From positions 1 through 46,368 of the forward strand of contig CALHLE010000012.1 in NCBI GenBank assembly GCA_938034415.1: a stretch of DNA of 46,368 bases, given 5' to 3'. Position 1 is the first letter of the stretch. Every line of letters starts with the position of its first letter. The notes under the pieces are model-generated. The model did no database searches and was not told where the DNA came from. It worked only from the letters and a program-made list of their open reading frames with translations. The stretch comes from an uncultured Anaerolineae bacterium. GTDB lineage: Bacteria; Chloroflexota; Anaerolineae; J036; Brachytrichaceae. Below are positions 1 to 46,368 of this stretch, one piece after another. The position numbers and the translations under genes were made by a program.

Positions 1-41
1 CGTCATCGTTAATCTCACCACTTTCTAGCAGCGTCGAGATG

Positions 42-85
42 CCGCGCGGCAGTCAGGCCCGGAAGTGCGTTTGGCTGCCGCGCGG
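42..85. repeat. 11-bp inverted repeat with 22-nt loop
   Basis: CCGCGCGGCAG (42-52) is perfectly complementary to CTGCCGCGCGG (75-85). It lies just upstream of the truncated reading frame that starts at 123. It could be an old terminator hairpin or a protein-binding site. No T-run follows, so an intrinsic terminator is not supported. Confidence 0.45.
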
Positions 86-122
86 TGTTGCACAGAAGCG
101 CGATGCGCGTTAAAATGAAAGC

Positions 123-203
123 GTGAGAAACATAAAGGTCATCCTATCGTCATTATTGGTCGTTCTTTCTACATCATTCTCTGTGCAGTGGCGAGGGTGT
201 TAA
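123..203 (+). pseudogene. Truncated start of a secreted-protein gene
   Basis: A GTG start at 123 follows a TAAAAT hexamer (111-116) by 6 nt, the same arrangement seen before many intact genes here. The 26 codons encode two early basic residues (Arg2, Lys5) and a hydrophobic stretch (VILSSLLVVLS), as in a signal peptide, and then stop at 201-203. The frame ends where the minus-strand permease fragment also ends, so both look cut at one junction. The full protein cannot be identified. A chance short frame is possible, but promoter spacing plus signal-like start make a gene remnant more likely. Confidence 0.4.
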
Positions 204-598
204 TAATTCAGATCCAAGGGCGAGCCTTTGTGCTTCGCCGCTAAAATGCCTAACCACACCCCCAACGGCAAGCTAATTGCAATCGTAATGCCGCCCAAGA
301 TAAGCGTAGGCCCCCACACCCGCGCAATCAAATCCCGCACTCGCTCGGTTGGGCTAAAGAAGGAATAGCCAAAGTCGCCCTGAAGTGCATTGCTGACGTA
401 GGCAATATAGCGCTCGAATATTGAGCCGGTCATGCCGTATTTGCGCAAAATGTTCTCACGCTGGGCACCTTGCAGGGGCATCTGGTGTTCCTCAAATGGT
501 CCGCCAGGCACGCTATACATAATCACAAACGTTATGGCCGAGATGACACAGATCACGAAGATCAGCGACAGACACCGACGGATAACATACGCAACCAT
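200..598 (-). pseudogene. Truncated DppB/OppB-type ABC permease, N-terminal fragment
   Basis: The frame encodes 132 residues from MVAYVIRRC. It has a first membrane helix (about residues 8-30), the extracellular segment with 'VPGGPF' typical of dipeptide/oligopeptide/nickel permeases, and the start of a second helix near 'WGPTLILGGITIAISLPLG'. It stops after 'KHKGSPLDLNY'. Family members are about 300-340 residues, so more than half is missing, including the later helices and the EAA loop that contacts the ATPase. No continuation is visible in 1-200 on either strand. An upstream start at 667 would add 23 residues unlike the family. A working transporter is unlikely, since no partner genes are present. 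Either a deletion/rearrangement or a mis-join in the assembly would explain it. Confidence 0.75.
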
Positions 599-692
599 GT
601 AAGCAAGTTTTCTACCAGCCAGTGTGGGATTGGGTAGACAATCTAGAAAAGGCGCGGCAAAAGTCAAATGCTTCTCATCAGGTCATTGAGGA

Positions 693-738
693 GTCGGAAG
701 GTGGGAAGGTAGGAAGGTTAGGAAAGTAGCAAAGTTGG
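693..738. repeat. 8-nt short tandem repeat, about 5-6 units
   Basis: Successive octamers GTCGGAAG, GTGGGAAG, GTAGGAAG, GTTAGGAA, AGTAGCAA form a degenerate tandem array in the gap between the permease remnant and anmK-murQ. Similar 7-nt arrays lie in other gaps of this window (8973-9013, 23956-23983, 28541-28568), so it looks like a class of intergenic short tandem repeats rather than a gene part. Confidence 0.6.
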
Positions 739-795
739 TCAGCAATGCATCAGGGCATCTCTCGCGCTGCCTGGCAGCATCTGGCTGCTGCCGGC

Positions 796-801
796 TACAA
801 T
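796..801 (+). promoter_or_regulatory. -10 element of anmK-murQ (leaderless)
   Basis: TACAAT lies 7 nt before the ATG at 809. Transcription would start at or within a base or two of the start codon. No Shine-Dalgarno is visible and no convincing -35 is seen. Confidence 0.6.
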
Positions 802-808
802 CCCGACT

Positions 809-2899
809 ATGCGCGTCCTTGGTCTGATGTCCGGCACATCGGCGGATGGCGTGGACGCGGCGCTGGTCGAGCTGCGCGGCGCGCCGCCACACCTGTGTTG
901 GAAGTTGCTTCATCTAACCTCAATGCCCTACCCTGCCGATCTGCGCGCCGAGCTGTTTGCCTGCTTCCGCCCGGAAACCGGCACAGTGGATCGGTTATGC
1001 GCGCTCGATGTTGCGCTGGGCCGAGCGTTTGCCGATGCTGCGCAGGCGTGCATCCACGCCGCCGGCCTGCAACCGAGCGATGTTGATCTCATCGGTAGCC
1101 ACGGTCAGACACTTTGGCATATCCCCGCCGGCCCGCGCGCTTCAACATTGCAGCTGGGCGAAGCCGCCGTCATCGCTGAAGCCACCGGCATCCCTGTGGT
1201 CAGCAACTTTCGCGCGCGCGACATGGCCGCCGGGGGACAGGGCGCCCCGCTCGTTGCCTACGTGGATGCGCTGCTGTTGAGCGACGCGGCGCTCACCCGC
1301 ACGGCGCTCAACATCGGCGGCATCGCCAACTTCACCTACCTACCGCCTTATGGCGCATCGAGCGCAAACACGACGGACACGGGCGGCGCAGCGAGGGCGT
1401 TCGCCTTCGACACCGGCCCCGGCAACATGCTGATTGACGATGCCGTGCGGCGCCTGACCGACGGCGCGCAAAGCTACGACCGCGATGGAGCCATTGCCGC
1501 GCGCGGCCAAGTCCACGAAGGCCTCTTGTCCGAATTGATGGCGCACCCCTACCTGGCGCAGCGCCCGCCGAAGACTACCGGCCGCGAGATGTTCGGCGCC
1601 CAATTCGGCGCGCAGGTCTGGGCGCGCGGCATGGCGCTCGGCCTGAGTGGAGAAGACATCGTCGCCACACTCACGATGTTCACTGCGGCATCAATTGCCC
1701 AAGCGCACCGCGCCTTTCTGCCACGGCTCCCCGATGAAGTGATCGTCTCCGGCGGCGGCGCACGTAACGCAACCTTGATGCGCTTCCTAGCACAGGTGCT
1801 CACGCCGGCCCGCGTGCGCCTGTCGGATGAACTCGGTATGCCGGCTGAGGCCAAGGAGGCGATAGCCTTTGCCGTGCTGGCCTACGAAACGTGGCACGGA
1901 CGACCCGGCAACCTGCCCGCCGCGACCGGCGCGCGCCATCCGGTGGTGTTAGGCGATATCACGCCAGGGCGACGCGATTCTGCGATGCAGATAGCGCCCG
2001 TCCAGCAGGTCACCGAAGCCATCAACCCCAAGTCGCGCGAGATTGATCGCTTCAGCGCTTTAGAGATTGTTGATGTGATCAACGAGGAAGATCAGCGCGT
2101 CGCCGAGGCCGTTGCGACGCAGCGCGAGGCGCTCGCCCGGGCGATTGACGCCGTCGCCGAGCGCATGCGGCAGGGCGGCCGGCTGATCTACGTCGGCGCC
2201 GGCACGTCTGGTCGGCTAGGCGTTCTGGATGCCAGCGAGATGCCACCGACATACAACGCCCCACCGGGGCAGGTGATCGGCCTGATCGCCGGCGGGCCGG
2301 CGGCGCTGACGCGCGCTATCGAAGGCGCAGAGGACGACGCCGAACAGGGACGCGCCGACATCGCCGCTGTAGGCGTTGGCGCGCACGATTGCGTGATGGG
2401 CATCGCCGCCAGCGGCCACACGCCCTATGTGCTGGGCGCGCTGGCCGAAGCCAGGGCGCGCGGGGCGCTGACGCTGGGCCTGACATGCAACGCGGACACG
2501 CCGCTGCACCGCGCCGCCGACATCACCATCGCGCCGGTCGTCGGGCCGGAGGTCATCAGCGGCTCCACGCGGATGAAAGCCGGCACCGCCACCAAGCTCG
2601 TGCTGAACACACTCAGCACCGGCGTGATGGTCAAACTCGGCAAAACCTTCGGCAACTTGATGGTGGACCTACAAGCGACGAACAACAAACTGCGCGCGCG
2701 CGCGCAGCGTATCGTCGCTCAAGCATGTGGCATCGCGCCTGAGGCAGCCGCCCGTCTCCTTGCGCAGTGCAACGGCGAGGTGAAAACCGCTATCGTGTCT
2801 CACCTAGCACAAGTCACACCGGAACAAGCCCGCGCGCGATTGAGGAAGACAGACGGCGTCGTGCGAAAGGCGATCGAGAGGGGTGAGGGCAACTTATAG
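809..2899 (+). CDS. anmK-murQ: Fused anhydro-MurNAc kinase / MurNAc-6-P etherase
   Basis: A 696-residue bifunctional enzyme for recycling cell-wall sugar. Residues 1 to about 385 are AnmK, with the N-terminal ATPase motif [12 protein letters not shown] (5-16), 'GSHGQTLWH' and '[11 protein letters not shown]'. This half phosphorylates 1,6-anhydro-MurNAc to MurNAc-6-phosphate. Residues from about 398 are MurQ, opening with [15 protein letters not shown]. It carries the SIS-fold sugar-phosphate segment '[20 protein letters not shown]', including the catalytic Glu of DASE, and '[15 protein letters not shown]'. This half cleaves the lactyl ether to give GlcNAc-6-P. The two activities are consecutive, so the fusion can pass the intermediate directly. 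Each half is close to full family length and no internal stop or frameshift is seen. The start is set by the AnmK motif and the leaderless -10 at 796. It stands alone, with tRNAs downstream and no nagA or nagZ nearby. Confidence 0.95.
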
Positions 2900-2905
2900 T
2901 TGCCC
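2887..2905. terminator. Hairpin over the anmK-murQ stop codon
   Basis: GGGCAACT (2887-2894) pairs perfectly with AGTTGCCC (2898-2905) across a 3-nt loop, overlapping the stop codon. It lies between the converging anmK-murQ and tRNA-Ser genes. Only a weak T-run follows (CTTG), so a bidirectional terminator is plausible but not certain. Confidence 0.4.
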
Positions 2906-2911
2906 TTGCAG

Positions 2912-3000
2912 CGGGGAGACAGGGATTCGAACCCTGGGTCCAGTTTTACCCGGACAACCGCTTAGCAGGCGGCTCCGTTCGTCCACTCCGGCACCTCCCC
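2912..3000 (-). tRNA. tRNA-Ser (anticodon GCU)
   Basis: The minus strand folds as a class II tRNA of 89 nt. The acceptor stem GGGGAGG/TCTCCCC is followed by discriminator G, and the T arm is CAGGG-TTCGAAT-CCCTG. The anticodon loop CTGCTAA gives GCT (reads AGC/AGU), and there is a long variable arm typical of serine. CCA is not encoded. Confidence 0.95.
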
Positions 3001-3090
3001 AGAGGTCAGATTATCAGCGCTTTAGCCATGTCAAAGGGTCAGCTCTTCCGATTACGGGGCGCGTGACCTTTTGGCAGCCTGAGCCTCCGA

Positions 3091-3178
3091 CGGAAAGGGT
3101 GAGATTCGAACTCACGGTGACGCTAAGCGCCACAGCGGTTTTCAAGACCGCCGCCTTAAACCACTCGGCCACCTTTCC
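3091..3178 (-). tRNA. tRNA-Ser (anticodon UGA)
   Basis: An 88-nt class II tRNA on the minus strand. The acceptor is GGAAAGG/CCTTTCC with discriminator G. The anticodon loop reads TTGAAAA with anticodon TGA (UCN codons), with a long variable arm and T loop TTCGAAT. It lies 90 nt upstream (in its own direction) of the GCU tRNA-Ser, so the two may be co-transcribed. Confidence 0.95.
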
Positions 3179-3282
3179 TCTTGGTCGCTGACTGAACGCC
3201 AGCGGGAGCTTATCTTAGCACAAAATGCTAGAATTCTCATTGCTGATGCGCGTGGCGAGCGATAAGTCGCCGGTTCATCTGT

Positions 3283-3367
3283 GGGGCGGTGGCGAAATGG
3301 CAGACGCCGAAGACTTAAAATCTTCTGCTGCGAGAGCAGCGTGTGGGTTCGAGTCCCACCCGCCCTA
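3283..3367 (+). tRNA. tRNA-Leu (anticodon UAA)
   Basis: An 85-nt class II tRNA. The acceptor GGGGCGG/CCGCCCT includes a terminal G-U pair, with discriminator A. Anticodon stem GAAGA/TCTTC encloses CTTAAAA, anticodon TAA. A variable arm (CTGCTGCGAGAGCAGCG region) and the T arm GTGGG-TTCGAGT-CCCAC follow. A TAGAAT hexamer at 3229-3234 may serve as its -10. It is divergent from the tRNA-Ser pair and runs toward the ppk gene end. Confidence 0.95.
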
Positions 3368-3398
3368 TTGACCCAGAGCAGACGGCCAGCCGACGGCG

Positions 3399-5462
3399 TC
3401 AATCGCAGCCGGCGTCCAGCAGCTTGAGCTGGCTGTTGATTTCTCGCTCGCCCTGCCCCCGGCTGACGAAGATATACGAGCCGTCCGGCTGCATCACCCG
3501 CGCCTTGACGTTGTCGCGCAGGCCCAGATCGAGAATCTCGACCTTGATCCGCTGCTTGATGGATGGATCGAGGATGGGATAGACCGTTTCGACGCGCCGG
3601 TCGAGGTTGCGCTCCATCAGATCGGCACTGCCGGAGTAGATCTCCTCGTCGCCGTTGTTGCGGAAGTAATACACCCGGCTGTGCTCCAGGAAGCGGCCGA
3701 CGATGCTGACCACGCGGATGTTTTCGCTCAGGTTCGGCACACCCGGCCGCAGCGAGCACATGCCGCGCACGAGCAAATCCACCTTTACGCCTGCCTGCGA
3801 CGCGCGGTATAGCAAGCCGATCATCTCCGGATCCACGAGCTGGTTCACTTTGAAGATCAGGTGGCCGCCGCCATGCCGCAAATGATGCTCTATCTCGCGC
3901 TCGATCAGCTCGGTCATTCGCCTGCGCAATGTCACTGGCGCGACCAGCAGCCGGCGATACGACTTTTGCTTGAAGTAGCCGGTGAGGTTGTTGAACAGTT
4001 CGGCCGCGTCCTGACCGATCTCCGGGTCACAAGTGAACAGGCCAAGATCAGTATAGACGCGCGCGGTGCTGGCATTGTAATTGCCGGTGCTCAAGTGGAC
4101 GTAGCGGCGGATTTCGTCATCGGGATCGCGCCGCACAACCATGCAGACCTTGGCATGCACTTTGTAACCGGGCAATCCATAGACCACATGCACGCCCACC
4201 TCTTCCAGCGCGCGCGTCCACTGAATGTTGTTCTCTTCGTCAAAGCGCGCCTTCAGTTCCACCAGCACAGCGACCTGCTTGCCATTCATGACCGCCTCCA
4301 TGAGCGCCTCGACGATCGGCGAGTTCGAGCCGACGCGATACAACGTCTGCTTAATGGCAAGCACATGGGGATCGCGCGCGGCGGCGCGCACGAACTCCAC
4401 CACCGGCGCAAACGAATCGTAGGGGTGATGCAACAGCACATCGCCGCGCCGGATGTGCGCGAAGATGTCGTCGCAATTGTCCAGGCCGTGAGGGATGCGC
4501 GGCACCAGCGGCGGGTCTTTCAGCTCCGGCAACGGCAAGCGATGCAGCTCCCACAAACTGCTCAAGTCCAACGGGCCGTTTAGCGGAAACACCTCGTCGT
4601 CAGAGAGATTGAGGTTCTCGGTGAGGATGTCGCACACCGCCGCCGGCATATCGTGCACGACTTCCAATCGCACCACGCGGCCAAAGCGACGATCCTTTAT
4701 CGAGCGCTCAACGGTTGAGCGCAGATCGGCGGCTTCATCCTCCTGAATCTCGATGTCGGCGTCGCGCGTCACGCGAAAGGCATAGGTGCCGACGATGTCC
4801 ATATCCGGAAAGAGTGCGCTGATGTTCGCCGCGATGATCTGATCCAGCCACACAAAGCAGCGCTCACACGGCGCGTCCCCAGCGCAATCGTTCAGCGGGA
4901 AGAAGCGGGGCAGCGAAGGCGGCACCTTGACCCGCGCGAAATGCAAACGACCGCGCAAGCCTCGAATGACGACGGCCAGGCTGAGGCTGAGGTTGCTGAT
5001 GTGGGGGAAGGGATGCGCCGGATCCACGGCCAGCGGCGTGAGGATGGGAAAGACGGTGCGGTGAAAATACGCCGTCGCCGTAGCGCGCTGCTCGTCGGTC
5101 AGCTCGTTCCAATCCAGCACACAGACGCCATGATTCGCCAACTCCGGCCGGATCACGTCGCACCAAGTGCGCAGATGCTCCGCTTGCAACGCGCGCACGC
5201 GCTCGTTCACCAGCGCCAACGTCTGCGCCGGCGGAATCCCTTCCGGCCCTGGCCGAGTGATCCCCGCCATCACCTGCTCGCGCAGCCCTGCAACGCGAAT
5301 CATGAAAAACTCGTCCAGGTTGGTTGCGAAGATGGCCAGGAACTTGGCGCGTTCAAGCAGCGGGTGGGTGGGATCTTGCGCTTCCTGCAGCACACGCCGG
5401 TTGAACTCCAGCCAGCTCAATTCGCGGTTGATCAACTGCCCCGAAAGATTCGCCGCTGTCAT
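3399..5462 (-). CDS. ppk1: Polyphosphate kinase 1
   Basis: Encodes PPK1, 687 residues, near the family norm of about 690-720. It reversibly transfers the ATP gamma-phosphate to inorganic polyphosphate for phosphate and energy storage. The N-terminal domain opens 'INRELSWLEFNRRVLQEA' and has 'NLDEFFMIRVAGLREQV', as in PPK1. The phosphotransfer region carries 'GYKVHAKVCMVV', whose His is the expected phospho-acceptor, then 'HLSTGNYNASTARVYTDLGLFT'. The C-terminal part has 'SADLMERNLDRRVE'. I place the start at ATG 5462 rather than 5498, because a TACAAT -10 (complement of 5471-5476) lies 8 nt upstream and the family homology begins right after it. The gene is divergent from prmA across 69 bp. 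No ppx or pst genes are nearby. Confidence 0.97.
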   Translation of the reverse strand: MTAANLSGQLINRELSWLEFNRRVLQEAQDPTHPLLERAKFLAIFATNLDEFFMIRVAGLREQVMAGITRPGPEGIPPAQTLALVNERVRALQAEHLRTWCDVIRPELANHGVCVLDWNELTDEQRATATAYFHRTVFPILTPLAVDPAHPFPHISNLSLSLAVVIRGLRGRLHFARVKVPPSLPRFFPLNDCAGDAPCERCFVWLDQIIAANISALFPDMDIVGTYAFRVTRDADIEIQEDEAADLRSTVERSIKDRRFGRVVRLEVVHDMPAAVCDILTENLNLSDDEVFPLNGPLDLSSLWELHRLPLPELKDPPLVPRIPHGLDNCDDIFAHIRRGDVLLHHPYDSFAPVVEFVRAAARDPHVLAIKQTLYRVGSNSPIVEALMEAVMNGKQVAVLVELKARFDEENNIQWTRALEEVGVHVVYGLPGYKVHAKVCMVVRRDPDDEIRRYVHLSTGNYNASTARVYTDLGLFTCDPEIGQDAAELFNNLTGYFKQKSYRRLLVAPVTLRRRMTELIEREIEHHLRHGGGHLIFKVNQLVDPEMIGLLYRASQAGVKVDLLVRGMCSLRPGVPNLSENIRVVSIVGRFLEHSRVYYFRNNGDEEIYSGSADLMERNLDRRVETVYPILDPSIKQRIKVEILDLGLRDNVKARVMQPDGSYIFVSRGQGEREINSQLKLLDAGCD

Positions 5463-5470
5463 GGCGCCAG

Positions 5471-5476
5471 ATTGTA
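5471..5476 (-). promoter_or_regulatory. -10 element of ppk1 (leaderless)
   Basis: TACAAT on the minus strand, 8 nt before ATG 5462. It supports the shorter ppk1 start. It overlaps the coding region of the longer alternative start at 5498, which is therefore disfavoured. Confidence 0.55.
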
Positions 5477-5518
5477 GCGGAGCGCGCCTTGAGGGCATGC
5501 GCAGCGCTGCCTTCTTGT

Positions 5519-5524
5519 TACACT
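5519..5524 (+). promoter_or_regulatory. -10 element of prmA (leaderless)
   Basis: TACACT is 1 nt before ATG 5526 and 7 nt before the in-frame ATG 5532. The 7-nt spacing matches other genes of the window, so it points to 5532 as the used start. Confidence 0.5.
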
Positions 5525-5531
5525 CATGGCA

Positions 5532-6467
5532 ATGGTCAATCGCTGGCTGGAACTCAGCCTTGAAACCGATGCCGAATTAGCTGAGGCAATTAGCGAGGCG
5601 ATCTTCCCCTACGTCGAGGGCGGCGTGGCTCTTGAGCAGACTCACCGGCAACAACCGGGCGGTGAAATCGCCGACCGTTGGGAGGACGAGCGCGTCGAAG
5701 GGCCGATCATCGTGCGTGCCTACTTGCCCGACGATGAAACGCTGGCCGAGCGCAAGCGCAAAGTTGAAGAAGCGCTCGCCTACCTGAACATGGTGCGGCC
5801 CACGCCACAGCCGGCCTATCGCATCGTCGCCCAGTCGGACTGGGCCGACGCATGGAAGGCATCGTTCAAACCGCTGCGCATCGGCCGGCGCATCCTGATC
5901 CGCCCATCGTGGATGGAAGACGCGTCGCCCGGCGACGCCGCGGATCGCGACGTCGTCATCGCGCTCGATCCCGGCATGGCGTTCGGCACCGGCCTGCATC
6001 CCACCACACAACTGTGCGCCGCCGCGATGGAAGACTATGTCCAACCCGGCATGCGCGTCCTCGACGTAGGCAGCGGTTCCGGCATCCTCTCGATTCTGGC
6101 CGCTAAACTAGGCGCGCGCGAGGTCGTGGGCGTGGATACCGATGATGAAGCCGTGCGCGTCGGCCGCGAGAACGTCCTGGCCAACGGCGTAGCAGACCGC
6201 GTGACGATCGCGCATGGCTCTCACGAGGTCGCCCATGGCGTCTATGATCTAGTTGTGGCGAACATCCTGGCCGGCGTGATCATTCGCATGTTGGCCGAAG
6301 GGCTGGCCTCGCGCGCGCCGCGGTTCATCTTCTCCGGCATCTTGGACGCGCAAGCCACAGACGTGGCGCGCGCAGCCGAGGCAGCGGGGTTATCCATCGT
6401 AGAGCAGCGAGCGATAGATGACTGGATATGTCTGGTGTGCGCCAGGCGTGGTGAGCAGAAAAGGTAG
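5532..6467 (+). CDS. prmA: Ribosomal protein L11 methyltransferase
   Basis: A 311-residue SAM-dependent methyltransferase that trimethylates ribosomal protein L11 in the cytoplasm. An N-terminal substrate-recognition domain (RWLELSLETDAEL...) is joined to a Rossmann-fold domain. That domain opens with 'DPGMAFGTGLHPTTQLC', a PrmA signature, followed by SAM motif I 'VLDVGSGSGILSILAAKLG', 'VVGVDTDDEAV' and motif IV 'DLVVANILAGVI'. It ends with 'DWICLVCARR', like the family C-terminus. ATG 5526 is possible, but ATG 5532 has the typical 7-nt spacing from the -10. The gene is convergent with infA. Confidence 0.95.
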   Translation: MVNRWLELSLETDAELAEAISEAIFPYVEGGVALEQTHRQQPGGEIADRWEDERVEGPIIVRAYLPDDETLAERKRKVEEALAYLNMVRPTPQPAYRIVAQSDWADAWKASFKPLRIGRRILIRPSWMEDASPGDAADRDVVIALDPGMAFGTGLHPTTQLCAAAMEDYVQPGMRVLDVGSGSGILSILAAKLGAREVVGVDTDDEAVRVGRENVLANGVADRVTIAHGSHEVAHGVYDLVVANILAGVIIRMLAEGLASRAPRFIFSGILDAQATDVARAAEAAGLSIVEQRAIDDWICLVCARRGEQKR

Positions 6468-6518
6468 CGCGCGACGCGCCCTCCTCAACAGGCTGCGTTG
6501 CCGCGAAGGAAGCGGGCT

Positions 6519-6785
6519 TCAGGCGGGCATATTCTCGCGGCCGGTGCGCAAGCGGTAGGAGATGCGCCCGCGCGTCAGGTCGTACGGCGAAAGTTCTACG
6601 CGCACGCGGTCACCGAGCAAAATACGAATGTAGTTCTTGCGCATCTTGCCGGACAGCGTAGTCAACACCTGGTGGCCGTTGTCCAGTTGCACCTTGAACA
6701 TGGTGCCCGGCAACGCCTCGATGACTTCGCCCTCGACTTGAATCACGTCTTCCTTTTGCTTCTGCTCTCGATCTTTCTTAGCCAT
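6519..6785 (-). CDS. infA: Translation initiation factor IF-1
   Basis: An 88-residue IF-1 with the single OB fold: '[31 protein letters not shown]', '[33 protein letters not shown]'. It binds the 30S A site with IF-2 and IF-3. The N-terminus [12 protein letters not shown] is longer and more charged than the usual MAKEDVIE form. The start at 6785 is fixed by a strong Shine-Dalgarno (GAGAGGAGGG) 3-4 nt upstream, so the frame from 6854 is too long. It is not in a ribosomal protein cluster here but stands alone, tail to tail with prmA. Confidence 0.96.
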
Positions 6786-6964
6786 TCGCCCTCCTCTCAC
6801 CAAGAAAGGCGAAGCATTTGCACTGCGCTCCCGCCGGCCAAGACTACGCCGCAAACGCTCCGCCTCTGCTATCTAAAAAACCCTAAAGCGAGCTAGCCGG
6901 AATTATAGGCTCTTGTAAAATCACCGTCAATCAACGCCTTTCGCTCAATTGCCACCAACATCGC

Positions 6965-7981
6965 ATGAATAGCACCCCTCCCCCACCCCGAATGCGCGTC
7001 GCGCTGTATTTGCAAGACGCCCATCCCATTCGTGAAGGGATGCAATATGCCCAATACGCTGAACAACGCGGGTTCGAGGCCGTGTGGCAAGCCGAATCGC
7101 GCCTGGTGCGCGACGCGATTGTGCCGATGGCCGCCTTCGCCGCCGTCACCGAGCGCATCAAGATCGGCAGCGGCGTGATTAACAATTGGACGCGCAACAT
7201 CGGCCTGTTGGCTGCGACGTTGCTAACCCTAGACGACTTGGCGCCGAATCGGATCATCTGCGGCATCGGCGCGTGGTGGGATCCGCTGGCCAAGAACGTC
7301 GGCATCGAACGGCGCAAGCCGCTCACTGCCATGCGCGAGACGGTCGAGGTGCTGCGCCGCCTGCTGCGCATGGAGCGGGTCACCTTTCACGGCGAATTCC
7401 ATCACGTGGAAGGCATCGAGCTGGACGTGGTGCACGGCCGGCGCGAGCCGCGCAACGTGCCCATCTACATCGGCGCTACCGGCGACCAGATGATGGAGCT
7501 GACCGGCGAGATCGCCGACGGCGTCGTGCTCAACTATTGCGTGCCGCCGGAATACAACGACCGAGCGATGGAGCTGCTCGACAAGGGCGCCAAGAAAGTT
7601 GGGCGACGGGTCGAGGATCTCGACCGGCCGCAATTGGTGGTGTGCGCCGTCAACCACGACCGAAAGAAGGCCATTGAGGACGCTAAGGAACTCCTCACGC
7701 AGTATCTCGCCCAACAGCCGCACATCGCCAAAGCCAGCGGCGTCAGCGACGACATCGTAAAGCGCGTGCAATCCATCCTCGGCTGGCCGGCCACCAAGGA
7801 ACAGGTGCATGAGGCGATGCAGTTCGTGCCGGATGAGTTCGTGCTGCGCATTTCGGCCACCGGCACGCCGGAAGAAGCGCGCGCCAAGGTGCAGGAATAC
7901 ATCCGGCGCGGATGCACCTGCCCGATCCTGTATCCGATGAGCGACGCCCGGCTGATGATTGACACGTTCGCGCAGGCATAA
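6965..7981 (+). CDS. LLM-class F420-dependent oxidoreductase
   Basis: A 338-residue TIM-barrel protein of the bacterial luciferase-like monooxygenase family, closest in style to F420-dependent reductases such as Mer. It has '[34 protein letters not shown]', '[19 protein letters not shown]' (the non-prolyl cis-peptide region of F420-binding members), '[16 protein letters not shown]', '[12 protein letters not shown]' and '[27 protein letters not shown]'. The substrate cannot be read from sequence and no F420 biosynthesis gene is in the window. The N-terminal 'MNSTPPPP' is non-conserved, so a start at ATG 6992 (MRVALYL) is also possible. No SD is seen at either start. It is isolated between infA (divergent) and degV. 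Confidence 0.85.
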
Positions 7982-8040
7982 GCGCCCTACGCGCCACGAC
8001 GCTGCTTAAGGCTGCGAGTGAATTCAGTCAGGCGAAGGTG

Positions 8041-8071
<31 letters not shown>

Positions 8072-8090
8072 TCGAAATGGGTTCTTAGCG

Positions 8091-8939
8091 GTGGTTAAAG
8101 TAGTGACCGATTCCACCTGCGACGTTCCGGCGGACATTGTGAAGCGCTTGGGCATCACCGTCCTGCCGATGATCGTCGAGGTAGACGGCGTGACCCATCA
8201 AGACGGCGTGACCCTCACCCGCGAGCAGTTCTACGCCAATCTGCCAAGCTACGCCAGTTTCCCCAAGACGGCTGCTGCCTCGCCTGAGCTGTTCGCAGAT
8301 GCCTACCGCGCCGCGCGTGCCGCCGGCGCAGATGGGGTAGTCTCGGTGCACATCGCCCGCACCGTCAGCGGCGTGTGCAACGCAGCCGAGCTGGCCGCGT
8401 CCGAAGCCGCCAACGCCGGCATCCCTGTGCGCGTGGTGGATTCCGGCTCGATGACCATGGGGCTGGGCTGGTTAGTCATCACAGCCGCTGAGATGGCGCA
8501 ACAAGGGGCGACGTTGGGCGAGATCGTCTCGGCGCTGGAAGCGATGAAGCAGCGCATCCGCATCCTGGCGATGGCCGACACGCTGAAATACCTCCGCAAG
8601 AGCGGGCGGGTGTCGTCGCTCACCGCCGGCATCGGCGAACTGCTCCAGATCAAGCTGCTGATCGAACTCAAGCAGGGCGCCATCACTCAATTGGATCGCG
8701 TGCGCACGCGCGGGCGCGGCGTGGAGCGCCTGATGGAAGAGGTGCGCAGGACGCCGGGCGCTCCCCGTTGTTTCTCCATCGTCTACACCGGCGGCGACCA
8801 GGCGAGCGACATCGCCCGCATTCGGCGTGAGTTGGAGCCAATCGCCCCAATTGAGCCGCCGATCCCTGTGCTCGTCACGCCGGTCATCGGCGCGCACTTC
8901 GGGCCGATGGGCCTTGGCGTGGTCATCGTAAACGAGTAG
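8091..8939 (+). CDS. DegV family fatty-acid-binding protein
   Basis: A 282-residue protein starting at GTG 8091 (VVKVVTDSTCDVPADIV). The opening 'VTDSTCDVP' is the DegV signature, followed by 'GVTLTREQFYANL', 'KTAAASPELFADAYRAA' and 'LADTLKYLRKSGRVSS'-like 'MADTLKYLRKSGRVSSLTAGIGELLQIKLLIEL'. Known members bind a fatty acid and serve as FakB partners for fatty-acid kinase. No fakA is in the window, so that role is inference. An ATG at 8040 would add 17 residues that run through a palindromic repeat and do not match the family. No strong SD is seen. Confidence 0.9.
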   Translation: MVKVVTDSTCDVPADIVKRLGITVLPMIVEVDGVTHQDGVTLTREQFYANLPSYASFPKTAAASPELFADAYRAARAAGADGVVSVHIARTVSGVCNAAELAASEAANAGIPVRVVDSGSMTMGLGWLVITAAEMAQQGATLGEIVSALEAMKQRIRILAMADTLKYLRKSGRVSSLTAGIGELLQIKLLIELKQGAITQLDRVRTRGRGVERLMEEVRRTPGAPRCFSIVYTGGDQASDIARIRRELEPIAPIEPPIPVLVTPVIGAHFGPMGLGVVIVNE

Positions 8940-8946
8940 CCGCGCG

Positions 8947-8952
8947 TATAAT
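8947..8952 (+). promoter_or_regulatory. Probable -10 for recG
   Basis: A consensus TATAAT lies just after the degV stop, about 97 nt before the preferred recG start at 9049. The transcript would carry a leader containing the short tandem repeats at 8973-9013. Confidence 0.45.
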
Positions 8953-8972
8953 CTCGGCAAATTACGCATCCA

Positions 8973-9013
8973 AGTTGCGTGTTAGGCATTGCGCATCGCA
9001 CATCACGTGATGC
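8973..9013. repeat. Degenerate 7-nt tandem repeats before recG
   Basis: Heptamer-like units TTGCGTG, TTAGGCA, TTGCGCA, TCGCACA, TCACGTG run in succession and include the palindrome ATCACGTGAT. The longer recG start (ATG 8989) falls inside this array and would translate it, which is why I prefer ATG 9049. Confidence 0.4.
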
Positions 9014-9048
9014 GCGCGCCGCGCGATGGGCTACACGCTTTGCGCGCC

Positions 9049-11628
9049 ATGCCAAATCCAGCGACCGAAAAGCTCCTCAAAATCCTCAGGCTCGAAGCGC
9101 AGACCGGCTATCATGACAAGGCGGTTACGCGCGGCCTGCAATCGTTCGCCGCCGCCTGGCTGGCCGACGCCGCGCGCAACGACATTGATCCCGACTGGGC
9201 CGAGACGATCGCGCAGGAAATGCGCGACTACAGCGCCTGCGCCGATGAAGCACACCGCCGCGCGGCGCTGGACGCGTTGATGATCCGACTGCGCTCGCCT
9301 GTCCTGCGCAGCTCGACGCAGGCGCGCGCCAAGGACACCCCAAGCCATCTCCCGGAAGGGGCGATTCAGTTTGCAACGGAGAACCGGGGTTCCGCAAGCC
9401 TCGAAGCGCCGCCTGTGGAGATCGCGCCAGTCGTCACGCCTACGGCGCCTGCCCGGCGCGCTGAGCCGGCGCATCCGACGGAGCAGCAAGCGCGGCGTCC
9501 GCGCTCAGAGGCCCGCCCCCCCAGCCCGCGCGAAGCCGGCCTGGGCTTAGATGCGCCGGTGACCAAGGTCGTCGGCATCGGCGACTTCAACGCGCAGAAG
9601 CTGGCCCGCCTCGGCGTGCATACCATCCGCGACCTGCTGTATTACTTCCCGACGCGCTACGATGACTACAGCGCGCTGAAGACGATCAACCAGCTCTTTT
9701 ACGGCGAGCAAGTCACCATCATTGGACGCATCGCGTCGGTGCGCAAACACCGCACCAAAAGCAACTTGATCATCGTGCGCGCGGTGATCGAGGACATGTC
9801 GGGCGCCATCGAATGCAGTTGGTTCACCAGCGAGCGCTATGCGGACAACCTGATGAAGCAGTTGGCGGTCGGGCGAGAGATCGTCATCAGCGGCAAGGTG
9901 ACCGAGTATCTGGGCCGGTTGACCTTCCAGAACCCCACCTACGAGCCGGCCGAACGCGAGTGGATCACCGGCGGCAGCATCGTGCCGGTATATCGCCTGA
10001 CCGAGGGACTGCAACCGCTGCTGTTGCGCCGGGTGATGAAGCGCATGGTCGAATACTGGCCCGCGCGCGTGCCCGAGCATCTGCCGGAGGAGGTGCGCAA
10101 CGAACTCGGCCTTATGCCGATCGCCGAGGCGCTGCGCGAGATCCACTTCCCGCGCTCCATGAAGTCGCAGGAGCGCGCGCGACGTCGGCTGGCCTTCGAC
10201 GAACTGTTCACGCTTCAGTTAGCCGTGCTGCGGCAACGCCAGATCTGGCGCAAAGAGCCGGCGCAGCCGCTGCGCGCCGATCCGGACGCCCGCGACCGGC
10301 TGATCGCCGCCCTACCCTATCAGCTCACCGGCGCGCAACAACGCGCCCTGAATGCCATCATCAAAGACCTAAGCCAACCTAACGCCATGCACCGGCTGCT
10401 ACAAGGCGATGTCGGCTCCGGCAAGACCGTGGTCGCCGCGCTGAGCATGGCGCTGGCTGCCGGCGCGGGCGCGCAATCGGCCATGATGGCGCCGACCGAA
10501 ATCCTGGCCGAGCAACACTACAAAACCGTCAAGCGCCTATTTGACGGCTTCGCCGAGCGCGGAGCTACGGCTCCGATCGCGCTGGCGTTGCTGACGGGCA
10601 GCACGAAGCCCAGCGAAAAGCGCGCCATCTACGACGGACTAGCCGACGGCAGCATCCATGTCGTGATCGGCACGCACGCCTTGATCCAGGAAGCCGTATC
10701 GTTCCAGAACCTGGGGTTGGTGGTGGTGGACGAGCAACATCGCTTCGGCGTGTTGCAACGCACGGCGCTGCGGCAAAAAGGCGGCGCGTTGAATCCCCAC
10801 ACGCTGGTGATGACGGCAACGCCCATCCCGCGCACCCTGGCGCTCACGCTCTACGGCGACCTGGACAACACCGTGCTCGACGAGATGCCACCCGGCCGTC
10901 AACCGATCGAAACGCACTGGTTCACCCCCGCCGAGCGCGAACGCGCATATCGCTTCGTGCAATACCAGGTCGAGCAAGGCCGACAAGCCTTCATCATCTG
11001 CCCGCTCGTCGAAGAGTCGGACAAGATCGAGGCCAAGGCAGCGGTAGAAGAGCATGCGCGCCTGCAACGCGAGGTGTTCCCCACGCTCAGGCTGGGCTTG
11101 CTGCACGGCAAGATGAAGCCGGCAGAAAAAGAGCAGGCCATGCGCGCCTTCGCCAACGGGGAGACGCATATCCTCGTCTCCACCTCGGTCGTCGAGGTAG
11201 GCATTGACGTGCCAAACGCGACGGTCATGTTGATCGAGGGCGCGAACCGCTTCGGCCTAGCGCAACTGCACCAATTCCGCGGGCGCGTTGGCCGCGGCGA
11301 ACACAAGTCTTACTGCCTGCTGATCGCCGACACCAGCTCGGCCATCAGCGACCAACGCCTCCAGGCGATCGTGAACACCCAGGATGGCTTCAAACTGGCC
11401 GAGATTGACCTGGAGATTCGGGGGCCGGGCGAGTTCTTCGGCACCCGCCAAAGCGGCGACCCTGAGCTGAAGCTGGTTAGCGTGAGCGACCGCGACCTGT
11501 TGGACGCGGCGCGCGCGCAAGCCGAGAAGCTGCTCGAGCGCGATCCAGAGTTAGCGCAACATCCCCTGCTGGCCGAGAAGGTGTCCGAATTCTGGAGGCA
11601 TCGCGAGGCGGTCGGCGACGCGAGCTGA
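9049..11628 (+). CDS. recG: ATP-dependent DNA helicase RecG
   Basis: An 859-residue SF2 branch-migration helicase for stalled fork and recombination repair. Residues about 1-165 are a lineage-specific extension with a basic, Pro/Ala-rich linker. The wedge (OB) domain follows, starting near 'VTKVVGIGDFNAQKLARLGV'. Helicase motif I is GDVGSGKT (453-460) and motif II is DEQH (561-564). 'TATPIPRTLALTLYGD' and motifs V/VI 'VVEVGIDVPNATVMLIEGANRFGLAQLHQFRGRVGRG' follow. Escherichia coli RecG is about 690 residues, so the extra length is all N-terminal. ATG 8989 is an alternative start but lies in short tandem repeats. The coding sequence is intact. Confidence 0.96.
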   Translation: MPNPATEKLLKILRLEAQTGYHDKAVTRGLQSFAAAWLADAARNDIDPDWAETIAQEMRDYSACADEAHRRAALDALMIRLRSPVLRSSTQARAKDTPSHLPEGAIQFATENRGSASLEAPPVEIAPVVTPTAPARRAEPAHPTEQQARRPRSEARPPSPREAGLGLDAPVTKVVGIGDFNAQKLARLGVHTIRDLLYYFPTRYDDYSALKTINQLFYGEQVTIIGRIASVRKHRTKSNLIIVRAVIEDMSGAIECSWFTSERYADNLMKQLAVGREIVISGKVTEYLGRLTFQNPTYEPAEREWITGGSIVPVYRLTEGLQPLLLRRVMKRMVEYWPARVPEHLPEEVRNELGLMPIAEALREIHFPRSMKSQERARRRLAFDELFTLQLAVLRQRQIWRKEPAQPLRADPDARDRLIAALPYQLTGAQQRALNAIIKDLSQPNAMHRLLQGDVGSGKTVVAALSMALAAGAGAQSAMMAPTEILAEQHYKTVKRLFDGFAERGATAPIALALLTGSTKPSEKRAIYDGLADGSIHVVIGTHALIQEAVSFQNLGLVVVDEQHRFGVLQRTALRQKGGALNPHTLVMTATPIPRTLALTLYGDLDNTVLDEMPPGRQPIETHWFTPAERERAYRFVQYQVEQGRQAFIICPLVEESDKIEAKAAVEEHARLQREVFPTLRLGLLHGKMKPAEKEQAMRAFANGETHILVSTSVVEVGIDVPNATVMLIEGANRFGLAQLHQFRGRVGRGEHKSYCLLIADTSSAISDQRLQAIVNTQDGFKLAEIDLEIRGPGEFFGTRQSGDPELKLVSVSDRDLLDAARAQAEKLLERDPELAQHPLLAEKVSEFWRHREAVGDAS

Positions 11629-11713
11629 GGCTTTCCGTCGGCCAAACACCTCGCACTCAACCCGATGCGCAGCCGACATCACCGACCTAAGCGACCGGAC
11701 TAACGCCTCGATC

Positions 11714-12196
11714 ATGACCATCGCGCTTTATCCCGGCACGTTTGATCCCTTTCACAACGGCCATCTCGACATCGCCCAGCGCGCGCTGGCGTTGTTCGAC
11801 GAGCTGATCATCGGCGTCTATGACCAGCCAGACAAGCAGCTACTCTTCTCGCATGCGGAGCGCATCGCGCTGGTGGATGAGGTGCTACGCGAGATGGGCG
11901 TGGACGGTCGGGCGCGCGTCATCGGCTACAGCGGCTTGACGGTGAACTTCGCGCGGCAAATGGGCGCGTCGGTGCTCATCCGCGGCCTGCGCAACAGCGT
12001 GGATTTCAACTTCGAGCTTCAACAGGCGCAGACCAATCACTGGCTGGCCGCAGACATCGAGGTAATCTGCCTATTCGCCAACGCGCCGAACCACTTCTTG
12101 AGCGCGACGCTAATCCGACAGATTGCCACCTTGGGCGGCGACGTAACAGCGCTGGTGCCGAGCTGCGTCGCGCGCGCGCTGAGGCGAATTAAATAA
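11714..12196 (+). CDS. coaD: Phosphopantetheine adenylyltransferase
   Basis: A 160-residue nucleotidyltransferase for the penultimate step of coenzyme A synthesis (4'-phosphopantetheine + ATP to dephospho-CoA). Motifs seen are 'YPGTFDPFHNGHLDIA' with the HNGH nucleotide-binding motif, 'VLIRGLRNSVDFNFELQQAQTN' and 'FLSATLIRQIATLGGDVTALVP'. The usual 'SSxxVR' is here 'LSATLIR', a mild divergence. Length matches the family (about 160). It is followed 29 nt later by a coiled-coil protein gene with its own promoter. Confidence 0.95.
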   Translation: MTIALYPGTFDPFHNGHLDIAQRALALFDELIIGVYDQPDKQLLFSHAERIALVDEVLREMGVDGRARVIGYSGLTVNFARQMGASVLIRGLRNSVDFNFELQQAQTNHWLAADIEVICLFANAPNHFLSATLIRQIATLGGDVTALVPSCVARALRRIK

Positions 12197-12212
12197 AAAC
12201 GCTGCTTTCCAA

Positions 12213-12218
12213 TATACT
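12213..12218 (+). promoter_or_regulatory. -10 element of coiled-coil gene (leaderless)
   Basis: TATACT stands 7 nt before ATG 12226, with no SD between. It indicates that this gene has its own start of transcription and is not only read through from coaD. Confidence 0.6.
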
Positions 12219-12225
12219 TGCTGCT

Positions 12226-12762
12226 ATGGACATTCAACACCTGCTTGGAAGACTGGAAGCCATTCTTTTGGAGGCGCGCCGCGTGCCCGGCACCAAGATG
12301 AAGCTGGTGGACGCAGACCGGTGCTTTCAGTTGATAGACCAGATGGTGTTGGCCATTCCCGAGGAGATCAAGAAAGCGCAGCGCATCCAGCAAGAGCACG
12401 ACCGCATTATCGCGCAGGCCAAAGAGGAAGCCGAGCGCATCAAGGAGATAGCGCGCGAGGAAGCCAGCCGGCTAGCCGACGACACCACCATCATCGCCAT
12501 CGCGCAAGATCGCGCTCAGGCAATCGAGGAGCGCGCCCGCCGCGAGGTGGATCGCATGCGCTCAGAGGCAGACGCCTACGCCCTCGAAACGCTGATGCGC
12601 CTGCGCGAAGAACTCGAACACACCATAGCGGTTGTCTCCAACGGCATTGCTAAGCTAGAACGGGATCGGGCCGAACGGTTGAAGGCGCTAGAGGGCAGCG
12701 CAGAGTCGCCACCAACCATCACACCACCTGCGCAAGAGTCACAAGCCCAGGCCGGCAGCTAG
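12226..12762 (+). CDS. Coiled-coil protein, DivIVA / ATP-synthase-b-like
   Basis: A 178-residue, highly charged helical protein. Residues 1-45 are a compact head (MDIQHLLGRLEAILLEARRVPGTKMKLVDADRCFQLIDQMV). Residues about 47-150 are an almost unbroken coiled coil rich in Glu, Arg, Lys and Ala, and the tail is Pro/Ser/Gln-rich. No membrane segment or catalytic motif is visible. Similar short coiled-coil proteins annotated as DivIVA-like or 'ATPase' often sit beside coaD in other bacteria (from memory), where some take part in cell division or polar growth. The function here is unproven. Its place next to coaD is the only contextual clue. Confidence 0.7.
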   Translation: MDIQHLLGRLEAILLEARRVPGTKMKLVDADRCFQLIDQMVLAIPEEIKKAQRIQQEHDRIIAQAKEEAERIKEIAREEASRLADDTTIIAIAQDRAQAIEERARREVDRMRSEADAYALETLMRLREELEHTIAVVSNGIAKLERDRAERLKALEGSAESPPTITPPAQESQAQAGS

Positions 12763-12834
12763 ACCGCGCACATGGAGCGATATGTCACGCCTCGCTATGC
12801 CGCTGACTGAGCCGGTGCTCCTCTCGCTGACCTC

Positions 12835-15069
12835 GTGAGCGCGCGCGCCGAGAAGATCGCCGCAGCGCTGATCGTCGCTGCGTCATTCGTCCTCTTTAGC
12901 CTATATAGCGTCCTCACGCCGCTCTTCGAAGCCTCGGATGAGCTATGGCACTATCCGATGGTGCAGCACCTGGCGACAGGCGGCGGCCTGCCTGTGCAGC
13001 GCGCCGGCCAGACCGACGCAGAGGCCCCCTGGCGACAAGAGGGCAGCCAACCGCCGCTTTACTATTGGATCGCGGCTGCGTTCAGCGCGCCGTTTGATTC
13101 ATCAAATTGGCGTGAGATTCGACGCATCAACCCACACAGCGACATGGGAGTGCCCACGCGCGACGGCAACGCCAACGTCGTGTTACACACGCCGGCCGAG
13201 GCCTGGCCCTGGGAGCGCGCCGCGCTGGCCGTCCGCGCCGCGCGGCTCGCCTCGATTCTGATGAGCACCGCGACGGTGTTCTTCGCCTACCTCGCCGCCC
13301 GCGAACTCTTCCCCAGCGGCGCAGGGCGCGGGGCGCTAGACGCCGGCCTGCTGCGTCTCGCGGCTTGCGTCATCGTCGCCTGCACACCGATGTTCGCCTT
13401 CATCAGCGGCGCGATTAACAACGACAACGCTGCGGTCTTATTCAGCACGGTCGGCCTGTGGTGGGCGCTGCGGCTGATGCGCCTCGGCGACCTCTCGCGC
13501 AAGAGCGCCGCGGTCGCCGGCGCGATCGCCGGCCTCGGCGCGCTGAGCAAGAGCAGCGCGCTGGGGCTAGTCGGCCTGTTTGGGCTTGCCGCTTTGCTCA
13601 CACAACCCAGCAGTGGCCCATCAAGAGATGCAACGCCGGGCCCTCGGCTCTTGATTCGCGGCGCGTTCGTCTTTGTCACGCTCGCTGTCACACTGCTCAT
13701 TAGCGGATGGTGGTTCATCCGCAATCAGCAGCTCTATGGCGACTTGCTGGGCTGGAACGCCTTCCTCGATGTGGTCGGCCGGCGCGACCAGCCGGCCACG
13801 CTGGCGCAACTGTGGAGCGAACGCGAAGGCTTTGTGTGGGCCTACTGGGGCGTATTCGGCGCGATGAACGTGATCATGCCGCCATGGATCTATGACGCGC
13901 TGAACGGCCTCGCGGCGCTGGCCGGCCTTGGACTCGTCGCGCGCATGGCATCCGCTGCGTTGGGGAAAGCCCCGCTAAGACCGGACGCGGGGCGCAGAAT
14001 GCTGCTCTGCGTCTTCTGGGTCGCGCTCGTCTTCATGGCGCTGCTGCGATGGACATCGCTCACGCCGGCCTCGCAGGGGCGGCTGATGTTCCCGTGCATC
14101 GCGGTGATCGCAGCGGCGCTGGCCTACGGCTGGCGCACGATCCACCGCTACGTGTTGATCGGCGCGTGCGCCGGCCTCGCTGCGCTGGCGATCGTCGCGC
14201 CGTTCGCGTTTATCGCGCCGGCCTACGCGCAACCGCCCGACCGCTGGACGCAGCGCCTGCCGCTGACGGTGAACGCCGAATTCGGCGGCGCTGTGCGCTT
14301 GGAAGAAGCAGGTTTCGACGCGCGCGATAGCCTGCAACCCGGCGACGAAGTCACGCTGCGTCTGAACTGGGCGCTGACGCAGCCGGTGACGCGCAACTAC
14401 AGCGTCTTCGTCCATCTGATTGACGCGCACGATGTGATCGTCGCCCAACGCGACATGTATCCGGGCCAGGGCAGCCTGGCGCTGAGCGAGCAGCCCGCCG
14501 GCCGGCTGTGGAGCGATCGCTACACCGTGCGCCTCTCGCCGCTCACACCGGCGCCGAAGCAACTGCGCTGGGCTGTCGGCCTTTACGACCACGCGACCGG
14601 CGAGCGGCTGCCGCTGGCTGACGGCGACGATCGGGTCATCTTCGGCGCGCTCGAACTTGGCAGCCGCGCGGATGAGACGCCGCTGCTGCGCTACGTGAAC
14701 GGCATAGAGCTACTCGGCTATACGTTCGAGCCGTCCATCCTCTCCCCTGGCGCAACCCTCACCATCGCAACGCGCTGGCGCGCAACGCACGCGCTGCCGC
14801 GCGACTTGAACGTCTCGATGCAGTTGCTGGACGACGGCGCCAACAAGATCGCGCAACAAGACCTTGGCCAGCCGCTCACGCATTGGCCGGTAGGCGAAAC
14901 GATTACGCTGACCCACACGCTGGCGGTGAGCGACGCGGCGACGCCGGGGGTATATCGCCTGCTCCTGGTGTGGTATGCGCCGGATGATTTTGCGCGGCTG
15001 CCGGCTTACGACACGCAGGGCCAATTCGCCGGCGATCAGATCACCCTGACGCGCCTGCGCCTGCGATAG
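12835..15069 (+). CDS. GT-C-like multi-TM membrane protein with C-terminal beta domains
   Basis: A 744-residue integral membrane protein from GTG 12835. TM1 is residues about 8-28, then an extracytoplasmic loop with 'FEASDELWHYPMVQHLA', where the acidic pair resembles the catalytic Asp/Glu region of GT-C glycosyltransferases (PMT/DUF2142 type). About ten more hydrophobic helices follow to residue about 460. Residues about 470-744 are soluble and look like two beta-sandwich units (one around 'VTLRLNWALTQPVTRNYSVFVHLID', one around 'LTIATRWRATHALPRDLNVSMQLLD'), each ending with an Asp/Gly-rich strand pattern. It probably acts at the outer membrane face in surface sugar transfer, but donor and acceptor are unknown. 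No nearby glycan cluster is present. No SD is seen before the GTG. Confidence 0.75.
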   Translation: MSARAEKIAAALIVAASFVLFSLYSVLTPLFEASDELWHYPMVQHLATGGGLPVQRAGQTDAEAPWRQEGSQPPLYYWIAAAFSAPFDSSNWREIRRINPHSDMGVPTRDGNANVVLHTPAEAWPWERAALAVRAARLASILMSTATVFFAYLAARELFPSGAGRGALDAGLLRLAACVIVACTPMFAFISGAINNDNAAVLFSTVGLWWALRLMRLGDLSRKSAAVAGAIAGLGALSKSSALGLVGLFGLAALLTQPSSGPSRDATPGPRLLIRGAFVFVTLAVTLLISGWWFIRNQQLYGDLLGWNAFLDVVGRRDQPATLAQLWSEREGFVWAYWGVFGAMNVIMPPWIYDALNGLAALAGLGLVARMASAALGKAPLRPDAGRRMLLCVFWVALVFMALLRWTSLTPASQGRLMFPCIAVIAAALAYGWRTIHRYVLIGACAGLAALAIVAPFAFIAPAYAQPPDRWTQRLPLTVNAEFGGAVRLEEAGFDARDSLQPGDEVTLRLNWALTQPVTRNYSVFVHLIDAHDVIVAQRDMYPGQGSLALSEQPAGRLWSDRYTVRLSPLTPAPKQLRWAVGLYDHATGERLPLADGDDRVIFGALELGSRADETPLLRYVNGIELLGYTFEPSILSPGATLTIATRWRATHALPRDLNVSMQLLDDGANKIAQQDLGQPLTHWPVGETITLTHTLAVSDAATPGVYRLLLVWYAPDDFARLPAYDTQGQFAGDQITLTRLRLR

Positions 15070-15184
15070 CAGCAGCCGGTAGTCAGCCGATCTAGGGCTG
15101 CGCGGGCCGGCTGGTGTTGGTGTATAAACCCACTGCGCGCATCCAAACATACGATGTTGAGCAACGTGCTCACGAAAGAAGGGC

Positions 15185-15907
15185 ATGACTATGAACACCT
15201 ACGAGACAAACGAACCGATAGGGATGCCTACCGTCGTCGCAGATCCTGCTATCGAGCGCGCCTTCATCGCCCGCGTGTACGGATGGATGGCGATCGCGCT
15301 GGCCATCACCGGCCTGGTCGCCACGGCAACTGCAACAGACCCGGCGCTGATAGCATGGATTCTGGATGTGCCGTTCGGGTTACTCGGCATCATCGCTCTT
15401 CAATTGATCCTCGTCGTCGTGTTGACCGCTGCAATCGATGGGTTGAACGCCGGCGTCGCCACCGGCCTATTCATCGCCTACGCGGCGCTCACCGGCTTCA
15501 CGTTCTCGACGCTGTTTTACGTCTTTACCGCCGAATCCATCGGCGCGGTGTTCTTCATCACCGCCGGCACGTTCGCACTGGTCAGCCTATATGGCTTTAT
15601 CACCAAGACCGACCTGACGCGCGTGGGCAACTTGGCGTTCATGGGGCTGATCGGGATCCTGCTCGCCTCGCTGATCAACCTCTTCCTGCGCAGCGAGGCG
15701 ATCTATTGGATCGTCACCTACGTCGGCGTCCTGGTGTTCGTCGGGCTGATCGCCGCCAAAACGCAGCAGCTCAGACGCATGGCGCATGGCCTGAGCGACA
15801 ACGGCGAGCTGCGCAGCAAAGCCTCGGTGGTGGGTGCGCTATCGCTCTACCTGAGCTTTATTAACCTCTTCCTATACCTGCTGCGCATCTTCGGCAGGCG
15901 AAAGTAG
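15185..15907 (+). CDS. Bax inhibitor-1/YccA family membrane protein
   Basis: A 240-residue TMBIM-type protein with seven predicted helices after a short cytoplasmic N-terminus ending 'AFIARVYGWMAIALAITGLVAT'. Other features are 'GFTFSTLFYVFTAESIGAVFFITAGTFALVSLYGFITKTDLTRVGNLAFMGLIGI' and a C-terminal 'LSLYLSFINLFLYLLRIFGRRK'. Related bacterial proteins (YccA, YetJ) interact with FtsH or leak calcium. The role here is not known. The start is supported by an SD (GAAAGAAGG) just upstream of ATG 15185. An in-frame ATG at 15191 is a close alternative. Confidence 0.9.
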   Translation: MTMNTYETNEPIGMPTVVADPAIERAFIARVYGWMAIALAITGLVATATATDPALIAWILDVPFGLLGIIALQLILVVVLTAAIDGLNAGVATGLFIAYAALTGFTFSTLFYVFTAESIGAVFFITAGTFALVSLYGFITKTDLTRVGNLAFMGLIGILLASLINLFLRSEAIYWIVTYVGVLVFVGLIAAKTQQLRRMAHGLSDNGELRSKASVVGALSLYLSFINLFLYLLRIFGRRK

Positions 15908-15964
15908 CGACAGGGGAGCGAGGCTTGCCACAGACGCGCAAGACGCGCAGGCGTCAAGTGGGGC

Positions 15965-15999
15965 AAGGGTAGGCGAAGACGGCGACTTCGCCTACCCTT
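15965..15999. repeat. Dispersed palindrome, copy 2
   Basis: AAGGGTAGGCGAAG (15965-15978) pairs perfectly over 14 bp with CTTCGCCTACCCTT (15986-15999) around a 7-nt loop. The core GTAGGCGAAG...CTTCGCCTAC is shared with copy 1 at 8044-8070. It lies in the 123-bp gap between the converging TMBIM and deacetylase genes and could act as a bidirectional transcript-end hairpin. Confidence 0.7.
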
Positions 16000-16030
16000 G
16001 GACGTTTCCGAATAGGCTCTAACTCGCCTT

Positions 16031-16918
16031 CTAACCGCCGCTGGCGCTGCGAACCATGGCTGCAAAATGCTCAAGCGAGGCGCGTCCGTGCACGCGGATG
16101 CGTCGCCACGTCATCGCGTTAGCCAGCGTGTGAACTGAGCCATGCTCAGTAGTCACCGCTGCCCATGTTTGCACCGAGTGCAACATGCGGATCACAGCGT
16201 CGTCGTAGCGGCCGGAGGGATAGCAGAAGAAACGCGGCCGCTTGCCGGTGTGCGCTGTGATTTGCTCAATCGGCCCTAGGATCTCCCATACCAAAAACTG
16301 AAAGTCGCGGTTGCGCAGGTCGCGATGGGTGCGGGCATGCGATTCGATATCCATCCCCGCTGCCGACATTTCTTTCACCATCTCCCACGTCAGGTGATGG
16401 GGATTGCCGAAGTTGATGAAATCGGTCGTGATAAAGAAGGTGGCGCGCATGCCGTACTTCTGCAACAGCGGGAAGGCATGCTCGTAGTGGTCGCGGTAGC
16501 CGTCGTCGAAGGTGAGCACGATGGGCTTGGGCGGCAGCGCTCGGCCCAGCGACAGGTGCGCATACAGGTCGTACAGGCTAATAGTGGTATACCCATTCGT
16601 TGCCAAATACCGGAGCTGCTGCTCGAAGTCCTGCGGCGTCACCGAGAGGTCAATGCGGTATCGGTCGGCGCCGGGCGGTGGCTCGGAGATGTAGTGATAC
16701 ATCAGGATCGGCACTCGCGCCGAAGCCGGCAGGCGCACCGGCTTGGGCGTCGCAGTGGGCATGGGCATAGCCGTTGGGCGAGGGCGCGCGGTCGCCGGGG
16801 GTTGATCCTCCGGCGGCAGTTTGGCGTCGCCGAAGGCCAAACGCCGCGAAGACCACTCGACTGAAATGAGTACAAGCGATAGGACAACGACAAGCGCGAC
16901 GCGAGCCGGACGTGACAT
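16031..16918 (-). CDS. Polysaccharide deacetylase (NodB domain), membrane anchored
   Basis: A 295-residue carbohydrate esterase family 4 protein. Residues 5-22 form a signal anchor, then a Pro/Thr-rich linker (about 38-65) leads to the NodB domain. That domain starts 'VPILMYHYISEPPPGADRY' and has 'PIVLTFDDGYRDHYEHAFPLL' (catalytic Asp pair), 'ATFFITTDFINF' and the metal-binding 'IESHARTHRDLRN' (HxxxH-type). It probably removes acetyl groups from a cell-wall or surface polymer outside the cell. The frame is open 590 bp further upstream, but that part lies antisense to the lipoprotein gene and looks non-coding. ATG 16918 gives a proper anchor. A TACAAT (complement of 16939-16944) lies 20 nt upstream. 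Confidence 0.9.
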   Translation of the reverse strand: MSRPARVALVVVLSLVLISVEWSSRRLAFGDAKLPPEDQPPATARPRPTAMPMPTATPKPVRLPASARVPILMYHYISEPPPGADRYRIDLSVTPQDFEQQLRYLATNGYTTISLYDLYAHLSLGRALPPKPIVLTFDDGYRDHYEHAFPLLQKYGMRATFFITTDFINFGNPHHLTWEMVKEMSAAGMDIESHARTHRDLRNRDFQFLVWEILGPIEQITAHTGKRPRFFCYPSGRYDDAVIRMLHSVQTWAAVTTEHGSVHTLANAMTWRRIRVHGRASLEHFAAMVRSASGG

Positions 16919-16938
16919 GATGCGATTGATCTCACCCA

Positions 16939-16974
16939 ATTGTAGCGGGGGCACCGGCTCGCAGACGCTATCAT
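16939..16974. promoter_or_regulatory. Divergent promoter pair, deacetylase / lipoprotein
   Basis: The 63-bp gap between the two starts holds a minus-strand TACAAT (16944-16939) and a plus-strand TATCAT (16969-16974). The latter is exactly 7 nt before ATG 16982. The -10 elements are only 24 bp apart, so the two polymerases could not bind at once. Confidence 0.5.
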
Positions 16975-16981
16975 TCTCACC

Positions 16982-17635
16982 ATGAGATCGGCAACTAGGA
17001 CTGCCTCGGCTGCGTTCGCCTTTATCGCCGTAGCTGCGCTGACCGGATGCGCGCCGGTGTCCGGCCCAGAAGCGCCGGCGTTTACGCCGCTGCCCTATGC
17101 CGACGACTTCAGCAATCCAAACAGCGGCTGGCAAACCCTCTCCGACCTCAACGCCGACGTGAAGTACGATGGCGGCGGCCTGCGCATCATCGTCAAGCTG
17201 GAGAACCTGACGCAGTGGAGCGCCGCCGGCAAACGCTTCAAAGACGCTATCTTTGAGGTGGATGCACGGCCCAACGGTGGCCCAACCGATAACGGCTTCG
17301 GCGTGCTCTTCCGCATGCAAGACCGCAAGAACTTCTATCACTTCGAGATTTCCTCGGATGGCTACTGGCGCGCCGGCTACGTGAAGGACGGCGAGTGGGT
17401 GAACTGGGACGACTGGCAGCCGCATCCGGCCATCAAGCTGGGGAGCGAAACCAACCACATCAAGGTGGTGATGCGCGGCAGCGAACTCTTGTTCTTCGTC
17501 AACGATCAATTGATTTCATCCAGGCAGGACGACACCTTCGCTAGCGGCGACATCGGCGTATTCGCGCTGACGCTGATTGACAAGCCCGGCACCGACGTAT
17601 CGTTCTACAACGTGCGCGTCACCCAGGTAGAGTGA
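16982..17635 (+). CDS. Lipoprotein with a concanavalin-like beta-sandwich domain
   Basis: A 217-residue predicted lipoprotein. The signal peptide ends in the lipobox LTGC (Cys23). The mature part begins with a short linker, then 'YADDFSNPNSGWQTLSD', 'DAIFEVDARPNGGPTDNGFGVLFRMQDRKNFYHFEISSDGYWRAGY' and 'ELLFFVNDQLISS...DIGVFALTL'. That is the strand pattern of the DUF1080/LamG-like fold found in sugar-binding or sugar-cleaving secreted proteins. No catalytic residues are recognised, so binding to a surface polysaccharide is the safer guess. It is expressed divergently from a polysaccharide deacetylase. Confidence 0.75.
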   Translation: MRSATRTASAAFAFIAVAALTGCAPVSGPEAPAFTPLPYADDFSNPNSGWQTLSDLNADVKYDGGGLRIIVKLENLTQWSAAGKRFKDAIFEVDARPNGGPTDNGFGVLFRMQDRKNFYHFEISSDGYWRAGYVKDGEWVNWDDWQPHPAIKLGSETNHIKVVMRGSELLFFVNDQLISSRQDDTFASGDIGVFALTLIDKPGTDVSFYNVRVTQVE

Positions 17636-17746
17636 GCGCAGGTCGCCTCGCTCGACCGCTGCACGCCATACGATTCCTTCGAGGATTGACGCAAAACTGC
17701 AACGATCACTTCCTTCTCCGGGGTTTTCAACTTGCTCAGCACTGTG

Positions 17747-17752
17747 GACAAT
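17747..17752 (+). promoter_or_regulatory. -10 element of L,D-transpeptidase gene
   Basis: GACAAT lies 8 nt before ATG 17761. There is a weak GGG-rich stretch between but no good SD. Confidence 0.4.
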
Positions 17753-17760
17753 AAGGGTTC

Positions 17761-18225
17761 ATGAGAAGATTCTTTGCCGCTGTTGTTGCGACCGTTCTGC
17801 TTGTCGCTGCGTCCGGGCTGCTACCGGCCGAGGCGTCTAGCTTTGAGCACAACGCTGCGCGCTACACCCATCGCGGCAAGTGGATCGAGGTCGTGATCGC
17901 CAAACAGCAGTTAACCGCTTGGGAGAACGGACGTGCGGTGATGTCTACGCCGGTCTCCACCGGCACCCGCCACACACCCACCCCGCGCGGCACGTTCCGC
18001 ATCTTCAGAAAGTATGTCAGGCAGCGCATGCGCGGGCCGGGCTATGACCTCCCCGATGTGCCATACGTGATGTACTTTCGACAGGGCGGCTATGCGCTGC
18101 ACGGCGCGTACTGGCACACCGACTTCGGCCAACCTAGGAGCCACGGTTGCATTAACCTGCCGGTGAGCGCCGCCGCCTGGCTCTATCGTTGGGCGCCGCG
18201 CGGCACAGTCGTGGTGATCCGATGA
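17761..18225 (+). CDS. L,D-transpeptidase (YkuD), minimal form
   Basis: A 154-residue secreted enzyme. Its signal peptide (residues 1-26, ending 'LPAEASS') is followed directly by a YkuD domain: 'WIEVVIAKQQLTAWENGRAV', 'VSTGTRHTPTPRGTFRIF', then the catalytic block 'YALHGAYWHTDFGQPRSHGCINL' with active-site His and Cys (SHGC). Such enzymes make 3-3 cross-links or attach proteins in peptidoglycan through a cysteine acyl-enzyme. It is the shorter of two adjacent homologues. The gap to the second gene is only 39-54 bp, but each has its own -10-like element. Confidence 0.93.
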   Translation: MRRFFAAVVATVLLVAASGLLPAEASSFEHNAARYTHRGKWIEVVIAKQQLTAWENGRAVMSTPVSTGTRHTPTPRGTFRIFRKYVRQRMRGPGYDLPDVPYVMYFRQGGYALHGAYWHTDFGQPRSHGCINLPVSAAAWLYRWAPRGTVVVIR

Positions 18226-18240
18226 CCCTTGCAGCGGACT

Positions 18241-18246
18241 TATACT
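18241..18246 (+). promoter_or_regulatory. -10 element of second L,D-transpeptidase gene
   Basis: TATACT sits 18 nt before ATG 18265 and 33 nt before ATG 18280. The second ATG has a GGAG 2-3 nt upstream (18274-18277), so this gene appears to use a short leader with an SD rather than a leaderless start. Confidence 0.45.
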
Positions 18247-18279
18247 TAAACTCCAGCGCCTGAGATGACAAACGGAGCG

Positions 18280-19371
18280 ATGAGAACGACGAGACGACGC
18301 TTTCTGACGATGAGCAGCGGCCTGGCACTGGCCATTCCGTTCATCCGCTTACGCTCAACGCATGCGCAAGCGCTCGATCCCAGCGTCGGCGAACCGCCGG
18401 AATCGGCCGAACCTAAACTCAAAACCATCCCTTACGCCTTTGGGCGAGCCTTTCGCGACAATCTCATCGTCCGCGAGCGCCCCACAGTCAAATCGCCTGA
18501 GGTGCGCCGGCTGCGCGCCAACGAAGTCATCCCACTGCTAGGCGAAGTCATCGGCGTGGGGCCGACGACATACAACCCGTTCTGGTACCTCACCAGCGAC
18601 GGCTACGTGCATTCAGCTAACGTTCAGCCATGCAACAACGTGTTGAACAAACCGCTGAGTGAAGTGGATGAGGAGGGCCTATGGGCCGAGATCAGCGTGC
18701 CGTTCACCGAGCTTCGCGCCGCGGCCAACCCGCAGTCCGGCAAACGCGCGCTGCTGTACTACGGCTGCGTCTTTCGCATTCTGCGGCTGGCTGAGGGGAC
18801 AGACGGCAAAACCTGGTATGCGATTGCCGACGGCAACAACGGCAGATCCGTACTCGGCTTCGCGCGCGCCGAGCATCTGCGCCCACTTGGGCCAGAAGAT
18901 TTCGCGCCGCTCTCCCCAGATGTGCCGCTGGATAAGAAGCGTATCGAGGTCAACTTGAAGACCCAGACGGCAACTGCTTACGAATATGACGAACCGGTGT
19001 TCACGGCGCGCGTCGCCACCGGCGGGAAGTTCCGCACACCGGAAGGCATAGTGGACTTCTTCACCATCCCCGGCAAGCACCGCATCTTCTGCAAGATCGC
19101 CGGCATGCGCATGACCGGCGGCACAGAAGGTTATGACTATTACAACTTGCCCGGCGTAAGCTGGGTGTCATTCTTCACCGGCAGCGGCATCGCCTTCCAC
19201 GGGGTGTATTGGCACAACGACTACGGCAAGCCGCGCAGTCACGGCTGCGTGAACATGCTGCCGGATCAAGCGCACTGGGTCTTCCGCTGGACAATGCCAA
19301 CATACCCACATAGCGAACGAGCAGAGTTGCGGGTCAAGCGCCAAGAGGGTTCACTAGTGGAAGTATTCTAG
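18280..19371 (+). CDS. L,D-transpeptidase with N-terminal SH3-like region
   Basis: A 363-residue exported enzyme (368 if ATG 18265 is used). The N-terminus 'MRTTRRRFLTMSSGLALAIPF' has a twin-arginine (Tat) pattern. Residues about 45-210 hold two SH3b-like stretches ('RDNLIVRERPTVKSPEVRRLRANEVIPLL', 'PQSGKRALLYYGCVFRILR'), which may bind wall glycan. The C-terminal YkuD domain has 'KRIEVNLKTQTATAYEYDEPV', 'VATGGKFRTPEGIVDFF' and 'AFHGVYWHNDYGKPRSHGCVNM' with catalytic His/Cys. It is a paralogue of the preceding gene with an added targeting module. The Tat-like start is unusual for this family but common in Chloroflexota proteins as I recall. Confidence 0.92.
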   Translation: MRTTRRRFLTMSSGLALAIPFIRLRSTHAQALDPSVGEPPESAEPKLKTIPYAFGRAFRDNLIVRERPTVKSPEVRRLRANEVIPLLGEVIGVGPTTYNPFWYLTSDGYVHSANVQPCNNVLNKPLSEVDEEGLWAEISVPFTELRAAANPQSGKRALLYYGCVFRILRLAEGTDGKTWYAIADGNNGRSVLGFARAEHLRPLGPEDFAPLSPDVPLDKKRIEVNLKTQTATAYEYDEPVFTARVATGGKFRTPEGIVDFFTIPGKHRIFCKIAGMRMTGGTEGYDYYNLPGVSWVSFFTGSGIAFHGVYWHNDYGKPRSHGCVNMLPDQAHWVFRWTMPTYPHSERAELRVKRQEGSLVEVF

Positions 19372-19432
19372 GCCGCAACGCCCAGCCCATGTTGACAGAA
19401 AGCGGTCAGCGCATATCCAGGACAGCCAAGCC

Positions 19433-19630
19433 GTGCGCCAAGCAATAATTACCTGTCCCTACTGTGGCTTCCAGAAGGAGGAAGCGATGCCGGTGGACGC
19501 ATGCCAGCGGTTTTACCGGTGCGCCAACTGCGACGCCATGCTGAAACCCAAACCGGGCGACTGCTGCGTGTTCTGTTCTTACGGCAGCGCGCCCTGTCCA
19601 CCGAGGCAAAACGATGGCCGAGCCGACTGA
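19433..19630 (+). CDS. Small Cys-rich 'GDCCVFCSYG' protein
   Basis: A 65-residue protein with nine cysteines from GTG 19433: 'CPYCGF', 'CQRFYRCANCDAML', 'GDCCVFCSYGSAPCPPRQ'. The paired CxxC/CxxC motifs look like a zinc-ribbon, and the GDCCVFCSYG..CPP block is a conserved signature of small proteins found near heavy-metal transport genes (from memory). Its 3' end overlaps the P-type ATPase start by 17 bp, so the two are almost certainly co-translated. A role as a metal-binding partner is inference. The start is uncertain, because no SD is seen. Confidence 0.7.
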   Translation: MRQAIITCPYCGFQKEEAMPVDACQRFYRCANCDAMLKPKPGDCCVFCSYGSAPCPPRQNDGRAD

Positions 19631-21908
19631 GACCGAGCGCGTCTATCGCATCGCCGGCATGGACTGCGCTGAGTGCGCCCGGACGATCGAGTCGGGCGTG
19701 GCGAAGCTGGACGGCGTGCAATCGTGCGCGGTCAACTTCGGCGCAGCCACGCTGCGCGTGCGGGGCAATGCTTCACGCGAAGCCATCATCGCCCGCGTGC
19801 GCGAGCTGGGCTACGACGTGCGCGATGGGCATCCTGCGCCGACGCCTGCCGACGCACCCGCCGGCCGCGCGCCCGATTCATTTGTGGGCTTTTTGTTGGC
19901 ACGCCGCGACACCACGCTGGCCCTCATCGGCGCCGTCCTCATCCTCCCCGGCCTCGTGTTCAACGAGTTACTGCCGTTCCTAGGCATCGAGAGCGTCCTC
20001 TTCGATCTCACATCTGTTGCGGCGCTCTTCGTCGCCGGCTATCCAGTCGCCCGCAGCGCCTGGCGCGCGCTCACCGTCAACCGACAGATCAGCATCAATG
20101 TCTTGATGACCATTGCCGCCCTCGGCGCGGTCGCCATCGGCGTCTACACCGAAGCCGGTCTGGTGATCGTGCTGTTCGCCCTCGGCGAAGCGCTGGAAGG
20201 ATACACCGCCGAACGCGCGCGCAACGCCATCCGCAGCCTCAAGGCAATCGCCCCGGACGAAGCAACCGTCTTGCGCCCGTGCATGGATTGCCCGGAGCAC
20301 TTGGGGCAAGCCGGATATACCGGCGGCCCTTGCCCGTGGTGCGGCCAGCGCGAACAGCGGCTGCCCGTGAGCGAGCTACGAATCGGCGACGTGATCGTCG
20401 TCAAGCCTGGCGAGCGCATCGCAATGGACGGCCGGGTGCGCGCCGGCGCCTCGTCGGTAAACCAGGCGCCCATCACCGGCGAGAGCCTCCCCGTGCCCAA
20501 GCAGCCCGGCGATGAAGTCTTCGCCGGCGCGATCAACGGCGAAGCGGTGCTGGAAGTGGAAGTCACGCGCCGCGTCGAGGACAACCTCATCGCGCGCGTC
20601 ATTCGCTTGGTCGAAGAAGCTCAAGAGCGCAAAGCGCCGGCCGAGCGTTTCGTAGACCGCTTCGCCCGCGTCTACACGCCGGCGGTGGTCGGGTTGGCCG
20701 TTGCGCTGGCCGTCGCGCCGCCGCTGCTGTTCGGCGCGCCGTTCATGCCAACAGCCGACGACCAGGGTTGGCTCTACCGCGCGCTAGAGTTGCTCGTGGT
20801 GGCCTGCCCCTGCGCGCTGGTCATCAGCACGCCTGTCACCATCATCAGCGCCCTGGGCAACGCCGCGCGACACGGCGTGCTGATCAAGGGCGGCGCATAC
20901 CTGGAGGCGCTGGCCAGTGTGCGCGCCGTCGCGTTCGACAAAACCGGCACGTTGACCGAGGGCAAACCCAAGGTGATCAAGGTGAAATCCGTCCATTGCA
21001 CCGACCCGCTCACCGGCGTGTGCGACAACTGCGCCGATTTGCTCGCCCTGGCCAGCGCCGTGGAACGACGCAGCGAGCACCCACTGGCGCAGGCGGTGGT
21101 GGCCGCCGCCGAGGATCAGCGCCTGAGCGGGCGCTATCCCGCTGCGCAGTCGGTCAAGGCCATCGCCGGCAAAGGCATATCCGGCCGCGTCGCAGAGCGC
21201 GAGGTGATCATCGGCAGCCATGCGTTCTTCGATCAAACCCTGCCCCATGATCGCGCACTGTGCGAAGAGATTGAGTCGCTCTCGGCGCGCAGCCTTACGC
21301 CGGTGCTCGTCGCTGCGGATGGGGCATTTGCCGGCTATATCGGCATCGCCGATGCCGCGCGCGACACCAGCCGGCAGGTCATAGACGCGCTCCATCGCAG
21401 CGGCATCCAGGCGACGGTGATGCTCACCGGCGACAACGCGCGCGCCGCGCAGGCGGTCGCCCAGCAGGTGGGCATAAGCAAGGTGCAAGCCGGGCTGTTG
21501 CCGGAGCAGAAAGTCGAAGCGGTGCGCGCGCTGCGCGATCAGTACGGCGCAGTAGCGATGGTGGGCGACGGCGTGAACGATGCGCCGGCGCTCGCCGCGT
21601 CCAATGTGGGCATCGCCGTCGGCGGCGGCACGGCGCAAGCGATCGAAACCGCCGACGTGGTGCTGATGGGGAAAGACCTGCGCCAATTGCCCTTCGCGTT
21701 GCAACTGAGCCGCGCCGCCATGCGCACGATTCGCATCAACATCGCCCTGGCCATCGGCATCAAGCTAGCCGTGCTCCTGTTCGTGTTGCTCGGCCTGGGC
21801 ACGATGTGGCTGGCCGTGCTGGCCGACATGGGCGCGTCGCTGCTGGTGACGCTGCGCGGCATGCGGCTGCTGCGCTATCGTCCCGCGGACTCGGCCGCGC
21901 CGGCGTAG
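19614..21908 (+). CDS. Zn/Cd/Pb-type P1B ATPase with extra Cys motifs
   Basis: A 764-residue heavy-metal-exporting ATPase of the ZntA/CadA type. Residues 10-75 are an HMA domain with GMDCAEC. The TM helices follow, with the A-domain TGES loop ('PITGESLPVPKQPGD'), ion-site CPC (residues 398-400, 'VACPCALVISTPVTI'), phosphorylation motif DKTGT (Asp442) and hinge 'VGDGVNDAPALAASNVGIAVGGGTAQAIETADVVLMG'. Two insertions are unusual. One is a CxxC...CxxC segment in the A domain at about residues 223-245 (CMDC...CPWC). The other is a HC...CxxC segment after the P-site at about 462-473 ('VHCTDPLTGVCDNC'). Both could be regulatory metal sites. It is tail to tail, 4 bp apart, with the metal importer operon, so export and import genes are side by side. 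CPC plus the DCAEC HMA favours Zn/Cd/Pb over Cu. Confidence 0.93.
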   Translation: MAEPTETERVYRIAGMDCAECARTIESGVAKLDGVQSCAVNFGAATLRVRGNASREAIIARVRELGYDVRDGHPAPTPADAPAGRAPDSFVGFLLARRDTTLALIGAVLILPGLVFNELLPFLGIESVLFDLTSVAALFVAGYPVARSAWRALTVNRQISINVLMTIAALGAVAIGVYTEAGLVIVLFALGEALEGYTAERARNAIRSLKAIAPDEATVLRPCMDCPEHLGQAGYTGGPCPWCGQREQRLPVSELRIGDVIVVKPGERIAMDGRVRAGASSVNQAPITGESLPVPKQPGDEVFAGAINGEAVLEVEVTRRVEDNLIARVIRLVEEAQERKAPAERFVDRFARVYTPAVVGLAVALAVAPPLLFGAPFMPTADDQGWLYRALELLVVACPCALVISTPVTIISALGNAARHGVLIKGGAYLEALASVRAVAFDKTGTLTEGKPKVIKVKSVHCTDPLTGVCDNCADLLALASAVERRSEHPLAQAVVAAAEDQRLSGRYPAAQSVKAIAGKGISGRVAEREVIIGSHAFFDQTLPHDRALCEEIESLSARSLTPVLVAADGAFAGYIGIADAARDTSRQVIDALHRSGIQATVMLTGDNARAAQAVAQQVGISKVQAGLLPEQKVEAVRALRDQYGAVAMVGDGVNDAPALAASNVGIAVGGGTAQAIETADVVLMGKDLRQLPFALQLSRAAMRTIRINIALAIGIKLAVLLFVLLGLGTMWLAVLADMGASLLVTLRGMRLLRYRPADSAAPA

Positions 21909-21912
21909 CACG

Positions 21913-23034
21913 CTACGCTTCCCCATCTCGGTGCGCGGAGGCTTGCCGAGCGAACTCCCTGCCGGCGCCGGTCAACGCCAGATGGCCGTTCACTTGCCGC
22001 ACAAGCTGCGCGCGCCGAGCCATGCGGATGATCCGGCGGGCGAACCGGGGTTGCCAGCGCAGCTCGCTGCTGAGATGCGCCACTTCAGCCTCGTGCTCTT
22101 CGTAGGCCTGATGCTCGTGGTTGAACAGGTGGACGACTAAGTTCTCCATCGCTAGGCGCAGCCGCTGGCGTCGCAGGCGCCGGGCTTTGGCCACCAGGCC
22201 ATGCGCCGGCGAGAACAGCAGCGCCAGCAAGAAGCAGGCGCCGGCCATCGCGGCCATCGCGCCGGCCACCGACGCATCCAGCGCGAACGCGATGAAGCAG
22301 CCCACGACCGCCGACAGCGCGCCGATGAGGACTGCGAGGATGATCATCCTGCCCAAATCGTCGGTGAGCAAATACGCCGCGGCCGCCGGCACAATCATGA
22401 ACGCGACCACCAGGATCGCTCCCACAGCCGTGAAGGCCCCCACTGTTGTGACGGAGACCATCGCCATCAGCCCGTAGTGGATCAGCGCCGGCGAGAATCC
22501 CAGCGCCGCCGCCAGGCCCGGATCGAACGTCGCCAGCTTCAGCTCCTTGAATAACAGCCTAACGAACAGCAGATTGACGACGCACAGCGCGCCCATTACC
22601 CAGAGCGACTGTGGGCCGAGGTTGAGGCCGTTGAGGATCAGGACATCAAACGCGACGAACTCGATGTTGCCGTAGAGCACCGCATCGGTATCCAGGTGCA
22701 CGTTGGCAAAATACTTGGACACCAGAAAGGCGCCCAGCGCGAACATCGCCGGGAAGACGACGCCAATCGCCGACTCGCCGCCGACTCGATGTGTGTTTTG
22801 TAGCGCTTCGACCAACGCAACGGTGGCGACGGCGGCCAGCGATGCCCCGACGAAGCCGGCCAGCAAGTTCGGTCCTTGCGCCAGGAAGTAGCCGGCGACG
22901 AGGCCCGGCAAGATGGCGTGGCTGATCGCGTCGGCCATCATCGCCATGCGCCGCAGCACCAGGAAGACGCCCAGCAACGCGCAGGCCGTCGCGACCAGCA
23001 GGCCGGTGAGGATGATCGCCAGGACCGCCCCCAT
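21913..23034 (-). CDS. Mn/Zn ABC permease with C-terminal winged-helix-like tail
   Basis: A 373-residue protein. Residues 1 to about 275 are a ZnuB/MntB-type permease with 8-9 helices and the conserved 'LGVFLVLRRMAMMADAISHAILPGLV' start, 'GVVFPAMFALGAFLVSK' and 'VGAFTAVGAILVVAFMIVPAAAAYLLTDDLG'. Residues about 290-373 form a soluble cytoplasmic tail. It has a helical stretch ('LAMENLVVHLFNHEHQAYEEHEAEVAHLS') and then 'RIIRMARRAQLVRQVNGHLALTGAGREFARQ', which reads like a recognition helix and wing of a winged helix, as in DtxR/MntR-type proteins. Such a tail could sense metal or DNA. The start at ATG 23034 is preceded by GGAG overlapping the stop of the upstream permease gene (8-nt gap). It is the last gene of the importer operon. 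Confidence 0.88.
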   Translation of the reverse strand: MGAVLAIILTGLLVATACALLGVFLVLRRMAMMADAISHAILPGLVAGYFLAQGPNLLAGFVGASLAAVATVALVEALQNTHRVGGESAIGVVFPAMFALGAFLVSKYFANVHLDTDAVLYGNIEFVAFDVLILNGLNLGPQSLWVMGALCVVNLLFVRLLFKELKLATFDPGLAAALGFSPALIHYGLMAMVSVTTVGAFTAVGAILVVAFMIVPAAAAYLLTDDLGRMIILAVLIGALSAVVGCFIAFALDASVAGAMAAMAGACFLLALLFSPAHGLVAKARRLRRQRLRLAMENLVVHLFNHEHQAYEEHEAEVAHLSSELRWQPRFARRIIRMARRAQLVRQVNGHLALTGAGREFARQASAHRDGEA

Positions 23035-23042
23035 CTCGTCGT

Positions 23043-23936
23043 TTACTCCACCCACGCCGCACGTTGCGTACGCCGCCGCACGGCGTCCCAAACCAGGCCA
23101 CGTTCCGGCGCAAAGAAGACCGAGCACAGCACGATCCCCGTCAGGCTGAGGATGACCATCGGGCCGGTGGGGATACCCTCGTCGCTCACACTCATCAATG
23201 CGCCGACCAGGCCCGATAGCGCGCCGAACAGCGCCGCCAGGATAACCATCACCCCCAGCCGGTTCGTCCACTGGCGCGCCGCAACCGCCGGACCGACCAG
23301 CAAGGCCGCCATCAGCACCACGCCGACTGTTTGCAGGCCGATGACCACGGCAACCACGATCAGCGACGTGAGCAGCACGCTAAGCCAGTCCGTGTTGAAC
23401 CCCAGGCTGGCCGCAAAGGGCGCATCAAAGGCGAGCAACTTGAACTCTTTGTAGAGCAACGCCACGATGGCGAGGGCGACGCCGCCGAGGACCGCCATGG
23501 TCATCACATCTTCCGCAACCAGCGCCGCCGCCTGACCGAACAGGAACTTATCCAGCCCGGACTGATTCGCGCTGCCGCGCTTGGCGATGAAGGTGAGCAG
23601 CACGATGCCGAAGGCGAAGAACGTGCTGAGCACGATGCCGAGCGCGCTGTCCTCGCTGATCCGGGTGTGTCGGACGATCTGCAGCAGCAAGATAGCTGCG
23701 ATCCATCCGGCCGCCGCCGCGCCCAACAGCAGAACGATGGGTGCTTTGGTCTGCGTGAGCAAGTAGGCGATGCAAATGCCGGGCAGCGCAGCATGGGCCA
23801 ACGCATCCCCCAGCAGCCCCTGCCGCCGCAACACGGCGAAACACCCAAGCGCGCCGCTCACCATGCCGAGCAGCGCGCTGCCCAGCGCTACGTTGCGCAG
23901 GGTGTAATCGGCAAACAGCTCAACAAGTATGCCCAT
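23043..23936 (-). CDS. Mn/Zn ABC transporter permease
   Basis: A 297-residue permease of the TroC/SitC/MntB type with about nine helices: 'GSALLGMVSGALGCFAVLRRQGLLGDALAHAALPGICIAYLL', 'SEDSALGIVLSTFFAFGIVLLTFI', 'GLQTVGVVLMAALLVGPAVAARQWTNRLGVMV'. The 'GLLGDALAHAALPG' segment is the family signature. It has no extra C-terminal tail, unlike the next gene, so the importer probably uses a heterodimer of the two permeases. It is third in the operon, 37 nt after the ATPase gene, and that gap contains three TTCGCTA heptamers. Confidence 0.92.
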   Translation of the reverse strand: MGILVELFADYTLRNVALGSALLGMVSGALGCFAVLRRQGLLGDALAHAALPGICIAYLLTQTKAPIVLLLGAAAAGWIAAILLLQIVRHTRISEDSALGIVLSTFFAFGIVLLTFIAKRGSANQSGLDKFLFGQAAALVAEDVMTMAVLGGVALAIVALLYKEFKLLAFDAPFAASLGFNTDWLSVLLTSLIVVAVVIGLQTVGVVLMAALLVGPAVAARQWTNRLGVMVILAALFGALSGLVGALMSVSDEGIPTGPMVILSLTGIVLCSVFFAPERGLVWDAVRRRTQRAAWVE

Positions 23937-23955
23937 TGCGCCTCAAGATCCACAG

Positions 23956-23983
23956 TTCGCTATTCGCTATTCGCTATTCTCGC
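23956..23983. repeat. 7-nt tandem repeat inside the metal operon
   Basis: TTCGCTA occurs three times in perfect tandem (23956-23976), followed by the degenerate unit TTCTCGC. It spans the gap between ATPase and permease genes and overlaps the last codons of the ATPase gene (IMKRE). Confidence 0.6.
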
Positions 23984-24816
23984 TTCATTATTCCCAATCC
24001 TCTGCGGTCTTCCTCGAAGTGCTGGAAGTGTGCGATGGCCGCTTTCATCGCGCCGCCGTAGGTCTTGCGCAAGTTGTCGGCGGTAAAGGTAGATGCGAAG
24101 GGACCGCTGGCAACCAGCCGGACGTTGAGCAACGCCACCCAGTCGAAATAATCCGGCGCCGAGTCCAGGTCGTGGTGCACACAGATCACCGTCTTGCCTT
24201 GCTGTTGCAAGGCCTGCAAAAGCGCCACGATCGCCCGCTCGGTCACCGCGTCCACGCCGACGAACGGCTCGTCCATGAAGTAGATTTGAGCATCTTGCGC
24301 CAGGGCGCGCGCCAGGAAGACGCGCTGTTGTTGGCCTCCGCTGAGCTGGCTGATCTGCCGGTCGGCGTAGGGCGCCATGCCCACCTGTTCCAAACAGTGC
24401 ATCGCAAAGTCGCGCTCGGCCGCCCCAGGCCGGCGAAGCCAACCCAGCCGGCCATACGTGCCCATCATCACCACATCCAGCGCAGTAGTGGGGAAGTCCC
24501 AGTCCACGCTGCTACGCTGCGGCACATAGCCGACAAGTCGGCGCTGCTCGGCATAAGGCTTGCCGTAAATCCGCACGCTGCCCGCTGTTGTAGGCACCAG
24601 GCCGAGCACAGCTTTGATCAACGTGGACTTGCCGGCGCCATTCGGCCCGATGATGGCCGCCAACTTGCCTTCGGGAATCGTCAGGTCAATATCCTGCAAC
24701 ACCAGCTTGTCGCGATAGGCCACCGTTAAATCGTTGATCTCGACCGGAGCGACGGCGATGCCCGTTTGCATCGCAGCGGCAGGCACTGGATCTTTCGCGG
24801 CAGGTGGGGAGAACAT
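23974..24816 (-). CDS. Mn/Zn ABC transporter ATP-binding protein
   Basis: A 280-residue cytoplasmic ATPase. Walker A is 'GPNGAGKST', the Q-loop is '[25 protein letters not shown]' (the WDFP block is typical of manganese/zinc importers of the SitB/MntB type), the ABC signature is '[19 protein letters not shown]', Walker B is 'IYFMDEP' and the switch His is in 'VHHDL'. The first about 25 residues ([17 protein letters not shown]...) are non-conserved, so an internal start at ATG 24771 is possible. It is second in the operon, 15 nt after the binding-protein gene. Confidence 0.94.
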
Positions 24817-24831
24817 GGTTAAGGATTCGGC

Positions 24832-25776
24832 TCAGCGCAGCGCGCCGACGATAGTATCCACGTTGTGCTTGACCATGCCGATGTAAGTGCCTTCCGGCGT
24901 GCCGTCGGCGCCCAGCGCATCGGAGAACAACTCGCCGCCGATCGCCACATCCCAGCCCCGCGCGCGCACCGCGGCCTGCACCGCTTCGATCGCGTCGGGC
25001 GGCACCGACGACTCGACGAAGATCGCCTTGATCTTGCGGCCGGCGATCAGCGCCGCCAGCTCCTGGACGTTGCGCGCGCCGGCCTCGGCCGCCGTGTTCA
25101 CCCCTTGCAAGCCGTGCACCTCGAATCCGTAGCGCCGGCCAAAGTATCCGAAGGCGTCGTGCGCCGTGATCAGCACGCGCGACTCCGGGGGAATAAGCGC
25201 GATCTGCTGTTCAACATACGCCTGCAATTCGTCAAGCTGCTCAAGATACAGCTCCGCATTGCGCTCATATAGCTCGCGCGACGCCGGGTCGAGGTCGCTC
25301 AACGCTTGCGCCACAAACCGCGCGGCGTCCTGCCACAGCCTCACGTCAAACCACACGTGTGGGTCGTAGTGTCCCGGCGCCTCCGCCAGCTCGATCAATT
25401 GAGCGGGATCGATCCTGCTCGTCACAGCAAAGGCCGGCTTACCGGAGCGCGCCATCTTCTCGAACAACTCGGCCATGCGCCCTTCAAGATGCAAGCCGTT
25501 GTAGAAAATGACGTCAGCGCGATCGAGCTTCACCACGTCGCCGCTGCTGGGCTTGTACAGGTGCGGATCAACGCCGGGACCCATCAGGCTCACCACCTCA
25601 ACGCGGCCGGCGCCGACGTTCCTGACGATGTCGGCCACCATACCGGTCGTCGTCACCACACGCACCGCGCGAGAAGCCAAATCAGACAAAGAGGCTGCAG
25701 GCGAAGGCGCGCAGGCGGTCAGCCCAACCATCAGCATCAGTGCAATCACCGCATTTAGCGTCGTTCGCGCCATCAT
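24832..25776 (-). CDS. Mn/Zn ABC transporter substrate-binding lipoprotein
   Basis: A 314-residue cluster A-I binding protein (TroA/MntA/PsaA type). The signal peptide ends in lipobox LTAC (Cys22). The four expected metal ligands are visible: His72 ('GVDPHLYKPS'), His139 ('YDPHVWFD'), His205 ('LITAHDAFGYFGRRYGFEVHGLQG') and Asp285 ('GELFSDALG'). The spacing matches TroA-like proteins. The His-rich loop typical of ZnuA is absent, which favours Mn or broad Mn/Zn binding over strict Zn. First gene of a four-gene operon. SD GAGGTGG precedes the double ATG (25776 or 25773). The promoter has two DtxR/MntR-like palindromes, so metal repression is likely. Confidence 0.94.
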   Translation of the reverse strand: MMARTTLNAVIALMLMVGLTACAPSPAASLSDLASRAVRVVTTTGMVADIVRNVGAGRVEVVSLMGPGVDPHLYKPSSGDVVKLDRADVIFYNGLHLEGRMAELFEKMARSGKPAFAVTSRIDPAQLIELAEAPGHYDPHVWFDVRLWQDAARFVAQALSDLDPASRELYERNAELYLEQLDELQAYVEQQIALIPPESRVLITAHDAFGYFGRRYGFEVHGLQGVNTAAEAGARNVQELAALIAGRKIKAIFVESSVPPDAIEAVQAAVRARGWDVAIGGELFSDALGADGTPEGTYIGMVKHNVDTIVGALR

Positions 25777-25788
25777 CCACCTCTTTTT

Positions 25789-25804
25789 TTTAGGTTCAAC
25801 TAAA
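25789..25804 (-). promoter_or_regulatory. Second DtxR/MntR-like operator, near the transcription start
   Basis: TTTAGGTTCAACTAAA (plus strand) is an imperfect 16-bp palindrome with the same half-site TTTAGG as the box at 25821-25836. It lies about 4-20 nt downstream of the expected transcription start and before the SD, so binding would block initiation or early elongation. Confidence 0.65.
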
Positions 25805-25814
25805 TCAGCCCCAA

Positions 25815-25842
25815 ATTGTATTTAGGCAAACCTAAAAGTCAA
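25815..25842 (-). promoter_or_regulatory. Core promoter of the metal importer operon
   Basis: On the minus strand, TTGACT (25842-25837) and TACAAT (25820-25815) form a -35/-10 pair with a 16-bp spacer. The whole spacer is the palindrome at 25821-25836. Transcription would begin near 25808, giving a leader of about 32-35 nt with SD. Confidence 0.75.
25821..25836 (-). promoter_or_regulatory. DtxR/MntR-like operator filling the -35/-10 spacer
   Basis: TTTAGG-CAAA-CCTAAA is a perfect 6-bp inverted repeat. It resembles half of the DtxR/IdeR consensus (TTAGGTTAGCCTAACCTAA) and manganese-regulator sites of that family. No DtxR gene is in the window, so the regulator must be encoded elsewhere. It could be metal-loaded MntR/DtxR repressing uptake. 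Confidence 0.75.
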
Positions 25843-25848
25843 GCAGAA

Positions 25849-25883
25849 TATCCCACAAGATATCCCACACGCGGTGTGGGATA
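25849..25883. repeat. TATCCCACA direct and inverted repeats upstream of importer promoter
   Basis: TATCCCACA occurs at 25849-25857 and again at 25861-25869, and its complement TGTGGGATA ends at 25883. The outer pair forms a perfect 10-bp palindrome TATCCCACAC...GTGTGGGATA with a 3-nt centre. Located at about -40 to -75 of the importer promoter and 88 bp after the crtA-like gene, it could be an activator site or that gene's transcript-end hairpin. There is no T-run. Confidence 0.6.
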
Positions 25884-25970
25884 ACCATCCGCAACGCATC
25901 GGCGCGTCCGAGCGAAGGGCGAGCGCATCTCGCGCAAAATTGGCCGCCAAGCCGGAGCGGCAACACGCGC

Positions 25971-26672
25971 TCATCCAGCGGAGCACAATCGCGCCAACGG
26001 CTCATCACCGCGCCAAGTTCCCTCGGCCGAGAGCGGTTTGAAGCGCACGAAGAGGTCTTCAGCGTACCAGGATTCGTTGCGCGTGCGCCGGATCACTTCG
26101 GCATGAGCCGGATGGCGATAGGCAAACGCGCGCATGTCGGCATCTGAGCGCCACAGGCTGAAGGTCGCCTGGCGCACCACCGGTGCCTCGCCGATGCCGA
26201 CGGACAACACCAGGCCGGGCGCCTCGACAAGCGCTTGGTTCGTATCGGGCACGTGCGACCAGAACGCGGCCAAACGACGCCAGCGGATGGTGGCGCGCGT
26301 CAGCACACAGAGCGGCCCGCCATCGGATGAAGCAACCGGCCGGAAGGGGTTGACGCCAGACCAGGCGCCGCGCGACTGAATCGCGACCATGCGCACAGTC
26401 CACACCTCGTCCGCGTGGCTGCGAAAGCGACGCATCACGGGCGCGCCGTCGAAGAATGCATCGGCGTACTCGGGCGAGGCCCACACGGCCAGCAAGCCGT
26501 AGGCGCCGAGGTCAGGGCGCAGGCTGAAGCCATCGCCCATGCCGAGCAGCTTCCAAAAGCGCAAGCCGGGAATGCGGCGCAACGCCGGGCGCGCAAACGC
26601 CATTTGGGTCATCATCCAAACGCGCGACGCGCCGCTGAAACGCATCAGGGTGAGCGAAGTGAGCGAGCGCAT
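25971..26672 (-). CDS. Spheroidene monooxygenase (CrtA)-like protein
   Basis: A 233-residue protein of the CrtA family: 'LGMGDGFSLRPDLGAYGLLAVWASPEYADAFF', 'SRGAWSGVNPF', 'LTRATIRWRRLAAFWSHVP', 'IGEAPVVRQATFSLWRSDADMRAFAYRHPAHAEVIRRTRNESWYAEDLFVRFKP', 'GTWRGDEPL'. In phototrophs CrtA is a haem oxygenase that ketolates carotenoids. Homologues also occur outside carotenoid clusters, where the role is not established. No carotenoid or bacteriochlorophyll gene is in the window, so I do not assign the reaction. A GATAAT -10 (complement of 26681-26686) lies 8 nt before the ATG, giving a leaderless start. Confidence 0.82.
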   Translation of the reverse strand: MRSLTSLTLMRFSGASRVWMMTQMAFARPALRRIPGLRFWKLLGMGDGFSLRPDLGAYGLLAVWASPEYADAFFDGAPVMRRFRSHADEVWTVRMVAIQSRGAWSGVNPFRPVASSDGGPLCVLTRATIRWRRLAAFWSHVPDTNQALVEAPGLVLSVGIGEAPVVRQATFSLWRSDADMRAFAYRHPAHAEVIRRTRNESWYAEDLFVRFKPLSAEGTWRGDEPLARLCSAG

Positions 26673-26680
26673 CGTGTAAA

Positions 26681-26686
26681 ATTATC
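26681..26686 (-). promoter_or_regulatory. -10 element of the crtA-like gene (leaderless)
   Basis: GATAAT on the minus strand, 8 nt before ATG 26672. It lies just 6 bp from the tRNA-Ser gene that is read in the opposite direction. Confidence 0.5.
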
Positions 26687-26692
26687 ACCCAC

Positions 26693-26779
26693 GGAGAGGT
26701 AGCATAGCCCGGTCTAATGCGCGCGCCTGGAGAGCGCGTGGGCCGAAAGGCCTCGCAGGTTCAAATCCTGTCCTCTCCG
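26693..26779 (+). tRNA. tRNA-Ser (anticodon GGA)
   Basis: An 87-nt class II tRNA. The acceptor is GGAGAGG/CCTCTCC with discriminator G, and the anticodon loop CTGGAGA gives GGA (UCC/UCU). The long variable arm (GTGGGCCGAAAGGCCTC) is followed by T arm GCAGG-TTCAAAT-CCTGT. Third serine tRNA of the window. CCA is not encoded. A strong terminator follows 12 nt downstream. Confidence 0.95.
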
Positions 26780-26791
26780 CTGGAAAAGCGA

Positions 26792-26829
26792 AACCAGGCT
26801 TCGAACGAAGCCTGGTTCTTGTTTTTGTA
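26792..26829. terminator. Rho-independent terminator between tRNA-Ser and groEL
   Basis: AACCAGGCTTCG (26792-26803) pairs with CGAAGCCTGGTT (26806-26817), followed by CTTGTTTTTG on the plus strand. On the minus strand the same hairpin is followed by TCGCTTTTCC. It can therefore end both the tRNA transcript and the groESL transcript. Confidence 0.85.
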
Positions 26830-26839
26830 TGGGAAAGAC

Positions 26840-26863
26840 AACCGGTTTTTTTCCAGAAACCGG
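26840..26863 (-). terminator. Second hairpin after groEL
   Basis: On the minus strand ACCGGTTT and AAACCGGT form an 8-bp stem just after the groEL stop, upstream of the bidirectional terminator at 26792-26829. It lacks a clean T-run of its own and may assist termination or protect the transcript end. Confidence 0.5.
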
Positions 26864-26873
26864 TCCTTCGCGC

Positions 26874-28508
<1,635 letters not shown>

Positions 28509-28540
28509 ATCTCGATTCTCCCTAAATCAGCTGGTGATTC

Positions 28541-28568
28541 GGTAATCGGTAACAGGTAATCGGTGCAT
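28541..28568. repeat. 7-nt tandem repeat between groES and groEL
   Basis: GGTAATC, GGTAACA, GGTAATC, GGTGCAT form four consecutive heptamers, preceded by GGTGATTC. It lies inside the groES-groEL transcript, 24-60 nt before the groEL SD region, and does not encode protein. Confidence 0.55.
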
Positions 28569-28598
28569 CGCGGACGATGGCCGATTACAGCTTACGAA

Positions 28599-28922
28599 TT
28601 ACTCCACAACTGCGAGGATGTCACTCTCCTTGAGGATGAGGTATTTCTTGCCTTCGATCTTGATCTCGGTGCCGGCATATTTCGCGTAGAGCACCTGATC
28701 GCCTTCCTTAACGTCCATGGGGATCAGCTTGCCGTCATCGTCCTTGCGGCCGGGGCCGGCAGCCAGGACTGTGCCTTTCTGGGGCTTCTCCTTGGCCGTC
28801 TCCGGCAGCACCAGCTTGCCGCCGGCAAACGTCACCTCTTCTTCCTCTATCGGCTCAACCACAACGCGGTCGGCCAAAGGGCGAATGTTAAGTTTCGTCA
28901 TAACTGAGTCTTTCTTCGCCAT
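28599..28922 (-). CDS. groES: Co-chaperonin GroES (Hsp10)
   Basis: A 107-residue GroES that caps GroEL. The core is '[97 protein letters not shown]', including the mobile loop (about 24-41) and the roof GPG turn. The first eight residues (MAKKDSVM) are an extension relative to many GroES proteins. SD GGAGGA is 6 nt before ATG 28922. Transcription comes from a TTGACA/TAACAT promoter about 100 nt upstream that overlaps CIRCE-like sites. Confidence 0.98.
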
Positions 28923-28948
28923 TGCTTTTCCTCCGGTAATTTGACTGG

Positions 28949-28974
28949 CTAGCAGTCTGCTGTGAGAGTGTTAG
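28949..28974 (-). promoter_or_regulatory. Degenerate CIRCE-like site, leader of groES
   Basis: CTAGCAGTC and GAGTGTTAG, separated by 8 nt, resemble the CIRCE halves TTAGCACTC and GAGTGCTAA with two mismatches each, and with a spacer one shorter than normal. A weak third HrcA site is possible. Confidence 0.35.
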
Positions 28975-28988
28975 ACTAGTGTTGGTTT

Positions 28989-29015
28989 TTAGCACTCAAG
29001 CCTTAGTAGTGCTAA
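28989..29015 (-). promoter_or_regulatory. CIRCE element of groESL
   Basis: TTAGCACTC, a 9-nt spacer (AAGCCTTAG) and TAGTGCTAA match the CIRCE consensus with a single mismatch in the right half. This is the binding site of the heat-shock repressor HrcA, which is not encoded in the window. It lies in the leader just after the expected transcription start, about 67 nt before the groES ATG. Confidence 0.9.
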
Positions 29016-29027
29016 TCCTCAGAGCCA

Positions 29028-29057
29028 ATGTTAGCACACTCACCCTGAGAGTGTCAA
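29028..29057 (-). promoter_or_regulatory. groESL promoter overlapped by a second CIRCE-like site
   Basis: On the minus strand TTGACA (29057-29052) and TAACAT (29033-29028) form a -35/-10 pair with an 18-bp spacer. The same bases contain TTAGCACAC, a 9-nt spacer, and GAGTGTCAA (29031-29057), a CIRCE with three mismatches. HrcA bound here would sit directly on the promoter. Confidence 0.65.
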
Positions 29058-29156
29058 GGGGCGCGCAACGGCGTGAGCGTGTCTGCCAAGCGGTGATGGC
29101 CAGCCGGTGGCCAAGCGGTGGTGTCAAGGGGCACACAACGGCGTGAGCGTGTCTGC
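29051..29156. repeat. 36-bp imperfect direct repeat, 70 bp apart
   Basis: GTGTCAAGGGGC.. at 29051-29086 recurs at 29121-29156 with two differences. The 10-mer CCAAGCGGTG also recurs inside the unit (29086-29095 and 29111-29120). The first copy includes the -35 box of groES, so the second may be a promoter-region duplication. No gene is seen in 29058-29308. Confidence 0.7.
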
Positions 29157-29296
29157 AGCGTAAACGGCACAATTCGGCATCATGAGCATCGCTTCAGTTG
29201 CTAGGTTGGAGAGCGCCGATTCATTGCCCTCGTTGTAGTCGGCTTGCCGCGTCGTTTAATTATTGGGGTGATAGCTGCGGAATCCCTGCACAAAGC

Positions 29297-29302
29297 GATA
29301 AT
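29297..29302 (+). promoter_or_regulatory. -10 element of the glycosyltransferase gene (leaderless)
   Basis: GATAAT lies 6 nt before GTG 29309. It supports a leaderless GTG start and shortens the frame that opens at 29198. Confidence 0.5.
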
Positions 29303-29308
29303 AGCGAT

Positions 29309-30571
29309 GTGTCTATCGCACGCAGGCGAATCCTTATCCTAACCGCCGATGCGGGCTTCGGCCATCGCAGCGCGGCTAATGCGATTGCCGATGCGCTGCG
29401 CGAACTTGCCGGCGACCAAGTGCAAGCCGACGTGGTCAACGCGCTCGAACACCCGCGCGTGCCCCGTCTGCTGCGCGACAGCCAGACCGACTACGACCGG
29501 CTGGTCAAGCAAGCGCCGGAGCTTTACCAGCTCGGCTATCTCGCCACCGACCAGCCGATTACCAGCCTGATCTTCGAAAGCGCAGTCATCCTGATGCTTT
29601 ATGAGGCGCTGCGCGACACGCTCAACACCTACGACCCAGAAGCCATCGTCAACACCTGGCCGCTCTACCAGGCGCCGTTGAACGCGCTGTTCCGGCTGAA
29701 CGGCCGCAGCGCCGCGTTGATCACCGTCGTCACCGATTTGGTGAGCGTGCATCGCGTGTGGTTCAACAACGTGAGCGACCAGATCGTGGTGCCGACGCAG
29801 GAAGCGCACGACTTGGCCGTGAAGTCCGGCGTGCGCGAAGACAAAATCCGCTTGATCGGCATCCCGGTCAGCCCGGCGCTGAGCAAGGATGAAGGCCCGA
29901 AGGATGCGCTGCGCGCCCGACTCGGCTGGCAGCCCGACCTCACCACGATCCTGGCCATCGGCAGCGCGCGCACGCCGGGCCTAGGCGAGATGTTGCGCGG
30001 CCTCAACCATTCCGGTCTGCCGATCCAACTCGTCGTCAGCGCCGGCGGCGATGACGAGCTGGATCGCGCGCTACGCGCGATCGAGTGGCACGCGCCGGCG
30101 CACCTCTACCGCTTCGTGGACCAGATGCCCACCTTCATGCATGCCGCCGATGCGATCATCTGCAAGGCCGGCGGATTGATCACGACCGAGTCGCTCGCCT
30201 GCGGCCTGCCCATCATCTTCATCGAGGTGCTGCCCGGCCAGGAGGAGGGCAATGCGCGCTACGTGATCGAAGGCGGAGCCGGCGTGATGGCAGAATCGCC
30301 GCTGGACGTCCTCGAACACGTCTGCCACTGGTTGCAGGCAGAGGGCAAGGAGCTGGCCACGTTCGCGGCGCGCGCGCGTCGGCTCGGCAATCCCAGGGCG
30401 GCCTATGAGGTCGCGCAGATGGCGCTCACGGCTGCCGAGCGTATCGCGCGCCGGCGGGAGGAGAGGCCGCCCGACTCGGACGCGATGTCGCTACAGGAGT
30501 TGCGCGCGATGCTGAAGCGGTTTGGCATCGTTTCGCGCGGCGAAACCGGCGCCGGCGGCCACTATGAGTAA
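29309..30571 (+). CDS. MurG/MGDG-synthase-type glycosyltransferase
   Basis: A 420-residue GT28-like enzyme from GTG 29309 (VSIARRRILILTADAGFGHRSAANAIADALREL). The N-terminal domain begins with the glycine/histidine motif 'ADAGFGHRSAANA' seen in UgtP and MGDG synthase. The C-terminal UDP-sugar domain has 'IGIPVSPAL', 'ILAIGSARTPGLGEML', 'FVDQMPTFMHAADAIICKAGGLITTESLACGLPIIFIEVLPGQEEGNARYVIEGGAGVM', with the usual GG..T..E block. It probably glucosylates or galactosylates diacylglycerol to make membrane glycolipid. A role with another lipid acceptor is possible. The 37 residues before the GTG (from ATG 29198) lack family similarity and would be untranslated. The gene is divergent from groESL. 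Confidence 0.85.
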   Translation: MSIARRRILILTADAGFGHRSAANAIADALRELAGDQVQADVVNALEHPRVPRLLRDSQTDYDRLVKQAPELYQLGYLATDQPITSLIFESAVILMLYEALRDTLNTYDPEAIVNTWPLYQAPLNALFRLNGRSAALITVVTDLVSVHRVWFNNVSDQIVVPTQEAHDLAVKSGVREDKIRLIGIPVSPALSKDEGPKDALRARLGWQPDLTTILAIGSARTPGLGEMLRGLNHSGLPIQLVVSAGGDDELDRALRAIEWHAPAHLYRFVDQMPTFMHAADAIICKAGGLITTESLACGLPIIFIEVLPGQEEGNARYVIEGGAGVMAESPLDVLEHVCHWLQAEGKELATFAARARRLGNPRAAYEVAQMALTAAERIARRREERPPDSDAMSLQELRAMLKRFGIVSRGETGAGGHYE

Positions 30572-30685
30572 ATGCAAGCCGACCTCGCCGCGCGAACCGC
30601 CGGACTGTTGTCCGACCGAAACGCGCGCTATTCATCTTCTTATCCTGCGCCCCTATCATCTACCCGTCCGCCTATCTATCCGCTC

Positions 30686-31393
30686 ATGACCGAAGCATCC
30701 CATCACATCCTCGTCGTCGAGGACGACCGCGCCATCTCGCGCGGCCTGGAATTCGCCCTGAAGCAGGAAGGCTTCGCCGTCACCGTGGTCGAGACCGGCG
30801 AGGCGGCGCTGGAAGCCGTGCGCAAGCAAATCATTCACCTGATCCTGCTGGACGCGCGGCTGCCGGGCATGAGCGGCTTCGACGTGTGCCGGCAACTGCG
30901 CGCCGAGGGCAAACGCCAACCCATCCTGATGGTCACCGCGCGCGACGAGGAGGTGGACAAGGTGCTCGGCTTGGAATTGGGCGCCGACGATTACATCGTT
31001 AAGCCGTTCAGCCTGCGTGAGCTGATCTCGCGCGTGCGCGCCGCCCTGCGTCGCACGTACGGCGAGCTGGCTGCCAACGATGCAGACGCCGCGGAAATCA
31101 TCTTCGGCAACGTCAAAGTGGACTTGGCGCGCCTGGTCGTCGAACGCGACGGCAAGACCATCCCCCTCACGCCGACCGAATTCAAGCTGCTGCGCCATCT
31201 GATCACGCACCCGCGTCGGCCGTTCAGCCGCAGCGCGCTGATCGAAGCGGTGTGGGGTTACAGCGGCGACATCGGCGACGAGCGCACCGTGGACGTGCAC
31301 ATCCGCCACCTGCGCGAGAAGCTGGAGGACGACCCCGCCCAGCCGCGCTGGCTGGTGACGATGCGCGGCATCGGCTATAAGTTCGAGCCGTAA
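30686..31393 (+). CDS. OmpR/PhoB-family response regulator
   Basis: A 235-residue two-component regulator. The receiver has the acidic pocket 'VVEDD', phospho-acceptor Asp in 'LILLDARLPGMSGFDVCRQLR', and 'VTARDEEVDKVLGLELGADDYIVKPFSLREL'. The C-terminal winged helix has 'LTPTEFKLLRHLITHPRRPFSRSALIEAVWGY' and 'DERTVDVHIRHLREKLEDDPAQPRWLVTMRGIGYKFEP'. I chose ATG 30686 because the preceding 38 codons lack homology, and TATCTA (30673-30678) stands 7 nt upstream. A histidine kinase gene lies 1.5 kb downstream, with a PDZ gene between, so the three probably form one system. Confidence 0.95.
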   Translation: MTEASHHILVVEDDRAISRGLEFALKQEGFAVTVVETGEAALEAVRKQIIHLILLDARLPGMSGFDVCRQLRAEGKRQPILMVTARDEEVDKVLGLELGADDYIVKPFSLRELISRVRAALRRTYGELAANDADAAEIIFGNVKVDLARLVVERDGKTIPLTPTEFKLLRHLITHPRRPFSRSALIEAVWGYSGDIGDERTVDVHIRHLREKLEDDPAQPRWLVTMRGIGYKFEP

Positions 31394-31431
31394 ACAGCCG
31401 CCCGCCATCCGGCGCGTGTTGCCAAACCTTA

Positions 31432-31472
31432 ACCAAATGCGCCGACGTGCCACAAACATTCATCCCTAGAAT
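31432..31472 (+). promoter_or_regulatory. PDZ gene promoter with PhoB/OmpR-like direct repeat
   Basis: CCAAA occurs at 31432-31436 and again at 31443-31447, exactly 11 bp apart, as in PhoB/OmpR-type dimers on adjacent turns. A TAGAAT -10 lies at 31467-31472, so the second half-site overlaps the -35 position. It is plausibly the target of the response regulator just upstream. Confidence 0.5.
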
Positions 31473-31514
31473 CTCACCTGGAAATCAACCAAAAAGAAAC
31501 AGGAGATGAGCAAC

Positions 31515-32771
31515 ATGGCAAAACGCACAATGCGATTTGTAAGCCTGATCGCCGCTCTGGCCGTCGCCCTGGCGGGCGCCGCGACGACGTCGAACATCGC
31601 AGCGGCCAAAACGCCGGCCGCTGCCGTGACGCAGGCCGAGGGTGAGAAAGGGGTGTTGATCGTCGCCGTGCAACGCGGCGGCCCAGCGGCAAAGGCCGGC
31701 ATTCGCCGCGGCGACATCATCCTCAAGGTGGACGACGTCGAAGTAAACGATGCGCAGGCGCTGCGCGACGCGCTGGCCGGCCGCAAGCCAGGCGACACAG
31801 TGCAAATCCGCGTCGCCCGCAGCGACCGCGAGTTGGCCTTTCAGGTCACCCTGGGCGAGGCGGACGGCCGCCCCATCCTGGGCGTGACGCCTTTCCAAGA
31901 GCCCCCGCCGTGGGCCGAAGCTATGCCAGCCCCACCCGACCAAGCGCCCAGACCGCTGCCGCTCAAACCGGAGGAGTGGCGCAAGCGCCTGGAGGAGCAG
32001 CTATCGCGCTTCTCGTCACAGGTGCGCGTCACCGAGGTGATCACCGACAGCCCGGCAGCCAAGGCCGGCCTGCGGCGCGGCGACATCATCATCGCCGTGA
32101 ACGAGACCCGGTTGGACGCGCAGAACTCGCTGGCCGACGTGATCGCCCGCTTCAAGCCCGGCGACACCGTGACGCTCACCCTCCGGCGCAACGACGCCGA
32201 GAAGAAGTTGAAGGTCACTTTGGGCGAAAATCCGCAGAAGAAAGGCGCAGCCTTCCTCGGCGTTCGCTATGCGCCGGCCTTCGACGCGATGGGACGCTTC
32301 CTACCTATCCCGCCACGCGACGGCGCACCGACGCCTGAAAGCTGGGCCGCCGTGACGATCAACAACGTCGTGGCCGGCAGCCCGGCGGACAAGGCCGGCC
32401 TGAAGCAGGGCGACATGATCCTTGCGGCCAACGACAAGCCGATCAAGTCACCGCAAGACCTGGTCGAGCTGGTGCGCAACAGCAAACCCGGCGACCGCGT
32501 CACGCTCAGCGTGCAGCGCCAGGGGGAAGATAAGCCGGTCGAGATCGCTGTAACGCTGGGCGAGAACCCGGACAAGGCCGGCGCCGCCTACATGGGCGTG
32601 TCGCTTGGGCAATTCATCCGCTTCGAGCGCATCTTGCCCGACCGCGAAGGGAACGGCGCGCAAGGGTTCGAGAGCATCCCCGGCTTCCGCCTGCCGTTCA
32701 ACTTTGACGATCTGCCCTTGCCGCCATTGCCGCCGCCGCAGGCCCCGGGGGCGACCGGGCGCGGCGCATAG
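31515..32771 (+). CDS. Exported triple-PDZ protein
   Basis: A 418-residue protein: a signal peptide (about 1-30), then three PDZ domains. Each has the groove motif: 'GPAAKAGIRRGDIILKVDDVEV', 'SPAAKAGLRRGDIIIAVNETRL', 'SPADKAGLKQGDMILAANDKPI', with matching 'GDTVQIRVAR', 'GDTVTLTLRR', 'GDRVTLSVQR' strands. No protease domain (HtrA Ser, C-terminal-processing Ser/Lys) is present, and the tail is Pro/Leu-rich. It is likely a periplasmic/extracellular peptide-binding sensor or scaffold. SD AGGAG (31501-31505) supports ATG 31515 over 31506. Its place between a response regulator and histidine kinase suggests it feeds a peptide or misfolding signal to that kinase. Confidence 0.85.
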   Translation: MAKRTMRFVSLIAALAVALAGAATTSNIAAAKTPAAAVTQAEGEKGVLIVAVQRGGPAAKAGIRRGDIILKVDDVEVNDAQALRDALAGRKPGDTVQIRVARSDRELAFQVTLGEADGRPILGVTPFQEPPPWAEAMPAPPDQAPRPLPLKPEEWRKRLEEQLSRFSSQVRVTEVITDSPAAKAGLRRGDIIIAVNETRLDAQNSLADVIARFKPGDTVTLTLRRNDAEKKLKVTLGENPQKKGAAFLGVRYAPAFDAMGRFLPIPPRDGAPTPESWAAVTINNVVAGSPADKAGLKQGDMILAANDKPIKSPQDLVELVRNSKPGDRVTLSVQRQGEDKPVEIAVTLGENPDKAGAAYMGVSLGQFIRFERILPDREGNGAQGFESIPGFRLPFNFDDLPLPPLPPPQAPGATGRGA

Positions 32772-32874
32772 CGCAGGCGTCTCCCCTCGCTCGGCCCATG
32801 ATTCACGCCAAGGGTTGCGGCGACATGCGACAGCCCGTGGAGCTTGTTCATTTGCGCGGTGGAGGGATAGCCAG

Positions 32875-34503
32875 ATGTGGGCGCTTTCGATTCGCCAGCG
32901 GTTGGTGTTGAGCTACGCGCTGCTGGCCGTGCTCACGGTGAGCGTGGTGGGCGCGCTGGCGCTCGGGCTGATCCGCAGCAACCTAGCGCAGCGCGAGACC
33001 GAGTTGCTGACGATGAACGCGCAAGCCGTCGCGCGCCAGGCAGCGCGTTCGATCCAGCCCGTGTCCGACCTGTATCGCCTACAACAACTGGCCGACATGG
33101 CGGCCTTCCTCGGCAATGTGCAAGTGCGCATCCTAGACGCCGGCGGCAACCTGCTGGTGGATTCTGGCCCGCGCGGCGCAGCGGATCGCTTAATGTGGAT
33201 TGCCCCACCCAATCGGCCCGACTTCATCGGCGCCGGTGGGCCGCCGCCCTGGATCATCGCCGGGTTGTTCTCGCGCCGGATGACTTATCCCGAATTCGAG
33301 GCGCGCCTGCTCCAGGCGCTGGGCGTGAGCGAAGCGTCGCCGAACGCGCCGATCATGGTCGTCGAGCGACTGCCCGGCCCCTACGGCGATCAATTCGTCT
33401 TCTCCGAGCTGCGCAAACAGGCCGATGCGCCGCCGACGCAACCGGCAGCGCCGACGCTCGGCGACGCAATGCGCGCGCAGGTGCGTGTGCCGGTCGAGCT
33501 GGGCGGGGCAATCATCGGCTACGTCGAGCTGAGCAGCGCTTCGACGCTCAACGCAGCAACGCTGCAAACGGCGCAACGCGCTTTCATGCTCGCCGCGCTG
33601 GGCGCGACGCTGCTGGCCGTGCTGGCCGGCCTGTGGGTCAGTCGCGGCTTATCGGCGCCGCTGCTCGACCTGACCGCGGCCGCCGCGCGCATGGCGCAAG
33701 GCGACCTATCGGCCCGCGCGCCGACGCGCGCCAAGGGTCGGCCGCGCGACGAGATCGAACAACTGGCCGGCCGCTTCAACGACATGGCGGCCAAACTGGA
33801 ATCCAGCTTCCAGGCGCTCTCGGCGGAACGCGACGCCCTGCGTCGCTTCATCGCCGATGCGTCGCATGAGCTGCGCACGCCGATCACCGCGCTGAAGATG
33901 GCCAACGAGCTGCTACAAGGCCCGGCCGGCGACGACCCGGCCATCCGCGCGGAGTTTCTAACGCAAAATGCGACGCAGCTCGCCCGCCTGGAGTGGATCA
34001 CGCGCAACCTGCTCGACCTATCTCGCTTGGACGCCGGCATCGCCCAGCTTGAGCTTGCCGAGCACGCCGTCGCGGAGTTGCTCGCGTCGGCTGCCCGGCC
34101 GTTCGCGCAGGCGGCTGAGCAGAAAGGGATCCGCCTCGTCGTGCATCCCACGCCGCTCGTCGTCCGCTGCGATCGCGCGCGCATCGAGATCGCCCTGTCG
34201 AATTTGATCGAGAACGCGCTCAAGTTCACGCCGGCCGGCGGGCGCGTGGAGGTATGCGCGGAGGCCGAGGGCGGCCACACGCGCTTGCTGGTGCGCGACA
34301 CCGGCATCGGTGTCGCGCCAGAGGACCGGCCGCACGTCTTCGAGCGCTTCTATCGCGGCAAGAACCATCGCGCTGAGGGCAGCGGCCTCGGCTTGGCCAT
34401 CGTCAAGAGCATCGCCCAGGCGCACGGCGGCGCGGCATTCGTCGAGAGCGCGCCCGGCGCGGGCAGCACGTTCGGCATCGCCCTGCCGATGGCTGCCAGG
34501 TAG
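32875..34503 (+). CDS. Membrane histidine kinase with HAMP domain
   Basis: A 542-residue sensor kinase. TM1 is about residues 12-34, an extracytoplasmic sensor about 35-235 (no recognised sub-domain), and TM2 about 238-258. HAMP follows ('GLSAPLLDLTAAAARMAQGDLSARAP'), then the HisKA segment 'FIADASHELRTPITALKM' with phospho-His331. The HATPase has N box 'LSNLIENALKFTPAGG', G1 'VRDTGIGV' and G2 'GSGLGLAIVKSIAQAHGG'. SD GGAGGG (32861-32866) is 8 nt before ATG 32875. The open frame reaches back to 32605, inside the PDZ gene, but that part is a shadow. Probably partners the response regulator at 30686. Confidence 0.95.
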   Translation: MWALSIRQRLVLSYALLAVLTVSVVGALALGLIRSNLAQRETELLTMNAQAVARQAARSIQPVSDLYRLQQLADMAAFLGNVQVRILDAGGNLLVDSGPRGAADRLMWIAPPNRPDFIGAGGPPPWIIAGLFSRRMTYPEFEARLLQALGVSEASPNAPIMVVERLPGPYGDQFVFSELRKQADAPPTQPAAPTLGDAMRAQVRVPVELGGAIIGYVELSSASTLNAATLQTAQRAFMLAALGATLLAVLAGLWVSRGLSAPLLDLTAAAARMAQGDLSARAPTRAKGRPRDEIEQLAGRFNDMAAKLESSFQALSAERDALRRFIADASHELRTPITALKMANELLQGPAGDDPAIRAEFLTQNATQLARLEWITRNLLDLSRLDAGIAQLELAEHAVAELLASAARPFAQAAEQKGIRLVVHPTPLVVRCDRARIEIALSNLIENALKFTPAGGRVEVCAEAEGGHTRLLVRDTGIGVAPEDRPHVFERFYRGKNHRAEGSGLGLAIVKSIAQAHGGAAFVESAPGAGSTFGIALPMAAR

Positions 34504-34520
34504 GACGATGCCTGTGGCGT

Positions 34521-34868
34521 CTATCCCGCCCGCGCAGGCGTCTCCGAGTTCCTCAGGGCAAGTCGAATCGGCCCCTTGGCCGAACGGCCGTCCACCACTC
34601 TGCCGCGCTGCAAGATGACGATTTGGCCGGCGTCGGCCAGCTCGAGCGCGGCCTGACGCGCGGCCGGCATGTGCCTGCGCCAGTCGTCCGGCGAGTAGGC
34701 GCGCGCCGCCTCGGAGGGACAGATCGTCTTGCCTGGCCCGCGCGCCCGGAGCAGTCGCAGGATGATGGCGGTCAGCTCAGGGTGGGCGAAGGCAATACCC
34801 TCGCCAGTGGTTGCAGGCCTCCGCTCAACATGTTCAACCTTCACTCGCGTCGTGATCGGCTTAGCCAT
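34521..34868 (-). CDS. DUF3253 protein
   Basis: A 115-residue protein of the DUF3253 family: 'AIILRLLRARGPGKTICPSEAARAYSPDDWRRHMPAARQAALELADAGQIVILQRGRVVDGRSAKGPIRLAL'. The helix-wing pattern resembles a small winged helix, but its function is not known. ATG 34868 overlaps the stop of the upstream molybdopterin gene (ATGGCTAA), so translation is coupled. Residues about 22-30 (EGIAFAHP) are encoded by a copy of the dispersed palindrome (34782-34805), i.e. a repeat seems to have entered the coding part. An alternative start is ATG 34889. Confidence 0.85.
   Translation of the reverse strand: MAKPITTRVKVEHVERRPATTGEGIAFAHPELTAIILRLLRARGPGKTICPSEAARAYSPDDWRRHMPAARQAALELADAGQIVILQRGRVVDGRSAKGPIRLALRNSETPARAG
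34782..34805. repeat. Dispersed palindrome, degenerate copy 3
   Basis: GTGGGCGAAGGC-AAT-ACCCTCGCC shares the first arm (one mismatch) and the AAT loop with copy 1 at 8044-8070, but the second arm has drifted. It lies inside the DUF3253 coding region. Confidence 0.5.
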
Positions 34869-35922
34869 CGCTGACGTTATTAAACCCACTGGTGAAAATC
34901 GCGATCCACTGGCCGGGGTCCGGCTCGGTTAGCACAACGACCTCGCGCACCCACTTTACCCACACGAAACCGCGCCGGCCGGGCGCCACCAGCCGCAGCG
35001 GGGCGCCGTGCCAGTGCTCTAGCGGCGCGTCTTCGTAATGCGTGGCCAGCAGCGCCTCGCGCGCCTCGGCCAGGGGCAAGCTCCAGCGGTAGCCGGTGAC
35101 CGACACGAAACTGACGAAGCGCGCTTCTGGGCGTAGGCCGGCGCAGTCGAGCAAGTCCCCTACGCGGACGCCGCGCCAATCTTGCGTGCTGTGCCAGCCG
35201 CCAGTGCAGTCGAGCGTCGTGCGCAGGGTTGCAGCCTGGTGATCCTGGAGCAGGTCGCTCAGCCGCAGGGCGAGCGGACGCTCCACGGCGCCGCGCACCC
35301 GCAAGCGCCACGTTGTCACATCAACCGGCGCCGGACGGTCGAACATCCAATTGGTGACCGGCATAGCCGGGCCGGTGTCATCGCCTGCGCCGCGCGAGCC
35401 GGTGAAGCGGCGATGCGCGCCGGGCAGCTTGAGCGCGTCGTTGATGGCGCGCTGCGCCGGCAGCGCCAGCGCGCCTAGGCCGAGCATGCTCAGCCAGCGC
35501 AGCGCATCGCGTCGGCCCGGCAAGTCGCGCCGCGTTGGTCGCCTGAAGCGTAGGACGACGTGACAGCCGAGCGACAGCATCAGCGCGATGCCGAAGACGA
35601 TGTGCAGGTGCATGCCATTCGGGTAGCCGACCGGCGCTTGCGCGTGCGTCCAGAAGACCCCGCTGAAGGCCGAGCCGACGGCAGCCATCGCGGTCAGGAT
35701 GGAGAGCGGCGTCTTCCAATCCCAGGCGCCGGCGCGCACCACGCGCGGCTGCACGCGGCGGAACTTCCACGCCAACGGGACAAGGAGCGCAAGCCCGGCA
35801 ACGGCATGGACGACGATGACCGGCGCCGCCTGCGCGTCGAGCAACACCCATGCGCCGAAGCCGCTGCCGGCAGCAAACGTCGCCAGCGCGAACAACGTCC
35901 AATCCACCAGGCGTGGGCGCAC
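34861..35922 (-). CDS. Membrane-anchored sulfite-oxidase-fold molybdopterin protein
   Basis: A 353-residue protein from GTG 35922. Residues 1 to about 140 form four hydrophobic helices with histidines ('VVHAVAG', 'MHLHIVFGIAL', 'GCHVVLRF') resembling a cytochrome b561/DUF4405-type segment. The C-terminal part is a molybdopterin-binding domain of the sulfite oxidase/YedY type, with the metal-ligand Cys in 'TTLDCTGGWHSTQDWRGVRV' and 'HWHGAPLRLVAPGRRGFVWVKWV'. The substrate is unknown. The fused membrane part suggests electron transfer with quinone or a membrane cytochrome. A TAGCAT -10 (complement of 35929-35934) lies 6 nt before the GTG, giving a leaderless start. Confidence 0.88.
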   Translation of the reverse strand: MRPRLVDWTLFALATFAAGSGFGAWVLLDAQAAPVIVVHAVAGLALLVPLAWKFRRVQPRVVRAGAWDWKTPLSILTAMAAVGSAFSGVFWTHAQAPVGYPNGMHLHIVFGIALMLSLGCHVVLRFRRPTRRDLPGRRDALRWLSMLGLGALALPAQRAINDALKLPGAHRRFTGSRGAGDDTGPAMPVTNWMFDRPAPVDVTTWRLRVRGAVERPLALRLSDLLQDHQAATLRTTLDCTGGWHSTQDWRGVRVGDLLDCAGLRPEARFVSFVSVTGYRWSLPLAEAREALLATHYEDAPLEHWHGAPLRLVAPGRRGFVWVKWVREVVVLTEPDPGQWIAIFTSGFNNVSDG

Positions 35923-35928
35923 GGCGCC

Positions 35929-35934
35929 ATGCTA
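35929..35934 (-). promoter_or_regulatory. -10 element of molybdopterin gene (leaderless, GTG start)
   Basis: TAGCAT on the minus strand, followed after 6 nt (GGCGCC) by GTG 35922. It sets the start of the molybdopterin gene. Confidence 0.5.
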
Positions 35935-36012
35935 GCGAGCCGCGATGAGAGGGAACTGAAACGGCGGACATCGCGCGCAGCTTGGCCGATTATGCCGTAG
36001 AATCTGCGCATC

Positions 36013-36501
36013 ATGTTCACCCGTTCGGCCTGGCGCGGGCCGGCCGCCGCGCTCTGCCTGCTCGTGTGGCTCGCCGGCTGCGCAGTAGCGCCGCCGCCGC
36101 GCCCCTCCCGCACCCCCGCTGCGATGCCTCCGGTTGCTACCGGCGCGTCTGCCGAGTCCAAAGTCGAAATCGCCTTCGAGATCAGCGGCGGCATCGGCGG
36201 CATGACGCAATCGTGGATCATCCGCGGCGACGGCAGCGTGGTGGATCACAACGGCAAAGCATATGCCCTGCCGCCGACGCAGGTGGCGCAGTTGCTAGGC
36301 GAGATCACGGCCGCCGGATTCTTCGACCTGAATGAAACCTACGAGGACATCGCATGCGCGGACTGCTTCGCTTACTCGATCTCGGTCAACGACGGCCAAC
36401 GGGCGAAGCGCGTCAAGATGCTGGACGGCGGTCAACTGCCGGAGCGGGCGCAGCGCGTCGTCGGCGCGCTCCGCGAGTTTGTCTTGGCGCTCGAACCTTG
36501 A
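36013..36501 (+). CDS. Small lipoprotein, DUF6438-like
   Basis: A 162-residue predicted lipoprotein: signal peptide with lipobox LAGC (Cys23), Pro-rich linker, then a compact domain 'KVEIAFEISGGIGGMTQSWIIRGDGSVVDHNGKAYALPPTQVAQLLGEITAAGFFDLNETYEDIACADCFAYSISVNDGQRAKRVKMLDGG'. The 'G.G....W.I..DG.V......' pattern resembles proteins annotated DUF6438. The conserved Cys pair (IACADC) may form a disulfide outside the cell. A TAGAAT -10 lies 9 nt before the ATG. The function is unknown. It is convergent with the hydrolase gene at 36509, with 7 bp between. Confidence 0.7.
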   Translation: MFTRSAWRGPAAALCLLVWLAGCAVAPPPRPSRTPAAMPPVATGASAESKVEIAFEISGGIGGMTQSWIIRGDGSVVDHNGKAYALPPTQVAQLLGEITAAGFFDLNETYEDIACADCFAYSISVNDGQRAKRVKMLDGGQLPERAQRVVGALREFVLALEP

Positions 36502-36508
36502 ATCCGAA

Positions 36509-38155
36509 TCAGTATTGCACGACCGCGAATGTCGCCGCGATGACCCAAGCAAACACTACCGCGTTGAGGAAGGCCGCGATCCACGGCCGACCCGCCATGC
36601 CGAATAGCCAGTGCGAATAGAGGCCATGCCATAGGAACAGCACGGCGATCACCGGCACGAGCAAAAGCAAGAAACCCGGCGCGCCAAACAGGCCGACCGA
36701 GGCAATCAGGCTGACGATGACGATCAGCTTGGTCAGCGCATAGAGGCCGGCGCGGGCGCGGCGCGATGCGCGGGCGACCATCCACTCGTCGGCCAAAAAG
36801 AAGACGAAACAACAGGCGAATAACACGCCGGCGACCCAGGCGCGATCCCCCACCAGCGCGAAGTTGTTCCACGTGAGATGCGCGGTTAGCCCAAACGTGA
36901 CGAGCGCATAAGCCGTCAGCGCGAGGGTCGCCAAGGCGGGCTTGAGCGCGAAGTCGGACGCCGCCGCGCCGACGATGCCGAGCGGCGCCGGCGCGGCGCG
37001 TTCGCCCGGCTCGGCTGCCGCGCGCTGAGCCACCGGCGCCCCGCGCTGCCGGAGCGCAAGATACGCGCCGCCGACGATCAGCCCGTAGATCAGAAAGTAG
37101 ATGCCCACGTAGTTGCCAACCGTGAGGGGCATCCAGCGATAGAGCGCGCCGCCGAATTGCAACAGGACCGGCGCGACGACTGCCGCAGCAAGGGCGCCGA
37201 GGATGACAAACCGGCCGGATACTGCGTTGCGCGCCGCGCTTGCGTTCGCCGCATGACCGCGCAGCAGCGTCGCTGCGAGCGGTTGAAAACCGATGACCGC
37301 GGCCAGGTAGAGCAACAGCACCCAGCCGATGCGCGAATCGGCCTCGACCGGGCGATCCGGCGCGCCGACGGCGAACGCCTGATCGAGCCAGCGCACCATC
37401 TCACGATAGACATCGTGGCTGAAGAGGATGCTGATGTGCTCCACGCCAGGGGCATAGATTAGCCGACGCGCCGTGCCGTCGGCGAAGTCGCCGTAAGTGA
37501 CGCCGGGCGCGCCGTCCGGATAGGCAGCGGTCAGGGCGGCCGTGCTGCCCTGGATGAAGCCGGCGAACTCGTTGGCGCCGACCAGGATCAGGAAGTTGCG
37601 CGGACGGCTGGGGTCGTTGGGCAATTGACGACCGAAGTTGCCCAGCGACAGCGCAATCGTGACCGGCACATCGCCGTGCGCGCTGCCGTAACGTGAGACG
37701 GCGCTCGCGCCCATCGAGTGGCCCAGGATCGCCACGCGCTCAGGGTCAACGAACGGCTGCGCGCGCAGGTGCGCCAGCGCCGTCGCGATGTTCGCGGCGA
37801 GCTTCTGATATTGCGCATCGCCGGCGAACGAATCCGGCAAACGGTCTAGGCTGGCGCCATGGCCGGCGAAGTCAATCAGCGCCGCGACGTAGCCGTTCTT
37901 CGCCAGCGTGTAGCCGAAACCGTACATCAACTGGCGGTTGCCGCTGAAGCCGTGCACAACCAGGACGGCGGGGAGTCTTGAGTTTTGAGCGCCCGTCAGC
38001 AAATCGGCAGGCAGGAAGAGCGTCATCGGCACGCCGTCTATGTCATACGCCTGACGCACTAGGCCGCGGTCGGCCTGGGCCAGGTTAAAAATCGCAAGGG
38101 CAGCCAACACGACGGCGAATGCCGCCGGGATGAGCGGTCGAACGGCGCGAGACAT
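36509..38155 (-). CDS. Alpha/beta hydrolase fused to a multi-TM domain
   Basis: A 548-residue membrane protein. After one signal-anchor helix, residues about 35-270 are an alpha/beta hydrolase: oxyanion motif 'VVHGFSGN', 'ALIDFAGHGAS', nucleophile elbow 'GHSMGAS' and a late His in 'PGVEHISILFS'. Residues about 280-548 carry about eight hydrophobic helices with no recognised transport motif. It could cleave an ester on a membrane-linked or extracellular substrate. ATG 38155 is chosen because TATACT (complement of 38163-38168) lies 7 nt upstream; an ATG at 38179 would precede that promoter. Confidence 0.8.
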   Translation of the reverse strand: MSRAVRPLIPAAFAVVLAALAIFNLAQADRGLVRQAYDIDGVPMTLFLPADLLTGAQNSRLPAVLVVHGFSGNRQLMYGFGYTLAKNGYVAALIDFAGHGASLDRLPDSFAGDAQYQKLAANIATALAHLRAQPFVDPERVAILGHSMGASAVSRYGSAHGDVPVTIALSLGNFGRQLPNDPSRPRNFLILVGANEFAGFIQGSTAALTAAYPDGAPGVTYGDFADGTARRLIYAPGVEHISILFSHDVYREMVRWLDQAFAVGAPDRPVEADSRIGWVLLLYLAAVIGFQPLAATLLRGHAANASAARNAVSGRFVILGALAAAVVAPVLLQFGGALYRWMPLTVGNYVGIYFLIYGLIVGGAYLALRQRGAPVAQRAAAEPGERAAPAPLGIVGAAASDFALKPALATLALTAYALVTFGLTAHLTWNNFALVGDRAWVAGVLFACCFVFFLADEWMVARASRRARAGLYALTKLIVIVSLIASVGLFGAPGFLLLLVPVIAVLFLWHGLYSHWLFGMAGRPWIAAFLNAVVFAWVIAATFAVVQY

Positions 38156-38162
38156 GCGCGGC

Positions 38163-38168
38163 AGTATA
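38163..38168 (-). promoter_or_regulatory. -10 element of the alpha/beta hydrolase gene
   Basis: TATACT on the minus strand, 7 nt before ATG 38155. Confidence 0.55.
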
Positions 38169-38205
38169 TGCGCGCGCATGAGCGGGGGATGAGCACATGC
38201 TCATG

Positions 38206-38211
38206 GATAAT
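38206..38211 (+). promoter_or_regulatory. -10 element of the VC0807-like gene
   Basis: GATAAT on the plus strand, 8 nt before ATG 38220, back to back with the hydrolase promoter 38 bp away. Confidence 0.5.
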
Positions 38212-38219
38212 CGGCGCTC

Positions 38220-38969
38220 ATGAAAGGCTGGATAAAGCTGCTGCTCGACATCGCGATGGGGGCCGTCATCCCCATCCTCATCCTGAACAACCTCACCAGG
38301 CTGCTCGGCGCGCCGATAGCCTATGTGATCGCCGCGCTGGTGCCGGTCGCCTATGTGCTGGCCGACACCTTCCTCATCAGCCGGCGCTTCAACGCCATCA
38401 CGACCTACGTCGCGCTCACGGCGATCATGAACGGCGTGTTGGCGTTTTGGTTCGTGGATGGCTGGCGCTACGCGCTGAAGGACACCGCAGGCCTGATCGT
38501 CGCCGTGGCTCTATTCTTCGGTTCGCTCGCCATCGGCAGGCCGATGTTCCAGTTCTTCATCGCGCAGGTCTTGCAGCCCGACACGCCGAAGAAAAACAGC
38601 GCATGGCGCGCGCTGATCGCCAAACCCGAAGTGAGACGCGGGCTGATCGCCGCGACGGCGCTGGTCGGCGCGATGAACGCAGCGCTCGGCGTCGCCAACT
38701 TCTTGCTCAACCTGAACATCGTGACCGCGCCGTTCGGCACGGACACGTTCAACGGTCAGGTGGCGGAGGTGAACGCGATCACGCGCGTCGCCTTCGCGCT
38801 GGCGTCGTTTGTCACATTCGCCGTGGCGTTCTATCTGGCCTACCGCGCGCTGTTCCAGGTGCTGCCCAGCGAGGAAGGCAAAAGCCAGTTCGAGAGCGAG
38901 TTTTGGGACCTGGTGCGCATCTGGGAGCAACAAGCCGACGCGCAAACTGCCGGCGCGGCTGCGGAATAA
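38220..38969 (+). CDS. VC0807-family membrane protein
   Basis: A 249-residue protein with about six helices: 'LLLDIAMGAVIPILILNNL', 'YVIAALVPVAYVLADTFLISRRFNAIT', 'AGLIVAVALFFGSLAIGRPMFQFFIAQVL', and two more near residues 145-165 and 190-220. The order of helices and the 'P.....D' positions fit the VC0807 family of unknown function. It has an acidic cytoplasmic tail. It lies alone between divergent and convergent neighbours. Confidence 0.7.
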   Translation: MKGWIKLLLDIAMGAVIPILILNNLTRLLGAPIAYVIAALVPVAYVLADTFLISRRFNAITTYVALTAIMNGVLAFWFVDGWRYALKDTAGLIVAVALFFGSLAIGRPMFQFFIAQVLQPDTPKKNSAWRALIAKPEVRRGLIAATALVGAMNAALGVANFLLNLNIVTAPFGTDTFNGQVAEVNAITRVAFALASFVTFAVAFYLAYRALFQVLPSEEGKSQFESEFWDLVRIWEQQADAQTAGAAAE

Positions 38970-38998
38970 AGAGCGCCTTCGCCCACGCCCGGCGCGCG

Positions 38999-41101
38999 TC
39001 AGTCCGAATCGCCCCGGTGCTTCCACGCTTCCAGCAGCGCATACACGTCGGCGGAGTTGTTAATGTGATTGCCATCGCTTTGCTCGATGCACGGGTGCAG
39101 GATAAAAGCGTGGGTCTGTTGGCCGCCCAACCCGCCGTGCGAACCGATCAACTCCTCGAAGGCGGCGACGCTGCCGTCGGCGTAGAGCGCGCTGTTCAAG
39201 ATCAGGTCGCCGGAGCTTTCAAACTGAGCCAGCCGCAGCAACTGCTCGGCGCGACGGCGCAGGTCGCCGTCGGCGAAAGGCGCTAACGGATCCTCGCCGG
39301 TCACGACGCCGGTGCTGAGGTCGCGCGCGCCGCGCTTGCCCAGCACCAACACGTGCCCATCATCGTTGGCCGCGACGACGAAGCCGATGCCCTCATGCTG
39401 AATCAGCGCATCCACCAAGCCGGGATGCTCAGCCTCGATGGCCTGCAGCGAGACGCGATGCTCGCCGACCGAGTTGAAGTAGATATGAGCGAGGTTGCCC
39501 GACGCGCAGACGATGATGTCGTCCCCGCCCTGAATGCCCGGCTGCTGTTGGCGCTTCTCCACGCCTTCGAGCGTGCGGGCCGTCGCGCGCATCACCGCCC
39601 GGCGAATGCGCCGCCCTTCCTGAGACTTGAGATGTTGGCTGGCCGCGTTTAGCTCGGCGACCAGGGCTTGCACGAAGGAGTGGCCGGCTTCGGTCGCCTG
39701 CTCTTCGCCCACGCGCACGTCGGCGCGCGTCAGGTCATCAATCAGCCGGCGCAGCGTCTTGCCGTAGCGTTGCCGGAAAGTCGCGCCGGCCGATTGGCCA
39801 TGATCCGACAGGATGATCAAGTCGTAGTCGAAAGGCGCGAAATAGCGAATGGTCTGCTGGATGTGACGAATATGCCGATCAAACCCCCGGAGGGTGTTCA
39901 TCGCGTCCGGCGAGTCGGGGCCGGCGTGATGCGCCACTTCGTCGTAGCCGATGAACGACATGTAGATCACCGGCGCGCCGCGGATGATCTCGTGCATGGT
40001 CGCATAGACGGCCAAATCGCGCAGGAACACATTGGTAATGACGCGCAGGCCGGTGTAGGGGCTGGGGAAGCGACGGTCAAGCCGCGGCCGACTGCCGCGA
40101 ATCTGCTGGCGGAGCGCCTGATAAATCTCGATGCACAAGTCCGCTACGCACAACGCCAACGTGCGGCCAAAGGTGTATGGGTTGAGCCAGAATGAGGCGA
40201 GCGCATCCAACGCGCGTTCGGTCTGCAGCTTGCTGTTGCGCGGGATGGTGCTGAGCGTGAGCAGCGAGCGCGCCGCGTCGCCGTTGACCAGGTTGTTGAT
40301 GGATGCGCCCTGGCGCAACAACCCGCGCCCGTTGCTGTGTCGCGCGTTGATGAAGTGGGCGTCGTCCGGGTTGTTCGACACCCGCATCTTGCGCCGGCGC
40401 TTGTCGTACCAACGAAACGCCGGAATGTCCTCGTTGTCGCCGTACATGATGCCGACCTGCGACGACGAGGTTTGCGAAGGCAACCCGCAGTCGAAGCGCA
40501 TCAAGCAGTAGCCGGCCCTGAGCAAGTCGCGCGCGGCCGGCATCAACCCATGGGCAACGGCCGCTCGCATGCGCTCATAAGAGAGGCCATCAATCTCCAG
40601 CAGCACCATGCCGCGACGGCTGGCATCTTTGGGCTGATCGAGGCGAGCGCCGGTGCCGCGCACGGTATGAATGACGAACCGCAGATAGGTGTAATCATCG
40701 TCTAGGGCGATCAGCCCGCCGGCGACGGCATTCGCGAGCGAAAGGAAGAGCGCGCTGGGGACGACGTTCAGCAGCGCCGCGCCGAGCAAGAGATCGGCCA
40801 TCAACACGAGCAGCAACGTGTTGACGATCAGCGTAGCAGCCCCAACGGTAAAGACGATCAACGGCGCGCGCAACCACAGCAACACCGGCAAAATGGCGAA
40901 GTTGGCCGCCGCGACGACGAAGGCTACGCCCAAGCCGCGCACGATTAGGCCAGCGGAAGGCGGCGCAAACGAGGTGGGCGACGCAACAAGGACGAGCGCG
41001 GCCAAGATGACGACCTCGGCGACGAGGAACCATCCAAAGCTAGTGGCCAACCTTCGGAAGTCTCGAACAAGGCTCTTTGGCTCAACGGAGGACTTGCGCA
41101 T
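38999..41101 (-). CDS. Holin-like membrane domain fused to a phosphodiesterase
   Basis: A 700-residue protein (715 if ATG 41146 is used). Residues about 15-130 are four helices ('LVAEVVILAALVLVASP', 'GLGVAFVVAAANFAILPVLLWLRAPLIVFTVGAATLIVNTLLLVLMADLLLGAALLNVVPSALFLSL') like the mycobacterial four-TM phage-holin family. The C-terminal part is an alkaline-phosphatase-superfamily domain. Its metal and nucleophile motifs are 'LEIDGLSYERM', 'CGLPSQTSSSQVGIMYG' (nucleophile Thr/Ser), 'MSFIGYDEVAHHAGPDS' and 'ILSDHGQS'. The topology would place the catalytic part in the cytoplasm or outside, depending on helix number. The substrate is unknown (nucleotide or lipid-linked phosphate). The long frame upstream of 41146 is antisense to the ATP-grasp gene and is not real. 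Confidence 0.82.
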   Translation of the reverse strand: MRKSSVEPKSLVRDFRRLATSFGWFLVAEVVILAALVLVASPTSFAPPSAGLIVRGLGVAFVVAAANFAILPVLLWLRAPLIVFTVGAATLIVNTLLLVLMADLLLGAALLNVVPSALFLSLANAVAGGLIALDDDYTYLRFVIHTVRGTGARLDQPKDASRRGMVLLEIDGLSYERMRAAVAHGLMPAARDLLRAGYCLMRFDCGLPSQTSSSQVGIMYGDNEDIPAFRWYDKRRRKMRVSNNPDDAHFINARHSNGRGLLRQGASINNLVNGDAARSLLTLSTIPRNSKLQTERALDALASFWLNPYTFGRTLALCVADLCIEIYQALRQQIRGSRPRLDRRFPSPYTGLRVITNVFLRDLAVYATMHEIIRGAPVIYMSFIGYDEVAHHAGPDSPDAMNTLRGFDRHIRHIQQTIRYFAPFDYDLIILSDHGQSAGATFRQRYGKTLRRLIDDLTRADVRVGEEQATEAGHSFVQALVAELNAASQHLKSQEGRRIRRAVMRATARTLEGVEKRQQQPGIQGGDDIIVCASGNLAHIYFNSVGEHRVSLQAIEAEHPGLVDALIQHEGIGFVVAANDDGHVLVLGKRGARDLSTGVVTGEDPLAPFADGDLRRRAEQLLRLAQFESSGDLILNSALYADGSVAAFEELIGSHGGLGGQQTHAFILHPCIEQSDGNHINNSADVYALLEAWKHRGDSD

Positions 41102-41251
41102 ATCGGCGCGGGGCGAAGCGCCCGCCGCACGGCGAGAGAATATCATGTCTGCGGGAGCGCGCTGCCTCGGCGCATCCCGGTTGAGTTGACATTCCGGCCC
41201 ATCGCGTCCACGATTCAGCGCTAAACGTCGAGGCCGCGCGAGGGACATGCC

Positions 41252-42463
41252 ATGTCGAAACCGATCACCGTCTTGTGCTTGAGCAGCGCCGTCAAGGGCC
41301 AGCGCCTGATCCAAGAGCTGAAGCGGCTGGGCTGCCGCGTGTTTCTGCTGACCGAGGAGCGCTGGCGCGGCGACGAGTGGCCCTACGAATCGCTCGAGGG
41401 CATTCATTACATGCACAGCTTGGCGAACCGCCAACACGTCATCAACGCAGCCAGTTACATGGCGCGCGGCCTGCAATTCGACCTGATCATCCCGCTGGAC
41501 GAATACGAGGTGCAGACGGCCGGCGCGTTGCGCGAGCACTTCGTCATGCCCGGCATGACCGCCTCGGAAGCCCAGCCGTTCAACGACAAACTGGCGATGC
41601 GAGTGCGGGCGCGGGCGGCCGGCATCCCGGTGCCCGAGTTCACGCCGGTGTTCAACTACGACATCCTGCGAGAATGGATGTCGCGCGTGCCGCCGCCATG
41701 GTTGCTCAAGCCGCGCCACGAGGCCGGCGCGATGGGCATCAAGCGCTGCGAGGACGCCGAACAGGTCTGGCGTTGGCTCGATCAGCTCGGCGACGAGCAG
41801 TCCCGCCGCTTGTTGGAGCAGTTCGTGCCGAGCGACGTGTTCCATGTGGACGCGCTCGTGTGGCAAGGCCAGGTCGTGTTCACCATCGCCGGCGCTTACG
41901 GCAAGCCGCCGCTCAGCGTGTCGCACAGCGGCGGCGTGTTCATCACGCACACGCTGCCGGCGGAGAGCGAGGAAGCGCAAAGGCTGGCGGCGCTCAACGC
42001 GCAGGTGATCGGCGCGCTGGCGCCGCAGGGATTCAGCGGCGCTGTGCACGCCGAATACCTCCGCGCGCTCGACACCGGTCGGTGGCTATTCCTAGAGGCC
42101 GGCGCGCGCGTGGGCGGCGCCAACATCGCCGACATGATCGAGCGCGCAACCGGCGTCAACCCCTGGGCTGAGTGGGCGCGCATAGAGGTCGCTCGCTTCC
42201 TCGGCGAAGACTACGCGCCGCCCGCCGCGCGCCGCGATCACGCCGGCATCCTGATCTGCCTGGCCCGCCAGGAGCATCCCGACCTGTCCGGCTATAACGA
42301 CCCCGAAGTGGCCTGGCGGCTGAAGAAACGGCATCATGCCGGGTTGATCGTCGTTTCACCCGACGCCGCGCGCGTGCAATCCCTCCTCAGCAGCTACAGC
42401 CAGCGCTTCGCCGAAGACTTCCTCGCCCGCGCCGAACCGTGGGAGACGGGAAGGATGGTGTAG
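41252..42463 (+). CDS. ATP-grasp family ligase
   Basis: A 403-residue protein with a carbamoyl-phosphate-synthase-like ATP-grasp fold. The N-terminal Rossmann-type start is 'ITVLCLSSAVKGQRLIQELKRLGCRVFLLTE'. The central domain has 'FNDKLAMRVRARAAGIPVPEF', 'WLLKPRHEAGAMGIKRCEDAEQVWRWL' and 'HAEYLRALDTGRWLFLEAGARVGGANIADMIERATGVNPW', the E..AR.GG.N metal-binding block. The ligated substrates cannot be inferred. An SD-like GAGGGA lies 8 nt before ATG 41252. Divergent from the phosphodiesterase gene and followed by an FAD oxidoreductase after 125 bp. Confidence 0.88.
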   Translation: MSKPITVLCLSSAVKGQRLIQELKRLGCRVFLLTEERWRGDEWPYESLEGIHYMHSLANRQHVINAASYMARGLQFDLIIPLDEYEVQTAGALREHFVMPGMTASEAQPFNDKLAMRVRARAAGIPVPEFTPVFNYDILREWMSRVPPPWLLKPRHEAGAMGIKRCEDAEQVWRWLDQLGDEQSRRLLEQFVPSDVFHVDALVWQGQVVFTIAGAYGKPPLSVSHSGGVFITHTLPAESEEAQRLAALNAQVIGALAPQGFSGAVHAEYLRALDTGRWLFLEAGARVGGANIADMIERATGVNPWAEWARIEVARFLGEDYAPPAARRDHAGILICLARQEHPDLSGYNDPEVAWRLKKRHHAGLIVVSPDAARVQSLLSSYSQRFAEDFLARAEPWETGRMV

Positions 42464-42573
42464 GCCGACTCGACTTCGGCGCCGGACAAACGCGCGTAGC
42501 GGGCATATCTTCACGTCAGCCGCCCGATCGCACTCACACTCGGCGTTCACGCCGACGCCGCGCCGGGCGAGGG

Positions 42574-42579
42574 TAGCAT
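42574..42579 (+). promoter_or_regulatory. -10 element of the FAD oxidoreductase gene
   Basis: TAGCAT, 9 nt before ATG 42589. The upstream 125-bp gap also contains a GGCGT/ACGCC hairpin. Confidence 0.4.
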
Positions 42580-42588
42580 AGCGCCCAT

Positions 42589-43908
42589 ATGAACATCGCC
42601 ATCATCGGTGCGGGGGCGACCGGCCTGGCGGCCGCGCACGACCTGCTGAAAGCCGGCTGCCGCGTCACGCTCTTGGAAGCCGGCGACCGACCCGGCGGCC
42701 TGGCCGCCGGCTTCAAAATGCCGCACTGGGACTGGTCGCTGGAGAAGTTCTATCACCATTGGTTCGAGTCCGACGGCGACGTGCTGAAGTTGGCCGACGC
42801 GATCGGCGTTCGCGATCGCGTCATCTTCAAGCGGCCCATCACGGTTTCGTATTGGAATGGCCGCTTTTATCCGCTCGACTCGCCGGCGGCTGCGCTGAAG
42901 TTCCCCGGCCTGTCGTTGCCCGCCAAGCTCCCCTTCGGCCTGGCCACGATCTACTTGAAATATCTCACTGCGAACTGGCGCGCGTTGGAGCGCTACACCG
43001 CGCATGCGTGGGCGTCGCGGTGGATGGGGCGGCAGGCGTATGAGGTCATCTGGCAGCCGCTGCTCGAAGGCAAGTTCGGCGACCTCTATCAACAGGTGAA
43101 CATGGCCTGGCTGTGGGCGCGCATCAAGGCGCGCAGCCCTCGGCTGGGCACCTTTATCGGCGGCTTCCAGGCTTTCTTCGACGCCCTCGCCGCGCGCGCG
43201 CAAGCCCTGGGCGGCGTCATTCGCTATTCAACTCGCGTTGAGGCGCTGCGCCTTGAGGACGCGCTGAGTCGCCGGTGGCGAGTCCGGGCCTGTTCCCAAG
43301 GCTCGACGTTCGAGGACCTATTTGACGTTGTGCTCAGCACAACGTCGCCGCGCGTCATGGCCAAGCTCGCGCCGCAGTTGCCGCCCGATTACCTGGGCGC
43401 GCTCAGCGCGCTGCAATCGCTGGGCGCGGTGGTCGTGATCTTCGCGCTCGACCGGCCGCTCGACCGCCAGGGCTACTACTGGCACAACCTGCCCAAGAGC
43501 GCCGGCTTCCCCTACCTCGCCATGTGCGAGCACACCAACTTCGTCGCGGCCGAGCACTTCGGCGGGCAACACCTCATCTATTGCGGCGACTACCTCCCCC
43601 CCGCGCATCCGTACTTCTCCATGACGGAAGACGAATTGCGCAGCGCCTTCCTGCCCTCGCTGGCGCGCTTCAACCCGCAATTCGACCCCTCTTGGGTGCA
43701 AGATGCGTGGGTGTTTCGCGAAGCCTACGCGCAGCCGGTGCCATTCGTCAACCACAGCCGACACATCCCGCCGGTGAAGACTCCCCTGCCCGGCTTGTTC
43801 TTCGCCAGCATGAGCCAGGTGTATCCGTGGGATCGCGGCACCAACTACGCCATCCGGCTCGGCCGCCAGACGGCGGCGGCTATACTCGCATCAGCGAGCG
43901 ATGGGTGA
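42589..43908 (+). CDS. FAD-dependent amine-oxidase-like oxidoreductase
   Basis: A 439-residue flavoprotein. The N-terminus has the dinucleotide motif 'IIGAGATGLAAAHDLLKAGCRVTLLEAGDRPGGLAAGF', and 'DWSLEKFYHHWFESDGDVLKLADAIGV' follows. The C-terminal FAD contact 'GLFFASMSQVYPWDRGTNYAIRLGRQTAAAIL' matches the protoporphyrinogen oxidase/carotenoid desaturase/amine oxidase superfamily. Members of this type are often seen beside sugar or cell-surface genes, but the substrate is open. It overlaps the FHA gene start by 8 bp, so the two are translationally coupled. No carotenoid partner is next to it, although a crtA-like gene lies elsewhere in the window. Confidence 0.88.
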   Translation: MNIAIIGAGATGLAAAHDLLKAGCRVTLLEAGDRPGGLAAGFKMPHWDWSLEKFYHHWFESDGDVLKLADAIGVRDRVIFKRPITVSYWNGRFYPLDSPAAALKFPGLSLPAKLPFGLATIYLKYLTANWRALERYTAHAWASRWMGRQAYEVIWQPLLEGKFGDLYQQVNMAWLWARIKARSPRLGTFIGGFQAFFDALAARAQALGGVIRYSTRVEALRLEDALSRRWRVRACSQGSTFEDLFDVVLSTTSPRVMAKLAPQLPPDYLGALSALQSLGAVVVIFALDRPLDRQGYYWHNLPKSAGFPYLAMCEHTNFVAAEHFGGQHLIYCGDYLPPAHPYFSMTEDELRSAFLPSLARFNPQFDPSWVQDAWVFREAYAQPVPFVNHSRHIPPVKTPLPGLFFASMSQVYPWDRGTNYAIRLGRQTAAAILASASDG

Positions 43909-45595
43909 AAACAACGCACACATACCCCGTGTGCGCGTGCAAGACGAACTCGGCCGCGTGGTGAACGTCTTTCTGCTTTCGCCGGATGGCGAAGGGCTGA
44001 CCGTGGGCCGCGCCCTGAACGCCGGCGCGTCGTTGCCGTCGAAAGACGTCTCCCCCCTCCACTTGCGCATCCGCTGGGACAGCACGTTTGGCCGCGTCGT
44101 CGTCACCGACCTCGGTTCGGCGACCGGCACTTATCTGGACGGGCGCAGGCTAACGCCGGAGATGCCCTATGCCTGGCATGGCGGACAGCACCTCCGCATT
44201 GGCCGCTACACGCTCAAACTCATCATGCCTGGGTCGGCCTCCGGCGCGCCGGACGGCTCTGCGCAACCCGCCGACGCAGCCGATACCCCTCGGACGCCGG
44301 CACCGCGCCTGCGACGCTTTGGCGTCGCTTTCTTGATCGGCACGCTTGCAGCGCTGGCGCTGGCGGCGCATATCGTCCTGTCGCGCGCGGTCGAAATCCT
44401 GAGCTTCGCGCTGATCGCCGACGGGGGCGAAACCCTTGTGCGCTTCCAGGTCGTCAACGCGCAACGCGTCGAGCTGCTGGTGGATGGCCAGCCGATCGAT
44501 CCTCAGCGGTTGAGCTTCGATCCACACACCGGCGCGGGCGCATACCGCGCTCGGCCGGGCGAGAGGAATTTCATGCTCATCGCCTACGACCACCTAGGCC
44601 AGCCGGCGACGAGCCGCCTGATCTCCCCAGCGCCCATCGAGACGCCTCGCCCGACCCTCACGCCGTTGCCCGACGAGATCGGCCTGGCCGTGTTTGCGTT
44701 CAACGGCGTGAACAAGGTCAATGACCTGAGCGACATCATCTTGAGCAGGGGCGAATCGTTGTTGATCGAGTGGGACGTGGTCAACGCAGACGCCGTGGAG
44801 CTGCAACCGGCCGGCACCTTTAAGCCGCAGGACGCCGTGCGCGTCGCGCCAAACGAGACGACGGTATACACGCTCATCGCCCGCAGCCTGCTCGAAGAGG
44901 TGCGCCGCTCGGTCAAGGTCATCGTGGTGGACGCGCAGGCGACGGCTGCCGCAAACGCGACCGCCGGCGCCGTCGTCCAGGCCACGCGCGACGCCGAGGC
45001 CGCCGCGCAAGCCCACATGGCGGCCACGGCGACGGCCGCCTCACAGGCCACTGCTGCCGCCATCGCCGATGCATTCGCCCGCGCGCAGGAGGCAGCCGCG
45101 GCCAAAGCGACGCAGGACGCCCTGGCCATACTCAACGCGACGCGCGCAGCCGCCATGCGCGAGACGGCTCAGGCATACAGCGCCGCCATAGCCCAGGCGA
45201 CGGCGGACGCGCAACAAGCGGCAGCGACAACCGCCACTGCGGTCGTGCGGACGACCGCGCAAGCGATGGAAGCGCGCTACGGCCAATACAGCGGCGTCTG
45301 GACGAACGACGACCCGACGACCGATGGGATCACCCGCCTGATCATCAGCAACATCGGCCCCACCATCACCGTGCAGGCGTTCGCCCGTTGCCAGACGCGC
45401 GATTGCGATTGGGGCGCGCGCAGGCAGACGTTCATCGGCGAGCCGTTCAGCATCGCTTTCACCTTCGGCGACGGCGTGACGCGCCGGCTCACCTTCGCGC
45501 GCGTCGGCGACAAGCTGCGCGTCACCGACGCCGATTCGCGTGGGCCAATCCGCACCTACACCTTCTCGCCGGCGAGGCTGCCGCTCGCGCCATGA
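43901..45595 (+). CDS. FHA-domain membrane protein with Ala-rich coiled segment
   Basis: A 564-residue protein. Residues about 15-110 are an FHA phosphothreonine-binding domain ('LTVGRALNAGASLPSKDVSPLHLRI', 'VTDLGSATGTYLDGRRL'). One TM helix spans about 143-165, so the FHA domain is cytoplasmic and the rest is outside. Residues about 170-345 look like two Ig-like folds. Residues about 347-455 are extremely Ala/Thr-rich with 'ATAxA' periodicity, predicted helical and low complexity. The C-terminal about 100 residues form a small beta domain ('YSGVWTNDDPTTDGITRLIISNIGPTITVQAF'). It probably relays kinase signalling to a surface structure. No Ser/Thr kinase is in the window. A TATACT (43881-43886) is 14 nt before the ATG. 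Confidence 0.85.
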   Translation: MGENNAHIPRVRVQDELGRVVNVFLLSPDGEGLTVGRALNAGASLPSKDVSPLHLRIRWDSTFGRVVVTDLGSATGTYLDGRRLTPEMPYAWHGGQHLRIGRYTLKLIMPGSASGAPDGSAQPADAADTPRTPAPRLRRFGVAFLIGTLAALALAAHIVLSRAVEILSFALIADGGETLVRFQVVNAQRVELLVDGQPIDPQRLSFDPHTGAGAYRARPGERNFMLIAYDHLGQPATSRLISPAPIETPRPTLTPLPDEIGLAVFAFNGVNKVNDLSDIILSRGESLLIEWDVVNADAVELQPAGTFKPQDAVRVAPNETTVYTLIARSLLEEVRRSVKVIVVDAQATAAANATAGAVVQATRDAEAAAQAHMAATATAASQATAAAIADAFARAQEAAAAKATQDALAILNATRAAAMRETAQAYSAAIAQATADAQQAAATTATAVVRTTAQAMEARYGQYSGVWTNDDPTTDGITRLIISNIGPTITVQAFARCQTRDCDWGARRQTFIGEPFSIAFTFGDGVTRRLTFARVGDKLRVTDADSRGPIRTYTFSPARLPLAP

Positions 45596-45700
45596 CGTTC
45601 GCTTGCCCGGCCAGGGCCGGCGCTCCTGCAGAAACGCCAACGCTAACGCCGCCGTGAACGTCTCGCTGCGGGTGGCGGACAGCCTGCCGCATCGCCGCTT

Positions 45701-45748
45701 CGCGCCCTCGTTGCGGCGCCAGCGCGACGGCGCGTTTTCTTTGTCTTT
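45701..45748 (+). terminator. Possible terminator after the FHA gene
   Basis: CGCGCC (45701-45706) or the nearer GCGCC (45716-45720) can pair with GGCGCG (45729-45734), followed by GTTTTCTTTGTCTTT. The stem is short but the T-rich tail is good. Confidence 0.4.
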
Positions 45749-45861
45749 GCTAGGTGCCAGCCACATGGAGACGCGCCCCAATCACCCAGTGGCCACAGGT
45801 GCGCCGTATGTGTTACGTCTTTCAATGCACGGCGTATACATTAGCACCCTGAGAAGCAGGG

Positions 45862-45867
45862 TATAAT
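45862..45867 (+). promoter_or_regulatory. Consensus -10 of the Cas3 leader
   Basis: TATAAT at 45862-45867 is embedded in a small palindrome ACCCT...AGGGT. Transcription would start near 45875, leaving a leader of about 155 nt before the Cas3 ATG at 46031. Confidence 0.5.
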
Positions 45868-46030
45868 CCAGGGCAAGATGCAGGCTAGATGCCCAAACAG
45901 CTGCGCCACAGCGGCCCCATTGAAGATCAGGGTGCTACTGTCCATCTGTGAAGAAGCACTCGAACCTCCGCGCACTCTTCGTGTGCGCGGCCCCATTTAG
46001 CCGATTGCGCTTTTGATGCTGAGGTGTCGG

Positions 46031-46368
46031 TATGAACCTACAAGATGCTGAGGATTTCTTCGTAGAAGCGTTCGAGGCACTCATGGGCTTTCCACCGCTG
46101 CGGTGGCAAAAGCGGCTCTTTCTTCGCTTCGTCAAAAACCGCATCCCGAATGCCTGTAGCCTGCCGACGGGCCTGGGCAAGACAACAGTGATCGTGATTT
46201 GGCTCATCGCCCTTGCCTACCAAGCTGAGTCAGGCGCGCCAGCATTGCCCCGGCGACTTTTCTACGTGGTGAATCGCCGCACGGTGGTTGATCAGGCAAC
46301 AGAAATTTGCGACCAAATTCGCCAGAAGCTAGAGTCGAGCGATAGCCCTATTTTTGTGCAGCGCATCA
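46031..46368 (+). CDS. cas3: Cas3 helicase, subtype I-G (I-U)-like, partial
   Basis: An ATG at 46031 opens a frame that runs off the window end (112 codons seen). It encodes 'NLQDAEDFFVEAFEALMGF', a Q-motif-like 'LRWQKRLFLRF', Walker A 'SLPTGLGKTTVIVIWLIAL' and motif Ia 'RRLFYVVNRRTVVDQATEI'. The 'PTGLGKT' and 'VVNRRTVVD' motifs are typical of the Cas3 of subtype I-G (formerly I-U), which starts directly with the helicase part and, as I recall, carries HD nuclease at its C-terminus. It would unwind and degrade target DNA in a type I CRISPR response. It is preceded by a TGAGGTG sequence 6 nt upstream of the ATG. The rest of the operon (csb1, csb2, csx17, cas4-cas1) would lie beyond 46368. Other DEAD-type helicases are a less likely reading. 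Confidence 0.8.

Follow-up and report, generated by a model that had tools for sequence, protein, structure and literature searches.

The window analysed here, a stretch of 46,368 nucleotides, ends within a gene that raises the question of whether a CRISPR-Cas operon begins at its right edge and, if so, how that operon would be controlled. An ATG at position 46032 opens a forward-strand frame of 112 codons (46032 to 46368) that runs off the window without a stop. As the window is the entire contig C12 of the source genome (2.83 Mb, 98% complete, 83 contigs), this frame is cut by the end of the contig and not by the choice of window. The encoded fragment contains a Walker A motif (SLPTGLGKT) together with FYVVNRRTVVDQAT, and was found to match the NCBIfam model TIGR02621 (cas3_GSU0051, 'type I-G Cas3g') with an E-value of 5e-32 over model positions 2 to 93 of 854. 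The PADLOC Cas3g 'subtype Dpsyc' model also matched (E 1e-33), and families ranked behind the Cas3g models matched the frame far more weakly. A first-pass annotation had read the last 112 codons as the N-terminus of a Cas3-like helicase from the same two motifs, in agreement with both the open reading frame and the Cas3g models. It had also ventured the subtype, I-G (I-U), from this short stretch; the TIGR02621 match, an orthologous locus in a related genome and I-G repeats elsewhere in the window's own genome bear this out. A search of viral sequences for a relative of Cas3g found none. A reading of the right edge as the first gene of a type I-G CRISPR-Cas operon is supported.

The remainder of the operon was sought in the window's own assembly. 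Neither csb1, csb2 nor cas1 was found there, nor was a second piece of the window's Cas3. Among 99 related genomes, two possess close relatives of this Cas3: G003, of the same genus (92% identical), whose contig likewise stops within the gene, and G013, of another genus in the same family (88% identical). G013 carries a complete I-G locus comprising a cas3 helicase (448 aa), an HD part (505 aa), csb3/Cas8g2 (253 aa), csb1 (370 aa), csb2 (489 aa) and a CRISPR array. All of these Cas proteins match I-G models, csb3/Cas8g2 at an E-value of 6e-19 but below the curated cut-off. The helicase and C-terminal HD halves of Cas3 are both present but as two genes, an in-frame TAA separating them with an ATG one codon later (L025:13120-13230); the split may represent either two working genes or one broken gene. 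The cas4-cas1 gene has collapsed to a remnant ending in the C-terminus of Cas1 (its last 88 residues; L025:7190-8300) and is followed by a cas2-like frame that looks intact by eye. Adaptation has probably been lost in G013, and the adaptation genes may be broken in the window's genome too. We would expect the large subunit of the window's operon to be of the csb3 kind, rather than csx17.

Using the G013 locus as a query against the window's genome revealed that contig C1 starts inside an I-G array, of which four repeats are present (E-values of 6e-10 to 0.02 with the model of I-G repeats). The degenerate last repeats, a common interrupting sequence and the flank all align with the end of the G013 array, and the two array ends are orthologous. 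Given this orthology, the unassembled cas operon would sit in an assembly gap that C12 borders with its right end and C1 with its left, a placement made by synteny and not by sequence. Because C1 starts inside the array, the same gap would account for the lack of csb1, csb2 and cas1 in the assembly; the operon may also have been lost from some members of the population. Thus, of the components that the first-pass annotation anticipated beyond the edge, csb1, csb2 and the array occur in the G013 orthologue and the array on C1 as well, the two genes being missing from the own assembly, while csb3/Cas8g2 stands in G013 in place of the anticipated csx17 and cas4-cas1 persists only as a fragment.

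Upstream of the cas slot lies a gene for an FHA-domain-like protein (43901 to 45595, forward strand), an open reading frame which we include for context only; homologues accompany the I-G loci of G005 and G006, and G013 retains a remnant. The gap between this gene and cas3 (45596 to 46031) had been noted to contain a consensus -10 element and hairpins, and both were found. A perfect TATAAT at 45862 to 45867 (forward strand), present also at the aligned place in G013, is the probable promoter element of the cas operon. Its -35 is not clear, and no sigma-70 promoter with both boxes passed a consensus scan of the leader. An Rfam search of the leader returned no match.

The hairpins in the gap proved to be two degenerate I-G repeats around a single 37-nt spacer-like sequence (45891 to 46001). 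The earlier statement that no repeat array lies to the left consequently holds for an ordinary array, but not for this degenerate two-repeat mini-CRISPR, 31 to 141 bp left of the start codon. In 14 true repeats, from this and other phyla, the I-G repeat takes the form TCC-hairpin-GGCCCCATTGAAGC, with a fully paired and covarying 7-bp stem. The 3' parts of this repeat appear twice in the leader, as GGCCCCATTGAAG at 45913 to 45925 and GGCCCCATT at 45989 to 45997, 76 nt apart. All three elements of the unit are on the forward strand. The first degenerate repeat, psiR1 (45891 to 45926), retains GGCCCC and 7 of the 8 bases of the 5' handle (ATTGAAGA against ATTGAAGC), its hairpin being eroded. It is followed by the spacer-like guide psiS (TCAGGGTGCTACTGTCCATCTGTGAAGAAGCACTCGA, 45927 to 45963), whose 37 nt are the usual spacer length, and by psiR2 (45964 to 46001), which retains TCC-hairpin-GGCCCCATT with an 8-bp stem and a decayed 5' handle of its own. 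Retention of the handle in psiR1 and of the hairpin in psiR2 is the pattern that would be expected for a unit making exactly one guide.

A covariance model of the 14 true repeats was run unfiltered over both strands of the 46 kb. psiR2 (45964 to 46001) ranked first in the whole window (14.2 bits, E 0.08) and psiR1 third (45906 to 45925, E 0.7). The same two elements in G013 scored E-values of 0.006 and 0.25, and nothing outside the array region matched better in a search that also covered the loci of G003, G005 and G000:C1. A match at 46088 to 46113 was set aside, as it lies inside the cas3 coding sequence. Each repeat match is weak when taken singly; the weight appears to lie in how they are paired, ordered and spaced, in their strand, and in their place in two genera. 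Furthermore, the 3' part of the repeat scored 20.5 in the window leader against a best of 12.6 in 100 shuffles, and the 8-bp hairpin of psiR2 folds with a z-score of -4.0 (-2.7 in G013). The guide is identical in G013 at 37 of 37 positions, whereas most of the leader upstream of psiR1 is only 32 to 61% identical (61% just before psiR1, 32% upstream of the target described below). It was found in 2 of 396 genomes of the class, and a search of viral contigs for it was negative.

A match to the guide was located in the promoter, just upstream of TATAAT. Here the reverse strand (45838 to 45855) reads TTC (45855 to 45853) and then TCAGGGTGCTAATGT (45852 to 45838), corresponding to guide positions 1 to 11 and 13 to 15. 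For I-G systems, PMC9638904 describes TTN as the PAM, a handle of 8 nt and cleavage by Csb2 at 4 nt beyond the hairpin. The reported handle and cut site fit the positions in the present repeats, on which the handle is ATTGAAGC, and TTN accommodates both flanking trinucleotides, the TTC of the window and the TTA of G013. Within guide positions 1 to 15 the sole mismatch in the window is at position 12, and those in G013 are at positions 6 and 12. Every sixth base of the guide is flipped out by type I effectors, a behaviour established for the type and presumed here for I-G. With positions 6 and 12 left out, all 13 pairable bases are matched in both genomes. Moreover, the 15-nt targets of the window and G013 differ by two substitutions only, at exactly these positions, for which the probability by chance is about 1 in 105. 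In 4000 dinucleotide shuffles of the leader the count stayed below 13 matches in both genomes, attaining at best 9 with a PAM and 11 without. TTNTCAGGNTGCTA, comprising PAM and seed, occurs once in the whole 2.83-Mb assembly, at this promoter, and PAM and seed together are found once per genome. This match and its uniqueness, like the anatomy and conservation of the unit, are directly established from the DNA. Kept in two genera with changes only at positions 6 and 12, the guide-target pair also supports, on in vivo evolutionary grounds, the flipping-out of bases when I-G guides pair.

We consider it likely that an I-G operon of the csb3/Cas8g2 kind has its 5' end at the right edge, that its leader carries a CreR-like mini-CRISPR, and that Cascade represses its own operon; the I-G system would thereby probably keep itself switched low via one of its own guides. 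For transcription, processing, loading, repression and relief we infer the following sequence of events. Transcription from the promoter at about 45862 would read through the mini-CRISPR into cas3, and Csb2 (Cas5-Cas6) would cut both degenerate repeats to yield one crRNA-like guide with a 5' handle from psiR1 and a 3' hairpin from psiR2. Loaded with this guide, I-G Cascade would bind the promoter of its own operon through the TTN PAM and about 13 paired bases, and so block RNA polymerase. Real crRNAs or anti-CRISPRs would draw Cascade off and relieve the repression, in keeping with the CreR logic described in PMC12737573.

Binding of the host's own promoter by I-G Cascade without cutting is assumed in this scheme. 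Cas3 is reported as a stable part of the I-G effector in PMC9638904; as a standing subunit of the complex, it makes a non-destructive binding of the own promoter something that needs explaining. An R-loop with about 13 paired bases should be too short for Cas3 cutting. On balance, we lean towards the view that a CreR-type guide works in I-G in this manner, with a Cas3-loaded complex held uncut on its own promoter by a guide from its own mRNA leader in a closed loop with a single promoter.

CreTA (PMC9458426) relies on a mini-CRISPR and a promoter target of this kind. The guide might accordingly repress CreT, a small toxic RNA or peptide that the promoter would drive, in an addiction module to which the cas genes are mere neighbours. 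A 40-codon frame (ATG at 45878 to TAG at 46000) does begin just past the promoter, but it overlaps the mini-CRISPR, and the G013 counterpart has GCG in place of the ATG and is thrown out of frame by a 1-nt gap in psiR2. For these last two reasons a coding explanation of the conserved leader was dropped. Additionally, the interval from the expected transcription start (about 45874) to psiR1 (45891) could hardly accommodate a toxin gene, and the next gene is cas3. We judge an addiction module of this kind to be improbable, and attach just as small a chance to the leader repeats being a functionless fossil, all that is left of an old array before cas3. The repeats are certainly degenerate, array ends in these genomes decay as well, and another I-G locus, that of G530, contains a degenerate mini-array with no target in its locus. 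A fossil would not, however, be expected to keep its guide identical at 37 of 37 positions across two genera in a leader otherwise so diverged, nor 13 of 13 pairable matches and a PAM in both genomes with changes confined to flip-out positions, nor to decay in a manner that spares just the halves needed for one guide.

It is also conceivable that the likeness to repeats is accidental and that TAGCACCCTGA and TCAGGGTGCTA form an operator pair for a protein repressor. These two 11-nt sites are inverted, lie 74 bp apart and flank the -10, and sister loci use WYL-type regulators. Against this, one copy begins exactly at the expected spacer start behind the repeat handle and the other carries the I-G PAM, with positions 6 and 12 its sole differences, the conservation spans 37 nt and not 11, and no regulator gene is adjacent in either the window or G013. 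We hold this to be very improbable, more so than either the addiction module or the fossil, and retain autorepression by Cascade as the preferred reading.

CreR autorepression is listed by one review for types I-B, I-E and V-A (PMC13131331), where it is described as tested, and attributed by another to type I and V-A broadly (PMC12737573). Outside the two primary surveys (Liu 2023, Shmakov 2023), we found no report of CreR in I-G. As described by Liu et al. 2023 (Cell Host Microbe, doi 10.1016/j.chom.2023.08.005; summarised in PMC12737573, PMC12948488 and PMC13131331), CreR is a degenerate mini-CRISPR beside the cas operon with a spacer-like guide partly complementary to the cas promoter beside a PAM, and has no toxin partner. 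The present leader likewise places a guide between degenerate cognate repeats and a promoter match beside a PAM, and has no coupled toxin, its only small frame not being conserved in G013. At the level of sequence the element appears to share the features of CreR and to lack none of those tested. It differs in its subtype, in the position of the unit within the 5' leader of the very operon to be repressed, and in being known here from sequence alone.

The CreA of CreTA (type I-B, Haloarcula; PMC9458426) resembles the unit in its psiR-psiS-psiR order, partial promoter complementarity and selective repeat decay; in contrast, the present locus has no conserved toxin unit and its promoter leads into cas3. 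With the I-G (I-U) systems of Thioalkalivibrio and Geobacter (PMC9638904), the locus shares Cas3g, csb1 and csb2 (in the orthologue), I-G repeats and the TTN PAM. It differs from them in csb3/Cas8g2 standing in place of csx17, and in the split cas3 and remnant cas4-cas1 of the orthologue. RNA-guided autorepression of CRISPR-Cas would thus extend to a subtype for which we found no report, and one with peculiarities that matter, namely a Cas3 reported as an integral effector subunit and the lack of Cas5 at the handle. With this locus it can be tested directly how a complex loaded with Cas3 would bind host DNA and leave it uncut.

Only two genomes carry the mini-CRISPR; in G003, the third close relative, the leader is unrelated. 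Nothing convincing was found when repeat halves were sought in the leaders of G003, G005, G006, G008, G064, L035-L037, L057, L058 and L060-L064; a half seen by eye in the L035 leader was dropped, as its score was no better than that of shuffles. As a negative control, the G530 mini-array (L062) gave no PAM-flanked seed match of at least 7 pairable bases in 15 kb. This unit, a degenerate repeat-spacer-repeat upstream of the I-G array leader (L062:7665-7769), may be either a fossil or another regulatory guide.

In the I-G loci of G005 and G006, which belong to the genus, the slot beside the FHA gene holds WYL-type regulators instead. The G003 leader (L024:9660-9992) contains a remnant that looks like the beginning of such a regulator, cut short and joined directly to cas3g, and the mini-CRISPR is absent. 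From these regulators and the remnant, RNA-guided and protein regulation seem to replace each other at these loci. Different I-G variants occupy the slot beside the FHA-like gene in sister species (L026, L028 and window 43901 to 46368), as if modules were swapped at one chromosomal site.

Several minor observations were made alongside. G001 possesses a long I-G array (L074, G001:C94) with the same repeat as G013, and a search of that genome found no Cas3g match. A short dispersed palindromic element lies in the I-G array end of G013 (L025:6553-6636) and has many copies across the window's genome (G000) and G003. The window's genome also encodes a second effector operon, which resembles type I-A and lies on a short contig that has neither an array nor cas1 (L011, G000:C68:1-7756), comprising a helix-turn-helix regulator, a Cas3 with C-terminal HD, Cas8a, Cas7 and Cas5. 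Within the window itself, two near-identical 36-nt direct repeats lie 70 nt apart at 29051 to 29156, close to a CIRCE-like inverted repeat (of the TTAGCACTC...GAGTGCTAA type) near 28985.
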